Notes under the pieces: generated by a model
What the model saw: the letters and a program-made list of their open reading frames with translations, nothing else
What the model was told of the DNA's origin: nothing
The model's database searches: none
Shown here: piece by piece, positions 1 through 64,000 of the stretch
How positions within the stretch are numbered: position 1 is the first letter of the stretch
Layout: each line of letters begins with the position of its first letter
NCBI RefSeq assembly: GCF_020166345.1
Contig: NZ_JAIUJS010000009.1
Coordinates: forward strand, 1 to 64,000
Source: Winogradskyella vincentii
Lineage (GTDB): Bacteria > Bacteroidota > Bacteroidia > Flavobacteriales > Flavobacteriaceae
Length of the DNA: 64,000 bases
Reading direction: 5' to 3'
Made by a program: the position numbers and the translations under genes

Positions 1-246
1 CCCTGCAACGCATTGTCATTCCTGCGAAGGCAGGAATCTTATTGTAATTTATCTTTGGTGTATCTCGATCTCGCAGATTTACCTTCGGTTTATCTACGTT
101 TGGAAGCTGTACAATAGTGAAAACCCTGCAAGGCTTTGTCATTCCTGCGAAGGCAGGAATCTTATTGTAATTTATCTTTGGTGTATCTCGATCTCGCAGA
201 TTTACCTTCGGTTTATCTTCGTTGGGGAGCTTTACAATAGTGAAAA
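1..246. repeat. Two tandem copies of a 123-bp repeat
   Basis: Two near-identical copies start at 1 and 124, both opening with CCCTGCAA and ending in ACAATAGTGAAAA. Each contains a perfect 8-bp inverted repeat, ATTCCTGC-GAAG-GCAGGAAT (18-37 and 141-160). Differences between copies are few and scattered, as in a recent duplication. I see no reading frame that uses the repeat. The left edge is cut by the window, so the copy number is unknown. Confidence 0.85.
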
Positions 247-393
247 CCCTGCAACGCTACGCGTTGGCCAGGCTTTTTTTATGCGCCTTCACTTGCAAAC
301 AGGTTTGTGTTTAAGAGATTTAAAGAATCTGCGTTTGGGGAGCTTTACAATAGTGAAAACCCTGCAACGCTGCGCGTTGGCCAGGCTTTTTTT
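247..393. repeat. Degenerate continuation of the tandem repeat with terminator-like hairpins
   Basis: The CCCTGCAACGCT start of the repeat recurs at 247 and 360, and the TTTACAATAGTGAAAA tail recurs before 360, but the middle of the unit is replaced. In both copies CCTGCAACGC pairs with GCGTTGGCCAGG, leaving a two-base GC bulge, and is followed by a run of seven T. This gives a Rho-independent-terminator-like shape on the plus strand. They could end transcription of a gene to the left of the window. Confidence 0.6.
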
Positions 394-433
394 ATACCAC
401 CGCACTTAAAAGCAAGCTTTACGTTTGTGGCAT

Positions 434-467
434 AAAAAAACCCTGTACATTTCTGTACAGGGTTTTT
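434..467. terminator. Bidirectional terminator downstream of tRNA-Met
   Basis: AAAAACCCTGTACA pairs perfectly with TGTACAGGGTTTTT across a TTTC loop. The A/T arms give a T-run on either strand. It lies just past the 3' end of the minus-strand tRNA-Met, which it probably terminates. Confidence 0.8.
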
Positions 468-474
468 ACTGCTG

Positions 475-548
475 TAGCGAGATCGAGATTTGAACTCGAG
501 ACCTCCGGGTTATGAATCCGACGCTCTAACCAACTGAGCTACCTCGCC
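475..548 (-). tRNA. tRNA-Met (CAT anticodon)
   Basis: The 74-nt cloverleaf reads on the minus strand. The acceptor GGCGAGG pairs with TCTCGCT (two G-T wobbles), the D arm is GCTC...GAGC, the anticodon loop is TTCATAA, and the T stem TCGAG/CTCGA has loop TTCAAAT. CAT is most simply elongator Met, but sequence alone does not exclude a lysidine-modified tRNA-Ile. The closing pair of the anticodon stem is an A-C mismatch. No CCA is encoded. Confidence 0.9.
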
Positions 549-561
549 ATAATTGCGGGTG

Positions 562-592
562 CAAATATAAAAACAAATTCTACGACAACAAA
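562..592 (-). promoter_or_regulatory. Promoter of tRNA-Met
   Basis: On the minus strand, TTTG (589-592) is followed after exactly 19 bases by TATATTTG (562-569). This matches the Bacteroidota -33/-7 consensus TTTG-N19-TAnnTTTG. The -7 box is 13 nt upstream of the tRNA 5' end. Confidence 0.7.
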
Positions 593-677
593 CCAATCAT
601 TCTAAAAAAATAATTTTATAATAAAGTTTTGAATTGTACCATAATTGTATATATTGACCACATAATACTAACAGTAA

Positions 678-1070
678 ATGGACGATAAAGAAAAATTTGA
701 AATGGAGTTTGTGATACACGCATCACCTTCATTATTATACCAATACATATCTACACCTTCTGGACTTTCGGAGTGGTTTGCAGACAATGTAAATTCTCGT
801 GGTGAGTTATTTACCTTTATTTGGGACGGATCGGAAGAGCAAGCAAAATTACTAAGCAAAAAAAGTAGCGAGCGTATTAAATTCCGCTGGTTAGAAGACG
901 ATGAAGAGGGTGCTAGCTATTACTTTGAGTTGCGCATACAGGTAGATGAGATCACAAAAGACGTGTCTCTTATGGTAACGGATTTTGCTGACGAGGATGA
1001 GGTAGAGGAAGCTAAAATGCTATGGGAAAATCAAATCTCTAGCCTTAAACAAGTTTTAGGTTCTGCTTAA
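678..1070 (+). CDS. START-like domain protein (SRPBCC superfamily)
   Basis: A 130-residue acidic protein without signal peptide or membrane segment. The pattern EFVIHASPSLLYQYISTPSG-LSEWFAD near the N terminus, followed by alternating strands and an amphipathic C-terminal helix (about residues 108-128), fits the START-like/AHSA1 helix-grip fold that binds a hydrophobic ligand in a cavity. The length matches the Bacteroidota START-like family, whose ligand is unknown. It is followed by the class IV aminotransferase in the same direction, with a promoter-like box between them. Confidence 0.75.
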   Translation: MDDKEKFEMEFVIHASPSLLYQYISTPSGLSEWFADNVNSRGELFTFIWDGSEEQAKLLSKKSSERIKFRWLEDDEEGASYYFELRIQVDEITKDVSLMVTDFADEDEVEEAKMLWENQISSLKQVLGSA

Positions 1071-1092
1071 CACGTAACTAACTATTCTATTA

Positions 1093-1100
1093 TATCTTTG
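1093..1100 (+). promoter_or_regulatory. Candidate -7 box for the aminotransferase gene
   Basis: TATCTTTG matches TAnnTTTG and lies 38 nt before the ATG at 1139. No TTTG is seen at the expected -33 position, so only half of the consensus is present. Confidence 0.45.
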
Positions 1101-1138
1101 TCTCGATTTTTTACAACATAAATCGGGACATTTTTTTT

Positions 1139-1987
1139 ATGGTAAATTTTAACGGTAAACTTGTAGAGGCAACAGACTCTAAATTAACTTCTGAGAATAG
1201 AGGCTACAAGTACGGTGATGCACTTTTTGAAACCCTTAAAGTGGTAAACAGTAAAATCTTCTTTTGGGAAGATCATTACTTTAGACTCATGGCATCCATG
1301 CGTATTATGCGAATGGATATTCCTATGAATTTTACTATGGAATTTCTAGAAGAAGAAATCCTTAAAACCGTTGAAGCCAATGGCCTAAGCAATAGCGTTG
1401 CGCGCGTACGCCTTAATGTAGATAGAGGAGAAGGTGGTAAGTATTTACCAGGTGAAGATGCAAGCATTAATTACAATATTGTTGCAGAAACACATCCCAA
1501 TCCGTTCTATACTATTGATGATGCGTTTTATGAAGTAGATCTATACAAAGACTACTATATGGCGCCTGGTTTATTATCTGGTTTAAAATCTAATAACAAA
1601 GCCATACAGGTTATTGGTAGCATTTATGCTAAAGAAAATGACCTGAACAATTGTTTGGTGCTCAATACCAATAAAAGTGTTATTGAAGCATTAAACGGTA
1701 ATCTGTTTTTGGTAAAAGGCGACCGCATAAAAACACCACCTTTAGAAGACGGTTGTTTAAAAGGTATTATGCGACAGCAGGTTTTGGAGGTATTGCGTAA
1801 AGATGTGAACCTTATTGTTGAGGAAGCGTCTATATCGCCTTTTGAACTTCAAAAAGCAGATGAGCTGTTTATTACCAATGTGATTGTTGGTATTCAGCCT
1901 ATTTCAAAATATCGCAAGAAGGACTATGGCTCTGAATTCGCCAAATCAGTGATCACTAAGATAAACGCAAAACTCCGCTTAGCTTAA
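1139..1987 (+). CDS. Class IV PLP-dependent aminotransferase (IlvE/PabC-like)
   Basis: A 282-residue cytosolic enzyme of fold type IV. The N terminus (NFNGKLVEATD, then RGYKYGDALFET at 21-32) is the class IV signature. The PLP lysine is probably K150 in GLKSNNK. A later E-A-L-N-G-N-L-F segment (E183) and the TPPLEDGCLKGIMR stretch (199-212) complete the cofactor pocket. The family includes branched-chain aminotransferase and aminodeoxychorismate lyase (folate branch), and residues visible here do not decide between them. Its position next to the START-like and YqgE genes is typical for Flavobacteriaceae. Confidence 0.85.
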   Translation: MVNFNGKLVEATDSKLTSENRGYKYGDALFETLKVVNSKIFFWEDHYFRLMASMRIMRMDIPMNFTMEFLEEEILKTVEANGLSNSVARVRLNVDRGEGGKYLPGEDASINYNIVAETHPNPFYTIDDAFYEVDLYKDYYMAPGLLSGLKSNNKAIQVIGSIYAKENDLNNCLVLNTNKSVIEALNGNLFLVKGDRIKTPPLEDGCLKGIMRQQVLEVLRKDVNLIVEEASISPFELQKADELFITNVIVGIQPISKYRKKDYGSEFAKSVITKINAKLRLA

Positions 1988-2289
1988 CAATTAGAGTCTA
2001 TTCGCAAACTTGATAATTGATTTCCGACATGGTCGGAAGCAACGATTTTCAGAAATAATGAGTGAGACTTATTAATCATTCCAAAATTTAAGGATTGAAG
2101 GATCTAGTGGATTCAAATTTCTATTCCGATTGTATTGGCGAGTGGTACGTAGTAATTTCCTAATAAATCGTTTTGACTTTTTGATTCGTTTTGTGTCAAG
2201 ACAAATGCGATAGCATTCATGACTTCCGCTTTAATAAAATCGAGGTGCCAGGAATAAAATGAATAGAATTAAAAAAGAAACTATGGATA
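1988..2289. other. Intergenic region with a startless reading frame, possible relic
   Basis: About 300 bases between convergent genes. On the minus strand an open frame runs from an in-frame stop near 2228 to the stop at 2072-2074, giving about 52 codons, rich in Arg and Lys (it includes KKSKRFIRKLLRTTRQYNRN), without an ATG. An overlapping frame has an ATG but only 35 codons. CCGACATGGTCGG at 2023-2035 is a small hairpin. This may be a decayed gene end or a dispersed repeat rather than an active gene. Confidence 0.35.
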
Positions 2290-2841
2290 TTAATTATAAC
2301 TTGGATTCTCTGGTGCATTAGACCAAATGCTATAATCACCACCTAATTCTAACATTTTTTCGCGCCAGAAGGTGGTACAACTTTTAGAAATGATCTGGTT
2401 GTCGTATTCATTTTCAGAAACCAACCAAGCATTAGATTCTAATTCATTATCTAATTGCTCTTCTGCCCAACCTGAGTAGCCAAGGAAAAACCGTATGTCG
2501 TCCTGAGAGATTTTATCAGAATTAATAAGGTCTAAAACCACACTAAAGTCACCACCCCAAAAAATACCGTTTGAGATTTCTACACTATTAGGTATAAGCT
2601 CAGGTGATTTATGAATAAAATAAAGATTGTCTTGTTCTACTGGACCGCCATTATAGATGGTAAAATCAGATTCTGTACCTTCAACTAAATCCTTTAGGTT
2701 ATATTCTAAAGGTTTATTTAAGATAAAACCCACTGAACCTAGTGCGTTGTGATCCGCTAATAGAATCACGGCACGGTTAAATGAAATATCTCCGATTATG
2801 GATGGCTCTGCAATGAGTAAATTGCCTTTTTCGGGTTTCAT
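2290..2841 (-). CDS. YqgE/AlgH family protein (UPF0301)
   Basis: A 183-residue soluble protein with the family hallmarks. The N-terminal KGNLLIAEPSIIGDISFNRA is followed by VILLADHNALGSVGFILNKPL, then IYNGGPVEQDNLYFIH and the FFLGYSGWAEEQLDNEL block. The length matches the family. No biochemical activity is established for YqgE. AlgH is named from alginate regulation in Pseudomonas, which does not transfer here. It sits upstream of HU in reverse orientation, in the usual flavobacterial order. Confidence 0.9.
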   Translation of the reverse strand: MKPEKGNLLIAEPSIIGDISFNRAVILLADHNALGSVGFILNKPLEYNLKDLVEGTESDFTIYNGGPVEQDNLYFIHKSPELIPNSVEISNGIFWGGDFSVVLDLINSDKISQDDIRFFLGYSGWAEEQLDNELESNAWLVSENEYDNQIISKSCTTFWREKMLELGGDYSIWSNAPENPSYN

Positions 2842-2929
2842 GTTTTTGATTGTTAGCGTTCAAAGGGTTAACTAAATCTAGGTTATTTTTATGAAATACA
2901 CAACTTTAGCTCTTTAAACTTAGGGCAAT

Positions 2930-2955
2930 AAAAAAACCCGCTCATTGAGCGGGCT
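2930..2955 (-). terminator. Terminator of the HU gene
   Basis: CCCGCTC (2937-2943) and GAGCGGG (2947-2953) form a perfect GC-rich stem with an ATT loop. It is flanked by an A-run on the plus strand that becomes a T-run for minus-strand transcripts. It lies 25-40 nt past the HU stop codon. Confidence 0.85.
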
Positions 2956-2977
2956 TCTTATATAAAATAAAAATATC

Positions 2978-3250
2978 TTAGTTTACAGCGCTATTTAAGT
3001 CAGATCCTGCCTTAAATTTTACTACATTTTTAGCTTTTATTTTGATTGTTTTACCAGTCTGTGGGTTTCTTCCATCTCTCGCAGCTCTTCTAGATACTGA
3101 CCAAGAACCAAAACCAACTAAAGAAACTCTGTTACCTTTTTGTAAAGATCCTTCGATATCAATTAATAAAGAGTCTAATGCTTTCTTAGCAGCAGCTTTA
3201 GTGATACCAGCATTCTCTGCCATACCATTGATTAAATCTGTTTTGTTCAT
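2978..3250 (-). CDS. HU family DNA-binding protein
   Basis: A 90-residue histone-like protein. The N-terminal helices (MNKTDLINGMAENAGITKAA) form the dimer core. GFGSWSVSRRAARDGRNPQTG (about 47-67) is the beta arm, with the DNA-intercalating proline in RNPQTG, followed by the basic KTIKIKAKNVVKFKAG. It bends and compacts DNA as a dimer. Length and motif order are canonical. It has its own terminator, so it is probably monocistronic. Confidence 0.95.
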   Translation of the reverse strand: MNKTDLINGMAENAGITKAAAKKALDSLLIDIEGSLQKGNRVSLVGFGSWSVSRRAARDGRNPQTGKTIKIKAKNVVKFKAGSDLNSAVN

Positions 3251-3446
3251 AAAATTTTAAATTTAAATTGTTAAAAATTCGGTTTTTAATAATAGTTGTT
3301 AAAAATCCGTACACAAATTTATGAGTAATATTAAGCTACGCAAGTAATAGCAAGGGAAAGCAGCGATTTTGTTAATAAGTTGAGCCTTTTGTTAATAAAG
3401 CAATGCATTTTGTCGGATATTTTCCTAGGTCAATGATAATAAGGGC

Positions 3447-4406
3447 TTAGAGAAGTTTTGCGGTTTCGGCAAACTTAAATCCGTTTAAAAGTGATTTTAC
3501 GTCCATTTTTCGCTTTCCAGGAAGCTGTATTTCCTTAATAATTATATAACCGCCTTTGCATGCAACTTCTAAATGGTCCTTATTAATAAGGAGATGTCCT
3601 GCTTTAAGATTATGGTCTTCTGTATTCTTTTCAACAGCAAATAACTTTACCGTTAACGGTTCGTCTTCATCATTGTCTAAATAGCACCATGCGGCAGGAA
3701 ATGGATTTAGTCCTCTAACTTTATTATATATGGTATCTAAATTTTCAGACCAATCAATTTTACAATTGTCACGATTGAGTTTATAGGCTGTTTTTAAATC
3801 TTCGGATTTTGGTTGTACGGTTGTTGAAACTTCATCCGCTTCAATCTGTTCTACGGTTTTAATAACCAATTCGCTACCAAGCGCCATTAAGTCATCATGA
3901 AGCTCACCAACAGTTGTATCATGTCCTATAGCTGTGCTTTCGGACATAATGATTGCGCCTGTGTCAATTTTCTCATCAATGAAGAAGGTAGTTACACCAG
4001 TTTTGGTTTCACCATTAATAATGGCCCAATGAATAGGCGCAGCACCTCTGTATTGTGGTAGTAAGGATGCATGGAGATTAAAAGTACCGTATTCTGGCAT
4101 TTGCCAAACCACTTTTGGTAACATTCTAAACGCTACCACAATTTGAAGGTTGGCTTTTAAACTTTCAAGCTCTTCAATAAAGGATTCTGCCTTAAGATTT
4201 GTAGGCTGTAATATGTTTAAATTATGCTCTAAGGCAAACTGTTTTACTGCCGAGGCTCTTAATTTTCTACCACGACCTGCAGGTTTGTCTGGAGCAGTTA
4301 TAACACCAACAACATTATAATTATGGTCTAAGAGTGATTTTAGTGTTGCCACGGCAAAATCTGGTGTGCCCATAAATACAATTCTTATATCTCGTTTAGC
4401 TGTCAT
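3447..4406 (-). CDS. fmt: Methionyl-tRNA formyltransferase
   Basis: A 319-residue cytosolic enzyme that formylates initiator Met-tRNA with 10-formyl-tetrahydrofolate. N-terminal RIVFMGTPDFAVATL opens the Rossmann-like domain. The catalytic NLHASLLPQYRGAAPIHWAI block, with its His and the SLLPxYRG signature, is present and is followed by DTGAIIM. The C-terminal part (from about 205) is the oligonucleotide-binding domain. It overlaps the stop of recQ by 4 nt (ATGA), so the two are probably co-translated. Confidence 0.95.
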   Translation of the reverse strand: MTAKRDIRIVFMGTPDFAVATLKSLLDHNYNVVGVITAPDKPAGRGRKLRASAVKQFALEHNLNILQPTNLKAESFIEELESLKANLQIVVAFRMLPKVVWQMPEYGTFNLHASLLPQYRGAAPIHWAIINGETKTGVTTFFIDEKIDTGAIIMSESTAIGHDTTVGELHDDLMALGSELVIKTVEQIEADEVSTTVQPKSEDLKTAYKLNRDNCKIDWSENLDTIYNKVRGLNPFPAAWCYLDNDEDEPLTVKLFAVEKNTEDHNLKAGHLLINKDHLEVACKGGYIIIKEIQLPGKRKMDVKSLLNGFKFAETAKLL

Positions 4407-6298
4407 AATTTTTTGTAGGTATTTGTTGCTGTTATTTCTATTTTATTTATTTCCACTAATTCCGAAAGGCTTTTCAGTAGTAGCGTTTCCGTACATTTCA
4501 ATTGATTTAATAATTGTCGCGAAGTTAAATCTTCTTGCTCTAACGCTTTCAATATTTGTTCAGAAAGGGTTTTGGTTTCAGTTGCATTAGCTAAAGATTG
4601 ACTTGCCAAACACACCGAGCATTTACCACAATCTTCTGAAACAGTTTCACCAAAATATGCTAATAACTGTTTGCTTTTACATTCTGTGTCATTATTAATA
4701 TACGCTATTACGGCTTCGATCTGCTGATGTTTCAATTGATGTTGATGCTCTATGGTTTTAGCAATAGGATTAATGGTAATCTCATCTTCACGTGGTTGTA
4801 AAAATGTTATTTCAGAATCCGTATTGGCGATTTGGAGCTTAATGATATTGTCTTTTTCTAATAGTTTCAGTTGTTCTATAACCTTGGTTTCAGAGAGGTT
4901 GGATTTGCTGATCACCAAGTTGAGATTTACTTTGGTATCATAATCAAAAATACCACCATAGGTTCTTAAAAGTACCTTAACCAAGGTATTGAGATCCAAA
5001 TGTTTCTCTAGGTATTTAAACAACTGGTCATTGGAAATGACAAACTGAATCTTGGTTCTAAAATTAAAGTGTTGCGTTAAGGCTATAATTCCGTTTCTAT
5101 CTAATGCCAACAACACATTGTAGGTCATACTTGCGTTGAGCTTATAGGTAGTGCAAAAGGATTTAAAATCAAGTTGATGCTGGCTGTTTTCACCTTCGCC
5201 ATAAGACACCTGAAAATAGTTGCAAAGCTTATTATACACCAATTTTATGTACTCAATAGATGGTAAGGTGCTTAAAAATTGGCTTTTAAGATGATCTTCA
5301 TCTATATGCTGTTTTAAGATAAATGCATAGGCATCATTGCCATCGCGACCTGCACGACCAGCCTCTTGATAATAACTTTCTAAACTTTCTGGTAAATTGA
5401 AATGTATTACTGTTTTTACATTAGCCTTATCAATTCCCATTCCAAAAGCAGTAGTGGCAATCATTATTTCTGTTTTGCCATCGGTCCATTGCTGCAATCG
5501 GTCTTGTTTTTCTTTATTGGTAATACCTCCATGATAAAAGGTTGTAGAAAATCCTCTGGCGCCCAGATAATTATGGATATCCTTCGTGGCACGACGATTT
5601 CTCACATATATAATAGAGGAACCAGAATGTTTGGTCAATAAATGCTCTAGCTTATAGAGTTTATCATCGGTATGGATGACATGATACCCAATATTAGGTC
5701 TGCTAAATGAGGCCTTAAAAATCTTTGGAGCCACAAAATCTAAGTTGTCAATAATATCATCTACAATATTATGCTTAGCCGTAGCCGTAAGCGCTATACA
5801 ATTAACATGAGGATGAATGTCTCTAAGTAGTTTTATGTTATTGTAAGCTGGTCTAAAGTCGTTTCCCCATTGGCTAATACAATGTGCTTCATCAACCGCA
5901 ATAAGATTAACTTTCATTTGAGCGATACGCTCTTGTACTAATGGCTGTTGTAAACGCTCTGGTGATAAGTACAAGAATTTGTAGTTACCATAAATGCAGT
6001 TGTCTAAAAGTGTATCTAATTCACTATAAGAAATACCTGAAGTTAAGGCTATAGCTTTTATACCTTTACGTTTTAGTGATGTTACCTGATCTTTCATTAA
6101 GGCAATTAAGGGCGATACCACGATACAAATGCCTTCTTTAATAAGCGCTGGTACCTGAAAGCAAATGGATTTGCCACCACCTGTTGGCAATAGGGCAAAG
6201 GTGTCCTCATTATCAAGAACAGCTGTAATAATGTCTTCTTGTAATGGTCTAAAGGAGGTATAATTCCAGTAACGCTCTAAAACTTCAATTGGATGCAT
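4403..6298 (-). CDS. recQ: RecQ-type ATP-dependent DNA helicase, no HRDC domain
   Basis: A 631-residue superfamily 2 helicase (3'-5'). Walker A is LLPTGGGKS (36-44), the DEAH box is VDEAHCISQWGNDFRPAY (from about 134), and motif VI is QEAGRAGRDG. A zinc-binding stretch has Cys in ECKSKQLL and EDCGKCSVC near 545-570. After it comes a winged-helix-like tail (LTSRQLLNQLKCTETLLLKSL) and no recognisable HRDC domain, unlike E. coli RecQ. It overlaps fmt (4 nt) and the upstream ATPase gene (1 nt, TAATG). Confidence 0.93.
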   Translation of the reverse strand: MHPIEVLERYWNYTSFRPLQEDIITAVLDNEDTFALLPTGGGKSICFQVPALIKEGICIVVSPLIALMKDQVTSLKRKGIKAIALTSGISYSELDTLLDNCIYGNYKFLYLSPERLQQPLVQERIAQMKVNLIAVDEAHCISQWGNDFRPAYNNIKLLRDIHPHVNCIALTATAKHNIVDDIIDNLDFVAPKIFKASFSRPNIGYHVIHTDDKLYKLEHLLTKHSGSSIIYVRNRRATKDIHNYLGARGFSTTFYHGGITNKEKQDRLQQWTDGKTEIMIATTAFGMGIDKANVKTVIHFNLPESLESYYQEAGRAGRDGNDAYAFILKQHIDEDHLKSQFLSTLPSIEYIKLVYNKLCNYFQVSYGEGENSQHQLDFKSFCTTYKLNASMTYNVLLALDRNGIIALTQHFNFRTKIQFVISNDQLFKYLEKHLDLNTLVKVLLRTYGGIFDYDTKVNLNLVISKSNLSETKVIEQLKLLEKDNIIKLQIANTDSEITFLQPREDEITINPIAKTIEHQHQLKHQQIEAVIAYINNDTECKSKQLLAYFGETVSEDCGKCSVCLASQSLANATETKTLSEQILKALEQEDLTSRQLLNQLKCTETLLLKSLSELVEINKIEITATNTYKKL

Positions 6299-6840
6299 TA
6301 TTGCAAATTTAATACCTCTAGAACGAAATCGGAGCGTTTTTCTATGGTTTCGAAGGGTACATCAATGAGTTGATACCCAAATCGCATATAAGTTTTTAAT
6401 AAGTGATGGTGAATTTCAATCGCCTGCTCAAAATTTTCATAGCGTTCACTGTCGCTCGTAAATATTTCTTGCCATGGTGCCAATACAAAAACATAATCGT
6501 ATTGGTGTGCTTCACAGGTCTCTATGAATTGGTTTGGATAATCATCGCCAATAAAATCCATATACGCCAAAACGTCAGGTAACCCTCTGTCTAAGAAAAC
6601 CACATTGCCAGATTCTTGAGTGGCGTTTAAATACTGTTGTTTTCTGCCTTCTAAAAGCTTTTTGCTAAACAGTAGTGGTTTGGTTAAAAAAAGTTGCTCT
6701 ATACCGTCTTTTCTGGCCTGTAAGGTAACCTGACGAGAGATTTCTTCGTAACAAAGAAATCCTCTTGACTTTAGATGATTTATTATGGAGGATTTACCTG
6801 TCCCAGGACCACCAGTAATTACAATTTTCTTTGGATTCAA
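6298..6840 (-). CDS. AAA_28-type P-loop ATPase/kinase
   Basis: A 180-residue protein with a clear Walker A (VITGGPGTGKSS, about 7-18), a mid-protein VVFLDRGLPDVLAYMDF segment that acts as Walker B or nucleoside-binding region, and a C-terminal LID-like portion. It resembles the NadR C-terminal kinase and AAA_28 families. The substrate is not evident. It is the first gene of a three-gene minus-strand unit with recQ and fmt, joined by 1- and 4-nt overlaps. Confidence 0.8.
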   Translation of the reverse strand: MNPKKIVITGGPGTGKSSIINHLKSRGFLCYEEISRQVTLQARKDGIEQLFLTKPLLFSKKLLEGRKQQYLNATQESGNVVFLDRGLPDVLAYMDFIGDDYPNQFIETCEAHQYDYVFVLAPWQEIFTSDSERYENFEQAIEIHHHLLKTYMRFGYQLIDVPFETIEKRSDFVLEVLNLQ

Positions 6841-7066
6841 ATTGGCAATATTTTTGCAGTAAAATTCGTGATAAAAAATTAGACAGAAAAATGTAGGGAT
6901 AAGAACCCATTTGGTCTTTTGGCATTTAAGTGAAAATTAAGCATTTTGAAGTCAATTGAAGCCTTTTTTGAATTGCATCGCATCGCTACGGAATGATGAA
7001 AAGTCGAAAAGTTAATTCAATAGACCAATTTTTTAACTAATGGTAAAAGATTAGATGAGTTCTAAT

Positions 7067-7074
7067 TATCTTTG
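7067..7074 (+). promoter_or_regulatory. Candidate -7 box for the DUF493 gene
   Basis: TATCTTTG matches TAnnTTTG, 18 nt before the ATG at 7093. It supports 7093 as the start rather than the upstream in-frame TTG at 7072, which falls inside this box. Confidence 0.55.
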
Positions 7075-7092
7075 CAACTGAAAAATATTGAT

Positions 7093-7386
7093 ATGAGCGA
7101 CGCCAATAAATCGGAAGAATTTTACAGCAAACTAAAAATACAACTGCAAGACACAGCCATGTGGCCAACCACTTATTTATATAAGTTTATCGTTATTTCT
7201 GAAACAGAAAAGATAGATAATCTTAAGGGGCTTTTTAATCATTTAGGAGCGGTTATAAATACCAGAGCTTCAAAAAATGGTAAGTATACTAGCATATCAA
7301 TTAACGTACGCATGAAAAACCCAGATACGGTAATAGCGAAATACCAAGAAGTAGCAGAAAAAATCGAAGGTGTAATTTCCCTTTAA
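7093..7386 (+). CDS. DUF493 family protein (YbeD-like)
   Basis: A 97-residue protein with an ACT-like ferredoxin fold. Recognisable pieces are the TTYLYKFIVIS strand, then GAVINTRASKNGKYTSISINVRM, typical of DUF493/YbeD. The ATG at 7093 is preferred because an upstream TTG lies within the -7 box. No catalytic residues are expected. It heads a plus-strand run with DUF4290 and murA. Confidence 0.85.
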   Translation: MSDANKSEEFYSKLKIQLQDTAMWPTTYLYKFIVISETEKIDNLKGLFNHLGAVINTRASKNGKYTSISINVRMKNPDTVIAKYQEVAEKIEGVISL

Positions 7387-7477
7387 ATTTCTTTTAGGCT
7401 TCATTATTTTTTGTACTTTGCAACAAAACCTAAAGACTACGGGTTTTTAATTTTGTTTACTACACATTTTAATAATT

Positions 7478-8119
7478 TTGATAGACGATTTAGAATACAA
7501 CACAGAACGAGAGCATTTGATAATACCAGAATATGGACGTCATTTGCAGAAGATGATCAATCATGCTAAAACGCGTGAAACCAAAGAAGAACGAAACAAA
7601 TTAGCAAAAGCTATTATTTCTGTAATGGGAAATCTACAACCACATTTAAGAGATGTGCCAGATTTTCAGCATAAATTATGGGATCAGCTTTTTATAATGG
7701 CCAACTTTGAATTAGATGCGGACTCTCCTTACGAGATGCCATCTAAAGAGGAATTAGCTTCGAGACCAGATCCGTTGAATTATCCTCAGAATCATCCTAA
7801 GTACCGTTTTTATGGAAACAACATTAAAACAATGATTGATGTTGCACGCACATGGGAGACTGGTGAAATGAAAGAGGCGTTAACCTATACCATTGCAAAT
7901 CATATGAAGAAGTGCTATCTCAACTGGAATAAAGATAGTGTTGAAGATACAGTGATTTTCGAGCATTTATTTGAATTATCTGATGGAGAAATTGACCTTA
8001 GAAATAGTGAAGAGGATTTAAGTGATTCTTCAAGCTTATTGCGTACAAAATCTAAATATAGTAGCAAAGGTGGCAAAAAGCCCAAAAAGAAATATTCTAG
8101 TAATAGAAAACGTTACTAA
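7478..8119 (+). CDS. DUF4290 domain-containing protein
   Basis: A 213-residue soluble protein specific to Bacteroidota. The conserved core includes EYNTEREHLIIPEYGRHLQ and, later, DPLNYPQNHPKYRFYGNNI. The C-terminal 30 residues are a basic Ser/Lys/Gly tail (KGGKKPKKKYSSNRKRY), which suggests nucleic-acid or ribosome contact; this is inference. No in-frame ATG precedes the conserved N terminus, so a TTG start at 7478 is the best reading. It lies 5 nt upstream of murA, as is common in the phylum. Confidence 0.85.
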   Translation: MIDDLEYNTEREHLIIPEYGRHLQKMINHAKTRETKEERNKLAKAIISVMGNLQPHLRDVPDFQHKLWDQLFIMANFELDADSPYEMPSKEELASRPDPLNYPQNHPKYRFYGNNIKTMIDVARTWETGEMKEALTYTIANHMKKCYLNWNKDSVEDTVIFEHLFELSDGEIDLRNSEEDLSDSSSLLRTKSKYSSKGGKKPKKKYSSNRKRY

Positions 8120-8124
8120 AACGT

Positions 8125-9441
8125 ATGAGTACATTTAAAATAGAAGGTGGCCACCAACTCAAAGGTTCTATTAAGCCACAAGGTGCTAAAAATGAAGCAT
8201 TGCAGATTCTTTGTGCTGTGCTCTTAACACCAGAAGAAGTAACAATTAAGAACATTCCGGATATTGTTGATGTCAATAAGCTAATTACACTTCTTAGTAA
8301 TTTGGGTGTTGCCGTTAATAAATTAGATGCCAATTCATATACATTCAAGGCAGAGCATATAAATTTAGAATATTTAGAGTCAGACGAGTTTAAAGTTGAG
8401 GGTAGAGGTCTAAGAGGTTCAATTATGATTGTTGGGCCATTATTGGCACGTTTTGGTAAAGGATATATTCCTAAGCCAGGTGGCGATAAAATAGGCCGTA
8501 GACGTCTTGATACGCATTTTGAAGGCTTTATTAATCTTGGCGCTAAGTTTAGATATAATCGCGAAGATCATTTTTATGGTGTAGAAGCAGAACGTTTAAA
8601 AGGTACGTTTATGCTTTTAGATGAAGCTTCTGTTACAGGAACAGCCAATATAGTAATGGCTGCAGTATTGGCAGAAGGAAAAACTACCATCTACAACGCA
8701 GCGTGTGAACCTTACTTGCAACAACTGTGTAGGATGCTCAACCGAATGGGCGCTAAGATTTCTGGCATAGGATCTAATATGCTAGTTATTGATGGTGTTG
8801 ATAATTTGGGAGGTACTGAGCATACCATGCTACCAGACATGATTGAAATTGGTAGTTGGATTGGTTTGGCGGCAATGACAAAAAGCGAGCTTACTATAAA
8901 AGATGTAAGTTGGGATGATTTAGGGCAGATTCCTAATGTGTTTAGAAAACTTGGTATTACGGTAGAACAGCAAGGAGACGATATTCATATTCCTGCACAC
9001 AAGGATGGTTACCAAATACAGAACTATATTGATGGCTCTATATTAACCATTGCTGATGCACCTTGGCCAGGCTTTACTCCAGATTTATTGAGTATCGTTT
9101 TGGTAATAGCAACACAGGCCAAAGGAGAGGTGTTGGTACATCAAAAAATGTTTGAAAGTCGTTTGTTCTTCGTAGATAAATTAATAGATATGGGTGCAAA
9201 GATTATTCTTTGTGATCCACATAGAGCGACAGTTATAGGACACGACTTTAAATCTACCCTAAAAGCAACAACAATGACCTCGCCAGATATTAGGGCTGGT
9301 ATTTCTTTACTTATTGCAGCGCTTTCCGCAAAAGGAACATCTATTATCCATAATATAGAACAAATTGATCGTGGTTACGAAAATATAGACCAACGCTTAA
9401 GAGCTATTGGAGCTAAAATAGAACGTCTACCAGGTAATTGA
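8125..9441 (+). CDS. murA: UDP-N-acetylglucosamine 1-carboxyvinyltransferase (MurA), Asp-type
   Basis: A 438-residue enzyme of the first committed step of peptidoglycan synthesis, transferring enolpyruvate from PEP to UDP-GlcNAc. The inside-out alpha/beta barrel signatures are present, including the catalytic KPQGAKNEAL (K18, N23). In the active-site loop the usual Cys of PGGCxIGxRP is replaced by Asp: PGGDKIGRRRLDTHF, D121. Asp at this position keeps activity but prevents covalent attack by fosfomycin, so intrinsic insensitivity is expected. Two hairpins follow the stop. Confidence 0.95.
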   Translation: MSTFKIEGGHQLKGSIKPQGAKNEALQILCAVLLTPEEVTIKNIPDIVDVNKLITLLSNLGVAVNKLDANSYTFKAEHINLEYLESDEFKVEGRGLRGSIMIVGPLLARFGKGYIPKPGGDKIGRRRLDTHFEGFINLGAKFRYNREDHFYGVEAERLKGTFMLLDEASVTGTANIVMAAVLAEGKTTIYNAACEPYLQQLCRMLNRMGAKISGIGSNMLVIDGVDNLGGTEHTMLPDMIEIGSWIGLAAMTKSELTIKDVSWDDLGQIPNVFRKLGITVEQQGDDIHIPAHKDGYQIQNYIDGSILTIADAPWPGFTPDLLSIVLVIATQAKGEVLVHQKMFESRLFFVDKLIDMGAKIILCDPHRATVIGHDFKSTLKATTMTSPDIRAGISLLIAALSAKGTSIIHNIEQIDRGYENIDQRLRAIGAKIERLPGN

Positions 9442-9466
9442 TATTAATCAGAAATACATGAAATGA

Positions 9467-9495
9467 AAAGCTTCAAGATGACTTGGAGCTTTTTT
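9467..9495. terminator. Terminator hairpin after murA
   Basis: AAAAGCTTCAAG pairs, with mismatches, with CTTGGAGCTTTT, followed by a T-run on the plus strand. Confidence 0.65.
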
Positions 9496-9504
9496 GTATA
9501 AAGC

Positions 9505-9532
9505 AAAAGCTCTGAGGCACATCAGAGCTTTT
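9505..9532. terminator. Second, symmetrical terminator hairpin
   Basis: AAAAGCTCTGA and TCAGAGCTTTT are perfect 11-bp arms around a GGCACA loop. It separates plus-strand murA from the minus-strand photoprotection block and may serve both. Confidence 0.75.
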
Positions 9533-9663
9533 AAATTGTTTTTGAAATGGTTATTTTCAGTTCAAGACGTTAACGTCTTAAAAAGGATAACGCATCTATT
9601 TTTTGTTTATTGTATAAAATTTCAAAAAAAAGTTAATTTATTTAAATTAATATAGTTTTTATG

Positions 9664-10968
9664 TTAATTCAATGCGGATTTATAAGTGGTTAAGCAACGT
9701 TCTCTAGCCATTTTATGATCTACCATTTTTTCTGGATATGTGAGTTCCTGAAATTCTGGCACCCATTTTTTTATGTATTCTAAATTCTTATCGAATTTTT
9801 GAATTTGTGACGTAGGATTAAATATTCTAAAATAAGGTGCTGCATCTACACCAGAACCTGCTACCCACTGCCAATTACCAATATTGCTTGCCATTTCATA
9901 ATCGTGTAACTTCTCTGCAAAATAAGCTTCGCCCCAACGCCAATCAATAAGTAGATGTTTGCACAAAAAACTACCAACCAGCATTCTAACGCGATTGTGC
10001 ATAAATCCAGTTTCATTTAGTTGTCGCATACCTGCATCAACCAATGGATAACCTGTTTTACCTTGGCACCATAATTTGAATTCATCTTCATTATTCCGCC
10101 ATTCAATCCTATCGTATTTAGGTTTAAAAGACTGATCTTTTGTATGAGGAAAATGCCATAATATTTGCATAAAAAATTCTCTCCAGATAAGCTCTTGCCA
10201 AAATATCTCGTTCTTTTCTTGTATGGCCTTATCAACCATTTTTCTTATACTTACAGTACCGAATCTTAGATGTGGTCCTAATCGAGATGTTGCATCTTTA
10301 GCCGGAAAGTTTCGTGTAGCTTCGTATTCTTGGATTAACCTTGGAGTGACCTCATAAGGTTTAATAGGTTGATTGGATCTTGTAAATCCTATATCCTCTA
10401 AACTTAAATTCGGAAGGTTAATGTTTTTTGCACAATTGTTTAGTTCTTTCTCAGACGGATAAAATTTAAAGTCGATGGTTTTAAATTTTTCCTTCCAGGT
10501 TCTCATGTAAGGTGTGTAGACCACATAGGGATTCCCGTCTTTTTTAACGACTTCATCCTTTTCGAATATGACTTGGTCTTTAAAAGTTTGAAATGCAATA
10601 TTTTGTGATTCTAATAGCGTTTTTAATTCAGCATCTCTTTCCGTTGCATAAGGTTCATAATCGTGATTGGTATAAACAGCCTTGATATTATAGGTTTCTA
10701 ATAACTGATTATATATCTCAATAGGTCTACCGTGATACATTGCGATACTACTACCAACGTCTTTTTGAAGTTGATCACTCAGATCTTGCAACGTGTCGTG
10801 AATGAAAGTAACACGAGCATCATCTTTTGGTAATTTTTCTAAAATTTCAGAATCGAAAATAAAAATGGGTAAAACATTTTGCCCACTTTTTAAGGCATTA
10901 TATAGTCCAACATTGTCGTCTAATCTAAGATCCCTTCTGAACCAAAATATACTTAAAGGTGTTTGCAT
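9664..10968 (-). CDS. Deoxyribodipyrimidine photolyase (class I CPD type)
   Basis: A 434-residue flavoprotein that repairs UV-made cyclobutane pyrimidine dimers using blue light. The N-terminal antenna (Rossmann) domain opens with IFWFRRDLRLDDN. The FAD domain has SRLGPHLRFGTVS (228-240), WREFF (262-266) and the class I core DYEMASNIGNWQW (356-368), then VDAAPYFRIFNP. The Asn in ASN (362) and W366 fit the flavin-contacting Asn and the electron-transfer Trp. It is the last gene of the packed block, 2 nt after the SRPBCC gene. Confidence 0.93.
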   Translation of the reverse strand: MQTPLSIFWFRRDLRLDDNVGLYNALKSGQNVLPIFIFDSEILEKLPKDDARVTFIHDTLQDLSDQLQKDVGSSIAMYHGRPIEIYNQLLETYNIKAVYTNHDYEPYATERDAELKTLLESQNIAFQTFKDQVIFEKDEVVKKDGNPYVVYTPYMRTWKEKFKTIDFKFYPSEKELNNCAKNINLPNLSLEDIGFTRSNQPIKPYEVTPRLIQEYEATRNFPAKDATSRLGPHLRFGTVSIRKMVDKAIQEKNEIFWQELIWREFFMQILWHFPHTKDQSFKPKYDRIEWRNNEDEFKLWCQGKTGYPLVDAGMRQLNETGFMHNRVRMLVGSFLCKHLLIDWRWGEAYFAEKLHDYEMASNIGNWQWVAGSGVDAAPYFRIFNPTSQIQKFDKNLEYIKKWVPEFQELTYPEKMVDHKMARERCLTTYKSALN

Positions 10969-10970
10969 TG

Positions 10971-11432
10971 TTAATAGGTGCCGAAAAGTTGTTCGAGTTG
11001 TTCCTTTCTATAGTTAAAAATACCTTCAAGTTTTGGTTTTACCAAAACTGGATGCAAAAGCCTACCAAGTATTCCAAAAGGAACTTTATAGTCAATAATA
11101 TCTTCCATTTCTACACCACCTTCTATTTCATGTACAAAATGTTTATGGTGCCAAAAGGCATAAGGACCATACAATTGTAGGTCAACAAAATACGTTTTGT
11201 TCTCGTATTGAGTGATTTCGCTCACCCATTTAGTTTTAAATCCTGGTATTGGCGTTACACTGTATTGTATTACTTGACCAGCATACATTGGTCTATCAGC
11301 ACCAGAAATAATTTTCATGTTCATTTCTTGAGGTGTCAACTTTGAAAGATTCGCAGGATTACACAAAAAAGCCCACGCTTCATCTAATGAAATAGGTAAT
11401 TTTTGTTTTTTATGTAAGGTATAGATTTTCAT
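10971..11432 (-). CDS. SRPBCC family protein
   Basis: A 153-residue protein of the START/Bet v1-like fold, starting KIYTLHKKQKLPISLDEAWAFLCNPANLSKLTP. A ligand cavity is expected but the ligand is unknown. Related proteins are often named cell division inhibitor without direct evidence. It is separated by 2 nt from tspO upstream and by 2 nt from the photolyase downstream, so it is surely in the same transcript. Pairing with a photolyase is a recurrent arrangement in flavobacteria. Confidence 0.8.
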   Translation of the reverse strand: MKIYTLHKKQKLPISLDEAWAFLCNPANLSKLTPQEMNMKIISGADRPMYAGQVIQYSVTPIPGFKTKWVSEITQYENKTYFVDLQLYGPYAFWHHKHFVHEIEGGVEMEDIIDYKVPFGILGRLLHPVLVKPKLEGIFNYRKEQLEQLFGTY

Positions 11433-11434
11433 TT

Positions 11435-11899
11435 CTAGTTATTCAAAACAACATAGCCGTTTAGAGATATTGCAATACAGAGCCATAAGATATATGGCAC
11501 AAGCAGAATTCTCATTTTGCTCAACTCATCATCACCAAAACTTATGAATAAATATATAATGACTAATGCTAATGCAATGAGATTAAAAAGGGCTATGCTC
11601 GTAAAATGTTGGTTAAAGAACAAATAATTCCAGCTTATATTAAGTAATAAAGAAATTATAAAGATAGTGGTTACAAAATTTGATTTCCTTAGATTAAATA
11701 AAAATGACAAATAGATTGAAAAGCAAATCATTATTACGGTCCAAACAACGCCAAAAACCCAACCTGGTGGAGTCCACGGTGCTTTATTAAGGTTTTTATA
11801 CCATATGCCATTGGCACCATCTCCCATGAAAATATTGCCGAGTGCCAGTCCACTAAAATTGATAATTAAAAATAATATGACATAATGGATTTGCTTCAA
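11435..11899 (-). CDS. tspO: TspO/MBR family tryptophan-rich sensory protein
   Basis: A 154-residue protein with five predicted membrane helices. The signature KAPWTPPGWVFGVVWTVIM is present in the second helix region and LLNISWNYLFFNQHF in the fourth. TspO proteins bind porphyrins and other tetrapyrroles and in some bacteria relay oxygen or light stress. In a photolyase operon a role in photosensitiser or porphyrin handling is plausible, but this is inference. Confidence 0.92.
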   Translation of the reverse strand: MKQIHYVILFLIINFSGLALGNIFMGDGANGIWYKNLNKAPWTPPGWVFGVVWTVIMICFSIYLSFLFNLRKSNFVTTIFIISLLLNISWNYLFFNQHFTSIALFNLIALALVIIYLFISFGDDELSKMRILLVPYILWLCIAISLNGYVVLNN

Positions 11900-11901
11900 A
11901 C

Positions 11902-12072
11902 CTATTCTGGTTTCAAAACTTCTATCTGGTCAAGTATTTTTTGGGCTTCAGCATATTTTTTATCACTTTCTGCACGGTTAGTTGTAGATAGTTTGTGCCA
12001 ATCTGCCATTAATTTCTCGTAATGCTTTTGCAATTTTTCTAATTCTGAGGTTTTTTTAAATAGTCCGAACAT
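11902..12072 (-). CDS. Small Lacal_2735-like protein
   Basis: A 56-residue frame, MFGLFKKTSELEKLQKHYEK..., with a Met start 6 nt after the glutathione peroxidase gene and a stop 2 nt before tspO. It is strongly helical and charged and looks like a short coiled-coil hairpin (LEKLQKHYEKLMADWHKL, then KKYAEAQKILDQIEVL). It resembles the short flavobacterial family known as Lacal_2735. Function is unknown. Tight operon spacing on both sides supports it as real. Confidence 0.8.
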   Translation of the reverse strand: MFGLFKKTSELEKLQKHYEKLMADWHKLSTTNRAESDKKYAEAQKILDQIEVLKPE

Positions 12073-12078
12073 AAAATT

Positions 12079-12618
12079 CTAATTTAAATATTTTGTGATT
12101 CTCCTATTAAACGGTTTTGTAATCGAATAAAAGTAATCTAGAAACTCACCGTTTTCGTCAACTAGATATTTCTGGAAATTCCATTTCACTGAAGAGTTTT
12201 GTCTACCGTTTATATATTTTTTTGTTAACCAAGCATAGAGTGGATGCTGATTAGCGCCTTTTACATCAATCTTTTCTGTAATTAAGAATGAAACACCATA
12301 ATTAACTTGGCAAAACTCTTGAATTTGGTCGGAATTTCCGGGTTCTTGATTACCAAATTGGTTGCAAGGCACACCAATAACTACCAATTCATTTTTGTAA
12401 TAATCGCTTAACTCTTGAAGTTCTTTGTATTGTGGTGTAAATCCGCATTTAGAAGCAACATTTACAAATAATAGTTTCTTTCCTTTAAACTCTGACAGAT
12501 TTATAGGATTACCGGTTAAACTGTTTATTTCAATATCATAGATCGATCTTGTTGCATTTTCAACAACATCACTCTCAGTTCCTGTTAGTGTGCCAACAAA
12601 GGCTTTTAATGGGTTCAT
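12079..12618 (-). CDS. Glutathione peroxidase family protein
   Basis: A 179-residue thiol peroxidase. The peroxidatic Cys is C58 in VNVASKCGFTPQY. GVPCNQFGNQEPG (82-94) gives the catalytic Gln, and KWNFQKYLV gives the Trp-Asn pair, so the tetrad is complete. The enzyme is Cys-type, and most bacterial members use thioredoxin rather than glutathione. The N-terminal 20 residues are an extension without a clear signal peptide. It detoxifies peroxides expected from light stress. Spacing is 4 nt from the SDR gene. Confidence 0.92.
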   Translation of the reverse strand: MNPLKAFVGTLTGTESDVVENATRSIYDIEINSLTGNPINLSEFKGKKLLFVNVASKCGFTPQYKELQELSDYYKNELVVIGVPCNQFGNQEPGNSDQIQEFCQVNYGVSFLITEKIDVKGANQHPLYAWLTKKYINGRQNSSVKWNFQKYLVDENGEFLDYFYSITKPFNRRITKYLN

Positions 12619-12622
12619 TTTT

Positions 12623-13309
12623 TTAAAGTTTAAAGCTTACTATTCCACAATCCATTTCAAAAATTTGTCCTGATAAAGACGCAGCCTTATCAGATAATAA
12701 AAAGGCGGCCATATCAGCCACTTCTTGTGGTTGCAAATATTTTTTAAGCGGATGACGCTCATTCATGTTTTCTATCATTCGTTCATTACGCAATAGCTTA
12801 GAAGCCAAGTCCGTATCAGTTACCGTTGGTGCTATTGCATTAACTCGTATTGTAGGTGCTAATTCCGCTCCAAGAGATTTGGTAAGCCCTTCTACTGCTG
12901 ATTTTGAAGCTGCTACACTGGCATGAAATGGCATTCCTAATTTAGCTGCCACAGTACTAAATAATAATACTGACGGTTTGTTTCCGTTTTTAAGTGCTGG
13001 CAAATACTTTTGAATTGCCTTTACTGCTCCCAGAACGTTTATGTCAAAATCGTTCTTAAAATCATCAATACTTAAACGGTTTATAGGTTTAAGGTTGATA
13101 CTTCCAGGACAATAGACTAAGCCGTCAGCAGAATCAATTTCTGGTAATTCATCATTTAATATATCGCAATTATAATGTGTTAAATTACTTGCCGTTTGTT
13201 CTGGTGTGGTTCTACTGATGTTTACAACTTCATCATAAGAAGAAAGCAAAGATGAGACAATTGCATTGCCTATACCTTTGCTTCCTCCAATCACTATTAA
13301 TCTACTCAT
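12623..13309 (-). CDS. SDR family protein lacking the catalytic tyrosine
   Basis: A 228-residue Rossmann protein. VIGGSKGIG (6-14) is the NAD(P)-binding TGxxxGxG-type motif, and the C-terminal MAAFLLSDKAASLSGQIFEMDCG is typical of FabG-like SDRs. The active site is changed: the expected Tyr-x3-Lys is V132-A-A-S-K136, so the Tyr is missing, while Ser (near 118) and Lys136 remain. Reduced or altered catalysis is therefore likely. It sits between glutathione peroxidase and a 75-residue unknown, with 3-4 nt gaps. Confidence 0.85.
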   Translation of the reverse strand: MSRLIVIGGSKGIGNAIVSSLLSSYDEVVNISRTTPEQTASNLTHYNCDILNDELPEIDSADGLVYCPGSINLKPINRLSIDDFKNDFDINVLGAVKAIQKYLPALKNGNKPSVLLFSTVAAKLGMPFHASVAASKSAVEGLTKSLGAELAPTIRVNAIAPTVTDTDLASKLLRNERMIENMNERHPLKKYLQPQEVADMAAFLLSDKAASLSGQIFEMDCGIVSFKL

Positions 13310-13312
13310 TGC

Positions 13313-13540
13313 TTATGCTGCTGTGAGAGGACGACCCTTAAGGCGCTTCTCTATTTTTTGTTTAATGATAGTTAGACGCTTCATTAATTCCATAAGTTGA
13401 GCGTCTTTTTTCTGCTTGTAAACTTCATTAACACCTAGGATGATTTCCTTTGCTTCTCTAGCTGCTAAAATTCTATCGCTTGTTGTCTTAAAAGAAAACT
13501 TTCTGTTTTCAAATTCTGTTGCTCTTTCTAAAATATCCAT
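13313..13540 (-). CDS. Conserved small helical protein of unknown function
   Basis: 75 residues, with no membrane segment or Cys. It is highly charged and predicted helical (LAAREAKEIILGVNEVYKQ, then a long LMKRLTIIKQKIEKRLKG). The ending RLKGRPLTAA is basic. It is nested between folE (2 nt) and the SDR gene (3 nt), which argues it is expressed with them. I do not recognise a named family. Confidence 0.7.
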   Translation of the reverse strand: MDILERATEFENRKFSFKTTSDRILAAREAKEIILGVNEVYKQKKDAQLMELMKRLTIIKQKIEKRLKGRPLTAA

Positions 13541-13542
13541 AG

Positions 13543-14235
13543 CTAATTGTTTATATAATTTTGTAATTCTGAAATTTTCTCTGGTGTATTAAACTCTCCA
13601 CCATAATAGGTCGTAACTGTCGCAGATGTATCATCTTTAACACCTCTTGATGAAACACAAAGATGTTTGGCGTCAATTATAACAGCTACATCTTCTGTTT
13701 CTAAAACTGTTTTTAGTTCGTTGGCAATTTGATTAGTTAATCGCTCTTGAACTTGCGGACGTTTTGCATAGTACTGTACTATACGATTTAATTTGGACAA
13801 TCCAATAACCTTACCTGAAGACTTGTATGCTATATGTGCCTTGCCAATTATTGGTACAAAATGATGCTCGCAGTTTGAATAAAACGTTATGTTTTTTTCA
13901 ACTAGCATTTGGTTGTACTGGTATTTGTTGTCAAACAAAGCTACCTTTGGCTTATTCTCAGGATCTAAACCTGAAAATATTTCTTCAACATACATTTTTG
14001 CTACGCGATCTGGTGTGCCTTTTAATGAATCGTCCGTTAAATCTAAACCTAAGACGTCCATTATTTCTGAAAATAATATGGAAATTCGATTTTTCTTCTC
14101 GTTGTTAGACATATCAAAAGCATTAGCTTTCATTGGTGTCTCTAAACTTGTAAATAAATGGTCGTCTCCAATATCTTCATGGGTAAATCCATTAAGTTTA
14201 TGACCATTTTTTTGAGAAATTGTTTCTGTGTTCAT
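13543..14235 (-). CDS. folE: GTP cyclohydrolase I
   Basis: A 230-residue enzyme converting GTP to 7,8-dihydroneopterin triphosphate, the first step of folate and pterin synthesis. Zinc ligands are visible in YSNCEHHFVPIIGKAH (Cys and His) and KHLCVSSRG (second Cys). LSKLNRIVQYYAKRPQVQERLT is the conserved substrate helix. An N-terminal extension of about 45 residues is poorly conserved. Inside a photolyase operon it could supply the methenyl-THF or pterin antenna cofactor; that link is inference. Confidence 0.94.
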   Translation of the reverse strand: MNTETISQKNGHKLNGFTHEDIGDDHLFTSLETPMKANAFDMSNNEKKNRISILFSEIMDVLGLDLTDDSLKGTPDRVAKMYVEEIFSGLDPENKPKVALFDNKYQYNQMLVEKNITFYSNCEHHFVPIIGKAHIAYKSSGKVIGLSKLNRIVQYYAKRPQVQERLTNQIANELKTVLETEDVAVIIDAKHLCVSSRGVKDDTSATVTTYYGGEFNTPEKISELQNYINN

Positions 14236-14290
14236 AGAATCTTTTTAATGTGCTGTCTTCAAGTACTCCAAGCTTAAATCAAAGCACGTG

Positions 14291-14563
14291 TTATCGTTTT
14301 GAAATAGAGTTGTTTGTTATTGTTCTTTGACGCGAACATTTAAATCTGCCTTTGTCAAAGGTTCTTTTTTTACTGTGTTTTGTTGCTCTTCCTTGAACCC
14401 GTTCTCTCCACATTCTGAAACTGCTAGGTTTCATTTCTTTGCGCATCAGCTCAATGACTTCTTGTTCTTTTAAACCAAACTGAAATGTTATTGCTTCAAA
14501 AGGTGTTCTGTCTTCCCAAGCCATTTCAATTATGCGATCAATATCCTTTAATTCTAAATTCAT
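14291..14563 (-). CDS. TIGR03643/DUF2805 family protein
   Basis: A 90-residue basic protein. The N-terminal 65 residues (DIDRIIEMAWEDRTPFEAI, FGLKEQEVIELMRKEM, SSFRMWRERVQGR) form a helix-turn-helix-like fold typical of DUF2805. The tail is Arg/Lys-rich (KHSKKRTFDKGRFKCSRQR), which suggests nucleic-acid binding, not shown. Family members recur beside photolyase/cryptochrome genes. The start overlaps the preceding gene by 4 nt. Confidence 0.85.
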   Translation of the reverse strand: MNLELKDIDRIIEMAWEDRTPFEAITFQFGLKEQEVIELMRKEMKPSSFRMWRERVQGRATKHSKKRTFDKGRFKCSRQRTITNNSISKR

Positions 14564-14991
14564 ATAAATTCAGGCATCGCATATTGCATATCATACTTTA
14601 CTTTTTCATCTAACAGCTTATCAAAGAATTTTTTGTTCTCCTTGAAAGTTTTGCTATTTCTAAAATGGATAAAACGACCCTGGGCATGCAAACTAGAACC
14701 ATTTACTTTATAAATAACTAACTGATAGTATGGGATAATCCATTTAAAGTTTTTTAAACCTTGGTTAATCATTACTAAAATACCTTTAGGTCTGAGCTCA
14801 ATATTCGCATAATTAATATCAGACACCCTATTCATCATAGTCTGCATATTAGGGCTAACTTCGTCAATAATCATACGCTTTGAGCCTATACCTTTCATTT
14901 TCAATTTCTGTACCAAACTAAAGGAATCGCCTACTAAATCAGCGATAATCTGTTTATGGTCAGGATTATAATGTGTAGTATTTAGTATCAT
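14560..14991 (-). CDS. Conserved flavobacterial protein of unknown function
   Basis: 143 residues from the ATG at 14991. An upstream TTG at 15009 is in frame, but it overlaps the -7-like box TATATTTA (14999-15006), so 14991 is preferred. Soluble alpha/beta character with no known motif. Segments such as LVQKLKMKGIGSKRMIIDEV and KNFKWIIPYYQLVIYK are distinctive. It is the first gene after the internal operator at 15011-15040 and overlaps DUF2805 by 4 nt, so it heads a possible sub-operon that includes folE, tspO and the CPD photolyase. Confidence 0.7.
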   Translation of the reverse strand: MILNTTHYNPDHKQIIADLVGDSFSLVQKLKMKGIGSKRMIIDEVSPNMQTMMNRVSDINYANIELRPKGILVMINQGLKNFKWIIPYYQLVIYKVNGSSLHAQGRFIHFRNSKTFKENKKFFDKLLDEKVKYDMQYAMPEFI

Positions 14992-14998
14992 AACTATG

Positions 14999-15006
14999 TA
15001 AATATA
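14999..15006 (-). promoter_or_regulatory. Internal promoter -7-like box in the photoprotection block
   Basis: Minus-strand TATATTTA sits 4 nt after the operator half-site GTTAAACA and 7 nt before the ATG at 14991. The surrounding sequence closely parallels that in front of the TetR gene (TGTAnnTTTACAT in both). The transcript would be almost leaderless. Confidence 0.5.
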
Positions 15007-15010
15007 CAAA

Positions 15011-15040
15011 TGTTTAACCTTTTGGATGAATAGTTAAACA
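15011..15040. promoter_or_regulatory. Shared light-gene operator, copy 2 (internal promoter)
   Basis: TGTTTAAC (15011-15018) and GTTAAACA (15033-15040) are perfect inverted arms with a 14-base spacer. This is the same geometry as the copies before the TetR gene and between proteorhodopsin and blh. The spacer sequence is not conserved. Confidence 0.7.
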
Positions 15041-15091
15041 AAAATTAACAGAGAATTATGATTGTAAGAATATGACCGCTTTTTTTAGAAA

Positions 15092-16582
15092 TTACTCATT
15101 ACGTAGCATTCGATTTCTGTCTTGTAGAGTATGTCGTTTTAAAATGCGAAAACTTTCTTTCACTACTTCAGGGTCTTCTTTCATATTCCAAAGAATTTCA
15201 CTGGCACGCTTGCGGTTTTCCTTAATATCGACAATAGGATATGGATAATCTTTACCCAATTTAAATTTGTATAAACCTTGTTCTAACTCGGTCATAAGAT
15301 AAGGCTCATGTATAAAAAGTATATCTAAATGGGCAAGTTCAGGAACCCATTTTTTTATGAAAACAGCATCTGGATCGTGTTTTAGGCTATTAACGGTTGG
15401 ATTATAAATTCTGAGATTATTTATACCAGTTTCACCTGCCTGCATTTGCAATTGCGGAAAGTGGATACCAGGTTCAAAATCTAAAAATTGTTGCGAAAGA
15501 TGGGCAGAGGCATCTTGCCATGGTTGCCATAAAATATGTGTAAAGAACGAAACCAACATAGCACGCATCCTGAAATTAACATAGCCCGTTTCTACGAGAC
15601 AGCGCATACTTGCATCTACCAGTGGAAAGCCAGTTTGTCCTTCACGCCAAGCCTTTTGGTAATCTTCTGATATGCTTTTCTTAAGTTTATGATAGCCTTT
15701 GTTAACGCTTGCATTTTCCATGATATGTTCCATTTCAAACTTCTGAATGAAATGAGCTTGCCAACGTAATCGTGATAAAAACGCACCAATGTGGCGTTTA
15801 TCTGAAGTCTTATTTTTTAGTTCTTGACCTTTTTGAAATATTTGACGAATGGAAACATTTCCCCAAGCAATGTAAGGTGATAATCTACTACAACTACTTC
15901 TTGATGCTTCTGGTTTAGAAATATTGAACATGTAATCTTCATGCCTGTCCTCAAAGAAAGATTTGGCATATTTCCAGGCCATTGTACTTCCGCCTTTTTG
16001 AAATGGCGTGTCTTTAGGTGTTCTAAGATCAGTTTCTTTTAATACACTCTCTAATTCTAAAATTCTATCAATAGAAAGTAATTGACTCTGCTTTGGTTGA
16101 AATACTTCTTGAGGTTGATACATGTAGCTTTCCCAGTTTTCAAACCAATTATCGCGATTTACCAAACCACGTTCAACACCATTATTTTTAGATTCTTTCC
16201 AATTTATAAGGTTATTTCTACAGTAACGCGTAATTTCTTTATCTCTGTTATAGGTTACGAGTAATCCGGTTTCAACATGAGAATATATCGTATCAATTTT
16301 ATAGAATTCTTGAATGATATTGAAAGTGCTCTGTATGTCATTTATAACTGCTAAAACCTTGGTGTTATATGGCTTAAGTTGGTCATTGATATCTCTAATT
16401 GATTCCTTTATAAAATTAAAGTGTCGTTCACTGTAATGCCCATCATTTAAAAGAATGTGCTCAAAAACATAGAGTAGAAGTGTAGGTTTACCACTTTTTA
16501 GGGCATTGGAAATGGCTTCGTTATCTTGAAGTCTCAAATCGCGTTTTAACCAAACTACATTTATTCGTTTTTTGCCAGCCAT
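15092..16582 (-). CDS. Cryptochrome/photolyase family flavoprotein
   Basis: 496 residues with the two-domain photolyase plan. [14 protein letters not shown] (10-23) opens the antenna domain. [18 protein letters not shown] and the FAD-region segments [33 protein letters not shown] and [18 protein letters not shown] follow. It is longer and more divergent than the CPD photolyase at 9664. Whether it repairs DNA or signals cannot be read from motifs alone. It directly abuts the PhrB-like gene (0 nt), with the operator region downstream. Confidence 0.85.
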
Positions 16583-18052
16583 TTACAATTGTGATAAGAA
16601 AGATTCAGCATTTTTAAAGTGCTTTTCTTTAGTTTCTTGTTTCATTTTATCGAATGTCCTTATTAACATCCCTAACCTAGGATTGCTTAAAAAGAATTCA
16701 CGATGTTTATCCATAAAAGTCCAAAAGAGCCCATCCCAAGTTGCTTGCCAATCACCTTTAGTATAGTTACTCATTTTCATAATGTAGTTGCTACTGCTTA
16801 TGTAGGGTTTGGTAGACATGAGTCCACCATCTGCATACAAGCTCATACCGTAAACGTTTGGTACCATAACCCAATCGTAAGCATCTATAAATAGTTCCAT
16901 AAACCATTTGTACACTTCGTCTGGATGGAACTCGCACAACACCATAAAATTGCCAAGAACCATAAGACGTTCTATGTGATGTGCATAAGCGGTTTTATTT
17001 ACTTTCTTTATAACATCGTCAATAGGTTGTATGCCAGTTGTTCCATCATAAAAGGACTTAGGAATTTTTCTATCGAAATTCCAAAAGTTCTTAGTGCGTT
17101 CTTCGGTACCTTTTACTTGGTAAACACCTCGAATAAATTCACGCCAACCTAAAATTTGGCGTACAAAGCCTTCTGTTGAATTTAGAGGCACATCATTGGA
17201 CTTGGCATAGTTAATTGCTTTATCTATGACGTCTAATGGATGCATTAGACCTACATTAATTAATGGCGACAGCAAGCTGTGATTTAAAAAATGTTCCTCT
17301 TTAACAATAGCATCTTCATAAGCTCCAAACTCGTGAAATCGATACTCAAAAAATTGTTGTAACCATTCTTCAGCAGATTCAAAATCAATAGGATAATTGA
17401 TAAAATCATTCAATTCACCATAGTGGTCATTAAAGTTTTTCTCTACATAAGAAATTGCTTCTTTGTGATATTTTGATAAATCAGGAAACTGAATACTTGG
17501 TGGTGTTTTATCCTTGGGATATTTCTTGCGGTTTTCAGAGTCATAGGTTAGTTTTCCGCCTTCTGGCTGGTCATTAACCATGAGTATGTCTCGATCTTTA
17601 CGTTGTTGCTTGTAAAACGAGGTTTGAAAAAATTTCTTTTTTGAAGGTTTAAAGAAACAACTTAATTCGTCCTTGGTGTTTATAAACAGCGGATTCTCGT
17701 ACCATTCTACAGCTATTGATTCAGAAGCAGATTTTATATGTTTCTCTAACCAGTTATCGGTTGGGTCAATTATATGAAGCGTTTCAAGACCTTTATCAAT
17801 TAACTCAGGAATCAATTCTCTGACATCAGATGTCTCTGAAGTAGCCTCAATATAATTTACGGAAAGCCCTTTGTCTGTTAAAAAGTCGGAATAAGCTTTC
17901 ATTGATGCTCTGTGAAATGCAATTTTTTGCTTGTGGAATTTGTAATGCGAAAAGAACAAAAACTCTTCAACCAAATAAATATCACAATCTAAGTTTAAAA
18001 TTTGTGAATCCTTAAACAACTGATGTGGAAATATGAGTGTGGCTTCTTTCAT
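16583..18052 (-). CDS. PhrB-like (FeS-BCP/CryPro) photolyase lacking the Fe-S cysteines
   Basis: 489 residues of the deoxyribodipyrimidine photolyase-related group, whose characterised members repair (6-4) photoproducts. ATLIFPHQLF opens the N-terminal domain. TAYAHHIERLMVLGNFM (354-370) and AYDWVMVPNVYGMS (391-404), then STKPYISSSNYIMKMS, are the FAD-domain signatures. Known members bind [4Fe-4S] through four Cys in this region. This protein has only three Cys in total (23, 132, 373), and the expected positions are P343, S419/S421-422 and Q436. The cluster therefore appears absent. Confidence 0.87.
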   Translation of the reverse strand: MKEATLIFPHQLFKDSQILNLDCDIYLVEEFLFFSHYKFHKQKIAFHRASMKAYSDFLTDKGLSVNYIEATSETSDVRELIPELIDKGLETLHIIDPTDNWLEKHIKSASESIAVEWYENPLFINTKDELSCFFKPSKKKFFQTSFYKQQRKDRDILMVNDQPEGGKLTYDSENRKKYPKDKTPPSIQFPDLSKYHKEAISYVEKNFNDHYGELNDFINYPIDFESAEEWLQQFFEYRFHEFGAYEDAIVKEEHFLNHSLLSPLINVGLMHPLDVIDKAINYAKSNDVPLNSTEGFVRQILGWREFIRGVYQVKGTEERTKNFWNFDRKIPKSFYDGTTGIQPIDDVIKKVNKTAYAHHIERLMVLGNFMVLCEFHPDEVYKWFMELFIDAYDWVMVPNVYGMSLYADGGLMSTKPYISSSNYIMKMSNYTKGDWQATWDGLFWTFMDKHREFFLSNPRLGMLIRTFDKMKQETKEKHFKNAESFLSQL

Positions 18053-18063
18053 GTTCAGTGTTA

Positions 18064-18105
18064 CGTCAGTTCGAGTACCATGCTCTTTGCATGGTGTATC
18101 GAGAA
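18064..18105 (+). repeat. REP-like unit A, left of the GIY-YIG gene
   Basis: CGTCAGTTCGAGT...GTATCGAGAA with an internal perfect stem ACCATGC/GCATGGT around a TCTTT loop. The GTATCGAGAA end faces the nuclease gene, and the gene's TAA follows immediately. It is one of four units of the same design in the window. Confidence 0.8.
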
Positions 18106-18106
18106 C

Positions 18107-18400
18107 TTATTTATTAAAATTCTTTTTTGAAAGGTTAGGAAGTTCTGTATAGTCGCCGTTTATTAAAGCTTCCTTCTTCTTCCTAGACCATTTTTTTATT
18201 TGTTTTTCCTTTTCTATTGCGATTTTTATGTCGGTGAATTCTGCATAAAATTCAAGTTTTACAGGTCGTCGTTTATAGGTGTAACTTTCTGGATGTTTAC
18301 CTATATTATGTTCGAGAATACGTTGGTTCAAATTTGAAGTAATACCAGTATAATAGGTATTATCTGAACATTTGAGTATATATACGTATGATAATTTCAT
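18107..18400 (-). CDS. Single-domain GIY-YIG nuclease
   Basis: A 97-residue protein from the ATG at 18400. The longer frame to 18616 runs into the DASH gene and is not credible. YVYILKCSDNTYYTGITSNLNQRILEHNIG carries the YVY...YTG core and the catalytic Arg. EKEKQIKKW supplies the conserved Glu of the small stand-alone family, and the C terminus is basic. It is bracketed by inverted REP-like units (18064-18105 and 18413-18456) and interrupts otherwise tight photolyase spacing. It therefore looks like a mobile or mobiliser gene rather than a repair partner. Confidence 0.88.
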   Translation of the reverse strand: MKLSYVYILKCSDNTYYTGITSNLNQRILEHNIGKHPESYTYKRRPVKLEFYAEFTDIKIAIEKEKQIKKWSRKKKEALINGDYTELPNLSKKNFNK

Positions 18401-18412
18401 AGTTTCTAATTC

Positions 18413-18456
18413 TTCTCGATACAATTCTTCCTTCGTCAGAATCACTCGAAGTGACG
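18413..18456 (-). repeat. REP-like unit B, right of the GIY-YIG gene
   Basis: Read on the minus strand it starts CGTCACTTCGAGT and ends GTATCGAGAA, 12 nt before the nuclease ATG. The stem ATTCT/AGAAT differs from that of unit A but keeps pairing. It is inverted relative to unit A. Confidence 0.8.
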
Positions 18457-18461
18457 TTGCG

Positions 18462-19769
18462 TTAATTAAACAAGCTAGGTTGTAACCAAATGTTTCTAAA
18501 TCTACCATTAGCATCATAGCGCTCTGCTTGCAGTTGTACATTAAACTTTCTGTCCCTAGGATCATTACCAACACCTGCGACATACATCCAATTACCATAA
18601 TTGCTGTGTACGTCATAATCTAAGAGTAAGGACTCAAAATAAGAAGCACCTATACGCCAATCTAACTCTAGTTCTTTAGCGAAATAAGAGGCAACATTTT
18701 GCCGTCCTCTGTTGCTCATCCAACCTGTTTCCTTTAACTCAATCATATTGGCATTTACAAAGTCCGATTGTGTTTCACCATTGATCCATTTTTGTATTTG
18801 GTTTTGATTTGTGGACCATTCATAATCTTTTTGAAGTATGCCTTCTAGTTTAAAGATTTGGTTACCGTGTTTTAGCGACACATATTTAAAATAGTCGCGC
18901 CAAATCAACTCAAAAATGAGCCAGTAGGTCGATTGGTTTTTAAAATGTTCTTTCTCAAACTGTTTAACCTTCCAATAGATGGTTCGTGCAGAAATACTAC
19001 CATTGGCCAGCCAAGGTGAAAACTTAGAGCTATAATCAACACCAACTAAACCATTTCTGGTTTTCTTATAAAATCCTAGTTTCTTGGTGTTAAAGAAGTA
19101 ATCGTTAAGTCGATTTATAGCTTCTGTTTCGCCACCTTTAAAAGGAAAGGCAGAATTAGGATGGGATTTAAAGTCTGCAAAACCTAATTCTGATAAACTT
19201 GGTATGCTGGTATTGTTTTCAATCCTGTTATTCTGACTTTGTTTTGTTATTCGCGATTCCTCTCGTATATCGATATATTTTTCGAGTTTCTTTCTAAATA
19301 CTGTAAAGACTTGAGGTGTTTTAGAAATATCAAAATTGATATCCTCAGGATGATATAAAAACTGGTTGTAAATGTGATGCCAGTTGATATGTGTAGTTTG
19401 AGCTTTCACCGCATTTTCTGTATCAACTTCCTCTTGAGTCCATTCATTTTGTATGTAGATATCAGTTATTTGATGTGCTTCACAAATTTTAGGAATTGCG
19501 TTTTCCGGAAAGTCATGGTATACCAACAGGTCTATATTTAGTGCTTCGAGCTGGGCTTTAAGATTATGAATAGTTTCAATTAAAAACTGAGCACGGTATT
19601 TTTCAATCTTTTTAAAACCAAATCTGTTCTTTTCAAAATGCCTCGGATCAAAACAATAAAGTCCAATAACCTTTTCTGCTTGTTTACTGGCTTCAGTCAA
19701 CACAGTATTATCTATTGTTCTAAGGTCATTTCTAAACCAAACTAAGCTATACTTTTCTGTCTTCTGCAT
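18462..19769 (-). CDS. DASH-type cryptochrome
   Basis: 435 residues. [20 protein letters not shown] opens the antenna domain, and the CRY-DASH features YCFDPRHF and [18 protein letters not shown] follow. The FAD domain includes [41 protein letters not shown] and [26 protein letters not shown] proteins bind FAD and MTHF and repair CPDs mainly in single-stranded DNA, with possible signalling roles. The start lies inside the end of the DUF2256 gene (28-nt overlap). Confidence 0.93.
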
Positions 19770-19888
19770 TTTTCACTACAATATTTTACGTTTTCCCAGT
19801 CTTTCTCCCATTTTTTACGCCAAGTAAATGGTCGCTTGCAAACAGGGCATATTTTTTCTGGTAGGTGTTGTTTTTTTACACCTCTCAT
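19742..19888 (-). CDS. DUF2256 zinc-ribbon-like small protein
   Basis: A 48-residue frame, [17 protein letters not shown]..., with the full DUF2256 signature: [18 protein letters not shown] followed by VKYCSEKC. Four Cys in CxxC...CxxxC spacing suggest a zinc ribbon. It overlaps the upstream SDR gene by 4 nt (ATGA) and the DASH cryptochrome start by 28 nt. DUF2256 is often found beside or fused to photolyase-related genes, and its role is unknown. Confidence 0.9.
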
Positions 19889-21306
19889 TTTGGTTCAACT
19901 AAGGCGTTAATCATTCCTTTAAATACAAAAGCGTGAAACGGTAAAACCATGTACCAATACAATCTTCCCCAAACACCTTTTGGTCTAAAAACAGCACGCT
20001 GATATAACTTGTCTTTTACAATTTTAAATTCTAACCAAGCCTCGCCTGGTAGTTTCATTTCAGCAAATAATAGAAGTCTTTTTTCTTTTTTATCAGCAAA
20101 TAACACACGCCAGAAATCGAGTGGATCACCAGCTTCTAAATAAGTATCATGCGTTCTGCCTCGTCGCAATCCTACACCACCAAATAATTTATCGACATAA
20201 CCTCTGAGCTTCCATAAAGTATTGAAACTATACCAGCCATTTCGCCCGCCAATTCCCCAAATCTGATTCAGTGTAAATTCCTCATCTATAATAGTCTTAG
20301 AGCGAACATCTTTAAAACAGCCATACTGTGGTAATTCTATATGTTTAGATAGTTGATCTTTAAAAACGCCACTACTTACGGCATCCTTCCAACTAGAAAT
20401 TACAGAATTTTGCTGAATGCGCTGAAACGCCAAGTCTACAGCCTTTTTATAGGTCATGGGTTGGATACTAATATGATTATTGATATCACTTGGTTTGCCA
20501 ATGACTTCAACCTTCATACTGTCTACTAATGCTTGTGCTAACTGAAATGATGTTGAGGTTACAAAATAAAGCCAGTAGGATGAGAGCTTTGGTGTCAAAA
20601 CTGGTAAAGTATAAATATACCTCTTCAGACCTCTTACTTCAGCAAACTGTAATAACATTTCCTTATAGGTCAGTATTTCAGGTCCGAAAATATCATAAGA
20701 GTTATTGTAAAGCGCTTCCTTTCCTAGGGCACCTGATAAATAGGTCAGGACGTCTCTAATACCTAAAGGTTGTGTTTTGGTATTTAGCCACTTTGGTGTA
20801 ATCATCACCGGTAGTTTTTCAACAATATCTCTGATGATTTCGAAAGAAGCACTTCCGCTACCAACAATAATGCCTGCTCTGAATGTTGTTAGTGCATATT
20901 TCTCTGATTTAAGGGTTTCTTCTACCTGTAATCTAGATTTTAGATGTTTAGATAATGAATCATCATTAACAATACCGCTCAGATAAATGACTTGCTCACA
21001 ATCTGTAGCTTCAACTAAATTTTTAAAATTTTGTGCACATTGACGTTCTAAATCCTCAAAATCATCAGCATCAGTAGCCATGGAATGAATTAGGTAATAG
21101 GCAACATCGATGTCTTTTGGAATTTTGTTGGGTTCTGGACTTAGAAAATCTATTTTTATGAAAGAGCACAATGGATGCTCAGCTATTTCATCTGGAATAC
21201 GATTAATATCACGGACACAACAGATAAGTTCGTGCTTGTCTTCTAATAACTGTAAAGCTAGTCTCTTGGCTATATAGCCTGTTGTACCTGTAATTAGTAT
21301 TTTCAT
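19885..21306 (-). CDS. NAD(P)-binding SDR-like protein with DUF2867 domain
   Basis: 473 residues. The N-terminal extended-SDR fold begins [19 protein letters not shown] (GxTGYIA dinucleotide motif) and includes AYYLIHSM and VIYLSGIV. The C-terminal third (from about 330) is a DUF2867-type helix-grip domain ([29 protein letters not shown], then [16 protein letters not shown]). The reaction is unknown. It overlaps DUF2256 by 4 nt and is preceded by the REPIN-like element. Confidence 0.87.
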
Positions 21307-21324
21307 TTAAAATTATTCCTATAT

Positions 21325-21438
21325 CGTCAATTCGAGTGCTTTGACTTTAGGAAAAGTGTATCGAGAATTTTTTTGGTTAAAAGGTTCTCGATACATTTTT
21401 TGTTCAATTACATTTCACAAAAAATACTCGAACAGACG
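21325..21438. repeat. REPIN-like inverted pair of REP units (C and D) without a gene
   Basis: Unit C (21325-21367, plus) reads CGTCAATTCGAGT...GTATCGAGAA. Unit D (21385-21438, minus) reads CGTCTGTTCGAGT...GTATCGAGAA. Their GTATCGAGAA ends face each other across 17 bases. Unit D has a long perfect stem (ATTTTTTGT/ACAAAAAAT). The layout equals that around the GIY-YIG gene, with the gene missing. It sits in the only sizeable gap between the SDR and flavin reductase genes. Confidence 0.8.
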
Positions 21439-21444
21439 TAATAT

Positions 21445-22077
21445 TTATTTTTCAGTAAATTCTGGCTTTGGGCGTTGGTATTCTAATCGTTTTTTTAGCT
21501 CAGGCACTGCATAACCATCTAGTCCGTTAATAGTCGCAACCTTGCCCTTTGATAAGTTAATAAAACCATCCTTTTCTAGCAAGTTATCAGGAACATAAAG
21601 TTTTTCGATTTGCCCAATAAGTAAAATAGTATTGTTGGCTTTAATGGGATACTCTTCAACATAGCTCATGGCTAATTGGATTGGACATCCTTTTACAAAT
21701 GGCGCAATAAAATCGTCCTTGTATTCTTCAATTAAGGACGTTACATCAAATTCTGATATAGACGGATCATACTTTGCAGATGTATGGTGTGCATCTTCTA
21801 AAATACCATCATGTATATGGTTGAGCGTATATTTACCTGTCGTTTTGATGTTATCATAGGTGTTACGAATGACTGTTGTAGGTCTTAAAAAAAAACCTAA
21901 TAAACCAGGATTGGAGCCTAAATGTGTTATAGAACTGAATACAGCAACATTACTCGTACCGGCACTATCCTTTGTGCCGATGAGGTTTGCAGATTTATAC
22001 CCAGAACAACTATTAATTAAGTTGATTCTATATAAATGGTGCATTTGGTTGATATCATCTAAACTAAATTCAGCCAT
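21445..22077 (-). CDS. Flavin reductase-like FMN-binding protein
   Basis: A 210-residue split-barrel protein. SGYKSANLIGTKDSAGTSNVAVFSS and HLGSNPGLLGFFLRPTTVIRNTYDNI are the FMN-binding segments of flavin reductase-like families. It may bind or reduce FMN with NAD(P)H. In a flavoprotein-rich operon a role in flavin supply is plausible, but not shown. It is 1 nt from the ABC1 kinase gene upstream. Confidence 0.85.
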   Translation of the reverse strand: MAEFSLDDINQMHHLYRINLINSCSGYKSANLIGTKDSAGTSNVAVFSSITHLGSNPGLLGFFLRPTTVIRNTYDNIKTTGKYTLNHIHDGILEDAHHTSAKYDPSISEFDVTSLIEEYKDDFIAPFVKGCPIQLAMSYVEEYPIKANNTILLIGQIEKLYVPDNLLEKDGFINLSKGKVATINGLDGYAVPELKKRLEYQRPKPEFTEK

Positions 22078-22078
22078 C

Positions 22079-23389
22079 TTATAGGTTTATGAAGTTGTTG
22101 ATTTTAATATTCTCAGCTTTAAGATCGAACATCAAGTTATATAAACCGAAGAATGTTCTGTTGATGTATATAAAGTGAGTTGAACCTCTATTACCATTCA
22201 TATTGCGTAGTTCAGTACTTTTTGAGTATTTCTGACCCATTTCACCAACTTTATTGAAAAACTCTGGATCTGAAAAATCAAAAGTTTCATTATGAAATGG
22301 TTGGGTGAATAGGCTTAATAGCTCATGGAACATGGAGGTAAAGAAGTCTATTTCTTCTTTTGAATCGTCATGTCTTAAAATCTCGAGCTCGTACATTTTT
22401 TCAGTAAAAGCTTTAGGATTGTCAATGCATTCTTTTTGAGCTAATTCAAAATAGGGTTTGTAAAACTCATCTGGTATAGCTTTCATGCATCCAAAATCTA
22501 GTGCAATTAAATTACCTTCTTCTGATATTAAGAAATTCCCAGGATGTGGATCCGCATGGACTTTCTTCAAGATATGAATTTGATACATGTAGAAATCCCA
22601 AAGTGCTTGACCTAGTTTATTTGACAATTCTTGGTTGTTATTTTGAGTTACAAATTCCGAAAGGTGTTTACCTTCCATATAATCCATAGTAATTATCCTT
22701 TCTGAGGATAAACTCTCATAATATTGTGGAAATTTTAGATTTGGAATGTGCTTGCAAGCTTCCACCACTTCCTTACTCTGATTTAACTCAAGAAGATAAT
22801 TGGTTTCTTCAATAAGTTTATTTTCAACCTCTTTGAAGTACTTATCAGAATCCTTTCCTTTTATATTAAACATCTTTATGGCTATAGGTTTAACTAAGGC
22901 CAAATCAGAAACGATACTCTCCGCAACTCCAGGATATTGGATTTTCACAGCAAATTTTTTCCCATTCTTATCTGCAATATGGACTTGTCCAATGCTTGCA
23001 GCATTGACTGAAGTTGCGTTGAAAGTATCAAATAGTTCTTCGGGATGTTTTCCGAAATATTTTTTAAATGTTTTTATAACCAAAGGTGGCGATAGTGGCG
23101 GTACAGAAAATTGAGATAAAGAAAACTTCTCAACATAAGCTTGAGGTAATATGCTTTTTTCCATGCTAAGCATCTGAGCTACTTTAAGTGCACTTCCTTT
23201 TAATTTTTTAAGGCTGTCATAAATATCATCTGCATTATTCTGATTAAGGCGTTCTTTGGCATCTTCTTTAGAATTAACCATTTTATCTCCATAATACTTG
23301 AGATAATTAACACCAACCTTTGCGCCAGTTGAAACGAGTTTTGAGGCTCTTGAAATTTTAGTAATAGGTATACTATCTATGGTCTTCAT
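22079..23389 (-). CDS. ABC1/UbiB (AarF) family atypical kinase-like protein
   Basis: 436 residues. The family KxGQ-like segment is KLKGSALKVAQMLSME (about 62-77). The ATP-binding Lys is in KKFAVKIQYPGV. The catalytic part is KKVHADPHPGNFLIS, and LIALDFGCMK gives the metal-binding DFG. Members support ubiquinone or isoprenoid lipid homeostasis and stress tolerance. Here it is adjacent (0-1 nt) to the TetR and flavin reductase genes. The substrate is unknown. Confidence 0.9.
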   Translation of the reverse strand: MKTIDSIPITKISRASKLVSTGAKVGVNYLKYYGDKMVNSKEDAKERLNQNNADDIYDSLKKLKGSALKVAQMLSMEKSILPQAYVEKFSLSQFSVPPLSPPLVIKTFKKYFGKHPEELFDTFNATSVNAASIGQVHIADKNGKKFAVKIQYPGVAESIVSDLALVKPIAIKMFNIKGKDSDKYFKEVENKLIEETNYLLELNQSKEVVEACKHIPNLKFPQYYESLSSERIITMDYMEGKHLSEFVTQNNNQELSNKLGQALWDFYMYQIHILKKVHADPHPGNFLISEEGNLIALDFGCMKAIPDEFYKPYFELAQKECIDNPKAFTEKMYELEILRHDDSKEEIDFFTSMFHELLSLFTQPFHNETFDFSDPEFFNKVGEMGQKYSKSTELRNMNGNRGSTHFIYINRTFFGLYNLMFDLKAENIKINNFINL

Positions 23390-24046
23390 TTAATTGGCGT
23401 GCATTTTTTCCTTATACAAAAATTTACCTAGATCTATAAGACCTTTAAAAGAGGTTGTGTCTATAAAATCAAAACTTGCTTTCACAGATTTCTCAATGAA
23501 AAGATCAGTTTTTTCAAATCCAGAAGACGTATCGTCTAGCCAGAATTTCATTGTAACTAACAATTGCAACCAAGCAGTTTCTGTGATGCTTTTATTTTGA
23601 ATGTTATCTAGCTGTTCTTGCTTTATATCAAATTTGCTAATGTTTAGATGCTCAATGTAGTTTATGAATCTTTGCTTTAGCCTGGCTAGTACTTTAATAG
23701 TTTTTAATTGGTTTTTACAATCATCTAAAACATGCACAACATAGCTTCTGTTAGCCGTTAGAATTTCAAAAAAGGTATAATAAAAGCTTAATAATTTATT
23801 TCTGGAATCAAATGTTAGATAGTCTTCGCTTTTTTCTAAAACCTCATGTGCGTTATCAAAAAACACTTTAAACACACATTGCTCTAGAGTCTCGAATGAA
23901 CTAAAATGTTCATAGAACTTTTGCTCTTCAAAATTGTTGGTTTTAGCAAACGCATAGATGGACTTGGGTTGCTCGCCATAGGTTAGCACGTGGTCCATAT
24001 AAAATCCAATAATATCTGATTCTGTAATTGTTTTTTTCTTTGCCAT
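23390..24046 (-). CDS. TetR/AcrR-type transcriptional regulator
   Basis: 218 residues. The N-terminal 60 residues (ESDIIGFYMDHVLTYGEQPKSIYAFAKTNNFEEQKFYEHFSSFETL) fit a TetR-type HTH, where the recognition helix region KFYEHF replaces the usual LYYHF. The rest is helical ligand-binding or dimer domain. It is the 5'-most gene of the photoprotection block and touches the ABC1 gene. The operator-like inverted repeat at 24078-24107 lies about 30 nt upstream, so auto- and block regulation is a fair hypothesis. Confidence 0.8.
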   Translation of the reverse strand: MAKKKTITESDIIGFYMDHVLTYGEQPKSIYAFAKTNNFEEQKFYEHFSSFETLEQCVFKVFFDNAHEVLEKSEDYLTFDSRNKLLSFYYTFFEILTANRSYVVHVLDDCKNQLKTIKVLARLKQRFINYIEHLNISKFDIKQEQLDNIQNKSITETAWLQLLVTMKFWLDDTSSGFEKTDLFIEKSVKASFDFIDTTSFKGLIDLGKFLYKEKMHAN

Positions 24047-24077
24047 TGTTTTTCTATTACAATGTAAAGGTACAGAA

Positions 24078-24107
24078 TGTTTAACGATAAAATATAAAAG
24101 TTAAACA
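24078..24107. promoter_or_regulatory. Shared light-gene operator, copy 1 (TetR promoter)
   Basis: TGTTTAAC (24078-24085) and GTTAAACA (24100-24107) with a 14-base spacer. A third half-site, GTTTAAC, follows at 24110-24116 and makes GTTAAAC-AAA-GTTTAAC. On the minus strand the arm is followed after 5 nt by TACCTTTA, a -7-like box for the TetR gene. Confidence 0.7.
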
Positions 24108-24128
24108 AAGTTTAACATCATGTATAAA

Positions 24129-25178
24129 TCAACTACTAACTTTATAGTATTTTTTTCGTAACCAAAATGCAACTCTTACGAGTAAAATAAGAGCTGGTAC
24201 TTCTACTAATGGTCCAATGACACCTGCAAAGGCTTGTCCTGAATTTAAACCAAACACAGCAATGGCTACAGCAATAGCAAGCTCAAAATTATTTCCCGAG
24301 GCTGTGAATGAAATGGCAACATTTTTATCGTAGTTAGCTCCCATCGATTTACTGACGAAAAATCCAACAATAAACATCAAAGCGAAATAAATCAGTAGTG
24401 GAATGGCTATAACCAAGACATCCATTGGTATTTCTACAATTAGTTCTCCTTTTAAAGAAAACATAACAATTATGGTAAATAGAAGCGCTATAAGTGTAAG
24501 CGGTGAGATGGTTGGGATAAATTTGTTGTTATACCAGTCTTCACCTTTGAGTTTTACTAACATTAAACGAGACAAGATCCCAAGTACAAATGGTATGCCT
24601 AAATAAATGGCAACACTTTCTGCGATGGTGGCAATTGATATATCTACAATTGCACCATCAAACCCAAAATAAGGTGGTAGAATAGTTATAAAAATATAAG
24701 CGTAAAAGCTATAGGCAAAAACCTGAAATATGCTATTTAGTGCAACCAACCCAGCACCATATTCACTGCTGCCTTCTGCTAGGTCATTCCAAACTAATAC
24801 CATGGCGATACATCTTGCAAGTCCTATTAATATTAGACCTACCATGTACTCTGGGTAGTCCCTTAAAAATATTATGGCAAGAAAAAACATTAAAACCGGA
24901 CCTATAATCCAATTCAACAATAAGGAAATTGATAAGATTTTGACATCCTTAAATACCTTAGGTAATAAAGTGTAATTAACCTTTGCAAGTGGTGGATACA
25001 TCATTAATATTAGACCAATTGCAATAGGTATATTGGTTGTGCCAGAACTGTATGAGTCAATTAAATTGGAGAATGATGGGATAAAAAAACCAATGGCAAC
25101 ACCAATTGCCATAGCCATAAAAATCCATATTGTTAAATAGCTATCTAAAAAGCTTAACTTTTTTTTAGTGTTGGGCAT
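24129..25178 (-). CDS. ACR3 family arsenite efflux permease
   Basis: 349 residues with about ten membrane helices. The ACR3 signature [22 protein letters not shown] includes the conserved Cys needed for As(III) transport, and [18 protein letters not shown] is the second crossover-helix motif. It exports arsenite using the proton gradient. It is the last gene of the four-gene ars operon, 5 nt after the phosphatase-fold reductase gene. Confidence 0.93.
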
Positions 25179-25183
25179 TGCAT

Positions 25184-25798
25184 CTATTTTTTTAGTTTAG
25201 AGAAAACATACTTTAATTCCGTTGCAATTTGAAGACTACGCTCTTTATATTTTTCGGCTTGTTGAGGTGTATTGTCAAATGCCTTAGGATCTTCGAAAGT
25301 TACTGGAATTCTTTTTTCAGCACCTGAAATAAAAGGACAACCCTTGTCTGCACTTGAGCAAGTCATAATCGCTGCAAATTGAGAAGAAGGGTTAAAGCTG
25401 TTATCGTAAGTTTTTGAAAATCCAATAACAGGATGAGCAACCTCAGAAAATTTTATGGCATAAACAGGATTTGATTCTTTAGATAATGTATCAATTTTAA
25501 ATCCAGAAGATTCGAGCGCCTTCGCGGCAGAAGGGAATAAGGCAGTAGCTTCAGTTCCACCGGAATAGCAAAAAACATTAGTAATATCAAAATACTGTGA
25601 TATGGTTTGGGCCCATACCTGAGACAAATGACTCCGTCTTGAATTATGCGTGCAAATAAAATTTAGATTTACGACAGCATTGTTATTCATTTTATTTTGA
25701 ATATACTCTATAAGAGGTTGCAGTATTTCTTTACGTTCTGCAGAAATAATTGAGACATCTAAACTGTTTAAGATGTCTTCGATGGTTTTATATAACAT
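25184..25798 (-). CDS. Low-molecular-weight phosphatase-fold protein, probable arsenate reductase
   Basis: 204 residues. [16 protein letters not shown] holds the CX5R P-loop of the LMW-PTP fold, but with CTHNSRRS instead of the more usual CTGNSCRS of Ars[19 protein letters not shown] gives further Cys residues that could form the redox relay. Placement between ACR3 and ArsR supports arsenate reduction. The length exceeds typical ArsC (about 140) because of an N-terminal helical extension and a longer C terminus. Confidence 0.83.
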
Positions 25799-25816
25799 GA
25801 ACTAGTTTTAATAATA

Positions 25817-26296
25817 TTAGCAACAGCCAGAATCTGGCGAGCAACATGTTGTTGTTTTCTGTAATTCTGAAAGTTTAACCTTAGGTTTTAATGCCTTTTC
25901 AGGAATACCGCAATTGTCTTTAGCCAAGCAATCGGTATATGTTGAGGTTAACAAGAAATGTTTACCGTCAAAATCTAAATTATACTTGCCAATTGTGTCC
26001 CCTTGGTATTCAACTTCTACCGGAAGGTTTTCATTTATATTAAGTTTTGATTCAGAAAGTTCAATGATACTCAATAGCTTTTCAGGATGAAGTCTATGAT
26101 CGTAGTCATTGGCATTCCATAATTGAAAATTAATTACCTCTTCATTTCTTATAGTTCCACCACAATCTATAAAGAGCTTATTTATTTTACCTACTTCTGT
26201 TACATGAAAATGTTTTGGTACTAATTCTCCGTTTGGCAACTCAAATCCTATAGTTTCTAAGGATCTTAGTTTTTGTTTAATTTCTAATAAAGTCAT
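25817..26296 (-). CDS. DUF6428-like protein of the ars operon
   Basis: 159 residues, soluble. It starts TLLEIKQKLRSLETIGFELPNG, and the C terminus is KTTCCSPDSGCC, a Cys-rich end suited to thiol-metalloid binding. An internal DCLAKDNCG adds two Cys. Bacteroidota ars operons often carry a protein of this kind, and function is unknown. Gaps are 13 nt to arsR and 18 nt to the phosphatase gene. Confidence 0.75.
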   Translation of the reverse strand: MTLLEIKQKLRSLETIGFELPNGELVPKHFHVTEVGKINKLFIDCGGTIRNEEVINFQLWNANDYDHRLHPEKLLSIIELSESKLNINENLPVEVEYQGDTIGKYNLDFDGKHFLLTSTYTDCLAKDNCGIPEKALKPKVKLSELQKTTTCCSPDSGCC

Positions 26297-26309
26297 ATTT
26301 CTATATGTT

Positions 26310-26636
26310 TTAGCAACAATTTGATTTGATATCTTGGTCGAAAAAAGCGGTTAGGAGTTGTTTCATTTCCTGCCACTTATCTTGATTTATGCAGTAGCAA
26401 ACACTTGTGCCTTCAATGTTACCTTTTATTAATCCAAGGTTTTTAAGTTCTTTTAAATGCTGAGATATTGTAGCTTGTGCTAGACCAATTTCATCTACTA
26501 AATCACCACAAATACAGGTTTCTGATTTAAATAATTGATGTAGTATGGCAACTCTAGCCGGATGAGCAAATGCCTTTGCTAGCGTGGCAATTTCGTTTTG
26601 AGCATCAGTAAATATTTCAGATTTTGTTACTCCCAT
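26310..26636 (-). CDS. arsR: ArsR/SmtB family repressor
   Basis: 108 residues with a winged helix. [33 protein letters not shown] gives the As(III)-binding CxC at the start of helix alpha3 (the ELCVCDL-type site) and the recognition helix [10 protein letters not shown]. The ending SNCC adds two more Cys. It probably represses its own operon until arsenite binds. Confidence 0.93.
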
Positions 26637-26814
26637 TTATCTTTTTAATTTGTTTATTGCAATATTACGATTAATAATTGATATGTTAATGATTTATTTA
26701 TGAAAATTGTTGTTATTCTTCAAAGAGGCTTTTTAAGTTATTATTAACATTTAGCACTGTGGTTAAGTCGTAATTTTATACAGACTTAAAATTCAACTAT
26801 TAAATCCAAACAAA

Positions 26815-27660
26815 ATGAAAAAATTAGTACTATTTGTATTTGCTGTGACACTATTGTTTTCGGTAGATGCACAAATTAGAACGCCTCAACCCAGTCCTGC
26901 GGCTAAAATTGAGCAAGTTGTAGGTTTAACGGACGTATCTATTGATTATTCGCGACCATCTATGCGTGGAAGAGTAATTTTTGGAAATCTTGTACCATAT
27001 GGAAAAGTATGGAGAACAGGAGCAAACGCAAGAACGAAGGTGACCTTTAGCGATGATGTGACTGTAGGGGATAATGAACTTAAAGCAGGTACTTATGCTA
27101 TTTTTACAATACCACAAGCTGAATCTTGGGATGTTGTTTTCTATACAGATTATGCCGGAGGTGGAGCTCCCGCTGAATTGGATGAGTCTAAAATAGCGGC
27201 ACGTGTTACAGCAAAAGTATATCCTATTGAAATGGATATTCAATCTTTTACTATTTCTTTTGATGATATTACAAATAACTCCGCTGTTATAGGAATTATG
27301 TGGGAGAGAAGCTATGTTGGAATTGAATTTAAAGTTCCGACTGATGCTAAGGTTTCAGCGTCAATAGAAAAAACAATGGCTGGTCCTGGTGCTGGAGATT
27401 ATTATTCGGCAGCGGTATACAACCTAACAGAAGGTAAAGATTTAGATAAAGCTAAAGAATGGATGGATAAGGCCATGTCTATGACTGAAAATCCTCGTTT
27501 CTGGCAACTAAGACAACAGTCTTTGCTATATGCTAAACTAGGCGATAAGAAGAAAGCTATTGAAACAGCAAAGAAATCTTTAGCAGGAGCAGAGGCAGCA
27601 GGTAATGCAGATTACATAAAAATGAACAAAGATTCCTTAAAAGAATGGGGAGCAATGTAA
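26815..27660 (+). CDS. DUF2911 domain protein with TPR-like tail, exported
   Basis: 281 residues with a signal peptide (KKLVLFVFAVTLLFSVDAQ). The DUF2911 domain (about 28-180) contains DVSIDYSRPSMRGRVIFGNLVPYGKVWRTGAN. The C-terminal 75 residues hold two TPR-like helix pairs (AKEWMDKAMSMTENPRFWQLRQQSLLYAKLGDKKKAIETAKKSL). It is periplasmic or surface-located, function unknown, and common in Bacteroidota. A perfect terminator follows. Confidence 0.88.
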   Translation: MKKLVLFVFAVTLLFSVDAQIRTPQPSPAAKIEQVVGLTDVSIDYSRPSMRGRVIFGNLVPYGKVWRTGANARTKVTFSDDVTVGDNELKAGTYAIFTIPQAESWDVVFYTDYAGGGAPAELDESKIAARVTAKVYPIEMDIQSFTISFDDITNNSAVIGIMWERSYVGIEFKVPTDAKVSASIEKTMAGPGAGDYYSAAVYNLTEGKDLDKAKEWMDKAMSMTENPRFWQLRQQSLLYAKLGDKKKAIETAKKSLAGAEAAGNADYIKMNKDSLKEWGAM

Positions 27661-27680
27661 ATTTGCCTTAAAGAAATTGA

Positions 27681-27709
27681 AAACGCGACTCATTTGAGTC
27701 GCGTTTTTT
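27681..27709. terminator. Bidirectional terminator between DUF2911 and the symporter
   Basis: ACGCGACTCA and TGAGTCGCGT form a perfect 10-bp stem with a TT loop, flanked by A-run and T-run. It serves the two convergent genes and reaches the symporter stop codon. Confidence 0.88.
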
Positions 27710-29535
27710 TATGCTTTATTTTTAGTAAACATTTGAAGCAGATTCGCAATAATAATAACCACAATGCAACCTATTAAATTTAACCATAGATATGGTAAAT
27801 TAATTATGCCTTCATTATCCATGAAATAAAGTGCTATTATAACTACTTGAGTAATCAAGGCACCAAAAAAGACAGCATTTCCTCTAATGTGTTTAAAGAA
27901 AAATGCAAGTAAGAAAATACCAAGAACATTACCATAGAAAATAGAACCGATAATATTCACTAATTGAATTAGGTTTTCTGCAAGATTTGCAAAACATGCA
28001 ATTATTATCGCAACTATACCCCAACCCAACGTGAACCACTTGGTCATTTTTACCATATGTTCTTCTCCCTTATCTTCTTTTAAATTCCTGCCATATAAAT
28101 CAATGGAAGTAATGGTAGCCAATGCATTAATCTCGGATGCGGTTGACGACATGGCAGCAGATAGAATTACTGCAAGTAGTAAACCAATTAGCCCAACGGG
28201 TAGGTGATTTAGGATGAAACGTATAAACATATAATCCCTATCATTGGTTTGCGTGTCCTTGGCTGCATCTTTGTACAAGTTGCTGAGCGCTATTGATTTC
28301 TCTTTGTAAACTAGGCTTGTGGAATCTGATTGCAAGTTTGAAACCTCATTTTTTAAAGCTTCGTATTCTCTTGTATACTCAGGGTCAATTGCTTTTTTTA
28401 TGAGAAATTTTGATTCTAATCTATACGTCTTTTCAAGATTATCTATTTCTGCAAGTTTCTGTTTTGCATCATCTTCTTTACTCTCTCCACTCGCAAATTC
28501 TAATGATATATTCTTTTTCAGATTAAAAAGTTCCTCTTGCTTTTTTTGTAATGCTCTGTAATCATTTCCGTATTCTGAAGATAATACTGTTTGCGTAGAG
28601 GCATCAATAAAATTTAGAGGTGCAGGATTAAATTGATAAAATACAAATACCATTACACCAACAAGAAGAATAAAGAATTGCATAGGTACTTTTAAAAGGC
28701 CATTGAAAAGGAGACCCATTTGCATTTCTTTCATGGATTTACCTGAAAGATAGCGTTGTACCTGACTTTGATCCGTGCCGAAATATGATAACATTAAGAA
28801 AGTACCACCGATTAAACCAGTCCAAACAGTATATCGATTTTCTAGATCAAATGAAAAATCCAACACCTCCATTTTACCTGTTGCACCAGCAATATCAATA
28901 GCCTCTGTAAATGAAACTTCGTCTGGTATTAGGTCAATAACAACATATAGTGCCGCAAGCATACCTGCAAAAATTACGAACATTTGTTGTTTTTGTGTTA
29001 CTGTAACGGCCTTGGTGCCACCAGATACGGTATAAATAATTACAAGTAACCCAATAGCTATGTTAAGGGTAACAATATTCCATCCTAGGACTACAGAAAG
29101 AATAATTGCTGGTGCAAAAATTGTAATACCTGCAGCTAAGCCACGTTGAATTAAAAATAGAATAGCTGTAAGGCTTCTAGTTTTTAAATCGAATCTATTT
29201 TCTAAAAATTCATAAGCAGTATAAACTTTTAGCCTATGATACAACGGAATAAATACCATGCAAATAATCACCATTGCAATCGGAAGCCCAAAATAGAATT
29301 GAACGAATCCCATACCATCAGAAAATGCTTGACCTGTCGTCGATAAAAATGTTATGGCACTTGCTTGAGTTGCCATTACCGATAGACCAATGGTCCACCA
29401 TTTAGTAGTATTACCTCCTTTAACGTAATCTTGTACATTTTTGCTTCCTCTTGTTTTCCATGTACCATAGCCAACAATGGTTAATAAAGTAAGTAGTAAT
29501 ACCGACCAATCTATCCAATCTAACGTTTGATGCAT
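27709..29535 (-). CDS. Sodium:solute symporter (SSS family) with a hydrophilic insertion
   Basis: 608 residues, about 13 membrane helices. KWWTIGLSVMATQASAITFLSTTGQAF and GTKAVTVTQKQQMFVIF are SSS signatures. A charged, coiled-coil-like insertion of roughly 130 residues (about 315-440, including QKKQEELFNLKKNISLEF and KNEVSNLQSD) separates two central helices and is unusual for the family. The substrate is probably a sugar or related solute, given the PIG-L deacetylase two genes upstream. It starts 3 nt after the 37-residue ORF. Confidence 0.9.
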   Translation of the reverse strand: MHQTLDWIDWSVLLLTLLTIVGYGTWKTRGSKNVQDYVKGGNTTKWWTIGLSVMATQASAITFLSTTGQAFSDGMGFVQFYFGLPIAMVIICMVFIPLYHRLKVYTAYEFLENRFDLKTRSLTAILFLIQRGLAAGITIFAPAIILSVVLGWNIVTLNIAIGLLVIIYTVSGGTKAVTVTQKQQMFVIFAGMLAALYVVIDLIPDEVSFTEAIDIAGATGKMEVLDFSFDLENRYTVWTGLIGGTFLMLSYFGTDQSQVQRYLSGKSMKEMQMGLLFNGLLKVPMQFFILLVGVMVFVFYQFNPAPLNFIDASTQTVLSSEYGNDYRALQKKQEELFNLKKNISLEFASGESKEDDAKQKLAEIDNLEKTYRLESKFLIKKAIDPEYTREYEALKNEVSNLQSDSTSLVYKEKSIALSNLYKDAAKDTQTNDRDYMFIRFILNHLPVGLIGLLLAVILSAAMSSTASEINALATITSIDLYGRNLKEDKGEEHMVKMTKWFTLGWGIVAIIIACFANLAENLIQLVNIIGSIFYGNVLGIFLLAFFFKHIRGNAVFFGALITQVVIIALYFMDNEGIINLPYLWLNLIGCIVVIIIANLLQMFTKNKA

Positions 29536-29538
29536 ATG

Positions 29539-29652
29539 TTATGAGAATGAAACGGTTATGAAGTAAAAAAGAATGATATAAATGGCATTAGCCACCAAAA
29601 TAATGGTGTACATCTTATCCCATTTTTGTTTTGAATCTGGTTGGTTGTCCAT
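29539..29652 (-). CDS. 37-residue single-pass membrane protein
   Basis: MDNQPDSKQKWDKMYTIILV... with one hydrophobic helix (about 14-35) after a short charged N terminus. The ATG is 5 nt downstream of the PIG-L gene and the stop 3 nt before the symporter ATG, so it is translationally embedded in the operon. It could be a small accessory subunit of the symporter, analogous to small subunits of other SSS systems; that is inference. Confidence 0.65.
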   Translation of the reverse strand: MDNQPDSKQKWDKMYTIILVANAIYIILFYFITVSFS

Positions 29653-29657
29653 TTTAA

Positions 29658-32177
29658 TTAGTTTTTGAGCTGTGTTTTATCTTCTTTTCCAGCTGATAAT
29701 AAATTGGCGAATAGTCTATATGCACCAGGAACTCCTGCGGGAAATTCCCTAAAGAAACTCAATCCTGTATAGATATAATTTCCTTTTCCGTATTTTGCTA
29801 CTAATAGACTTCCTTCTTTAGAAGATTCTCCACTATCATTCATAGCAAGGAGTGGTGTAAATTCATTAGACCACTGATTAGGAAAGTATAAACCACGTTC
29901 TTGTACCCATCCATTGAAGTCATCCGCTGTAATTTTATTTGGGAAGTTAAGAATTGGATGTTCTGGGTTTAAAATTTTCACATTTGCATTTTCATCTGTA
30001 ACCCTATCTCGCGATAGCTTCAACTCATATGGTGCAAGTTGTTCAGTTTTTAATCGTCTACTTGTATTATATTGAACCACTAAGTTTCCACCTTCCTTAA
30101 CATAATCTAATAAAAATCTTTGTTTGAATTTGAGTTCGTCTAAGATATTATAGGCGCGTATACCAACAACGATGGCATCAAAATTTGACAAATTTTCAGG
30201 CGAAATCTGTTCAGGTTTAATAATTGTTACATTATAACCAATCTGTCTAAGGCTTTCTGGTACCACATCACCTGCACCTTCTATATAACCAATATTATTT
30301 CCTCTTTTATCAATATCAAGTCTTACTACCTTACTTACGCTAGGCATTAAAACAGTTTGAAACGGAATATGGTCATAATCTATCTCTATTAATTCGTCCG
30401 TGTAGTATTCGTCATCAATGTTCACCATAGGTGTGATTAATCCTTCACTTTGGTTCTTTGGTGGTATTACAGTAAAGACAACTTTTTGAATGTCGCCTTT
30501 ATTTTCAATCTGAATTTTTTGTTTTTGTGGGTAAACGTTCCAATCATTAGGATATGCCATTTGTACATAACCCTCAATATTTTCTTTACCTGCTTTTACA
30601 GTTATTTCAATTTCTTTTTGTTGGTCATTTTCAAAAATGAAAACCTTATCACTTATGCTTCCAGAGACTTGAGGAATAATTTCAAAAGGCCGGTATAATT
30701 CACCTTTGTCAGGTCTTGAGTATCTGTAAATTACTGGTTTGGTTATGGTTATTGGTGTATTGTCCATAATTAAGTTGAAATCTACAGTAATACCCCTTGG
30801 AGTTTCAGGTAGACCAATTAATTCTTGTTTTTCAACATGGTACATTCCAATGCCATTTTTTTTGTTTAGCCAGTATGGAGTGGTATAATTTAAATCCTGA
30901 GGTATAATGACATCCTCGAGAAAATTAAGTTTTTGATTAGGAAGCATTGGGAGTGATTTTGACACACCTTCAGTCATTGTGGAAATATTGTACGATGCCA
31001 ATTCTATATTAACATCACTGCGGTTAAGAACTTCCATGCGTAAACCAATTAATGAATTTGGCGCAGCCTGTGGTGAGTTTGCAGATACTTCAATATATAA
31101 TCCTGTACACGCCTCAATGATTTGAAGAATCTCTTTTGTTTTAACAGATTTCCAATGGTCGTCCTCTAGATTTTGAATTAATTTATAAGCTTCAATAAGT
31201 TTAGGTAGGTGAGTAGAAGGGTTCATGAAATCGAAACCATTTTCGATATCTTTTAAAATGGCACCAATTGCTTCTGCTCCTTTAATACGGTTCCATGATG
31301 TGTCTATACCAGAGAATACATCGTTACTGCCATCTAAAGGTTCACCCTTCAGGAATTCAATATATTCTTGTTGTGTACCACGTTGAGAAAGTCGGCCAAA
31401 TCCTTGACAAAGATGTTGACTGCTCGCTAGTGACGCAACTTCATTGTTAGATAAACCTTTGGTAGGATAATATACTCCAATATCAAAATTGAGCATATTG
31501 CTTTTATCGATTTCGTCAAATTTTTCTCTACTTCCATATCGCCACCATGATGTATTATAAAATAATCGTTTCGGTTGCCAAGTTTGGGTTAAATTTAGTT
31601 GAGAACTATATTTTGAGGCATCATTGGCTAGATCAAAAGCTTCGAGGCTAAGTAATGCAGAACTAGTATGGTGTCCGTGGGTTTGGCCTGCTCGTCTATG
31701 ATCAAATCGATTTATAATTACATCTGGTTTAAATGTCCTAATGGCCCAAACCACATCAGCAAGTACTTTGTCCTTATCCCAAATTTGAAGTGTCTCATCT
31801 GGATGCTTTGAATAGCCAAAATCATTTGCTCTTGTAAAACGTTGTTCACCACCATCAACGCGTCTAGCTGCTAAGAGTTCTTGTGTTCTTATAACACCAA
31901 GTAATTCTCTAATTTCTGGCCCAATTAAATTTTGTCCGCCATCACCTCGAGTTAATGAAAGGTAGGCAGTTCTGGCTTTTACATGGTTTGCCATGTATGA
32001 AATTAGTCGCGTGTTTTCATCATCTGGATGCGCAGCGATGTACAAAACCGATCCTAATACATTAAGCTTCTGCACGGCCTCATAAATCTCGGATGAATTA
32101 AGTTTTTTTGGTTGCTGTGCTTGAATAGATACTATTGTGCTTAATACAACCAATAGACAAAGTGCAAATTGTCTCAT
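29658..32177 (-). CDS. Large secreted PIG-L family deacetylase
   Basis: 839 residues with a signal peptide (RQFALCLLVVLSTIVSIQAQ). The N-terminal PIG-L/LmbE domain has the zinc motif IAAHPDDENT and later HGHHTSSALL, and it removes N-acetyl groups from GlcNAc-type sugars in known members. The middle has beta-sandwich repeats. The C terminus (from about 640) resembles a glutamine-amidotransferase-like fold (FDAIVVGIRAYNILDEL, then GGNLVVQYNTSRR). It is periplasmic. Its operon with an SSS symporter suggests breakdown and uptake of an amino-sugar compound. Confidence 0.88.
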   Translation of the reverse strand: MRQFALCLLVVLSTIVSIQAQQPKKLNSSEIYEAVQKLNVLGSVLYIAAHPDDENTRLISYMANHVKARTAYLSLTRGDGGQNLIGPEIRELLGVIRTQELLAARRVDGGEQRFTRANDFGYSKHPDETLQIWDKDKVLADVVWAIRTFKPDVIINRFDHRRAGQTHGHHTSSALLSLEAFDLANDASKYSSQLNLTQTWQPKRLFYNTSWWRYGSREKFDEIDKSNMLNFDIGVYYPTKGLSNNEVASLASSQHLCQGFGRLSQRGTQQEYIEFLKGEPLDGSNDVFSGIDTSWNRIKGAEAIGAILKDIENGFDFMNPSTHLPKLIEAYKLIQNLEDDHWKSVKTKEILQIIEACTGLYIEVSANSPQAAPNSLIGLRMEVLNRSDVNIELASYNISTMTEGVSKSLPMLPNQKLNFLEDVIIPQDLNYTTPYWLNKKNGIGMYHVEKQELIGLPETPRGITVDFNLIMDNTPITITKPVIYRYSRPDKGELYRPFEIIPQVSGSISDKVFIFENDQQKEIEITVKAGKENIEGYVQMAYPNDWNVYPQKQKIQIENKGDIQKVVFTVIPPKNQSEGLITPMVNIDDEYYTDELIEIDYDHIPFQTVLMPSVSKVVRLDIDKRGNNIGYIEGAGDVVPESLRQIGYNVTIIKPEQISPENLSNFDAIVVGIRAYNILDELKFKQRFLLDYVKEGGNLVVQYNTSRRLKTEQLAPYELKLSRDRVTDENANVKILNPEHPILNFPNKITADDFNGWVQERGLYFPNQWSNEFTPLLAMNDSGESSKEGSLLVAKYGKGNYIYTGLSFFREFPAGVPGAYRLFANLLSAGKEDKTQLKN

Positions 32178-32295
32178 GAATAATATAGTTAGTTACTCCA
32201 CCAAAGGTAAAAAAGATAATAGGTGAAGATTGTGATTTTAGATTTATTTAACGGTATGGTTTATTTGATGAATAAGGTAAATGATTTTGAATTTA

Positions 32296-33363
32296 CTAGA
32301 GCCATTTCTTTTTCTTAAAATAATAAATCATACCTAGAAATAGCATAATCATTATTCCCCAAAGAATATAATAGCTGTATTTATAATGCAATTCGGGAAT
32401 GTTATCGAAATTCATTCCATAAATTCCTGCAATAAAAGTTAGAGGGATGAAAATGGTAGCAATAATGGTAAGTACTTTCATGACCTCATTCATCTTATTG
32501 CTGATGGTGGTCATGTACATATCCATTAAACTCCAGATCATTTCTCGATATATATCTAGATTTTCTGTTACTTGAACTAAATGGTCGTAAATATCTCTAA
32601 AATAGGTAATTGTACGTTTGAAAATAAATGGGTGATCACCTTTTTCAATTCGATTTATTATTTCACGAAGTGGAAAAATAGCTCGCCTTACTTTAAGGAT
32701 TTCTCGCTTTAATTGTTGTACTTCAATATTAATATCTTCTCGCACAGTTCCGGTAAATAAATCGGTTTCTAGATCTTCTATTTTATTGCCTAAGGTTTCA
32801 ATAATCGTAAAATAGTTGTCTACAACTGCATCGATAAGAGTATAAAGCAAATAATCAGATTTCATTCCTCTAATACGACCTCGATTTAATCTCAATCTAT
32901 CTCTGATAGAACCGAAGACATCACCTTCTGATTCTTGAAAAGTCAACACGTAGTTTTCACCTAAAACAAAACTTACTTGTTCAATTATAATATTTTCGTC
33001 TTTATCATAATAGAGCATTTTTAGTACTATGAATATGTAATTTTCATATTCATCAATTTTAGGACGTTGCGTGGTATTAACTATATCTTCTAATACCAAT
33101 GGATGCAACCCATATTGTTTACCAATATTTTCAATTTCATCAGTATATTTTAAGCCTTCAACATTTATCCAAGTAACGGATTCTGTTTCTTTATAATTAA
33201 TTGCCTCCTCAATATTGAGTAATATAGATTCTTCAATATTATCCTTGGTGTAATCAAAACATTCTACATGGAATTTCTTATCGGATTTTTCACCTGTATA
33301 AACTAATGTTCCAGGAATTTGCCCAATTTGTTTTTTATACTTTTGAGTACGCTTTTTAGTCAT
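32296..33363 (-). CDS. corA: CorA family magnesium/divalent cation channel
   Basis: 355 residues. A long cytoplasmic N-terminal alpha/beta funnel precedes two C-terminal membrane helices. The pore signature YGMNFDNIPEL lies between them. It forms a pentameric Mg2+ (or Co2+/Ni2+) channel. The gene is 3 nt after the small MscS gene, so the two are co-transcribed. Confidence 0.93.
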   Translation of the reverse strand: MTKKRTQKYKKQIGQIPGTLVYTGEKSDKKFHVECFDYTKDNIEESILLNIEEAINYKETESVTWINVEGLKYTDEIENIGKQYGLHPLVLEDIVNTTQRPKIDEYENYIFIVLKMLYYDKDENIIIEQVSFVLGENYVLTFQESEGDVFGSIRDRLRLNRGRIRGMKSDYLLYTLIDAVVDNYFTIIETLGNKIEDLETDLFTGTVREDINIEVQQLKREILKVRRAIFPLREIINRIEKGDHPFIFKRTITYFRDIYDHLVQVTENLDIYREMIWSLMDMYMTTISNKMNEVMKVLTIIATIFIPLTFIAGIYGMNFDNIPELHYKYSYYILWGIMIMLFLGMIYYFKKKKWL

Positions 33364-33366
33364 GAT

Positions 33367-33900
33367 TTAAAGTATACTACTATCATCTAAGGCGTCTTTT
33401 TTAACTAAAGTTACCGCCTTCTGAAGGATTAGATTATTTGGATATGTAACAAGGTTTCCATTGTCTTCTCTTAAAATTAGTTGGAACGCTCTAATATCCT
33501 CTATTATAGCCTCGACCGGATAATCCTTATCATGAATTTTTATTTTGTCACCTACCTTATAAGGAAATGAGAAAAACATTATGACACCAGACGTAATATT
33601 ACTCAGGATAGACCAAATAGCAAATAAGGCAATACCGATTACTGCAAAAACAGATGAGAATAATAGTGTAATATCTTGAGTGTTTGCACCGAGGATAAAG
33701 GCCTCAATCAACAAGGCAATTAGAATTAGTGTTACTGTTACATATCGACCAATTAGAATAGCTCGTGCTTCGGATGTGCCGCTTTTTTTGCCTATTTTCT
33801 TAACTGTTAAAATTATTATTGCTCTGATTATTGAAAGTATCAGCAATAATACTACAGTATAAATTATTTCAGATTTATAGGAATGATAAAAATCTAGCAT
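33367..33900 (-). CDS. Small MscS-type mechanosensitive channel
   Basis: 177 residues: three membrane helices, then the MscS beta domain (GVIMFFSFPYKVGDKIKIHDKDYPVEAIIEDIRAFQLILREDNGNLVTYPNN). It is much shorter than E. coli MscS because the C-terminal alpha/beta domain is cut down. It opens to relieve turgor or conducts ions. It pairs with CorA. Confidence 0.87.
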   Translation of the reverse strand: MLDFYHSYKSEIIYTVVLLLILSIIRAIIILTVKKIGKKSGTSEARAILIGRYVTVTLILIALLIEAFILGANTQDITLLFSSVFAVIGIALFAIWSILSNITSGVIMFFSFPYKVGDKIKIHDKDYPVEAIIEDIRAFQLILREDNGNLVTYPNNLILQKAVTLVKKDALDDSSIL

Positions 33901-33939
33901 TTTAAAGCAAATTTGTCTTAAACAAATATAACTCTAATT

Positions 33940-34866
33940 CTATTTTAATTTCAAGGTTTTTCTCAACCCAGTATCTGCATTACTGTTTTTGTTCCAATAA
34001 GCAGATTTAATTGTTTCAAGCTTGGTAGCTTTTGTTGTTAGTATTTTAGACTCAGAACCATGGCCACTTAATGTTGTTTCTTCCCAACCATTTATTTGGT
34101 ACGGAAAACTATTTTCAAAATTGATTTTAAGGGTTCTATTGAGATTTGGGTAAGACAACATATACAATCCATCCTTTAATACTGCGTAGGCTTTATAGGC
34201 TTTAATTTCTTGGTGCTTTAATCTTGTAAATTCCAAGGATGGAATAATGTCTAAATCTCCTATTGGCAAGCTTTTCGGATCAATTCTTAATTTGGTCCAT
34301 AGTTCGTTTTCAGTCCAAGTTTTACCTAATTTATAGTTTTGATCTGCTTCTCCTTGAAAATACGAATGAGACATTAATTCAAATTGTTCTCTGTTATTTA
34401 GTTGAGCATAAACATGGCCACACCAATCTTGCACTGATGCTGTTACTTTTAGGGCATGATTGTTATTTGTAACTGGATAAAATGTGCTCTGCATTATTGA
34501 ATAAGGATAGACACCAGTATTAAAATTCTTTGTAGCATTTAGTTTTAAAACGGGAATATTTGATTTGCTGTAATTGTCAGCTTTCACCTGTAAGTCAGGC
34601 AAAAAATCTTCAGTAACAAATACCATAACTGCACTACCTTCTCTAATTTCACCATAACGTGCCTGTTCTAATTTGTATGAGGTTATTTCTGCATCACCAT
34701 CATACCAGTAATCTTTAAATTCTGAAGAAAGCTTTATTTTTGGTTGAGGTGGATTATCTACAGTTTCATAAACTGCTATCTCATCAGTGATTTTTGTTTC
34801 TTTCTCTTCACATGAAATGCAAACAGAGAGAAATATGATAGGCAAGATAAAGACTAATCTTTTCAT
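33940..34866 (-). CDS. Lipoprotein of unknown function, septum-formation-inhibitor neighbour
   Basis: 308 residues with signal peptide and lipobox (FLSVCISCEEKE). Soluble beta-rich body with no domain I can name. Features are SSEFKDYWYDGDAEITSYKLEQARYGE and VQDWCGHVYAQLN. Homologues in flavobacteria are sometimes labelled septum formation inhibitor only because they lie beside maf, and the sequence gives no support for that. It lies 29 nt after the maf gene in the same direction. Confidence 0.75.
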   Translation of the reverse strand: MKRLVFILPIIFLSVCISCEEKETKITDEIAVYETVDNPPQPKIKLSSEFKDYWYDGDAEITSYKLEQARYGEIREGSAVMVFVTEDFLPDLQVKADNYSKSNIPVLKLNATKNFNTGVYPYSIMQSTFYPVTNNNHALKVTASVQDWCGHVYAQLNNREQFELMSHSYFQGEADQNYKLGKTWTENELWTKLRIDPKSLPIGDLDIIPSLEFTRLKHQEIKAYKAYAVLKDGLYMLSYPNLNRTLKINFENSFPYQINGWEETTLSGHGSESKILTTKATKLETIKSAYWNKNSNADTGLRKTLKLK

Positions 34867-34895
34867 AAGGAATTGTTTCTTACAAAGTTACGATC

Positions 34896-35489
34896 CTAGT
34901 CTTCCATAGCAATGCTATTTAACGTTTCATAAAGTAAATGTGTGGGAAGGCCAACAACGTTATTATAAGAGCCTTCAATATTGGTTATGCCTACAGATCC
35001 TATCCATTCTTGTATACCATAGGCACCTGCTTTATCAAAAGGTTTAAACTTCTTTATGTAGTGCCAAATTTCTTCGTCTTCAAGAGCTCTAAACGTTACC
35101 TTGGTAGTCGTATGAACAATTTTCTGTGATTCTTTTTGAGTAAAACAAATAGATGTAATAACATCGTGTGTTTTGTTGCTCATAGATTTGATCATATCAA
35201 AGGCATGACGCTCATCTTTTGGTTTTTCAATCGGTTTACCCTCTAGCCAAACAATTGTATCACTCGTTATAAGAATGTCATTTGCTTTCAATTCATTTAT
35301 AAATGGTTGTGATTTTAATATCGCTAGATAATTAGTGATTTCATTTGCTTTTAAATCATTAGGATATATTTCTTCTACAGGATGTAATTTAATTTCAAAA
35401 TCAATATCCATAGCTTTTAGAAAAGCATGACGTCTTGGAGAACCAGAAGCAAGGATGATATTATAACCCTTCAATTTGTCTTTTAGCAT
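34896..35489 (-). CDS. maf: Maf family nucleotide pyrophosphatase
   Basis: 197 residues. NIILASGSPRRHAFLKAM is the Maf substrate loop (SxSPRR), ILITSDTIVWLEGKPIEKP holds the catalytic Asp, and DKAGAYGIQEWIG is the DKAGxYGIQ motif. It hydrolyses non-canonical or canonical NTPs to NMPs. It is the last of five genes in a packed operon with UbiA, the HAD phosphatase and DUF2520. Confidence 0.93.
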   Translation of the reverse strand: MLKDKLKGYNIILASGSPRRHAFLKAMDIDFEIKLHPVEEIYPNDLKANEITNYLAILKSQPFINELKANDILITSDTIVWLEGKPIEKPKDERHAFDMIKSMSNKTHDVITSICFTQKESQKIVHTTTKVTFRALEDEEIWHYIKKFKPFDKAGAYGIQEWIGSVGITNIEGSYNNVVGLPTHLLYETLNSIAMED

Positions 35490-35494
35490 TGTAC

Positions 35495-36421
35495 TTACTT
35501 TAAGATGAATTGGTACATTAAAATAGAAAGCATTCCGGTTAGCATAACAACTTTAAGGACATGACTTATATGCCTATAATCTGATTTTTGCTCGGCATTA
35601 AAGATTTTTATAGTTGCATATATAAGAGGTCCCACCACAAATACTAAAAAGTAAGCAACTACCAATTGTTGCTTAAATAAGTATGTTATTACATAATATA
35701 TTACAGCTATTGTAGGCAGGAGTGAAACAATAAATGCGACACTATTAGCTCTATCTCTACCAATAACAACTGGAAGTGTTTCCATACCAGCATTATAATC
35801 TCCATCAATGTCTTCAATATCCTTAATTATTTCTCTTACGAGATTAATTAAAAATGCAAACACTGCATAATCTAAAATAATATCAAGGAATGTCTGTTGA
35901 GCGGATTTGTTTATTTCTGCCATTACTGGCAAAAGTTCAAAGATACCTACTATTAATATGCTCAATGCCACAACCAGAGAAATAACAATATTACCAACTA
36001 TCATTATTTGTTTGAGTGCGGTAGAGTACAGATATAATAAAGCAGAGGCTACTACAAAAAGGACAAAGAAGCTCGATTTACCGATACTATTAGATAAATA
36101 AAAACCAAGTCCCACACCAATTATATTAAGGACTATAAACAGGTTAAAGCCTATTTTTTCTGAAATGTGTTTATTTATTATTAACCGGTTGGGCTTGTTG
36201 ATTTTATCTGTTTCAATATCATAGATATCATTTATAATATATCCTGCGCTAGCAATACAGACTGTTGAAAATACAAGTATGAAGAACTCAAAATTGTTAA
36301 GGGCAGTAAATACGCCATGTTTATCTTTAAAGGGAACTAGAAGGGCATATTTTAGTAAATATTGTACAAATACAATCATTAATAAGTTTTGCCAACGAAT
36401 TAATTTTAAATAATGAATCAT
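35495..36421 (-). CDS. UbiA family prenyltransferase (GGGP synthase-type)
   Basis: 308 residues with nine predicted membrane helices. Two Asp-rich motifs are present, YIINDIYDIETDKINKPNR and IIKDIEDIDGDYNAGMETLPV, as in geranylgeranylglycerol-phosphate geranylgeranyltransferases and related UbiA enzymes. It transfers a prenyl chain to a membrane acceptor. The exact acceptor cannot be read. It is 5 nt before maf. Confidence 0.88.
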   Translation of the reverse strand: MIHYLKLIRWQNLLMIVFVQYLLKYALLVPFKDKHGVFTALNNFEFFILVFSTVCIASAGYIINDIYDIETDKINKPNRLIINKHISEKIGFNLFIVLNIIGVGLGFYLSNSIGKSSFFVLFVVASALLYLYSTALKQIMIVGNIVISLVVALSILIVGIFELLPVMAEINKSAQQTFLDIILDYAVFAFLINLVREIIKDIEDIDGDYNAGMETLPVVIGRDRANSVAFIVSLLPTIAVIYYVITYLFKQQLVVAYFLVFVVGPLIYATIKIFNAEQKSDYRHISHVLKVVMLTGMLSILMYQFILK

Positions 36422-36429
36422 TCTAAGGT

Positions 36430-36744
36430 TTAATGGGATAATATTTGATTGATAAGGTAATAGGCGAAATATGCAACACCCATGAATACAAACAGACTGA
36501 TAACTGAAGTTCTAATCAAAAGCTTACGTTCTTGTTTTCTTATTTTATCTTTTATTTTTTGTTTGTCTTCCTTGGTAAGGTTTTTATGCATAAAATGCAT
36601 CTCATAGTGCAGATGGGCTTCTAAGTCTAATTTTTCCTTATATACAGAAAATGGTGTGCTAGTCTTTTGGTTAAATGTTGCCTGATTATTACCAAAACCT
36701 ATGTATCCAAATCCTGTACTATGTCGTCTGCTTCTTCTTTTCAT
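36430..36744 (-). CDS. Small membrane-anchored protein of unknown function
   Basis: 104 residues: a basic N terminus (MKRRSRRHSTGFGY), a charged helical middle (KEDKQKIKDKIRKQERKLL) and one C-terminal membrane helix (SLFVFMGVAYFAYYLI). It lies between the HAD phosphatase (4 nt) and UbiA genes. It is probably a genuine protein of this operon, with no known family. Confidence 0.7.
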   Translation of the reverse strand: MKRRSRRHSTGFGYIGFGNNQATFNQKTSTPFSVYKEKLDLEAHLHYEMHFMHKNLTKEDKQKIKDKIRKQERKLLIRTSVISLFVFMGVAYFAYYLINQILSH

Positions 36745-36748
36745 TTAG

Positions 36749-37282
36749 TTAGTCATATTTGGCATCAAAATTACCATTCCATTTGCCATGCACTTTTAAA
36801 ACCTGCTCAATTACATCGCGCACAGCACCATTTCCACCATTTTTGTGAGATATATAGTTGCAAATTGCCTTAATTTCAGGTACTGCATCTTGTGGACAAC
36901 ATGGTAAACCCACCAGCTTCATAACTGGGAAATCTGGAATATCATCTCCCATATATAACACGGACTCTGCTTTTATATTATAAATGTCTAAATATTCATC
37001 TAGTTGCTCAATTTTATTATGTGCTCCGAGGTAAATATCGGTAATACCTAATCCTCTTAATCTTTTTCTAACGCCTTCATTAGAGCCACCTGAAATAATA
37101 CAGACATTAAATCCTGCATCTACAGCAGTTTTTAGCGCAAAACCGTCCTTAATGCTCATTTTACGCAACATTTCTCCTTCAGTTGTAACAGTGATGGTGC
37201 CATCGGTAAGTACACCGTCAACGTCAAAAATAAAGGTGGTTATGTGCTGTAGGTATTCTTTGTAGCTTTTATCGTTGTCCAT
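36749..37282 (-). CDS. KdsC-like HAD-IIIA phosphatase
   Basis: 177 residues. TFIFDVDGVLTDGTI is HAD motif I (DxDxxxT), VCIISGGSNEGVRKR holds motif II and a Lys equivalent, and YMGDDIPDFPVM is motif IV. It is closest to 3-deoxy-D-manno-octulosonate-8-phosphate phosphatase, which makes KDO for lipopolysaccharide. The start overlaps DUF2520 by 14 nt. Confidence 0.9.
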   Translation of the reverse strand: MDNDKSYKEYLQHITTFIFDVDGVLTDGTITVTTEGEMLRKMSIKDGFALKTAVDAGFNVCIISGGSNEGVRKRLRGLGITDIYLGAHNKIEQLDEYLDIYNIKAESVLYMGDDIPDFPVMKLVGLPCCPQDAVPEIKAICNYISHKNGGNGAVRDVIEQVLKVHGKWNGNFDAKYD

Positions 37283-38030
37283 GTGTTTTTTTAATAGAAT
37301 TAGTAAGCATTTGATAAATTGCCTTATGTTCTTCGCTTTCTATTTGTTTAAGATGCCTTTTAATGGTTTTTTTATCATTTCGCTTTGCTGGTCCTGTTTG
37401 CGCCATGTATGGTGACATATCTTGTACTTTACGAGCAGTCTCCATTATTAATGGCTTCAAGATATCAAAATTAATGCTTTTAGCATCACTGATTTCGTGT
37501 GCAATTCTATATAATTGGTTCACGAAATTATTTACGTATACTGCAGAAAGATGAAGTGTTTGTCTCTGTTCCGTGTTTATTTTATAAAATTTACAACCTA
37601 ATACTTCTGCCAATGATTTTAACACTTGTAAATTTTCTTTTTCCAAGCATTCAATACAAATTGGTACCTCACTAAAATCTATCGCTGCTCCTTTAGTGAA
37701 AGTCTGTAATGGATAAAATACAGCTCGTTTGTGTTTTTTGTCTAATTGGTGAATAGAAACACTACCAGAGGTATGTGCAACAAGTCTATTACTAAAAGGT
37801 AATGCATTAGATAATTCTGCTATGCTATCATCACTAACTGCCATGATATATAAATCAGCCTCTTTTAAAGCGCTTAAATCATCTGTAATCTCAACATCGT
37901 TTTGAAAAGGATTAATGGTACCAATACTTCTGTTATACCATTGTATAATGGATGCTGATTCTGATTTTTTAATAGCATTGAATAAATGTGAGGCCACATT
38001 GCCAGCACCAATTAAAATTACTGATAACAT
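37269..38030 (-). CDS. DUF2520/Rossmann-like protein (NADP oxidoreductase-like)
   Basis: 253 residues. ILIGAGNVASHLFNAIKKS is the N-terminal GxGxxA dinucleotide site, and the C-terminal half is DUF2520 (AVFYPLQTFTKGAAIDFSEVPICIE, then HLSAVYVNNFVNQLYRIA). It resembles pyrroline-5-carboxylate or pantoate reductase-like folds, and the reaction is unknown. It is the first gene of the maf/UbiA operon. Confidence 0.87.
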   Translation of the reverse strand: MLSVILIGAGNVASHLFNAIKKSESASIIQWYNRSIGTINPFQNDVEITDDLSALKEADLYIMAVSDDSIAELSNALPFSNRLVAHTSGSVSIHQLDKKHKRAVFYPLQTFTKGAAIDFSEVPICIECLEKENLQVLKSLAEVLGCKFYKINTEQRQTLHLSAVYVNNFVNQLYRIAHEISDAKSINFDILKPLIMETARKVQDMSPYMAQTGPAKRNDKKTIKRHLKQIESEEHKAIYQMLTNSIKKTHGQR

Positions 38031-38086
38031 GTTGTAAAAATACTAAGTTTTACCAATCTCTACTGATAAGATTAACACAAATAAGA

Positions 38087-38094
38087 TAACTTTG
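38087..38094 (+). promoter_or_regulatory. -7 box of the truncated haemoglobin gene
   Basis: TAACTTTG, 6 nt before the ATG at 38101. The mRNA would have almost no 5' leader. Confidence 0.5.
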
Positions 38095-38100
38095 AGAATT

Positions 38101-38487
38101 ATGGATAAAAAAGACATTCAAAATAGAGACGATATTCATCTTTTGGTAAAAAATTTCTACTCCAAAGTTAGGAAGGATGATACGCTAGGGCCTTTTTTCA
38201 ACGATAGTATCAACGATTGGGATGCACATTTAGAACATCTAACTGATTTCTGGGAATCGAGCTTGTTTCTTAAAACAAAATTTACTGGCGATCCTTTAGA
38301 GGCGCATATTAAGGTTGATAAAGCTCATAATAATTCCATTACAGAACTGCATTTTGGTATATGGTTAAATTACTGGTCTCAGACCATTGATGAGTTGTTT
38401 GATGGTGATTATGCTCAAAATGCGAAAAGGAGAGCTCGTAAAATGGGCACATTTATATATTTAAAAATCTTTGAAGCGAGACAATAA
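38101..38487 (+). CDS. Group III truncated haemoglobin
   Basis: 128 residues from ATG 38101; the upstream TTG at 38092 overlaps the -7 box. FYSKVRKDDTLGPFFN, HLEHLTDFWESSLFL and HFGIWLNYWSQTIDELF fit group III, with the proximal His in the LHFGIW segment. It binds haem and may handle O2, NO or redox stress. It is followed 21 nt later by mscL. Confidence 0.87.
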   Translation: MDKKDIQNRDDIHLLVKNFYSKVRKDDTLGPFFNDSINDWDAHLEHLTDFWESSLFLKTKFTGDPLEAHIKVDKAHNNSITELHFGIWLNYWSQTIDELFDGDYAQNAKRRARKMGTFIYLKIFEARQ

Positions 38488-38508
38488 TAAAAAATTTAAT
38501 TTTCTGAT

Positions 38509-38952
38509 ATGAAACTATTTAATGAATTTAAAGAATTTGCCGTTAAGGGAAATATGATGGATATGGCCATTGGTATAATAATCGGTGCGGCCTTCAATAA
38601 TGTAATAGATGTTTTGGCCAAACAGGTGTTGTTACCGCCATTGTCCTTACTTTCTGATGGAATGAACTTTCAGCAAAGAAAACTCATATTGCGAGATGCT
38701 GTAAGTGATACATCAGGAACAATTACCACTTCTGAAGTTGCTATAGCATATGGCCAACTTATTGAAGCATTCTTAGATTTTTTAATCATTGGATTTACAG
38801 TATTTATTGTAGTGAAATTTATGAATAGGTTACGAAACAAAGCTCAAGACACAAAAGATGAAACTGTGGTTACACCAAAAGATATTGAGCTTCTTTCTGA
38901 TTTAAAAAGGCTGATGGAAGAACAAAATAACCTATTGAAATCTTCAAAATAA
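38509..38952 (+). CDS. mscL: Large-conductance mechanosensitive channel
   Basis: 147 residues. EFKEFAVKGNMMDMAIGIIIGAAF is the MscL pore helix, FLDFLIIGFTVFIVVKFMN is the second membrane helix, and the tail is a cytoplasmic helix. It protects against osmotic downshock as a homopentamer. Periplasmic loop and C-terminal bundle have normal lengths. Confidence 0.94.
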   Translation: MKLFNEFKEFAVKGNMMDMAIGIIIGAAFNNVIDVLAKQVLLPPLSLLSDGMNFQQRKLILRDAVSDTSGTITTSEVAIAYGQLIEAFLDFLIIGFTVFIVVKFMNRLRNKAQDTKDETVVTPKDIELLSDLKRLMEEQNNLLKSSK

Positions 38953-39014
38953 GCATAAGTAATTTTAACATCATTTGTACTTGTTAAAGGCATAAGTTAA
39001 TCCTTAAAAAGCAT

Positions 39015-39022
39015 TATCTTTG
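39015..39022 (+). promoter_or_regulatory. -7 box of the ResB-CcsA gene
   Basis: TATCTTTG matches TAnnTTTG and lies 27 nt before ATG 39050. An in-frame TTG at 39020 falls inside the box and is therefore rejected as a start. Confidence 0.55.
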
Positions 39023-39049
39023 CACGAGCTTAAAAACAAGCCAAAAACT

Positions 39050-42000
39050 ATGCAAAAGAAGATATTTAATTTCCTTTTTTCCACAAGACTTACTGCTGTT
39101 CTATTTATTGTTTTTGCTGTTGCTATGGCAACAGGTACTATCCTAGATAGAAATATGGATACTTCACCAACTCCTTACACAAGACAATTAATCTATAATG
39201 CCTGGTGGTTTGAAGCTATAATGGTGTTTTTTGTTATAAATTTTGTTGGGAATATTTTTCGGTTCAAACTACATAAAAAGGAAAAATGGGCTACTCTAGT
39301 GTTGCACCTTTCCTTTATTTTTATTTTAGTAGGTGCCTTTGTAACGCGCTATATTGGATATGAGGGTATGATGTCCATTAGAGAAGGTGCCACTGAGAGT
39401 GAATTTTTATCTCAAAAAACTTATATCAAGGGTAGAATTGTCGGTGATTTTGAAATAAATGGTCAGCTTCAACAACGTAATATTGAAGAAGAGGTAGATT
39501 TTTCACCACGATTAAACAATGATTTTAGTGAAACTTACGATTATGGTGGAACCAAAGTACGTATAACCTTAGACGAGTTTATTAAAGGTGCAGAAAAAGA
39601 TATTATTCCTAACGATAATGGCGAGCGTTATTTAAAAATTGTCGAAGCAGGTGGAGGACAGCCACATAACCATTTTCTGAAGGATGGTGATATTGCCAAT
39701 CTTCATAACGTTTTAATTAGCCTTAATAATTATCAAGAGGGTGCAATAAACATTACAGAAACTGACGATGGTCTTTTTATAAACTCTCCATATGAAGGTG
39801 AGTATTTAACCATGGCAACTATGACAGAGGGCAAACTAGTAAAAGATAGTTTGCAGCCATTAAATTTAAGATCTAGATATATAATTGGAAATATGCAAAT
39901 GGTATTTCCAAAGCCAATAATTAAAGGTGAGTTTAGTGTTGTAAAAAAATCACAGATTTTAAAGAATGATGCTGATGGAGTTCTTTTGAGTGTTACAGCC
40001 AATGGTGAGACCAAGAAAGTTGGGCTTTTAGGAGGCCAAGGCAATTACAATGGATTTGAAGAGTTTGAAGTTGGCGGTATGGAAATGGCCTTGCAATATG
40101 GTTCTAAAGTATTGAGTTTGCCATTTCAGGTGAAACTAAATGATTTTATAGCCGAAAAATATCCTGGAACTGAAAATGCCTATTCTTCCTATGAGAGCAA
40201 GGTAACTGTATTGGATTCTGAAAAAGGTGATTTTGATTATCACATCTACATGAATAATATATTAGATCATCGAGGCTATAGATTCTTTCAAGCAAGTTTT
40301 GATCCTGATGAAAAAGGAACGATTCTTTCGGTTAATCATGATCAATGGGGAACATATCTAACTTATGCAGGATACATGTTGTTGTATTTTGGATTATTGG
40401 CCATTATGTTTGCGCGACATACAAGATTTGACGAATTAAGAAAGCGATTAGAAAAGCTCAAGATTAAAAAGGCAAAATTATTAAGCATTCTTATTTTGAT
40501 GTTAAGTTTCTCGGGATTTTCTCAAGAACATTCGGAAAATGACGGTCATGATCATTCAGTGGGATTAAGACCAACTAAAACTCAAATTGATTCTATTTTA
40601 AAAGCAAATATTACACCTAAGGCTCATGCTGAAAAGTTTGCGAAAATGGTTATTCAGGACTACAGTGGAAGAATGATGCCCATGCATACTTATGCCTCAG
40701 AAATGTTGAGAAAATTGAGTAAGAAAGAAACCTATGAAGACTTCACGGCTACTCAAGTTTTTCTATCTATTCAAGAAAGTCCATTACTGTGGTACAATGT
40801 TCCTATTATTTACTTGAAACCTCGTAAGGCGGATTCAATAAGAACTATCATAGGTGTGGATTACAGTGAAAAATATGTGAGTCTTTTAGACTTTTTTACA
40901 CCAGACGGACGCAACAAACTGGGGCCATATATTGAAGAGGCCTACAAAGCCCAAGTGCCAAATGGGTTTCAAAAAGAAGTAAAAGAAGCCTATGGTAGGT
41001 TGGGATTACTGTCTGATGCAATTGAAGGAAGATCCATTAAGATTTTTCCAGTACCAGAAGATGAAAATAATACATGGATTTCTTCTTTAGATTTTCGGGA
41101 AGGTAATTATCGTGAGAAGATTAAGGACTCACTCTATGGTAATTTCATAAACAATGGATTTAGCGCCTATTTGGTAACCTTAAATAATGGGAAACAAAAT
41201 GGCGATTTTTCAAAAGCCGAAGAATTATTAACTGGTATTAAAAAGACACAACAAAAGTTTGGTGCTTCAGTAATGCTACCTGATGAAAAAATTGAAGCCG
41301 AGATAATGTATAACAAATACGATATCTTCAAAAGGCTTTTTAGTTGGTATATGTATGCCAGTACGGTCTTGTTTATTCTTATTATTGTCCAGATATTCAA
41401 ATATCGAAGCAAGTGGCTAGACGTAGCTATAAAGACTTTAATAGGTATTATTATTTTCTTATTTGCGCTTCACGTAGCTGGTTTAGGAATGCGTTGGTAT
41501 TTGTCTGGTCATGCACCATGGAGTGATGCGTATGAATCTATGATTTACGTGGCTTGGTCGGTAATGCTATTTGGATTATTGTTCGGTCGTAAGAGTAGTT
41601 TAACTATTGCCTCATCTGCATTTGTATGTTCCATGATTCTAATGGTGGCCCATTGGAATTGGATGGATCCTGCAATAGCGAATCTACAACCAGTTCTAAA
41701 AGGCTATTGGTTAATGATACACGTGTCAGTAATTGTAGCTAGTTATGGACCATTTGCAATTGGTATGATATTAGGGTTGGTTGCACTATTACTAATGATT
41801 CTCACCAATAAGGAGAATAAAGCCAGAATGGATATTAATATAAAAGAGCTAACCATTATTAATGAATTAGCGCTTACTGTTGGATTGGTAATGTTAACTA
41901 TCGGTAACTTCCTTGGTGGTATGTGGGCTAATGAAAGTTGGGGACGATATTGGGGCTGGGATCCAAAAGAAACTTGGGCATTAATTAGTATAATGATATA

Positions 42001-42247
42001 TGCATTTGTAATTCATATGCGACTAGTACCAGGTTTGCGAGGTCGATGGCTTTATAATTTAATGTCAGTGTTAGCTTTTGGCAGTATTTTAATGACTTAT
42101 TTTGGTGTTAATTTCTATTTATCAGGTTTACACGCTTACGCGAGTGGAGATCAAATATTGAGTTTTCAATTTATAGCCATTACATTAGTTGTTATTGCAA
42201 TTCTGGCATTTTTTGCCTTTAGAAAATATAAGATATATTATAAATAA
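39050..42247 (+). CDS. Fused ResB-CcsA cytochrome c maturation (system II) protein
   Basis: 1065 residues. The N-terminal ResB part starts IFNFLFSTRLTAVLFIVFAVAMATGTILD with several membrane helices. After about residue 470 a hydrophobic stretch and the His-rich EHSENDGHDHS lead into a long hydrophilic periplasmic domain. The C-terminal third is CcsA with the haem-handling WWD motif ESWGRYWGWDPKETWA and flanking His in MIHVSVIVASYGPFA. It exports haem and ligates it to apocytochrome c. The fusion is common in Bacteroidota. Confidence 0.92.
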   Translation: MQKKIFNFLFSTRLTAVLFIVFAVAMATGTILDRNMDTSPTPYTRQLIYNAWWFEAIMVFFVINFVGNIFRFKLHKKEKWATLVLHLSFIFILVGAFVTRYIGYEGMMSIREGATESEFLSQKTYIKGRIVGDFEINGQLQQRNIEEEVDFSPRLNNDFSETYDYGGTKVRITLDEFIKGAEKDIIPNDNGERYLKIVEAGGGQPHNHFLKDGDIANLHNVLISLNNYQEGAINITETDDGLFINSPYEGEYLTMATMTEGKLVKDSLQPLNLRSRYIIGNMQMVFPKPIIKGEFSVVKKSQILKNDADGVLLSVTANGETKKVGLLGGQGNYNGFEEFEVGGMEMALQYGSKVLSLPFQVKLNDFIAEKYPGTENAYSSYESKVTVLDSEKGDFDYHIYMNNILDHRGYRFFQASFDPDEKGTILSVNHDQWGTYLTYAGYMLLYFGLLAIMFARHTRFDELRKRLEKLKIKKAKLLSILILMLSFSGFSQEHSENDGHDHSVGLRPTKTQIDSILKANITPKAHAEKFAKMVIQDYSGRMMPMHTYASEMLRKLSKKETYEDFTATQVFLSIQESPLLWYNVPIIYLKPRKADSIRTIIGVDYSEKYVSLLDFFTPDGRNKLGPYIEEAYKAQVPNGFQKEVKEAYGRLGLLSDAIEGRSIKIFPVPEDENNTWISSLDFREGNYREKIKDSLYGNFINNGFSAYLVTLNNGKQNGDFSKAEELLTGIKKTQQKFGASVMLPDEKIEAEIMYNKYDIFKRLFSWYMYASTVLFILIIVQIFKYRSKWLDVAIKTLIGIIIFLFALHVAGLGMRWYLSGHAPWSDAYESMIYVAWSVMLFGLLFGRKSSLTIASSAFVCSMILMVAHWNWMDPAIANLQPVLKGYWLMIHVSVIVASYGPFAIGMILGLVALLLMILTNKENKARMDINIKELTIINELALTVGLVMLTIGNFLGGMWANESWGRYWGWDPKETWALISIMIYAFVIHMRLVPGLRGRWLYNLMSVLAFGSILMTYFGVNFYLSGLHAYASGDQILSFQFIAITLVVIAILAFFAFRKYKIYYK

Positions 42248-42322
42248 GTACAACTTTTCTCTCAAAAAAATCGATACGAAAAGTATTTTTATTAACTTGA
42301 AGCTTTAAACCCAACCTTAAAA

Positions 42323-42511
42323 ATGAAATTCTTCAAAAAATTAGGTGCTGCCAACCTATTAATGCTAATACTATGTGCAGCGATAATTCTAGTAGCAGAA
42401 TATTTATTTCTTAGTGGAGACCAAATGCATGGTTTGTTTATTGGTCTTTGGGCACCAACATTACTCGGTGTTATGATTTATTTAAAATTAATACAAGATG
42501 GAAGCGAATGA
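42323..42511 (+). CDS. Small two-helix membrane protein
   Basis: 62 residues, with an N-terminal amphipathic start (KFFKKLGAANL) and two hydrophobic helices (LMLILCAAIILVAEYLFL, GLFIGLWAPTLLGVMIYL). No known family recognised. Its end overlaps by 14 nt the next small membrane ORF. Confidence 0.65.
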   Translation: MKFFKKLGAANLLMLILCAAIILVAEYLFLSGDQMHGLFIGLWAPTLLGVMIYLKLIQDGSE

Positions 42512-42599
42512 TATAGTATTTTGGTTTTCCATCATTGTGTCTGCCTTGGTTGTTGTTTGGGCTGTATTAATGATTAGAGCCTACAATAAAATTGAATAA
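42498..42599 (+). CDS. 33-residue single-pass membrane protein
   Basis: MEANDIVFWFSIIVSALVVV... with one helix and a short basic tail. The ATG lies inside the previous gene (14-nt overlap) in another frame, so translation is probably coupled. The two small proteins may form one complex; function unknown. Confidence 0.6.
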   Translation: MEANDIVFWFSIIVSALVVVWAVLMIRAYNKIE

Positions 42600-42720
42600 A
42601 ACATAGGTTTAGATCTAGCCTAATGTTATTACTTACTTTTCGTTACATAAATGAATCATAATTCTTTCGTCAATAAAGAATATGATGTATATGTAATTGA
42701 GAATAACTAATTTTATCTCA

Positions 42721-44127
42721 ATGCAATCTAAGAGAATCTCATTCAGGCAATTTTTGAACTATCTAAAAATCGCGGTTTCGGGCAAGGAACAAGATTTTAC
42801 AACAGGTAGTATTAGAAAAGCTGTGTTTATGCTTTCGATTCCGATGATATTAGAAATGCTTATGGAATCGATATTTGCTATCGTAGATATCTTTTATGTT
42901 TCACAGGTTAGTGTTAATGCAGTAGCTACTATAGGACTTACCGAATCCGTAATTACATTGGTATACGCAGTAGCAATTGGTTTAAGCATGGCGGCAACAG
43001 CTATTGTTGCACGGCGGATAGGTGAGAAGGACAAAGAAGGCGCAGCCCAAGCAGCCGTTCAAGTTATTTTTCTCGGTGTAATTGTTGCGGCATTTATTAG
43101 TGTTATAGGCATAGTCTTTCCAAAAGATATCCTCAGTTTAATGGGTGGAGAACCCGACTTAATTGAGGAAGGTTATGGTTATACACAGGTGCTTTTAGGA
43201 GGCAATGTTACCATTATGCTTCTGTTTTTAATTAATGCTATTTTTAGAGGAGCAGGAGATGCTTCAGTTGCTATGTGGGCACTTGTAGTGTCCAACGGAC
43301 TGAATATATTTTTGGACCCTTTATTTATTTTCGGTTTAGGCCCTGTGCCAGCATTTGGAGTTAAAGGTGCTGCGATTGCAACAACAATAGGTAGAGGTAC
43401 TGCTGTGGTATTTCAATTATTGGTTCTTTTTTATGGTTGGAGTAGAATAAAAATTGCATTCAAAGATATTGTACTGCGAGTATCTGTTATGCTCAATCTT
43501 ATTAAAGTGTCTCTTGGTGGGATAGGGCAATTCCTTATAGGAACGTCATCATGGGTGTTCTTAATGCGCATAATGAGTGAGTTTGGTAGTGAGGTTTTAG
43601 CTGGTTATACGATTGCCATAAGGGTGATTATGTTTACTATGATGCCAGCTTGGGGTATGAGTAATGCCGCAGCCACATTGGTAGGTCAAAATTTAGGCGC
43701 GAAAAAACCAGATAGAGCAGAAAAATCTGTATGGAAAACTGGGAAGTATAGTGCTATATTTATGGGATTAGTATCTATCTTTTATCTCATCTTCGCACCA
43801 GAAATTATTGGTTTGTTCACACAAGAATCAGAGGTGGTAAATAATGGTGCGCTTTGTTTGAGAATTATTGCGGCTGGCTATATTTTCTATGGTTATGGAA
43901 TGGTAATTATAAATGCTTTTAATGGAGCAGGAGATACTAAAACCCCAACCTATATTAACTTTTTTTGTTTTTGGATTATTCAATTACCAATTGCGTACTT
44001 ATTAGCTTTAAAACTAAATTTAGGTCCTTTAGGTGTGTTTTTGGCCATAACCCTTGCTGAGGTATTAATTACAGTAGCCGGAATTATTTTGTTTAAAAAA
44101 GGAAAGTGGAAATTGACAAAGGTTTAA
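42721..44127 (+). CDS. MATE family efflux transporter
   Basis: 468 residues from ATG 42721 (an in-frame TTG at 42697 is less likely). Twelve membrane helices. AVFMLSIPMILEMLMESIFAIVDIFYVSQ and the repeat-half equivalents around GMSNAAATLVGQNLGAKKPD fit the family. It exports cationic drugs or metabolites by Na+ or H+ antiport. It converges on proteorhodopsin with a shared terminator. Confidence 0.9.
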   Translation: MQSKRISFRQFLNYLKIAVSGKEQDFTTGSIRKAVFMLSIPMILEMLMESIFAIVDIFYVSQVSVNAVATIGLTESVITLVYAVAIGLSMAATAIVARRIGEKDKEGAAQAAVQVIFLGVIVAAFISVIGIVFPKDILSLMGGEPDLIEEGYGYTQVLLGGNVTIMLLFLINAIFRGAGDASVAMWALVVSNGLNIFLDPLFIFGLGPVPAFGVKGAAIATTIGRGTAVVFQLLVLFYGWSRIKIAFKDIVLRVSVMLNLIKVSLGGIGQFLIGTSSWVFLMRIMSEFGSEVLAGYTIAIRVIMFTMMPAWGMSNAAATLVGQNLGAKKPDRAEKSVWKTGKYSAIFMGLVSIFYLIFAPEIIGLFTQESEVVNNGALCLRIIAAGYIFYGYGMVIINAFNGAGDTKTPTYINFFCFWIIQLPIAYLLALKLNLGPLGVFLAITLAEVLITVAGIILFKKGKWKLTKV

Positions 44128-44133
44128 TATAAA

Positions 44134-44157
44134 AAAGCCTCTCGAAGGAGAGGCTTT
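44134..44157. terminator. Bidirectional terminator between MATE and proteorhodopsin genes
   Basis: AAGCCTCTC and GAGAGGCTT pair perfectly around a GAAG loop, with A/T tails. Confidence 0.85.
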
Positions 44158-44180
44158 AATTTTCTTTTTCATTTTCTTTT

Positions 44181-44921
44181 TTATGCTGCTTCAGCTGATG
44201 ATGTAGCACTAACTGCCAATCCATAAATTACTAAGCCAAAGCCTATTTTGTTTACGGCATCACCGATATTGTAGATAACATCCATGTTTAGGCCTAGATT
44301 TGCCAATCCATCATACCAACCTGGTGTACCTGCCATGTAACCAAGTGGGTAAATTGCCCAACCAACAAGTACAAACCAACATAATGTTTTGTGCGCACTC
44401 AATACTGCTCCACCGGCTTGTTCTGCCAATTTCTTTGCTTCTCCAAACCAAATAATGTACGCTATTACAAAATACGCTATACCAGATAATAGACCCCAGA
44501 ACCATGCTTGGTCTCTGTAAATAGCTTCTCCAAAATATCCTGTAACCAACATTACCACAGACCAAAATATTAATTTCCACATTAGTGATTTCTTCGCACC
44601 TGCTACTTTAAGTATTAGATAGAATTCAACACACATGAGTGGGACTGTTAGTACCCAATCTACATATCTAAAAAAGGTTGGTGATTCTGCATGCGCAGCC
44701 CAATAATCTCTCATGTACCAATAGTGCACTGCTGCAATAAAAGTAATTAATCCTGACACCAGGATAGAAGTTCTCCATTTTCTATCAAAACTATTCATTG
44801 ATAAAAAGAAAAAGGCCGAAGCGGCCATCATGGCCATACATCCTACAAAGAATGTAAAACCTACATAGTCATCTGTAGCTATTTTGCTTACATCGGCTAG
44901 TAAAATGGTTAGTAATTTCAT
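44181..44921 (-). CDS. Green-type proteorhodopsin proton pump
   Basis: 246 residues, seven helices. Counting by alignment to the SAR86 protein: H66 (=H75), counter-ion D88 (=D97), T92 (=T101), tuning M96 (=105) and proton donor E99 (=E108) in RYVDWVLTVPLMCVEF, and the retinal Lys is K225 (=K231) in DAVNKIGFGL. The DTE triad means an outward H+ pump. Met at the tuning site fits green absorption, usual in flavobacteria. Retinal is supplied by the divergent blh gene. Two shared operators lie upstream. Confidence 0.95.
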   Translation of the reverse strand: MKLLTILLADVSKIATDDYVGFTFFVGCMAMMAASAFFFLSMNSFDRKWRTSILVSGLITFIAAVHYWYMRDYWAAHAESPTFFRYVDWVLTVPLMCVEFYLILKVAGAKKSLMWKLIFWSVVMLVTGYFGEAIYRDQAWFWGLLSGIAYFVIAYIIWFGEAKKLAEQAGGAVLSAHKTLCWFVLVGWAIYPLGYMAGTPGWYDGLANLGLNMDVIYNIGDAVNKIGFGLVIYGLAVSATSSAEAA

Positions 44922-44934
44922 ATTTCAATTTATT

Positions 44935-44964
44935 TGTTTAAGCAAAATTAAAAATAGTTAAACA
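44935..44964. promoter_or_regulatory. Shared light-gene operator, copy 3 (proteorhodopsin side)
   Basis: TGTTTAAG (44935-44942) and GTTAAACA (44957-44964) with a 14-base spacer. Minus-strand TAATTTTG (44943-44950), a -7 candidate for proteorhodopsin, lies in the spacer, so binding would cover the promoter. Confidence 0.65.
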
Positions 44965-44969
44965 AAAAA

Positions 44970-44999
44970 TGTTTAAAATTTTCATAAAAAAATTAAACA
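44970..44999. promoter_or_regulatory. Shared light-gene operator, copy 4 (blh side)
   Basis: TGTTTAAA (44970-44977) and ATTAAACA (44992-44999) with a 14-base spacer, 5 nt from copy 3. The blh -7 box TACCTTTG begins 14 nt further. Confidence 0.65.
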
Positions 45000-45013
45000 A
45001 AATGAAATTTGAA

Positions 45014-45021
45014 TACCTTTG
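45014..45021 (+). promoter_or_regulatory. -7 box of blh
   Basis: TACCTTTG, 4 nt before the GTG at 45026. No TTTG at the -33 position, where an operator half-site sits instead, so an activator may be needed. Confidence 0.5.
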
Positions 45022-45025
45022 CATC

Positions 45026-45898
45026 GTGAAATCTTCAATTTTTAGGCTTTTTTTAACTGTTTTCCTGCTCTGGTTTACCTTACGAATAAATTTTAAGTTC
45101 GAATCGTATTTGGCTTATGGTTTAATATTAACAGTTGGAATTTTTCATGGTTCAAACGATATATCACTTATCCGATTTCTTAAGAAAGGCTCATCTTCGC
45201 ATATCGTAAAATATTTGGTTTTCTATGTTTTATTGGTATTATTAACATGCGTTGTATTCATAAACTTACCCTTTATCGCCTTATTGTTATTTGTTGCATT
45301 TAGTTGTTATCATTTTGGAGAACAACATTTCCATAGCCAACTTAGTCACCAAAACTTAATAGGGCAAATACTGTTTTTTGGTTATGGTGCTCTGATTTTT
45401 GGACTTTTATTTTATTTTAATCACGAAGCAACAAGTGTTGTAATTTTTGAACTATCTGGTGTTAATCTTGCCGAGGTTCATTATCTATTATTTCTAATAC
45501 TAGGTGTTATTATAACTGGTGTTTCCGTATTTCTTAATAGAAGAAACTTTGACAAAGAGGTTGAATTTTTTAGAGAAATATTTTTGTTACTACTTTTTGC
45601 ACTTTTATTTAAAGTTGCTTCTTTGCTATGGGCATTTGCTATTTATTTTATAGTTTGGCATTCAATCCCATCGCTTATAGACCAAATTGAATCATTGCAT
45701 GGACAACTGAATTCTAAGAACCTATTTGAATACATTAAATCCTCAATTATTTATTGGCTGATTTCTGTTGTAGGTCTGGTCTTTGTTTATTATTTGTCTA
45801 AGAGTCTAAACATTCAATTTATCACCTTGTTTTTTGCTTTTTTAGCGGCTATTACAATACCGCATGTCATTGTGATGTACTATCTCAATAAGAATTAA
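45026..45898 (+). CDS. blh: Brp/Blh-family beta-carotene 15,15'-dioxygenase
   Basis: 290 residues from GTG 45026. A longer frame from 44969 would place the -7 box inside the gene. Multi-helix membrane protein with His-rich metal sites IFHGSNDISL, CYHFGEQHFHSQ, FIVWHSIPSL and ITIPHVIVMYYL. It cleaves beta-carotene to two retinals, the proteorhodopsin chromophore. It is divergent from proteorhodopsin with four operator half-sites between them. No carotenoid synthesis genes lie in this window. Confidence 0.92.
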   Translation: MKSSIFRLFLTVFLLWFTLRINFKFESYLAYGLILTVGIFHGSNDISLIRFLKKGSSSHIVKYLVFYVLLVLLTCVVFINLPFIALLLFVAFSCYHFGEQHFHSQLSHQNLIGQILFFGYGALIFGLLFYFNHEATSVVIFELSGVNLAEVHYLLFLILGVIITGVSVFLNRRNFDKEVEFFREIFLLLLFALLFKVASLLWAFAIYFIVWHSIPSLIDQIESLHGQLNSKNLFEYIKSSIIYWLISVVGLVFVYYLSKSLNIQFITLFFAFLAAITIPHVIVMYYLNKN

Positions 45899-45939
45899 AA
45901 TATTTTAGTACTTAAGTATTAATCCATTATTTTTATGTC

Positions 45940-47082
45940 ATGAAAAAACTAGGATTAAATACAATTTGTACACATGTCGGTGAAGTCAAAGACGAACAAT
46001 TTAAAGGTGCAGTATCACCAATGTATTTAAGTTCGTCATATGAATTTTTGGATGTTGATATAAAACGCTATCCAAGATATTTTAACACACCAAATCAAGA
46101 ATATTTATCAAAAAAAATTGCTGCTTTAGAGCATACAGAAGCTGCAATGATTTTTGGGTCTGGAATGGCCGCTATTAGTACAATGTTTCTCGCATTTCTT
46201 CAAAAAGGTGATCACCTTGTTGTACAAAATACCCTTTATGGTGGTACAGTTAATTTTATAAAAGAGGAATTTCCTAAATATGGCATCGAATTCACTTTTA
46301 CGAATGGTTATACTGTGGATGATTTTGAAAATGCTATTAAACCAAATACAAAATTGATCCATATTGAAACACCATCTAATCCTTTAATGACCATAACTGA
46401 TATGAAGGCTATTGCTCAGCTTGGGAAATCTAAAGGTATTCTAACATCCATGGACAATACATTTGCATCACCTGTAAATCAAAACCCAATTGATTTTGGA
46501 ATTGATATGGTAATGCATTCTGCAACAAAATATTTTGGTGGACATAGTGATATTTGTGCAGGTGCAGTTGCAAGTACAGCTGAACATATTGAACGTATTT
46601 GGAATGTTGGTAAGAATCTTGGAGGAAGTCTAAGTGATATGACGGTTTGGATGTTAGAGCGAAGTATGAAAACTCTGGGATTGAGAGTTAAAGAGCAAAC
46701 CAAGAACGCCATGAAACTGGCTAAATGGTTGAATAAACATCCAAAAGTTTCAAAGGTGTATTATCCTGGTTTAAAATCTCATCCAGAACATAAATTGGCA
46801 AAGAGCCAAATGAAGGGATTTGGTGCGATGCTTTCTTTTGAATTGACTGAAGATTTAGATTCTACTGAATTTCAAAAGCAACTTAAATTAATTAAATCAT
46901 CAATGAGTTTAGCAGGTATAGAAAGTACTGTTATTTCTCCTCATTTAACTTCACATGCCTTATTAACGCAAGAGGAGCGTGACAATGTGGGAATTAGTGA
47001 TCAATTGATTCGTTTTTCAGTAGGAATAGAAAATATTATGGATATAAAGCGCGATATAAATAGTGCTATAGATGCGCTATAG
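45940..47082 (+). CDS. Trans-sulfuration PLP enzyme (cystathionine synthase/lyase or methionine gamma-lyase)
   Basis: 380 residues of the Cys/Met metabolism PLP family. GSGMAAISTMFLAFL and VVQNTLYGGTVNF shape the cofactor site, and the PLP lysine is in MVMHSATKYFGGHSDICAG. LAGIESTVISPHLTSHALLT is the C-terminal signature. Motifs do not settle the exact reaction among cystathionine gamma-synthase, gamma-lyase and methionine gamma-lyase. It overlaps the DUF2490 gene tail to tail by 17 nt. Confidence 0.88.
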   Translation: MKKLGLNTICTHVGEVKDEQFKGAVSPMYLSSSYEFLDVDIKRYPRYFNTPNQEYLSKKIAALEHTEAAMIFGSGMAAISTMFLAFLQKGDHLVVQNTLYGGTVNFIKEEFPKYGIEFTFTNGYTVDDFENAIKPNTKLIHIETPSNPLMTITDMKAIAQLGKSKGILTSMDNTFASPVNQNPIDFGIDMVMHSATKYFGGHSDICAGAVASTAEHIERIWNVGKNLGGSLSDMTVWMLERSMKTLGLRVKEQTKNAMKLAKWLNKHPKVSKVYYPGLKSHPEHKLAKSQMKGFGAMLSFELTEDLDSTEFQKQLKLIKSSMSLAGIESTVISPHLTSHALLTQEERDNVGISDQLIRFSVGIENIMDIKRDINSAIDAL

Positions 47083-47755
47083 TATTTTGTTTTCTGGCAT
47101 CAGTTTTTATGCTTATCCCAATCTGAATTCGGTTTAGATTATTTTTTCGGATATGTTGCTTTAAATAACCAATTTGTAATTGTGAGTTTTTGAGAAAATT
47201 TATACCTAAGCCAGTGTAGAATCTATTTTCGTGAAAAACCTGATCTTGAAAGTTCACAAAGGGTTCCTCTGATACGACTAAAAACAAGGTTTTATTGACA
47301 TCATACCTTGCCTGTATTTTATATCTAAATCTATTTTGCAATTCTGAATTAGATGTAAAATCTAGAAATCGTTGTTCCAATCGACCTCGATGAGATAGCT
47401 TTAGCGCATTTAATCTATGATATTTTGTGTACTGTTGGAAAAGTCTATGTTCGTGTACATTAGGTTCATCATCAAACTCAAATACTGTATCTATATCTAG
47501 GTAGGCATATCCAAATCCTATACTTTGGTTTTTCTTAAAATGATAATTACCACGGACGGAAACAAACGCCAAATTATAGTTTGAAGAAGCTTCGTAAAAA
47601 CGAAGTTCTGCATATGGATTTAAACTAAATCTTTCATTCAACCTATGGCTACTACCATAAGTATACCAAGAGCCTAAATAATCTTCTGTAGAGGTTTGGG
47701 AATAAGAGGTAAATTGAAAGCAGCTAACTAAAAGGGCAAATATTATGAGTCTCAT
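47066..47755 (-). CDS. DUF2490 outer-membrane beta-barrel-like protein
   Basis: 229 residues with a signal peptide (IIFALLVSCFQFTSYSQ). Repeated alternating amphipathic strands, with YLGSWYTYGSSHRLNERFSLNPYAELRFYE and later HRGRLEQRFLDF, LFLVVSEEPFVNF, are typical of DUF2490. An outer-membrane barrel is predicted; function unknown. Confidence 0.85.
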   Translation of the reverse strand: MRLIIFALLVSCFQFTSYSQTSTEDYLGSWYTYGSSHRLNERFSLNPYAELRFYEASSNYNLAFVSVRGNYHFKKNQSIGFGYAYLDIDTVFEFDDEPNVHEHRLFQQYTKYHRLNALKLSHRGRLEQRFLDFTSNSELQNRFRYKIQARYDVNKTLFLVVSEEPFVNFQDQVFHENRFYTGLGINFLKNSQLQIGYLKQHIRKNNLNRIQIGISIKTDARKQNTIAHL

Positions 47756-47770
47756 CTTAAAATTAATATG

Positions 47771-47794
47771 AAAGAGCCCATTTCTGGGCTCTTT
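47771..47794. terminator. Hairpin downstream of pckA
   Basis: AAAGAGCCCA and TGGGCTCTTT are perfect arms around a TTTC loop, 16 nt past the pckA stop. The T-run on the minus strand is short. Confidence 0.65.
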
Positions 47795-47809
47795 CTTATC
47801 ATGGAATTA

Positions 47810-49447
47810 TTAAACATGGTCGCCTAAGTGATGGTGTTCATCAATTAATGGACCGCCTTCTATAATCTGATCTGAAGCCTCACTAGCAAATTTCTCGAAA
47901 TTCAAGTGGAATGAATGTGCCAATTGAATTGCTTTACTAATGTAAGCACCTTTTTGTAACCAAGTATTCATAGGGTCTAACATTTCTGTTGGAACGTTAG
48001 GACAATACTTAGGCATATTTAATCCAAATATTGGATGTTGTTCAAAATCAACGTTGTCTAAATCTCCATTTAATATGGCAGTGATCATAGCTCTTGTATA
48101 TTTAAGCTTAATACGAGATCCAACTCCATAAGGACCACCACTCCAGCCAGTATTCACTAACCATACGTTTACACCAGCTTCTTGCATTTTCTTGCTTAAC
48201 ATTTCTGCATATTTAGTTGGGTGTAATGGCATAAATGGCTCACCAAAACATGCTGAGAATGAAGGAACGGGTTCTGTAATACCAGCTTCTGTACCGGCAA
48301 CCTTAGCAGTATAACCAGAAATGAAATGGTAAGCTGCTTGTCCAGGAGTTAATTTAGATACAGGAGGTAATACACCAAATGCATCACATGTTAAGAAAAA
48401 TATGTTCTTAGGATTATCAGCATATGATGGAGTTTGAATATCATCTATATGATAGATAGGGTAACTTACACGAGTATTCTGTGTAATACTACTATCAAAA
48501 TAATCAACGTTGTTATTTTCATCAAAAATCACATTTTCTAGAATTGCTCCAGGCTTTATGGCTCTATAAATGTCTGGCTCTTTTTCTTCAGTAAGGTCAA
48601 TGGTTTTAGCATAACATCCACCTTCAAAATTGAAGATTCTATTTTCCGCTGTCCAACCATGTTCGTCATCACCTATTAATTTACGTTCAGGATCCGCTGA
48701 AAGTGTTGTTTTACCAGTACCAGATAAACCAAAGAAAATTGCAGTATCTCCAGCCTCGCCAACATTTGCCGAACAGTGCATTGGTAATACGTTTTTGTCA
48801 ACTGGTAATATCATATTCAAAGCAGAGAATATACCTTTCTTCATTTCACCTGTGTAAGCAGAACCACCAACTAAGGCAATTTTCTTAGTGAAATTAAGTA
48901 TAGAGAAATTACCTTGTCTTAAACCATATTTAGCAGGCTCAGGACATTCGTAACCAGGTGCACAAAGTACCAGCCATTCTTCTTCAAAATTTTCTAATTC
49001 TTCTTCTGAAGGTCTTAAGAACATGTTATAAATAAACATGTTAGACCAAGGATATTCAGTTATAGTTCTAACGTTTAATCTGTATTTTGGATCAGCACAA
49101 ACATATCCGTCACGCGCAAAAATTTCTTTACCACTAAGATATTTTTCAATCTCACCTTGTAAGAAATCAAAGTTCTCAGGAGAAATTCCTTTATTTGTTT
49201 TTCCCCACCAAACTCTATCTTTAGTATAATCATCTTTAACTAAAAATCTATCTTGAGGTGAGCGTCCTGTGAATTTCCCAGTATTAATGGCTAATGTACC
49301 ATTTGCAGTCTCTTTTCCCATACCTTTTTCAACGGTAATGGCTTGTAATTTTTTTGGCGATAAATTCCAATGAACTTTAGAATCTATAATACCATACTTT
49401 GTAAGGTCTCTTGTCTTCATCTTTTGATCTTTTAATAATGTTTCCAT
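47810..49447 (-). CDS. pckA: Phosphoenolpyruvate carboxykinase (ATP)
   Basis: 545 residues. GLSGTGKTTLSAD is the P-loop, LIGDDEHGW holds the metal site, GRSPQDRFLVKD is the substrate loop, and GVNVWLVNTGWSGGPYGVG is a further signature. It converts oxaloacetate to PEP with ATP, the entry step of gluconeogenesis. The ORF start (METLLKDQ) could alternatively be the internal Met10. Confidence 0.95.
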   Translation of the reverse strand: METLLKDQKMKTRDLTKYGIIDSKVHWNLSPKKLQAITVEKGMGKETANGTLAINTGKFTGRSPQDRFLVKDDYTKDRVWWGKTNKGISPENFDFLQGEIEKYLSGKEIFARDGYVCADPKYRLNVRTITEYPWSNMFIYNMFLRPSEEELENFEEEWLVLCAPGYECPEPAKYGLRQGNFSILNFTKKIALVGGSAYTGEMKKGIFSALNMILPVDKNVLPMHCSANVGEAGDTAIFFGLSGTGKTTLSADPERKLIGDDEHGWTAENRIFNFEGGCYAKTIDLTEEKEPDIYRAIKPGAILENVIFDENNNVDYFDSSITQNTRVSYPIYHIDDIQTPSYADNPKNIFFLTCDAFGVLPPVSKLTPGQAAYHFISGYTAKVAGTEAGITEPVPSFSACFGEPFMPLHPTKYAEMLSKKMQEAGVNVWLVNTGWSGGPYGVGSRIKLKYTRAMITAILNGDLDNVDFEQHPIFGLNMPKYCPNVPTEMLDPMNTWLQKGAYISKAIQLAHSFHLNFEKFASEASDQIIEGGPLIDEHHHLGDHV

Positions 49448-49473
49448 GAGTTAATAATTTATTTTGACGTTTT

Positions 49474-51312
49474 TTAAAATGGCCATATTAATGGCACTAA
49501 TAATAATGTTGATATTAAAAACAGTAGGAGCAAAGGAGCGCCCACTCTTACATAATCTATAAACTTGTAACCACCTGATGTCATTACCATAGCGTTTGTT
49601 GTTGTACCGACAGGTGTTAAAAATGCTGTTGAAGCACTAATGGCAACCGCAATCATAAATGGAGCCGCAGATAAGCTTAATGTGTTAGCGGCAATAATAA
49701 CAATCGGTGCCATAAGTACTGCCGTAGCAGAATTGTTAATAACTTGACTAAATCCAGTAGTTAATAAGAACACACCTGCTAATAGTGCAATAGGATCTAA
49801 GCTACCAAGTGTATTCACTAGTCCTTGGGCAATGAGTTCAGCAGTTCCGGTTTTTTGTAAAGCAATACCCATTGGAATCATTGCTGCTATCATTACAACA
49901 CTTATCCAACTTATACCTTTGTAGGCTTTAGATATTGGCACACAACCTGTGATAAGTATGATACCTGCAGAAATCAAGGCAGCTACAGCACCAGGAACAA
50001 TTTTAAATACCAATAGTACAATCATTAAAACCAGAGCAAACAAAGCGATGTACGATTTGGATGTAAGATTGGTAACTGTTTTAGACATACCCTCTGGACT
50101 GCCACATATCACAAGGTTTTCATGGTGTACCTTTAATTGTTCAATATCACTCCATATGCCTCTAACTAAGAATGCATCTCCAGCTTTAACTCTAACTTCT
50201 CTTTCTGTAAATGGTTTATTGTTTCTTGAAGCTGCCATTAATTGAACTCCAAACCGTTTAAAGAATCTACCAATTCTTATTTTTCTACCAACTAGGAGAG
50301 ATTTTGGAGTAACTAAAATTTCAGCCATACCAACCTCTTGGTTAATAAGGTTGTTTCGCAGCTCATTAGCAACTGGTTCTAATGGAAGTAGACCTAATCT
50401 AAACTTAATCATTAAGGCATTAATAGCTGGTGTATCACCTTTTACCGTAATAATATCGTGATATTTAAATTCCGTACCATCTTCAGGGAATTCTATAAAT
50501 GGGTCGTTCCCTTTTAACCGATTTGGGTGTCTTCGTTTTATTCTAAGGATAGAAACGTTATGATTATTCTCAAAGTCCCATTCACCTAACTTGGTGCCTA
50601 AAAGAGGAGAAACTGAACGTACTCTTAACCTATAATAATCATCATCGACTTTATATGCTTCAATCCATTTATGAAGTGTTGTGCTTATATCAACCGGTTT
50701 GTTGTTTGTTTTATTATTTGGTAAAAGTTTGTAACCAATAAATCTGAAGTACAATAATGCAAGTAAAAGTAAAGGCAACCCAATTAAGGCAAATTCAAAG
50801 AATGAGAATCCTTCTAAGCCACTTTCTAGCATGGTATTGTTTACAATGATATTAGGAGGTGTACCTGTTAAGGTTAATAGTCCTCCTGTGTTTGATCCAA
50901 AAGCTACAGGCATCAACATCTTAGATGGTAAGGTTCCGATACTCCATGCAGAAGAAATAGTCACTGGCATAAGAGTAGCGACAGTACCTGTATTACTAAC
51001 TACACCAGACAAAAGACCAGAACCTAAAGTAGTAATCAACAATAGTTTTGTTGAACTTTTTCCTGCTAGTTTTATGAATTTTTCTCCAGCCATTGCTGTC
51101 CATCCTGTTTGAGATAGGCCTTCTCCAATTATAAATAAGGCTGCAATCATAATCACTGTTGGATTACTAAAACCACTTAATGTTTCATCTAACGTTAGTA
51201 TTCCGAATAGAAACAAACTTAACATTGAAATCAGTGCAATAATATCTGGTGTGAATTTGCCCCAAATAAATAAGGCGATGGTAATGATTAAAATTGCAAG
51301 CATTAAGCTCAT
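49474..51312 (-). CDS. SLC13/DASS family permease with TrkA-C domains
   Basis: 612 residues. N-terminal membrane half contains VVSNTGTVATLMPVTIS and NTGGLLTLTGTPPNIIVN. Two cytoplasmic TrkA-C-like domains (about 205-375) interrupt the protein. The second half has VINNSATAVLMAPI and AFLTPVGTTTNAMVM, the repeated SNT/TP-type motifs. It transports dicarboxylates or sulfate with Na+ or H+. It is 26 nt upstream of pckA, so the two may share a transcript. Confidence 0.9.
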   Translation of the reverse strand: MSLMLAILIITIALFIWGKFTPDIIALISMLSLFLFGILTLDETLSGFSNPTVIMIAALFIIGEGLSQTGWTAMAGEKFIKLAGKSSTKLLLITTLGSGLLSGVVSNTGTVATLMPVTISSAWSIGTLPSKMLMPVAFGSNTGGLLTLTGTPPNIIVNNTMLESGLEGFSFFEFALIGLPLLLLALLYFRFIGYKLLPNNKTNNKPVDISTTLHKWIEAYKVDDDYYRLRVRSVSPLLGTKLGEWDFENNHNVSILRIKRRHPNRLKGNDPFIEFPEDGTEFKYHDIITVKGDTPAINALMIKFRLGLLPLEPVANELRNNLINQEVGMAEILVTPKSLLVGRKIRIGRFFKRFGVQLMAASRNNKPFTEREVRVKAGDAFLVRGIWSDIEQLKVHHENLVICGSPEGMSKTVTNLTSKSYIALFALVLMIVLLVFKIVPGAVAALISAGIILITGCVPISKAYKGISWISVVMIAAMIPMGIALQKTGTAELIAQGLVNTLGSLDPIALLAGVFLLTTGFSQVINNSATAVLMAPIVIIAANTLSLSAAPFMIAVAISASTAFLTPVGTTTNAMVMTSGGYKFIDYVRVGAPLLLLFLISTLLLVPLIWPF

Positions 51313-51533
51313 AGATGGTTCTATCTCTAATTATGGTGTAAAGTTAGTGGCATTAAAAGCCAATATTTATGACGAATGTCATGCTTTTATATTATTATGA
51401 ATTTTTCAACTTTGCTCATTTTTTTAATGCTTAAATGGCATTATTTTAAACCGATAACGTTTGCGAAATAGAAAGAAAATGATAATCTATCTACTTTTTA
51501 ATATTTTTGACATCACAGAAAAGTAAAAATTAA

Positions 51534-52253
51534 ATGAAATTAGACATTTTAGCCATTGGAGCACATCCAGATGACGTTGAATTAGGTTGTGGCGCAACAC
51601 TCGCTAAAGAGGTTTCCAATGGAAAAAAAATTGGTATAATTGATTTAACTCGTGGTGAACTTGGAACAAGAGGGACAGCTGAAACACGCGATGAAGAATC
51701 TTTTAATGCAGCCAAGATTCTTGGTGTTAAGAGCAGATATAATATGCAGTTTGCAGATGGGTTTTTTGTTAATGACAAATTACATCAATTAGAATTAATT
51801 AAAATGATACGTTTCTATAGGCCAGAAATTGTAATCTGCAATGCAATAGAGGATAGGCATATAGATCATGCAAAAGGAAGTAAACTAGTTAGTGACTCTT
51901 GTTTTTTAAGTGGATTAAGAAAAATAGATACTTTTAATAAGGATAATACTGCACAAGATGCTTGGAGACCAAAAGCCGTTTATCACTATATTCAATGGCA
52001 GGACTTGGAACCAGATATTGTAGTAGATGTTTCGGGTTATATGGATAAAAAAATGGAAGCTGTTTTAGCTTATAAAACTCAGTTTTACGATCCAAATAAT
52101 AATGAACCAGAGACACCTATTTCGAGCAAAAATTTTACTGATAGTATAAAATATAGAGCTAGAAACCTTGGGAGATTGGTTGGTGCTGAATATGGTGAAG
52201 GCTTCACAGCAGAACGATATCCTGCTGTAGAATCTCTTTTCGACCTAAAATAA
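51534..52253 (+). CDS. bshB1: Bacillithiol biosynthesis deacetylase BshB1
   Basis: 239 residues of the LmbE/PIG-L fold. ILAIGAHPDDVELGCGATLAKE gives the zinc AHPDD motif, IIDLTRGELGTRGTAETRDEE is typical for BshB1, and DRHIDHAKGSKLVSDSCFL has the third ligand. It deacetylates GlcNAc-malate on the way to bacillithiol, the low-molecular-weight thiol of many Bacteroidota. Confidence 0.93.
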   Translation: MKLDILAIGAHPDDVELGCGATLAKEVSNGKKIGIIDLTRGELGTRGTAETRDEESFNAAKILGVKSRYNMQFADGFFVNDKLHQLELIKMIRFYRPEIVICNAIEDRHIDHAKGSKLVSDSCFLSGLRKIDTFNKDNTAQDAWRPKAVYHYIQWQDLEPDIVVDVSGYMDKKMEAVLAYKTQFYDPNNNEPETPISSKNFTDSIKYRARNLGRLVGAEYGEGFTAERYPAVESLFDLK

Positions 52254-52266
52254 GTAAAGAAAACAC

Positions 52267-52297
52267 TTTGTAGAAAATTGTAAATAATTTACATTTG
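52267..52297 (+). promoter_or_regulatory. Promoter of tRNA-His
   Basis: TTTG (52267-52270) and TACATTTG (52290-52297) are exactly 19 bases apart, a full Bacteroidota consensus. Confidence 0.75.
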
Positions 52298-52314
52298 CAG
52301 TCCAATTTAAAATG

Positions 52315-52388
52315 GTGGTTGTAGCTCAGTTGGTTAGAGCGCCTGATTGTGGTTCAGGAGGTCGTCGGTTCGAGACCGATCTTCCACC
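52315..52388 (+). tRNA. tRNA-His (GTG anticodon)
   Basis: 74 nt. D arm GCTC...GAGC, anticodon stem CCTGA/TCAGG with loop TTGTGGT, T stem GTCGG/CCGAT with loop TTCGAGA. A genomic G precedes the 5' end and a C follows the acceptor, giving the G-1:C73 pair expected of tRNA-His. The acceptor GTGGTTG/CTTCCAC shows two T-T oppositions at positions 5 and 6. Confidence 0.92.
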
Positions 52389-52398
52389 CAAAAAGACC

Positions 52399-52430
52399 AA
52401 GCCTTTCGGAAACGAAGGGCTTTTTTTGTA
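52399..52430 (+). terminator. Terminator of tRNA-His
   Basis: AAGCCTTTCG pairs with CGAAGGGCTT around a GAAA loop, followed by seven T. Confidence 0.85.
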
Positions 52431-52433
52431 TAA

Positions 52434-52465
52434 AAAAAGTCCATTCAAATTTGAATGGACTTTTT
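52434..52465 (-). terminator. Long palindromic terminator after the M28 peptidase gene
   Basis: A perfect 32-bp palindrome AAAAAGTCCATTCAAA / TTTGAATGGACTTTTT, loopless on paper, 18 nt past the M28 stop. It gives a T-run on both strands. Confidence 0.8.
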
Positions 52466-52483
52466 AATATTATCATTTATTAT

Positions 52484-54070
52484 TTATTGTTCACTTGCTT
52501 TGTCTACAACAATGCGTTCTTCACGATTTGCTATTTCCCAGGCTGTATGAAAAACAAGCCTAGTTCTGTTTTCTAATAAATCGTATTCAATTTTATCAGG
52601 TGTATCCGTATCCTTATGATAATCTGCATGAGTGCCATTGAAATAAAATATCACAGGAACATTATTTTTTGCAAAATTGTAATGATCTGAGCGATAATAA
52701 TATCTGTTTGGATCGTTCTCATCATTGTAAGTATAATCTAATTCTACATTAGTATATTTCTTGTTTACTTCTTCAGAAAGGCCATGTAGATCAGAACTCA
52801 ATTTATCACTTCCAATGAGATAAACATAGTTTCTACTGCCTTCCTTGCGTTTCGGATCGATACGACCAATCATATCAATATTTAGATTTGCCACTGTGTT
52901 TTCCAGTGGAAAGATAGGATCCATATCAGTGTAATATCTTGACCCTAAAAGACCTTTTTCTTCTCCGGTAACATGCAAAAACAAGATAGAACGTTTAGGT
53001 CCATCACCTGCTAATTGAGCTGTCTTAAAAGCTTCAGCTATTTCTAAAATTGCAATTGTACCAGAACCATCATCATCAGCACCGTTATACACTTTACCAT
53101 TCTTTACACCTTCATGATCTAAATGGGCAGAAATAACTAAAATCTCTTCAGGTTTTTCTGAACCTTCAATAAATGCTACAACATTTTCTGAAGATACGTT
53201 GATTGAGTTATTCTCAACTGCCATTTTTAAATCGGTATTAACAACTTTAGGAGTATTATCATCTATAATTTCAGAATGAAGTGCAGTTGCAACATCTTTA
53301 TTTACCATTAGCATCATCATTCCTTCCTCCTTGCTTTTTAACGAAAGGCGACCTGCAGAACCAGAGGAAGCTTGACGCTTAAAATAAGGAGCATATCTTG
53401 AAAACAAATCTTCATCTAAATAAATCAATCCTTTAACTCCATTTTCCATTGCGGCTTGGCTTTTACTAGATAATGATTGACGTCCGTTAGTCCATTTAGT
53501 GTCTTCTTTATCACCAGAAGTAATATAGTTGCCATCCGCGTCTTTAGGTTCTCCTGCTTTGGCTAAAACAATTTTACCCTTAACATCAACACCTTTATAA
53601 TCTGAGTAATTATCGGCGTCAATACCATAACCAACATATACAACTTCATTAATTGATACATCAACTGATTCGGAAACGGCTACAGCAATAAGATCTTTAA
53701 AATTTTCAAATGTTTTGCCATTGACACTGAGTTGCGCTTCCGCTACTTTTTGCTTTTCAAGTGGTACATCTTGAAAATAATTATCGCCAAGTGGTGATGC
53801 AATGCCCATATCTTGGTATTTAGTTTTTAAATAATCTACAGCCAATTTCTGACCTTTTTCACCGGTTTCTCTACCTTCAAACTCATCTGACGCATATTTG
53901 TAAAGCATTTCCTTTAATTCGTCTGAGGTAATTGTTGCTGCATAAGTTGCTGGAGTAGCAACATTTGTAGATTTAGTTTCAGGTGTCGGTGCAGGTGCTG
54001 CACTCTTGGTGGATGTACCACAACTTGCAATAATCAGTGAGACACACCAAAGTATAAGTAATTTCTTCAT
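52484..54070 (-). CDS. M28 family zinc aminopeptidase lipoprotein with PA domain
   Basis: 528 residues with a lipoprotein signal (SLIIASCGTST). A protease-associated domain occupies about 125-290. The catalytic zinc domain has VISAHLDHEG, YNGADDDGSGTIAILE, HVTGEEKGLLGSRYY, NIDMIGR and RSDHYNFA, with all metal ligands and the catalytic Glu-Glu. It is an exported peptidase trimming peptides at the periplasm or surface. It is a paralogue of the next gene. Confidence 0.92.
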   Translation of the reverse strand: MKKLLILWCVSLIIASCGTSTKSAAPAPTPETKSTNVATPATYAATITSDELKEMLYKYASDEFEGRETGEKGQKLAVDYLKTKYQDMGIASPLGDNYFQDVPLEKQKVAEAQLSVNGKTFENFKDLIAVAVSESVDVSINEVVYVGYGIDADNYSDYKGVDVKGKIVLAKAGEPKDADGNYITSGDKEDTKWTNGRQSLSSKSQAAMENGVKGLIYLDEDLFSRYAPYFKRQASSGSAGRLSLKSKEEGMMMLMVNKDVATALHSEIIDDNTPKVVNTDLKMAVENNSINVSSENVVAFIEGSEKPEEILVISAHLDHEGVKNGKVYNGADDDGSGTIAILEIAEAFKTAQLAGDGPKRSILFLHVTGEEKGLLGSRYYTDMDPIFPLENTVANLNIDMIGRIDPKRKEGSRNYVYLIGSDKLSSDLHGLSEEVNKKYTNVELDYTYNDENDPNRYYYRSDHYNFAKNNVPVIFYFNGTHADYHKDTDTPDKIEYDLLENRTRLVFHTAWEIANREERIVVDKASEQ

Positions 54071-54165
54071 TAATTTATTGTTAGATAATTGTTTAAACAG
54101 CAGTAAAGCTACAAAAATTAAGAGGCCTTACTTAATACACTAAATTTCTTTTAACAAACTTTAAC

Positions 54166-55197
54166 TTAAATTTTCTCGGCCTTAAGTTTAACAGGAGAAT
54201 TAGCTAAATACCAAGCAGTTGCGAAGACCAATTTCGTTCTCTTGGATAGCAATGGATAATTTATCTTTTCAGCCGTGTCGGTTGGTTTTGTGTAATCTTC
54301 ATGTTCACCGTTAAAGAAAAAGATAACTGGTATTCCTTTTAAAGCAAAATTGTAGTGATCAGACCGGTAATAATATCGGTTAGTATCTTTTTCTGCATTA
54401 AAAGTGTAGTCTATTTCAAGATTTGTAAAAGTAGAGTTGGCTGTCTGCGCTATAAAATGTAACTCAGTACTGATTCTATCTGAACCTATGAGATAAATGT
54501 AATCTTCCTTGTTTTTATGCACATCGTCAACCCGACCAATCATATCAATATTTAAGGTTGATACGGTATTTTCAATTGGGAAAATAGGATTATTGGTGTA
54601 ATATCTGGAGCCGTGTAGTCCAATTTCTTCAGCCGTAACGTGAAGAAAAACAATACTACGTTTAGGTCCATTCCCATCAATTGCAGCCTGCTTAAATGCT
54701 TCTGCCATTTCTAATACAGCTGCAGTACCTGATCCATTATCATCTGCTCCATTATATATTTGACCATCGATTATTCCTTCGTGGTCAGAATGTGCAGAAA
54801 TGTAAATATATTCATCAGGAAATTGAGACCCTTCAATAAATGCTATAATGTTTTGAGACGCTTTAACGTCCTCTGGTAAGACTTCTTCAGGAACTACTTG
54901 AAAATAATCTGGATGCGATTCTGGCGCCTTAATATTTTGCTGGGAATAATAAGATCTAATATAATTACAGACTTCATTATGTCCAGGTTCACCTGTCATT
55001 CGTCCCTCATACTTATCATCCGAAATTTCCTCGACGTGTAGTTTTAATTCCTCTTCAGTAATTGTGTTTAAGTACTTGTCAACGATTTCTTTATCATCAT
55101 AAGAAATACTATTCTTAAGGTTTTCAATTCTTTCGCTATGTCTAAGAGTAGAACATGAACCGACAAGAACCAATGCTGAGGCAAATAGTAATTTCAT
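54166..55197 (-). CDS. M28 family peptidase lipoprotein without PA domain
   Basis: 343 residues. SALVLVGSCSTLRHS is the lipobox region. The zinc domain is intact: YISAHSDHEG, YNGADDNGSGTAAVLE, HVTAEEIGLHGSRYY, NIDMIGR, RSDHYNFA. Alignment to the neighbour shows that the segment between the N-terminal helices and NIIAFIEGS has lost the PA domain. It looks like a tandem duplicate that shed this domain; substrate range may differ. Confidence 0.9.
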   Translation of the reverse strand: MKLLFASALVLVGSCSTLRHSERIENLKNSISYDDKEIVDKYLNTITEEELKLHVEEISDDKYEGRMTGEPGHNEVCNYIRSYYSQQNIKAPESHPDYFQVVPEEVLPEDVKASQNIIAFIEGSQFPDEYIYISAHSDHEGIIDGQIYNGADDNGSGTAAVLEMAEAFKQAAIDGNGPKRSIVFLHVTAEEIGLHGSRYYTNNPIFPIENTVSTLNIDMIGRVDDVHKNKEDYIYLIGSDRISTELHFIAQTANSTFTNLEIDYTFNAEKDTNRYYYRSDHYNFALKGIPVIFFFNGEHEDYTKPTDTAEKINYPLLSKRTKLVFATAWYLANSPVKLKAEKI

Positions 55198-55267
55198 AGA
55201 TAAATAACTGATTTGCGCAAAAATAAATTAAAAATTTTAATATATGTTAATAGAATTAAGTGGGTAA

Positions 55268-55603
55268 TTACAAATCTTCATCGATTTCTAAATCTTCGAG
55301 AATTTCTTTAGAATCTTCAAGATTTTCTTCTGCTCTTTGTTCTAATTGCTCAGTATCTCCTAATTCTGTGGTATTGAATACACCCTTGTAAATGGTTAAG
55401 GCCAATGAAATAATAACCAACAAAAATATGTATTGAATTGTTTTTGTTTTTGTATTCTGCTTTTTGGAAATAAATAATATCATTAAGCCACATAAAAACG
55501 CAACGATAATTGGTATAATGGCTAGATTTGAAAGTGGTGTTACAGCAAGAATGGTTGCTAATATTGCTGTAATAAAGCCAAGAACTATAAATACTTTTTT
55601 CAT
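55268..55603 (-). CDS. Small membrane protein with acidic tail, unknown function
   Basis: 111 residues. Three hydrophobic helices (FIVLGFITAILATILAV, IIPIIVAFLCGLMILFI, YIFLLVIISLALTIY) and a very acidic C terminus (EQRAEENLEDSKEILEDLEIDEDL). No family recognised. 3 nt after the DUF3108 gene. Confidence 0.65.
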   Translation of the reverse strand: MKKVFIVLGFITAILATILAVTPLSNLAIIPIIVAFLCGLMILFISKKQNTKTKTIQYIFLLVIISLALTIYKGVFNTTELGDTEQLEQRAEENLEDSKEILEDLEIDEDL

Positions 55604-55606
55604 GTT

Positions 55607-56386
55607 TTAATATTTTAAGCCTGATGCTGAATCAATTTTTAATTCACCGTTACCAACTGGTATTTTAAATTTGGCATAAACTGGTATTTTATTTTGATCT
55701 GCTGTTAACCAAATTAAATTAGAGTTACTACCTTTTAGAACATTGCCATTTAGCATTGAAATGGCCAATTTATAGCATTCTTTTCTACCAATATTTGTTG
55801 ATATAGTTTCTTTTGATACATAACGAACCGAAATTACAGTTTCTTCATTATCAAAAAGAACAGTAAGGTTTTGCTGATCGCCAGGATTTGCTTTATGAAT
55901 ATCCATGTTTCTTATACTATACAATGTTGTTACCAAGTCTTTTGTTGAAGGGCTTAATTTTAAAGTTTTATTGGTTTCCCAAATTGTTCCATCACCTCTT
56001 TTTTTCTTTCTGTTGCTTTGTACAGTATTTGTTTTATGACTGAATTTATATTGCATAAACTTATAATAGCCACCTTCACTAATATCTCTTTTATAAAGAT
56101 AAGGTGTCAAGGTTTTTGGATTTACATAGCTTTCATATAAATCTCTAATCTTAAAAAAATTGTCCCACTTTTTAAAAGTTGCAGCAGTACATTTAAGTCT
56201 AAGTAATGTGCTTTTTGAGGTTTTTACCTCGCTTGTTTCCATTTTAACTTGTGCTATATCAGTTAGTATTCCTGACATATTATAGGATGCTGTATATACC
56301 AATTTCTCACCTGAGGCAATGGTTTTGTTTTGGGCAAAACTTTGAAGTCCAATTACAAGCATAAAAGCAAAAAAATAATTTTTCAT
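55607..56386 (-). CDS. DUF3108 domain protein, exported
   Basis: 259 residues from the ATG at 56386, which gives a clean signal peptide (KNYFFAFMLVIGLQSFAQ). The longer frame from 56422 adds an unlikely MIIKSLLEKLKL. The body is a beta-rich DUF3108 fold (GEKLVYTASYNMSGILTDIAQVKM, later RKECYKLAISMLNGNVLKGS). Periplasmic, function unknown. It shares a transcript with the acidic-tail membrane protein. Confidence 0.82.
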   Translation of the reverse strand: MKNYFFAFMLVIGLQSFAQNKTIASGEKLVYTASYNMSGILTDIAQVKMETSEVKTSKSTLLRLKCTAATFKKWDNFFKIRDLYESYVNPKTLTPYLYKRDISEGGYYKFMQYKFSHKTNTVQSNRKKKRGDGTIWETNKTLKLSPSTKDLVTTLYSIRNMDIHKANPGDQQNLTVLFDNEETVISVRYVSKETISTNIGRKECYKLAISMLNGNVLKGSNSNLIWLTADQNKIPVYAKFKIPVGNGELKIDSASGLKY

Positions 56387-56519
56387 AAGTTTTAATTTCT
56401 CTAATAACGATTTTATAATCATTTATTGTGCCGAAAATACAATGCTTTGCTAAATGTTGCTAATTTAATTTTCAATTGATTTGCCATTTTGGTTTAATTG
56501 AAAAAACTAAAGAAAAATC

Positions 56520-56550
56520 TTTGGCTAGATAAAAAAGCGTTTTATATTTG
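56520..56550 (+). promoter_or_regulatory. Promoter of tRNA-Ser
   Basis: TTTG (56520-56523) and TATATTTG (56543-56550) with a 19-base spacer, 11 nt before the tRNA. Confidence 0.75.
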
Positions 56551-56561
56551 CATCCGCTATT

Positions 56562-56646
56562 GGAGAAATGGCAGAGTGGTCGAATGCACTGGTCTTGAAA
56601 ACCAGCGAGGGTCACACCTCCGGGGGTTCGAATCCCTCTTTCTCCG
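56562..56646 (+). tRNA. tRNA-Ser (TGA anticodon)
   Basis: 85 nt, class II with a long variable arm. The acceptor GGAGAAA/TTTCTCC is perfect, the anticodon stem CTGGT/ACCAG has loop CTTGAAA, and the T loop is TTCGAAT. Discriminator G, as expected for Ser. Confidence 0.94.
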
Positions 56647-56647
56647 C

Positions 56648-56684
56648 AAAACCCTTTTTAATCGTATGATTTTAAAGGGTTTTT
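56648..56684 (+). terminator. Terminator of tRNA-Ser
   Basis: AAACCCTTTTTAATC pairs with GATTTTAAAGGGTTT across GTAT, with a T-rich end. Confidence 0.75.
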
Positions 56685-56757
56685 AATTTTTGGAAATCTT
56701 TCAATAGCTGATTTAATATCAAGTTTTTTAGCGTTGATAGAACCCATATATTAATTG

Positions 56758-57798
56758 CTAAATCAGTGCAGTTTTTACTCTAACCGTTTCAATGCCTTCA
56801 ATTACTTCCTTAAGTAGCATCATTTCTGACTTCTTGTCTTTAAAAACATCTTGCATGTTTTTTACTATACCATATGGGATGTTTTTTAGTTCCAGTTGAG
56901 ATATCCAGAAATCTGATGTTTTTTGGGCTATGTACTGACTTATTTCGCTATTTAAGACTTCTCTTTTAGATAATCGCCGGGCATTGGTTTCAAACTTTTT
57001 AAATTCTATACCTGTGAGCGAACAAAAATTTTCAAATTGCTTATCGGATCCAATGGCCAAAACAAGTAGTTTACCATCCTTGGTAGTATACATATCTCCA
57101 TAAGGAGCAATGTTAGGATGCTGGGTTCCCATAGGTTGGGGAATATGGGCTTCCATCAACCAATTAGTGGCTTGATTTGCCAAAGATGCTAAAGCACTTT
57201 CATAAAGTGAAACTTTGATATGTTTTCCTTTACCTGTATTTAGCTTGTTAATAATTGCACACAGAATAGCTTCCTTTAAGTGGTGAGCGGCAAGTATGTC
57301 AATTAACGCAACTGGCATTTTTACCGGGTTTCTATTTGGTTCGCCATTCATATACATAAACCCGGTTTCTGCTTGTAGGACGACATCAAATGCAGGTCTC
57401 GATTCATTACCTCCAAATCCTGTAAGTTCTGCATAAATAAGGGATTGATTGTATTGTTTTAAGACATCATAATCCAATCTTAATTTTCTAGCTGTACTTG
57501 GTTTATAGTTAGTTATAACAATGTCGGCATTCTTAATGTGATTAATTAAAATTTCATAATCTACTTGATCTTTTGCATTGAGTAATATTCTTTCTTTCGA
57601 AAAATTTGCAGCGCTATAATATGCAGAAATAGAATTTTCTTTGGATTCTGTTGGGAGTTTCCAGGTTCTGGTAACATCTCCTTTAGTAAGTTTATTTTCT
57701 ATTTTAATAACCTTTGCGCCTAACTCTGCAAAGAAAGTACCAGTTAATGGACCAGCCAAAACGCTTGCTAGCTCAACTACTTTTAAGTTTTTAAACAT
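56758..57798 (-). CDS. CaiB/BaiF (class III) CoA-transferase
   Basis: 346 residues. NLKVVELASVLAGPLTGTFFAELGAKVIKIE is the N-terminal signature. The catalytic Asp is likely in VALIDILAAHHLKEAIL. ADIVITNYKPSTARKL and LIYAELTGFGG are typical. It moves CoA between carboxylic acids. It lies 89 nt after the molybdenum hydroxylase genes in the same direction, so a joint catabolic pathway is possible. Confidence 0.88.
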   Translation of the reverse strand: MFKNLKVVELASVLAGPLTGTFFAELGAKVIKIENKLTKGDVTRTWKLPTESKENSISAYYSAANFSKERILLNAKDQVDYEILINHIKNADIVITNYKPSTARKLRLDYDVLKQYNQSLIYAELTGFGGNESRPAFDVVLQAETGFMYMNGEPNRNPVKMPVALIDILAAHHLKEAILCAIINKLNTGKGKHIKVSLYESALASLANQATNWLMEAHIPQPMGTQHPNIAPYGDMYTTKDGKLLVLAIGSDKQFENFCSLTGIEFKKFETNARRLSKREVLNSEISQYIAQKTSDFWISQLELKNIPYGIVKNMQDVFKDKKSEMMLLKEVIEGIETVRVKTALI

Positions 57799-57887
57799 AT
57801 GATGATTTCTAAAAGAGCGTTTATTTTTTCTATAGGAGAATCATGATTGTTCAACGCATTCATAGGTTCTTCCTGTTATTTTTTACA

Positions 57888-60047
57888 TTAAACGCTTAAA
57901 TCTGTTTTCCGATTTTTAATGGATTTAATAAAAGGCTGTTTTAGCAAAATCTGTCCTGTTGCGGCCTTTATAGCATTTGCTAATGCACCGCCTGCTGGAG
58001 GAAGACCTGGTTCTCCAAGTCCGGTAGGAGATAGATCATTTTCAACAAAATGAGTCTCTACAATTGGAGTATCCTTCATGCTAATTAGACGGTAAGAACC
58101 AAAATTAAGATCTTGAGGTTTGCCGTTTTTAAAACTGAAATCACCATACATTGCATGTCCTATTCCATCAATTACACCGCCTTCTATTTGATTTTTGGCG
58201 CCTGTTGGGTTAATTACTATACCGCAATCAACAGCAACAGTTACTTTTTCTATGATTGGACGTCCGTTATTTAATGTTATATCTACAACTTCAGCTACAT
58301 GAGTATTATGACTGTAATATGCAGCAAATCCTTGATACGTGTTACCATTAGTTTTTCCCCAATTTCCTTTTTTGGCTGCTAGTTTTATGGTATCTGTCAT
58401 CCGTTTGGCAGAGTACTCTATAGACTTATCTTCTCCATCTTTTACATTTTTCAATAAATCAAGCCTTAACTGAACAGGATCTTTATTTATAGCATCTGCT
58501 ATTTCATCGAAAAAACTTTGTTCTGCAAAAGCGAGGAAATTAGTATATGGAGCACGCCAAGCACCTGTAGTGATTTTACTCTGAAAATTACCTGTTTCTA
58601 CTTTATAGTTTGCAATTGCTCCTGCTGGAAAGAAATTTGGTATAAGCCCATACATATTGGAGTTAATTGCAGCTTCTTTTAAATGGTATCCGGTGACTTC
58701 ACCACTTTTTATAGAAGCTTTAATTCTATACTTTATAGCAGGTCTGTAAATCCCAGCACCCATATCGTCCTCTCGGGAGTAAACTACCTTAACAGGCTTT
58801 TTGGTAATGTTTGATATCTCTGCTGCCTCTAGCACAAAATCACCATATAGTCGTCTTCCAAAACCACCTCCCATTCTAGTCATTTCTAAATGAACTTCCT
58901 CTGGATTTCTGTTTATTAAATCTGCTACGCGACGAGCAGTACCGGCTGGTGTTTGTATTGGTCCTACTAAATGAACTTTATCTTCGGATACATTCGCATA
59001 GAAGTTCATAGGTTCCATGCAATTATGAGGTAGAAAAGGTGATTGATAAGTGCGCTCAAGAATTTGATCAGCTTCGGCAAATGCCTTATCAATATTACCA
59101 TCTTCACGTCTTAAATCCAGATTCTTACTATTTAGTATAGCGTCTAACTCTTCATTATGTTGACTACTACTTTCTAAGTCATTACTACTAGACCAATTCA
59201 CATTAAGAGCTTTTTTGCCTTTCATTGCAGCCCATGTATTGGTTGCTAATACAGCAACTTTATCACCAAACTGAACAATTCTTTTAACACCATTTATGGA
59301 CTTCGCTTCCGTTTCATCAAATGAAATTAGCTTTTGTCCAAAAGCAGGTGGTCTGCTTACCGATGCAATTAGCATGCCTTCAGCAACATAATCAGAACCA
59401 AATAAAGGTTTACCGGTAATTATTTTATCTATGTCTACATTGATAGCACCCTTACCAATAATCTTATAATCTTTCGGAGATTTTAGCGTAACATTTTCAG
59501 GTACTTCTAATTGTGCTGCTTCATTTACAACATCACCATATCCTAATTTTTCACCATTTGAATTTTTAATGATACCATTAGATGCTGTGCAAGTACTTGC
59601 ATCAACACCCCATTTAGCTGCCGCGGCATTAACCAACATTTGCTTGGCAGTTGCACCCGTCTGTCTCAGGGCATCCCAGCCAAATCTAATGGATTGGCTA
59701 CCACCAGCTACTTGGCGCTGAAAATTTTTAGTATCTAAAGCTCCTTGTTCTACACTCACATGATCCCATGGTACGTCTAATTCTTCAGCGATTATCATTG
59801 GCATAGAGGTTTTTACGCCCTGACCAATTTCTGGGTTAGGTGAAAAAATAGTGACATAACCATTCTCAGCTATTTTTATAAAAGCATTAAAATCTTTAAA
59901 ATCTAATTTTGAAATATCAACAGGAGGTACAGTAGCTTCTTTACAAGAATTAAAAAAGTTAAATCCAATTAAGAGACCACCACTGGCCAGTGCAGAAGTA
60001 CGAATGAAATTTCGTCTGCTAAATGTGATTTTATCGTTAGTTTTCAT
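57888..60047 (-). CDS. Periplasmic molybdenum hydroxylase large subunit (IorB/xanthine dehydrogenase family)
   Basis: 719 residues. The N terminus has a Tat motif, SRRNFIRTSALASGGLL, and then FNSC, so it is exported folded and may be lipid-anchored. MTRMGGGFGRRLYGD and TGLGEPGLPPAGG (675-687, with the catalytic Glu E679) are Mo-cofactor-domain signatures of the aldehyde oxidase family. With the [2Fe-2S] subunit it oxidises N-heterocycles or aldehydes. The substrate is unknown. Confidence 0.9.
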   Translation of the reverse strand: MKTNDKITFSRRNFIRTSALASGGLLIGFNFFNSCKEATVPPVDISKLDFKDFNAFIKIAENGYVTIFSPNPEIGQGVKTSMPMIIAEELDVPWDHVSVEQGALDTKNFQRQVAGGSQSIRFGWDALRQTGATAKQMLVNAAAAKWGVDASTCTASNGIIKNSNGEKLGYGDVVNEAAQLEVPENVTLKSPKDYKIIGKGAINVDIDKIITGKPLFGSDYVAEGMLIASVSRPPAFGQKLISFDETEAKSINGVKRIVQFGDKVAVLATNTWAAMKGKKALNVNWSSSNDLESSSQHNEELDAILNSKNLDLRREDGNIDKAFAEADQILERTYQSPFLPHNCMEPMNFYANVSEDKVHLVGPIQTPAGTARRVADLINRNPEEVHLEMTRMGGGFGRRLYGDFVLEAAEISNITKKPVKVVYSREDDMGAGIYRPAIKYRIKASIKSGEVTGYHLKEAAINSNMYGLIPNFFPAGAIANYKVETGNFQSKITTGAWRAPYTNFLAFAEQSFFDEIADAINKDPVQLRLDLLKNVKDGEDKSIEYSAKRMTDTIKLAAKKGNWGKTNGNTYQGFAAYYSHNTHVAEVVDITLNNGRPIIEKVTVAVDCGIVINPTGAKNQIEGGVIDGIGHAMYGDFSFKNGKPQDLNFGSYRLISMKDTPIVETHFVENDLSPTGLGEPGLPPAGGALANAIKAATGQILLKQPFIKSIKNRKTDLSV

Positions 60048-60058
60048 AATAATTTAGC

Positions 60059-60520
60059 TTAAGACATTTTTTTTGCAGCTAAAGCAACCGCTTTTTCTAT
60101 TCTATTGTAACTAGCACATCTACACAAATTCGCATTCATTGCATTTCTAATCTCCTCTTTGTTAGGATTCGGATTTTGTTTTAAAAATGATGAAGCCGTC
60201 ATAATCTGACCTGCTTGGCAATAACCACATTGCGGTACATCTAATTCTTTCCATGCCTCTTGGACAGGATGTAATTTATCAGTTTCCAGCCCTTCAATTG
60301 TTGTAATTTCAGAACCCTCAAGTCTCGAAGCTGGCAACAAGCAACTTCTTGTAGCAACACCATTAACATGCACAGTACAAGTGCCGCATTGACCAATACC
60401 GCATCCGTATTTTGTACCAACTAAATTGATCTCATCTCGAAGTACCCATAATAATGGAGTATCATCATCTGAAGTAATGTTGTAGACCTTTCCATTTACT
60501 TTTAAACTATAGTTTGCCAT
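60059..60520 (-). CDS. Molybdenum hydroxylase [2Fe-2S] subunit (IorA-type)
   Basis: 153 residues. The plant-type cluster is bound by C40, C45, C48 and C60 (YGCGIGQCGTCTVHVNG), and the second cluster by C98, C101, C133 and C135 (PQCGYCQAGQ, LCRCASYNRI). All eight Cys are present. No signal peptide is seen, so it probably travels with the Tat-exported large subunit. 11 nt before that gene. Confidence 0.94.
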   Translation of the reverse strand: MANYSLKVNGKVYNITSDDDTPLLWVLRDEINLVGTKYGCGIGQCGTCTVHVNGVATRSCLLPASRLEGSEITTIEGLETDKLHPVQEAWKELDVPQCGYCQAGQIMTASSFLKQNPNPNKEEIRNAMNANLCRCASYNRIEKAVALAAKKMS

Positions 60521-60593
60521 AGATTTTGATATTTAGTTAAAGTTAAAAAATATTAGAATAGATATGTATAAATCTTTCAACATTAACAATAAA

Positions 60594-61094
60594 CTAATTG
60601 TTAGTGAGAAACTTGTGATTAAAATCTTTCAAGTTAATAACCTCAAAGTTTTTCAGTTTATATTTTGTTATAAAATCCTGTAAACAAGATTCTCTTACTA
60701 CAAAGAAAAGCTTTGGATTATTAGTAGCTATTTCTGTTAGTTTAAGAACTAGATTGTGAAAACCTTGATTTTTATTTATTTCTAAGGGTCCTATTTCATC
60801 AATAATAATAGTTTGGTTGCTATTACCTGAAGATAATTTGAGGACCAATTCAGCTACAGTTTCAAAACTTTTTTTATTGAATGAATACCTACCAATTATA
60901 AGTTCCTTTGATTCTGTTTCCATTGGTAGATAATTATTAGTTTCAATAATTTGAAACATTCTTTTGCCATTTACTATAGGAGTTAAAAACCCTTTGAGTT
61001 GAGGATTGATTTTTACCCATTTTTGAAGGCTGGTAGTTTTACCAATTCCTTTTTTGTCTGAAAGTATATAAATTTTAGGGTTATGCATTATCAT
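60594..61094 (-). CDS. P-loop nucleoside-triphosphatase (THEP1-like)
   Basis: 166 residues from the ATG at 61094; the ATG at 61088 is a possible alternative. Walker A is DKKGIGKTTSLQ, Walker B is TIIIDEIGPLEI, with a sensor-like LFFVVRESCLQDF. Similar to NTPase_1/THEP1. It overlaps the membrane gene upstream by 14 nt and lies just before the hydroxylase subunits, so a maturation or cofactor-loading role is possible. Confidence 0.78.
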   Translation of the reverse strand: MIMHNPKIYILSDKKGIGKTTSLQKWVKINPQLKGFLTPIVNGKRMFQIIETNNYLPMETESKELIIGRYSFNKKSFETVAELVLKLSSGNSNQTIIIDEIGPLEINKNQGFHNLVLKLTEIATNNPKLFFVVRESCLQDFITKYKLKNFEVINLKDFNHKFLTNN

Positions 61095-62088
61095 CAAAAT
61101 CGTAATAAAGGGAGAGGCTTAACCAGTTTATTGTAAATGACTTAGCTCTTTTCCAAATGTTTTTTTCATTCAAAGAAAGACTATTGGCAGCAGTGACATT
61201 TCTTCTAATTGAAGGCATTAACTCTATTATGTTATTTAGAGTTTCATTTTGTGATTTCTTTTTCTTTTTAGCCCATTTCTGAATTAAAATTTTAAATATG
61301 GGATTAAAAATAAATAGGAAAAAAATTATAGCACCCATTGTTCTCAATACTATATAAAGTGCGCTATTTAAGGAACCAGAAAACACAAATACCAGAACTG
61401 AAAAGAGTAGTAAAAATCCAATTAGATAAATTCTCCTTTTCTTGTGCTTACGTTTACTTAATCCATTGTCATTAAATTTGATTTCAGAACTATTGATTGT
61501 TTTTGCGTTTTCATAAACACGGTTTGGTAATCTAATAGCGATTAAGCCAATTACTATACCAATTACCAGGTAAAGTAATGCATATAGACCTAGAAACACC
61601 CATGGTAAATCCGAGATCCAATCCATATTTAATTTATCCTGAATTCCATTGAAGAATTCTTTAATAGATTCCCATAATCCAATTCCAAATATTATGGTTA
61701 AGGTGAGAATTTTTTGAAATGCTGATTCTAACAAAGCAATTGCTCCGAACATTGTGGTACTAAACTTGTTAACGCCAAAAGCAGCGTAAATACATGCACC
61801 TAATACCCCTTGAAATAAAACCGCAATGTATGCCATTGGCGGTGAATGTGGGCTTGCCGTAACTTTAATTAATACTACTAAAAATGTTGCTTTTAAAATT
61901 GCATTAAATTTATTGGGGCTGATGTATGCGAGATAGGTGATAATAAGAACCGCAAAACTTCCAAGGAATAATCCACTAAATGGTAACTTTAAAGCGTGTA
62001 TCAATCCGCCAAGCCCGCTCTCACTAACTGCCCATATAGCAGTGAGTTTTATATTGAATAAATATGGTTTATTTTGAAACTTAATCAT
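61081..62088 (-). CDS. Multi-pass membrane protein in the molybdenum hydroxylase cluster
   Basis: 335 residues, about seven membrane helices. The N-terminal half (AIWAVSESGLGGLIHALKLPFSGLFLGSFAVLI, then ASPHSPPMAYIAVLFQGVLGA) recalls small integral membrane substrate-binding folds. The C-terminal part ends with a soluble stretch. I do not recognise a family. The tight link to the P-loop NTPase (overlap) and to MocA and XdhC suggests a paired membrane/ATPase unit serving the hydroxylase. Confidence 0.65.
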   Translation of the reverse strand: MIKFQNKPYLFNIKLTAIWAVSESGLGGLIHALKLPFSGLFLGSFAVLIITYLAYISPNKFNAILKATFLVVLIKVTASPHSPPMAYIAVLFQGVLGACIYAAFGVNKFSTTMFGAIALLESAFQKILTLTIIFGIGLWESIKEFFNGIQDKLNMDWISDLPWVFLGLYALLYLVIGIVIGLIAIRLPNRVYENAKTINSSEIKFNDNGLSKRKHKKRRIYLIGFLLLFSVLVFVFSGSLNSALYIVLRTMGAIIFFLFIFNPIFKILIQKWAKKKKKSQNETLNNIIELMPSIRRNVTAANSLSLNEKNIWKRAKSFTINWLSLSLYYDFDDNA

Positions 62089-62099
62089 TAATCAACCAA

Positions 62100-62672
62100 T
62101 TAATTTTTATTCAGTAATTCATAATCATGTGGTGTGTCCACATCAAAAAGATTTACTGGCGTTTCTATAACTTGAACTAGTTGGTAATTCGAATTCAATA
62201 ATGACTTCGCTCCTGTATCACCTTTTAGATTTAATAGTTCAGAATAGAATTGACTGGGAAAAATGGCTGGGACGCCATTATGTTTTTCATATTTAGAAGC
62301 AATTATTTTATTGGGTTTTTTAATGCATAATTCAATTAATTCATTAAAATAATTTGAAGTGACAAGCGGTTGATCTCCAAGGGCGATTATTACTGAATCA
62401 TAATGTTGTAGTTCAGTTACACCTTTAATTATACTTGAGCTCAATCCTTTTTCAAATTCTTTATTTATAATAACACTTATATTTTTTGGTAAGTTAGGTC
62501 TAATCAAATTGGCATGTGCTCCTAAAACAACATGAACACTACTAGCACGAGATTTTAAACTATTATTAATAACCTGACCAAGCATAGTCGTATCTCCATG
62601 TTTTAAAAGTTGTTTTGGAGTGCCCATTCGCCTTGAATTCCCAGCAGCAAGTATAAGGATAGCAGTTTTCAA
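62100..62672 (-). CDS. MocA-like molybdenum cofactor nucleotidyltransferase
   Basis: 190 residues. ILAAGNSRRMGTPKQLL is the nucleotide/metal motif, VIIALGDQPLVTSNYF the GDxP motif, and NGVPAIFPSQFY the substrate loop. It makes the dinucleotide form (MCD) of the molybdenum cofactor needed by this hydroxylase class. The start overlaps XdhC by 4 nt. Confidence 0.9.
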   Translation of the reverse strand: MKTAILILAAGNSRRMGTPKQLLKHGDTTMLGQVINNSLKSRASSVHVVLGAHANLIRPNLPKNISVIINKEFEKGLSSSIIKGVTELQHYDSVIIALGDQPLVTSNYFNELIELCIKKPNKIIASKYEKHNGVPAIFPSQFYSELLNLKGDTGAKSLLNSNYQLVQVIETPVNLFDVDTPHDYELLNKN

Positions 62673-63691
62673 TTAGTTCTTTTATTTGATCTCTGATTTA
62701 ATTCTCTTAAAGAAACTGTTTCTTTTTTTCTAACTACAGACATAATTTCTGATAATATCGATAGCGCAATTTCTTCAGGAGTAATGGCTCCAATATTTAA
62801 ACCAGCTGGGCTATAAATTGAATCCAAATAATCTAAGTTGAGGTCAGAAGAATAATTGAATAAATCGTTTTTTAATTGTTCTCGCCTCTTAGCAGACCCT
62901 AAAACTCCTAAATACATAATCTCTTCTTTTTGCAACCTTACTAAATACTTAAGATCTAATGCATAATTGTGTGTCATTAATACTATTGCAGTGTCTTTGT
63001 CAATTTTCACATTTAAAAGCTCAGGTTCTTGTGAATCAACAGAATGCGCACCAGGAAAATCTTTTAACTCTTTTGGGTCTTTCACAGAAGTGATTACATC
63101 TACCACCCAGCCTAACAGGTTGGCCATTTCACATAATTTAACTGCATCATGTTCACCACCGATAATTAAAAGTTTAAAGCAAGGATTTAAAATCTGCGAA
63201 AAGAGTTTTAAGCCATCCTGATTTTTAGGATTAAATTCTTTTGAAAATGTGAAGCTTTTTTTACCAAAATAAATGGTGCTTCCAAATTGGCCAATAATGT
63301 CATCGCCAATTTCAAATTGTGATTCTATTTTATAATTCTCTCGTCTATTTAAGACATCTTCAAAATTATCAAACAACGAATCTGAAACGTTAAAAGGCTC
63401 AATTAATATATGCAAAACTCCTTCACAGCCTAAGCGATAGCGACCATCATAAGAGATAACTTTTGGTTTTCCGTTATCAAATACTGATGAAGCTCTTCGT
63501 TTAATTTCATTTTCAACGCAACCACCACTCACAGCACCAATCATAACTCCATTTTCACAAATGAGCATTCTTACTCCGGGTTTTCTATAAGACGAACCCG
63601 TAAGGTGCACTACTGTTGCTAAGACACATTTAATTCCTAATTGTTGATTTATACGTGCTTTTTGAATAATATTAATTAATTCATGAGTCAT
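62669..63691 (-). CDS. XdhC/CoxI family maturation protein
   Basis: 340 residues. LTGSSYRKPGVRMLICENGVMIGAVSGGCVENEI is the XdhC N-terminal signature. The C-terminal Rossmann part has LLIIGGEHDAVKLCEMANLLGW and later LGVLGSAKRREQLKND. XdhC proteins bind Mo cofactor, aid its sulfuration and insert it into the hydroxylase. First gene of the unit running down to the large subunit. Confidence 0.92.
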   Translation of the reverse strand: MTHELINIIQKARINQQLGIKCVLATVVHLTGSSYRKPGVRMLICENGVMIGAVSGGCVENEIKRRASSVFDNGKPKVISYDGRYRLGCEGVLHILIEPFNVSDSLFDNFEDVLNRRENYKIESQFEIGDDIIGQFGSTIYFGKKSFTFSKEFNPKNQDGLKLFSQILNPCFKLLIIGGEHDAVKLCEMANLLGWVVDVITSVKDPKELKDFPGAHSVDSQEPELLNVKIDKDTAIVLMTHNYALDLKYLVRLQKEEIMYLGVLGSAKRREQLKNDLFNYSSDLNLDYLDSIYSPAGLNIGAITPEEIALSILSEIMSVVRKKETVSLRELNQRSNKRTN

Positions 63692-63859
63692 GAAAAATGA
63701 TAATTTTTAAGTTAGTTAATTTATAAAAAAGAAATGGTAATTATGGATTCAATAATTAATTAATATTCATTTATATGGACATGGCTAAAGTGAGCAAAAT
63801 CATTTCTCTAAAATCTAATTATCCATAGTTTTAAGGTGTTAATATTAACTAGTTGTAAC

Positions 63860-64000
63860 ATGAAAGTTTTAATCTATAGTGCTAAAGCTTTTGAAATTCC
63901 ATTTCTAGAAAAAGCCAATAGAAATAAACACCAAATAAAATTTATAGAAGATCGTTTAAATTCTAAAACTGCTGTAAAAGCAGTTGGTTATGATGCTGTT
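63860..64000 (+). CDS. D-isomer 2-hydroxyacid dehydrogenase (D-lactate dehydrogenase-like), 5' part
   Basis: The window ends after 47 codons, which read MKVLIYSAKAFEIPFLEKAN..., like the N terminus of the D-lactate dehydrogenase family (catalytic domain start). The NAD-binding and catalytic parts are outside the window. It is divergent from xdhC. Confidence 0.7.
   Translation, partial: MKVLIYSAKAFEIPFLEKANRNKHQIKFIEDRLNSKTAVKAVGYDAV

Follow-up and report, generated by a model that had tools for sequence, protein, structure and literature searches.

An inverted two-turn operator shared by proteorhodopsin, blh and photolyase genes in Flavobacteriaceae, and a CarH-type B12-binding protein as its probable regulator

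Operators of the proteorhodopsin and photolyase region

The window analysed here, a 64-kb stretch of the Winogradskyella vincentii genome, carries a proteorhodopsin gene (44181..44921, minus strand; PF01036, E 1.8e-39) and, on the opposite strand, blh, which encodes a beta-carotene 15,15'-dioxygenase (44969..45898, plus strand; PF15461, E 8.2e-39; start uncertain). Two exact copies of one operator stand at these genes. Operator 1 (44935..44964), upstream of proteorhodopsin and kept in orthologous promoters, contains the proteorhodopsin -7 element TAATTTTG (44943..44950, minus strand), which was assigned by reading the sequence and from a logo of 30 promoters that has TAnnTTT there, and operator 2 (44970..44999) lies 35 bp from it at the blh promoter. 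The in-frame starts of blh are ATG 44969, ATG 45002 and GTG 45026. Because the longest ORF begins only one base before operator 2, and a -7-like TACCTTTG is found around 45015 (window 44969-45030), the true start may lie further downstream, ATG 45002 and GTG 45026 being the next candidates.

Operators 3 and 4 head two consecutive transcription units, whose genes include four of the photolyase/cryptochrome family as well as FolE, TspO and a flavin reductase. Operator 3 (24078..24107), an exact match kept in all 30 best-matching orthologues, lies upstream of a TetR-like gene (23390..24046, minus strand) at the head of the first photorepair unit, and the -7 element of that gene, TACCTTTA (24065..24072, minus strand; sequence reading and logo), is just downstream of the operator. 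The gene product is a TetR-fold protein with a match to PF17931 (TetR_C_23), no TetR_N match and weak TetR-fold matches. Behind it, likewise on the minus strand, come an ABC1/COQ8-type kinase (22079..23389; PF03109), a flavin reductase-like protein (21445..22077; PF01613), an NAD-binding/DUF2867 protein (19885..21306; PF11066), a DASH-type cryptochrome/photolyase (18462..19769; TIGR02765, 498.7 bits, above the cut-off), a photolyase-related protein (DPRP; 16583..18052; PF04244) and a photolyase/cryptochrome family protein (15092..16582; PF03441). Operator 4 (15011..15040), also exact, is upstream of the second unit and precedes homologues of the same gene in four other loci (L023, L038, L042, L075). 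This first gene (14560..15009, minus strand; likely start ATG 14990) gave no family match in family profile searches; after it, on the same strand, come FolE, GTP cyclohydrolase I (13543..14235; PF01227), a short-chain dehydrogenase (12623..13309; PF13561), a TspO/MBR family protein (11435..11899; PF03073) and a deoxyribodipyrimidine photolyase (9664..10968; PF00875/PF03441).

The original prediction had placed four copies of a single inverted site at these genes, and a pattern search returned all four, exact, at the positions given above. From the 16 occurrences of TGTTTAA in the window and the 15 of TTAAACA, chance would yield 0.004 exact pairs at any one gap, against the four TGTTTAA-N16-TTAAACA copies seen. 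That the 64 kb hold no other copy was likewise borne out, for 0 or 1 mismatch, by a search that allowed three; the 2 hits with 2 mismatches and the 19 with 3 are about what chance would give (25 in total, against 21.3 expected). Both arms contain TnnACA, in inverted orientation, and in 11-bp registers (site positions 0-10 and 21-31) the arm centres are 21 bp apart, which corresponds to two turns of DNA. A conserved third half-site in the middle of the spacer was sought by eye in the promoter logos, where none stood out. The whole genome has 8 exact copies, 4 of them inside the window, and no exact copy of the reversed pattern used as a control. The 4 copies outside the window are near a fasciclin protein, an 86-aa protein, a GLPGLI protein and a small ORF, and their link to light is not obvious. 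A small ORF of 62 aa begins about 60 bp after the site both in this genome (L001, downstream of 1530) and in a relative (L016), the two looking alike by eye.

The sites had further been proposed to overlap or replace -33 elements, which proved only partly right. At the proteorhodopsin, crtI and fasciclin promoters the operator instead contains the -7 element, the logos having TAnnTTT(G) at the end of the spacer, and at the TetR-like gene it stands just upstream of a -7 element that is found 5 bases after the right arm. At carH, the gene discussed below, TAnnTTTG overlaps the left arm. A fixed replacement of the -33 element by the left arm was considered and set aside: no more than about 13 bases separate the TTTG that precedes the arm from the -7 element (logo, by eye), so that this TTTG is not a canonical -33.

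Conservation and targets in the Bacteroidia

Exact copies are present in all 60 genomes of the genus sample and in 170 of the 199 genomes of the family (Flavobacteriaceae) sample, where 665 sites compare with 27 for the reversed-pattern control. Of another 190 genomes, from the class but not from the family, 100 carry one or more exact sites (176 sites, against 18 of the reversed pattern). When exact arms were paired at gaps of 6-30 in relatives, gap 16 made up 31 of the 75 pairs listed (112 in all), and other gaps at most 6 each.

Proteorhodopsin promoters were compared in two overlapping sets. The first took in the family genomes with a proteorhodopsin match, 41 in all, less one with a partial gene; in 31 of the resulting 40 loci, a site with no more than 2 mismatches lies in the 110 bp or so upstream. 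The 9 promoters without one are those of G094, G135, G212, G193, G074, G129, G110, G097 and G203, of which G203 is without a CarH homologue (see below) and the other 8 have a close one; those of G212, G074 and G110 have a 3-mismatch site at the usual place. The second set was the best 80 of 550 proteorhodopsin loci in named records (the closest among the matches listed being that of Winogradskyella algicola, at 92% identity), from which one locus with too short an upstream region was dropped. In the remaining 79 promoters a site is present with at most 2 mismatches in 77, with at most 1 in 71 and exactly in 44, the corresponding rates in dinucleotide shuffles being 2.5%, 0.2% and 0.01%; with 1 mismatch allowed, 71 promoters have arms at gap 16, and each of the other gaps between 8 and 25 occurs in 0-5. 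Paired sites, as at proteorhodopsin and blh here, are 34/35 bp apart in 28 cases and 45/46 bp in 13, two classes that differ by one helical turn, with one overlapping case at 10. The proteorhodopsin promoters thus keep both the arms and the spacing, and a loss of either from orthologous light promoters, an outcome named beforehand as counting against a shared operator, did not appear. Because this second set holds the best-scoring loci, and the carH and TetR-like loci used below are likewise the best-scoring matches, one each from 30 of the 184 and 30 of the 146 genomes with a match, rates may be lower for remote orthologues.

It might be argued that the pattern is an AT-rich promoter element or a chance palindrome that has no dedicated regulator, flavobacterial promoters being AT-rich and the arms touching TAnnTTTG elements, but the excess over the reversed pattern in the family, the 77 of 79 promoters and the strong preference for gap 16 all speak against it, barring a flaw in the controls, and we regard it as scarcely credible.

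For a survey of targets, 60 family loci, each with one listed site per genome and chosen irrespective of gene function, were sorted by the gene downstream. Fasciclin-domain proteins come first with 17 loci, followed by the TetR-like protein (11), homologues of the first gene of the second unit, orf15009 (4), GLPGLI proteins (4), proteorhodopsin/blh (3), crtI (2), the 86-aa protein (2) and homologues of the gene at 10971-11432 of the window, whose product we take to be of SRPBCC type (2). DUF2867, TspO, MsrA-like and mevalonate-kinase-like genes follow with 1 each, the last two assigned by eye, and the other 11 loci have another gene or none. The sites gather at this small recurrent gene set, and an equal frequency of the pattern upstream of unrelated genes, which would have spoken against the regulon, did not appear. 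The set is broader than light harvesting and photorepair. The family scan and the orthologous promoters argue strongly for the shared regulon of energy capture and photorepair that had been proposed; the idea that all of its members are light genes holds in so far as proteorhodopsin, blh and the photolyase units share the operator, but genes without a known light link are also included.

The commonest target in the survey is the fasciclin-domain protein (for example L002:1581-2579). AstaP is a carotenoid-binding fasciclin protein of microalgae (PMC10147662), and a link between the two is only a lead.

In members of the class that belong to other families, an ECF sigma factor gene lies within 130 bp downstream of the site in 14 of 30 loci (L192, L195, L201, L204, L205, L208-L211, L214, L215, L217, L218 and L220; genes of 160-190 aa), identified by blastp to one of them, with 5 of the 14 scanned with Pfam. 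Blastp found no such gene at any of the 60 sampled Flavobacteriaceae loci. Other targets outside the family are a carH homologue (2 loci; helix RIWEQRY or RIWEKRY, with Wx9EH), folE, crtZ, fasciclin, PTPS and DUF4397 genes and a proteorhodopsin at 56% identity, and 2 of the 30 sites lie inside ORFs. An operator before an ECF sigma factor gene resembles LitR-LitS of Streptomyces and CarQ of Myxococcus; unlike those systems, the 60 Flavobacteriaceae sites are without such a gene, and their targets seem to be controlled directly. A possible history is one in which control passes through a sigma factor cascade in other Bacteroidia and would be direct in Flavobacteriaceae.

A CarH-type protein as candidate regulator

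Two regulators had been put forward for the sites, the TetR-type protein encoded at 23390 and, as an alternative, a LitR/CarH-type MerR protein encoded outside the window. The W. vincentii genome holds three MerR_1 matches (profile search), and it encodes a CarH-type protein of 300 aa (C44:21006) with MerR (PF13411, E 1.4e-15) and B12-binding_2 domains, the gene for which, carH, heads a run of crtI-, crtB- and crtZ-type genes outside the window. Genes for tRNA-Lys and tRNA-Leu lie just upstream of carH (L014:1118-1330, G000:C44). The presence of exact sites follows that of a close homologue of this protein, which favours the second candidate: sites occur in 164 of the 167 family genomes with a close CarH, in 6 of the 17 with only a distant one and in 0 of the 15 with none, where the cut between close and distant was placed after the E-values were seen, in the gap from 5e-62 to 5e-49, and where the genomes share ancestry and are not independent. 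Three genomes (G074, G129 and G169) have a close CarH yet no exact site.

If the TetR-type protein bound the sites and controlled a regulon that included itself, one would understand why the site stands 59-81 bp upstream of its gene in all 30 best-matching orthologues, and the predicted model of the protein does weakly match TetR regulators (best E 2e-3). Sites are also found in 137 of 146 genomes with a TetR homologue against 33 of 53 without. This correlation, however, vanishes once CarH is accounted for, since sites are present in 31 of the 32 genomes that have a close CarH and lack a TetR homologue, but in only 4 of the 11 that have a TetR homologue and lack a close CarH; the protein, moreover, has no TetR_N domain at E up to 10, and a change in the operator tracks the recognition helix of CarH, as described below. 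The TetR-like protein is therefore, as judged from these genome comparisons, a conserved target and not the regulator, and the contrary reading strikes us as very improbable.

The TetR-like gene directly precedes that of the ABC1/COQ8-type kinase (window 22079-24046), and besides the TetR_C_23 match its product has a weak one to COQ9, below the cut-off. The protein may be a lipid-binding partner of the kinase rather than a DNA-binding regulator. Identity with COQ9 itself is doubtful, the Pfam COQ9 score being 14.3 against a cut-off of 20.5 and COQ9 being unnamed among the 50 Foldseek hits listed. MliR, a flavobacterial MerR protein, was rejected as a regulator of the sites: its published description is of iron regulation, with no B12 or light role in the part seen (PMC9478572).

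Two motifs, Wx9EH and ExHxxG, are marks of CarH, the first of which sets B12-dependent CarH apart from CarA (PMC9304148). Both are present in 30 of 30 best-matching orthologues of the flavobacterial protein, the second (D/ExHx2G/P) with the lower axial histidine, and the recognition helix RIWEKRY is invariant in 24 aligned orthologues and differs by one conservative R-to-K change from the RxWERRY of CarH. For the rest of the B12 motif (SxT/V ... GG), the consensus read by eye has the S and T, shifted, and a single G. A His after the Trp of Wx9EH is found in many, not all, CarH proteins and is the upper ligand in light-exposed T. thermophilus CarH (PMC9304148); at this place (position 144) none of the 30 orthologues (L111-L140) has His, 29 having Gln and 1 Leu, and since this residue caps the cobalt, the light state may differ chemically. 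An AlphaFold2 model of the protein (mean pLDDT 86.4) finds T. thermophilus CarH at Foldseek ranks 1-12 (E 5e-13 to 1e-9), with a TM to target of up to 0.83 for the B12 domain alone, and the values over the whole chain (TM 0.49-0.66, rmsd 9-15) show that the domain packing differs from that of T. thermophilus CarH. A cobalamin adenosyltransferase gene is present in the genome. Because the protein scores 67.1 bits with the NCBIfam CarH equivalog NF052513, under the 400-bit cut-off, and lacks the His after Trp, we call it CarH-type and do not place it in the narrow NCBIfam family.

The missing His and the GG that is not evident by eye would suit a protein that binds the sites but answers to a signal other than light through B12, be it in the manner of the B12-independent CarA or of class II LitR, which in Pseudomonas acts via a partner photoreceptor (PMC9758184), or to some other cue; with Wx9EH and ExHxxG intact throughout and the adenosyltransferase gene present, we consider this unlikely. 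Going by its motifs and its model, the flavobacterial protein has the build of CarH and very probably functions in the same way, and a CarH-type B12-binding MerR protein is very probably the regulator of the operator.

The genomes with only a distant homologue mostly have a second CarH-like clade in which the helix is for the most part RKWE[ST]RY (Lys type) in place of RIWEKRY. A variant operator, TGTCTAA-N16-TTAGACA (C-type, as opposed to the T-type above), was first seen near two genes of this clade, was set as a prediction, and was then searched for in all 199 genomes. It occurs in 11 of them: 7 of the 17 whose only homologue is distant (among them G202 and G188, the two genomes that prompted the prediction), 0 of the 15 with none and 4 of the 167 with a close CarH. 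In three of these last four (G062, G075, G156) the site is inside an ORF, as chance would place it, and the fourth, G169, also has a Lys-type protein. The other C-type sites are upstream of homologues of carH, fasciclin, crtI, TetR-like, ABC1, PTPS and 75-aa protein genes.

Twenty TetR-like promoters, chosen for the CarH class of the genome, were then compared. Among the Lys-type genomes, G090 has an exact C-type site at -61 and G092 has C-type arms with gap 17 (by eye); the promoter of G169, a genome with a Val and a Lys protein, combines an arm of each type, that of G239 stands 2 mismatches away from both types, the promoters of G104 and G237 (no CarH) have no site, and those of G078 and G247, whose homologue is distant but has Ile, have exact T-type sites. 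Against a co-change of protein and operator, this promoter has no site in G070 and G188 (Lys), in G063 (Ile), in G199 or in G178 (close CarH), and in G123 it has only a 2-mismatch site at -114. Five of the 11 Lys-type genomes tabulated (G246, G070, G092, G081, G251) have no exact C-type site, and a single T-type site is found in each of G188, G081 and G251, also of the Lys type, against a total of about 1.5 predicted by the control rate. The reading of the helix covered genomes other than G134, G199 and G239. We read the comparison as a whole to mean that a diverged CarH clade, in whose recognition helix Lys replaces Ile, is accompanied by an altered operator at genes of the same set.

The carH gene is itself accompanied by sites. 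In W. vincentii a 2-mismatch site overlaps its start codon, and each of the 30 best-matching carH loci has at least one site with at most 2 mismatches, before carH in 23 and past the end of the carH match in 24, where it lies 14-34 bp beyond that end; in L074 and L079 such a site is followed by crtI. At 22 loci the distance from the beginning of the site to the start codon is exactly 23 bp, and the right arm is ATGAACA (21) or GTGAACA (1), both of which retain TnnACA. The second codon is AAC in all 22, and elsewhere in the 30 genes AAC accounts for 237 of 695 Asn codons, an argument that is only suggestive because 6 of the 8 carH genes without a start-codon site also use AAC; the left arms of these six look decayed by eye. 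The two genes with AAT are those of L131, where the ATG is immediately preceded by an exact site, and L120, where a similar sequence with one mismatch and gap 17 occupies that place.

Proposed light control and its relation to known systems

It is highly likely, in our judgement, that the operator is the site of a flavobacterial CarH-type MerR repressor with a B12 light-sensing domain, acting in the dark and released in the light. In the dark, an AdoCbl-bound CarH-type oligomer would occupy both inverted TnnACA half-sites, which lie on the same side of the helix two turns apart, and would block RNA polymerase, the operator covering or abutting the core promoter. Light would break the cobalamin bond and free the protein from the DNA, and proteorhodopsin, blh, the carotenoid genes, the photolyase and pterin units, the fasciclin-domain protein and carH would be switched on together. 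As background, a 2011 study by Kimura on Dokdonia MED134 is reported to have found proteorhodopsin, retinal genes, cryptochrome and photolyase up in light. That the operator covers the -7 element of the proteorhodopsin, crtI and fasciclin genes indicates dark repression, and its varied placement over the core promoter fits repression by blocking of the polymerase. Many classical MerR proteins are activators, and the CarH-type protein could act as one here, but an operator that lies around the -7 element, upstream of it or over a start codon fits steric repression, not an activator of MerR type with its fixed geometry, so that an activator seems to us distinctly improbable. For the CarH-type repressor, it is from the computed operator, its conservation and targets, its dependence on the carH gene, the co-change and the CarH-like domains that we infer direct binding, repression, B12 dependence and light release, and release through B12 would hold by analogy with the protein family.

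The known CarH operators have the half-site nnnnTnnACAn in tandem 11-bp direct repeats, and one head-to-tail dimer of T. thermophilus CarH contacts repeats 1 and 3, about two turns apart (PMC9304148). An inverted pair of arms would suit the two-fold symmetry of such a dimer. With CarH of Thermus thermophilus, Bacillus megaterium and myxobacteria the flavobacterial system shares the MerR domain with R-x-W-E-K/R-R-Y, the B12 domain with Wx9EH and ExHxxG, the half-site TnnACA, sites at crt genes and carH, and an operator that overlaps the promoter (PMC9304148). It differs from CarH as described there in that the arms are inverted and not tandem 11-bp repeats, in the Gln that stands in place of His after Trp, and in a regulon that includes proteorhodopsin, blh, the fasciclin protein and the photolyase units. 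Class II LitR of Pseudomonas (PplR/PmlR) is similar in its light-induced photolyase, cryptochrome, folE and short-chain dehydrogenase and in its two spaced half-sites, there TGTACA-N12-TGTACA; in contrast to the CarH-type protein, it keeps one of two B12-binding domains and answers to a LOV protein, its half-site and spacing are different, and no rhodopsin is among the regulon genes named in that source (PMC9758184).

CarH-type light control of crt genes (PMC9304148) and LitR control of photolyase and folE (PMC9758184) are already known. What appears to be new, so far as the literature was searched, is the regulon with proteorhodopsin and blh, the inverted two-turn operator, the operator at the carH start codon and the co-change of Ile/Lys with T/C; the search found no title or abstract opening that describes the flavobacterial regulon, within a coverage that leaves out most subscription journals. 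Riedel et al. (2013) found the main sigma consensus before proteorhodopsin in one Dokdonia strain and not in two others, and called for further work on flavobacterial proteorhodopsin regulation (PMC3587595). That regulation has been open in print, and an operator, a likely regulator, a likely signal and a gene set can now be named for it.

We lean towards the full combination of claims, namely that a CarH-type B12 light sensor gates proteorhodopsin phototrophy in Flavobacteriaceae, that the regulon extends across Bacteroidia through the inverted two-turn operator, that Ile or Lys in the helix sets T or C in the operator, and that the same operator drives an ECF sigma factor outside the family. 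Most of these cells must import vitamin B12. If the combination is true, the Ile/Lys proteins and their sites would be a naturally occurring pair of protein and operator specificities, one switch would serve energy capture, the supply of retinal and carotenoids, and DNA repair, and phototrophy in these bacteria would depend on both light and vitamin B12, which would tie a widespread form of marine phototrophy to that vitamin.
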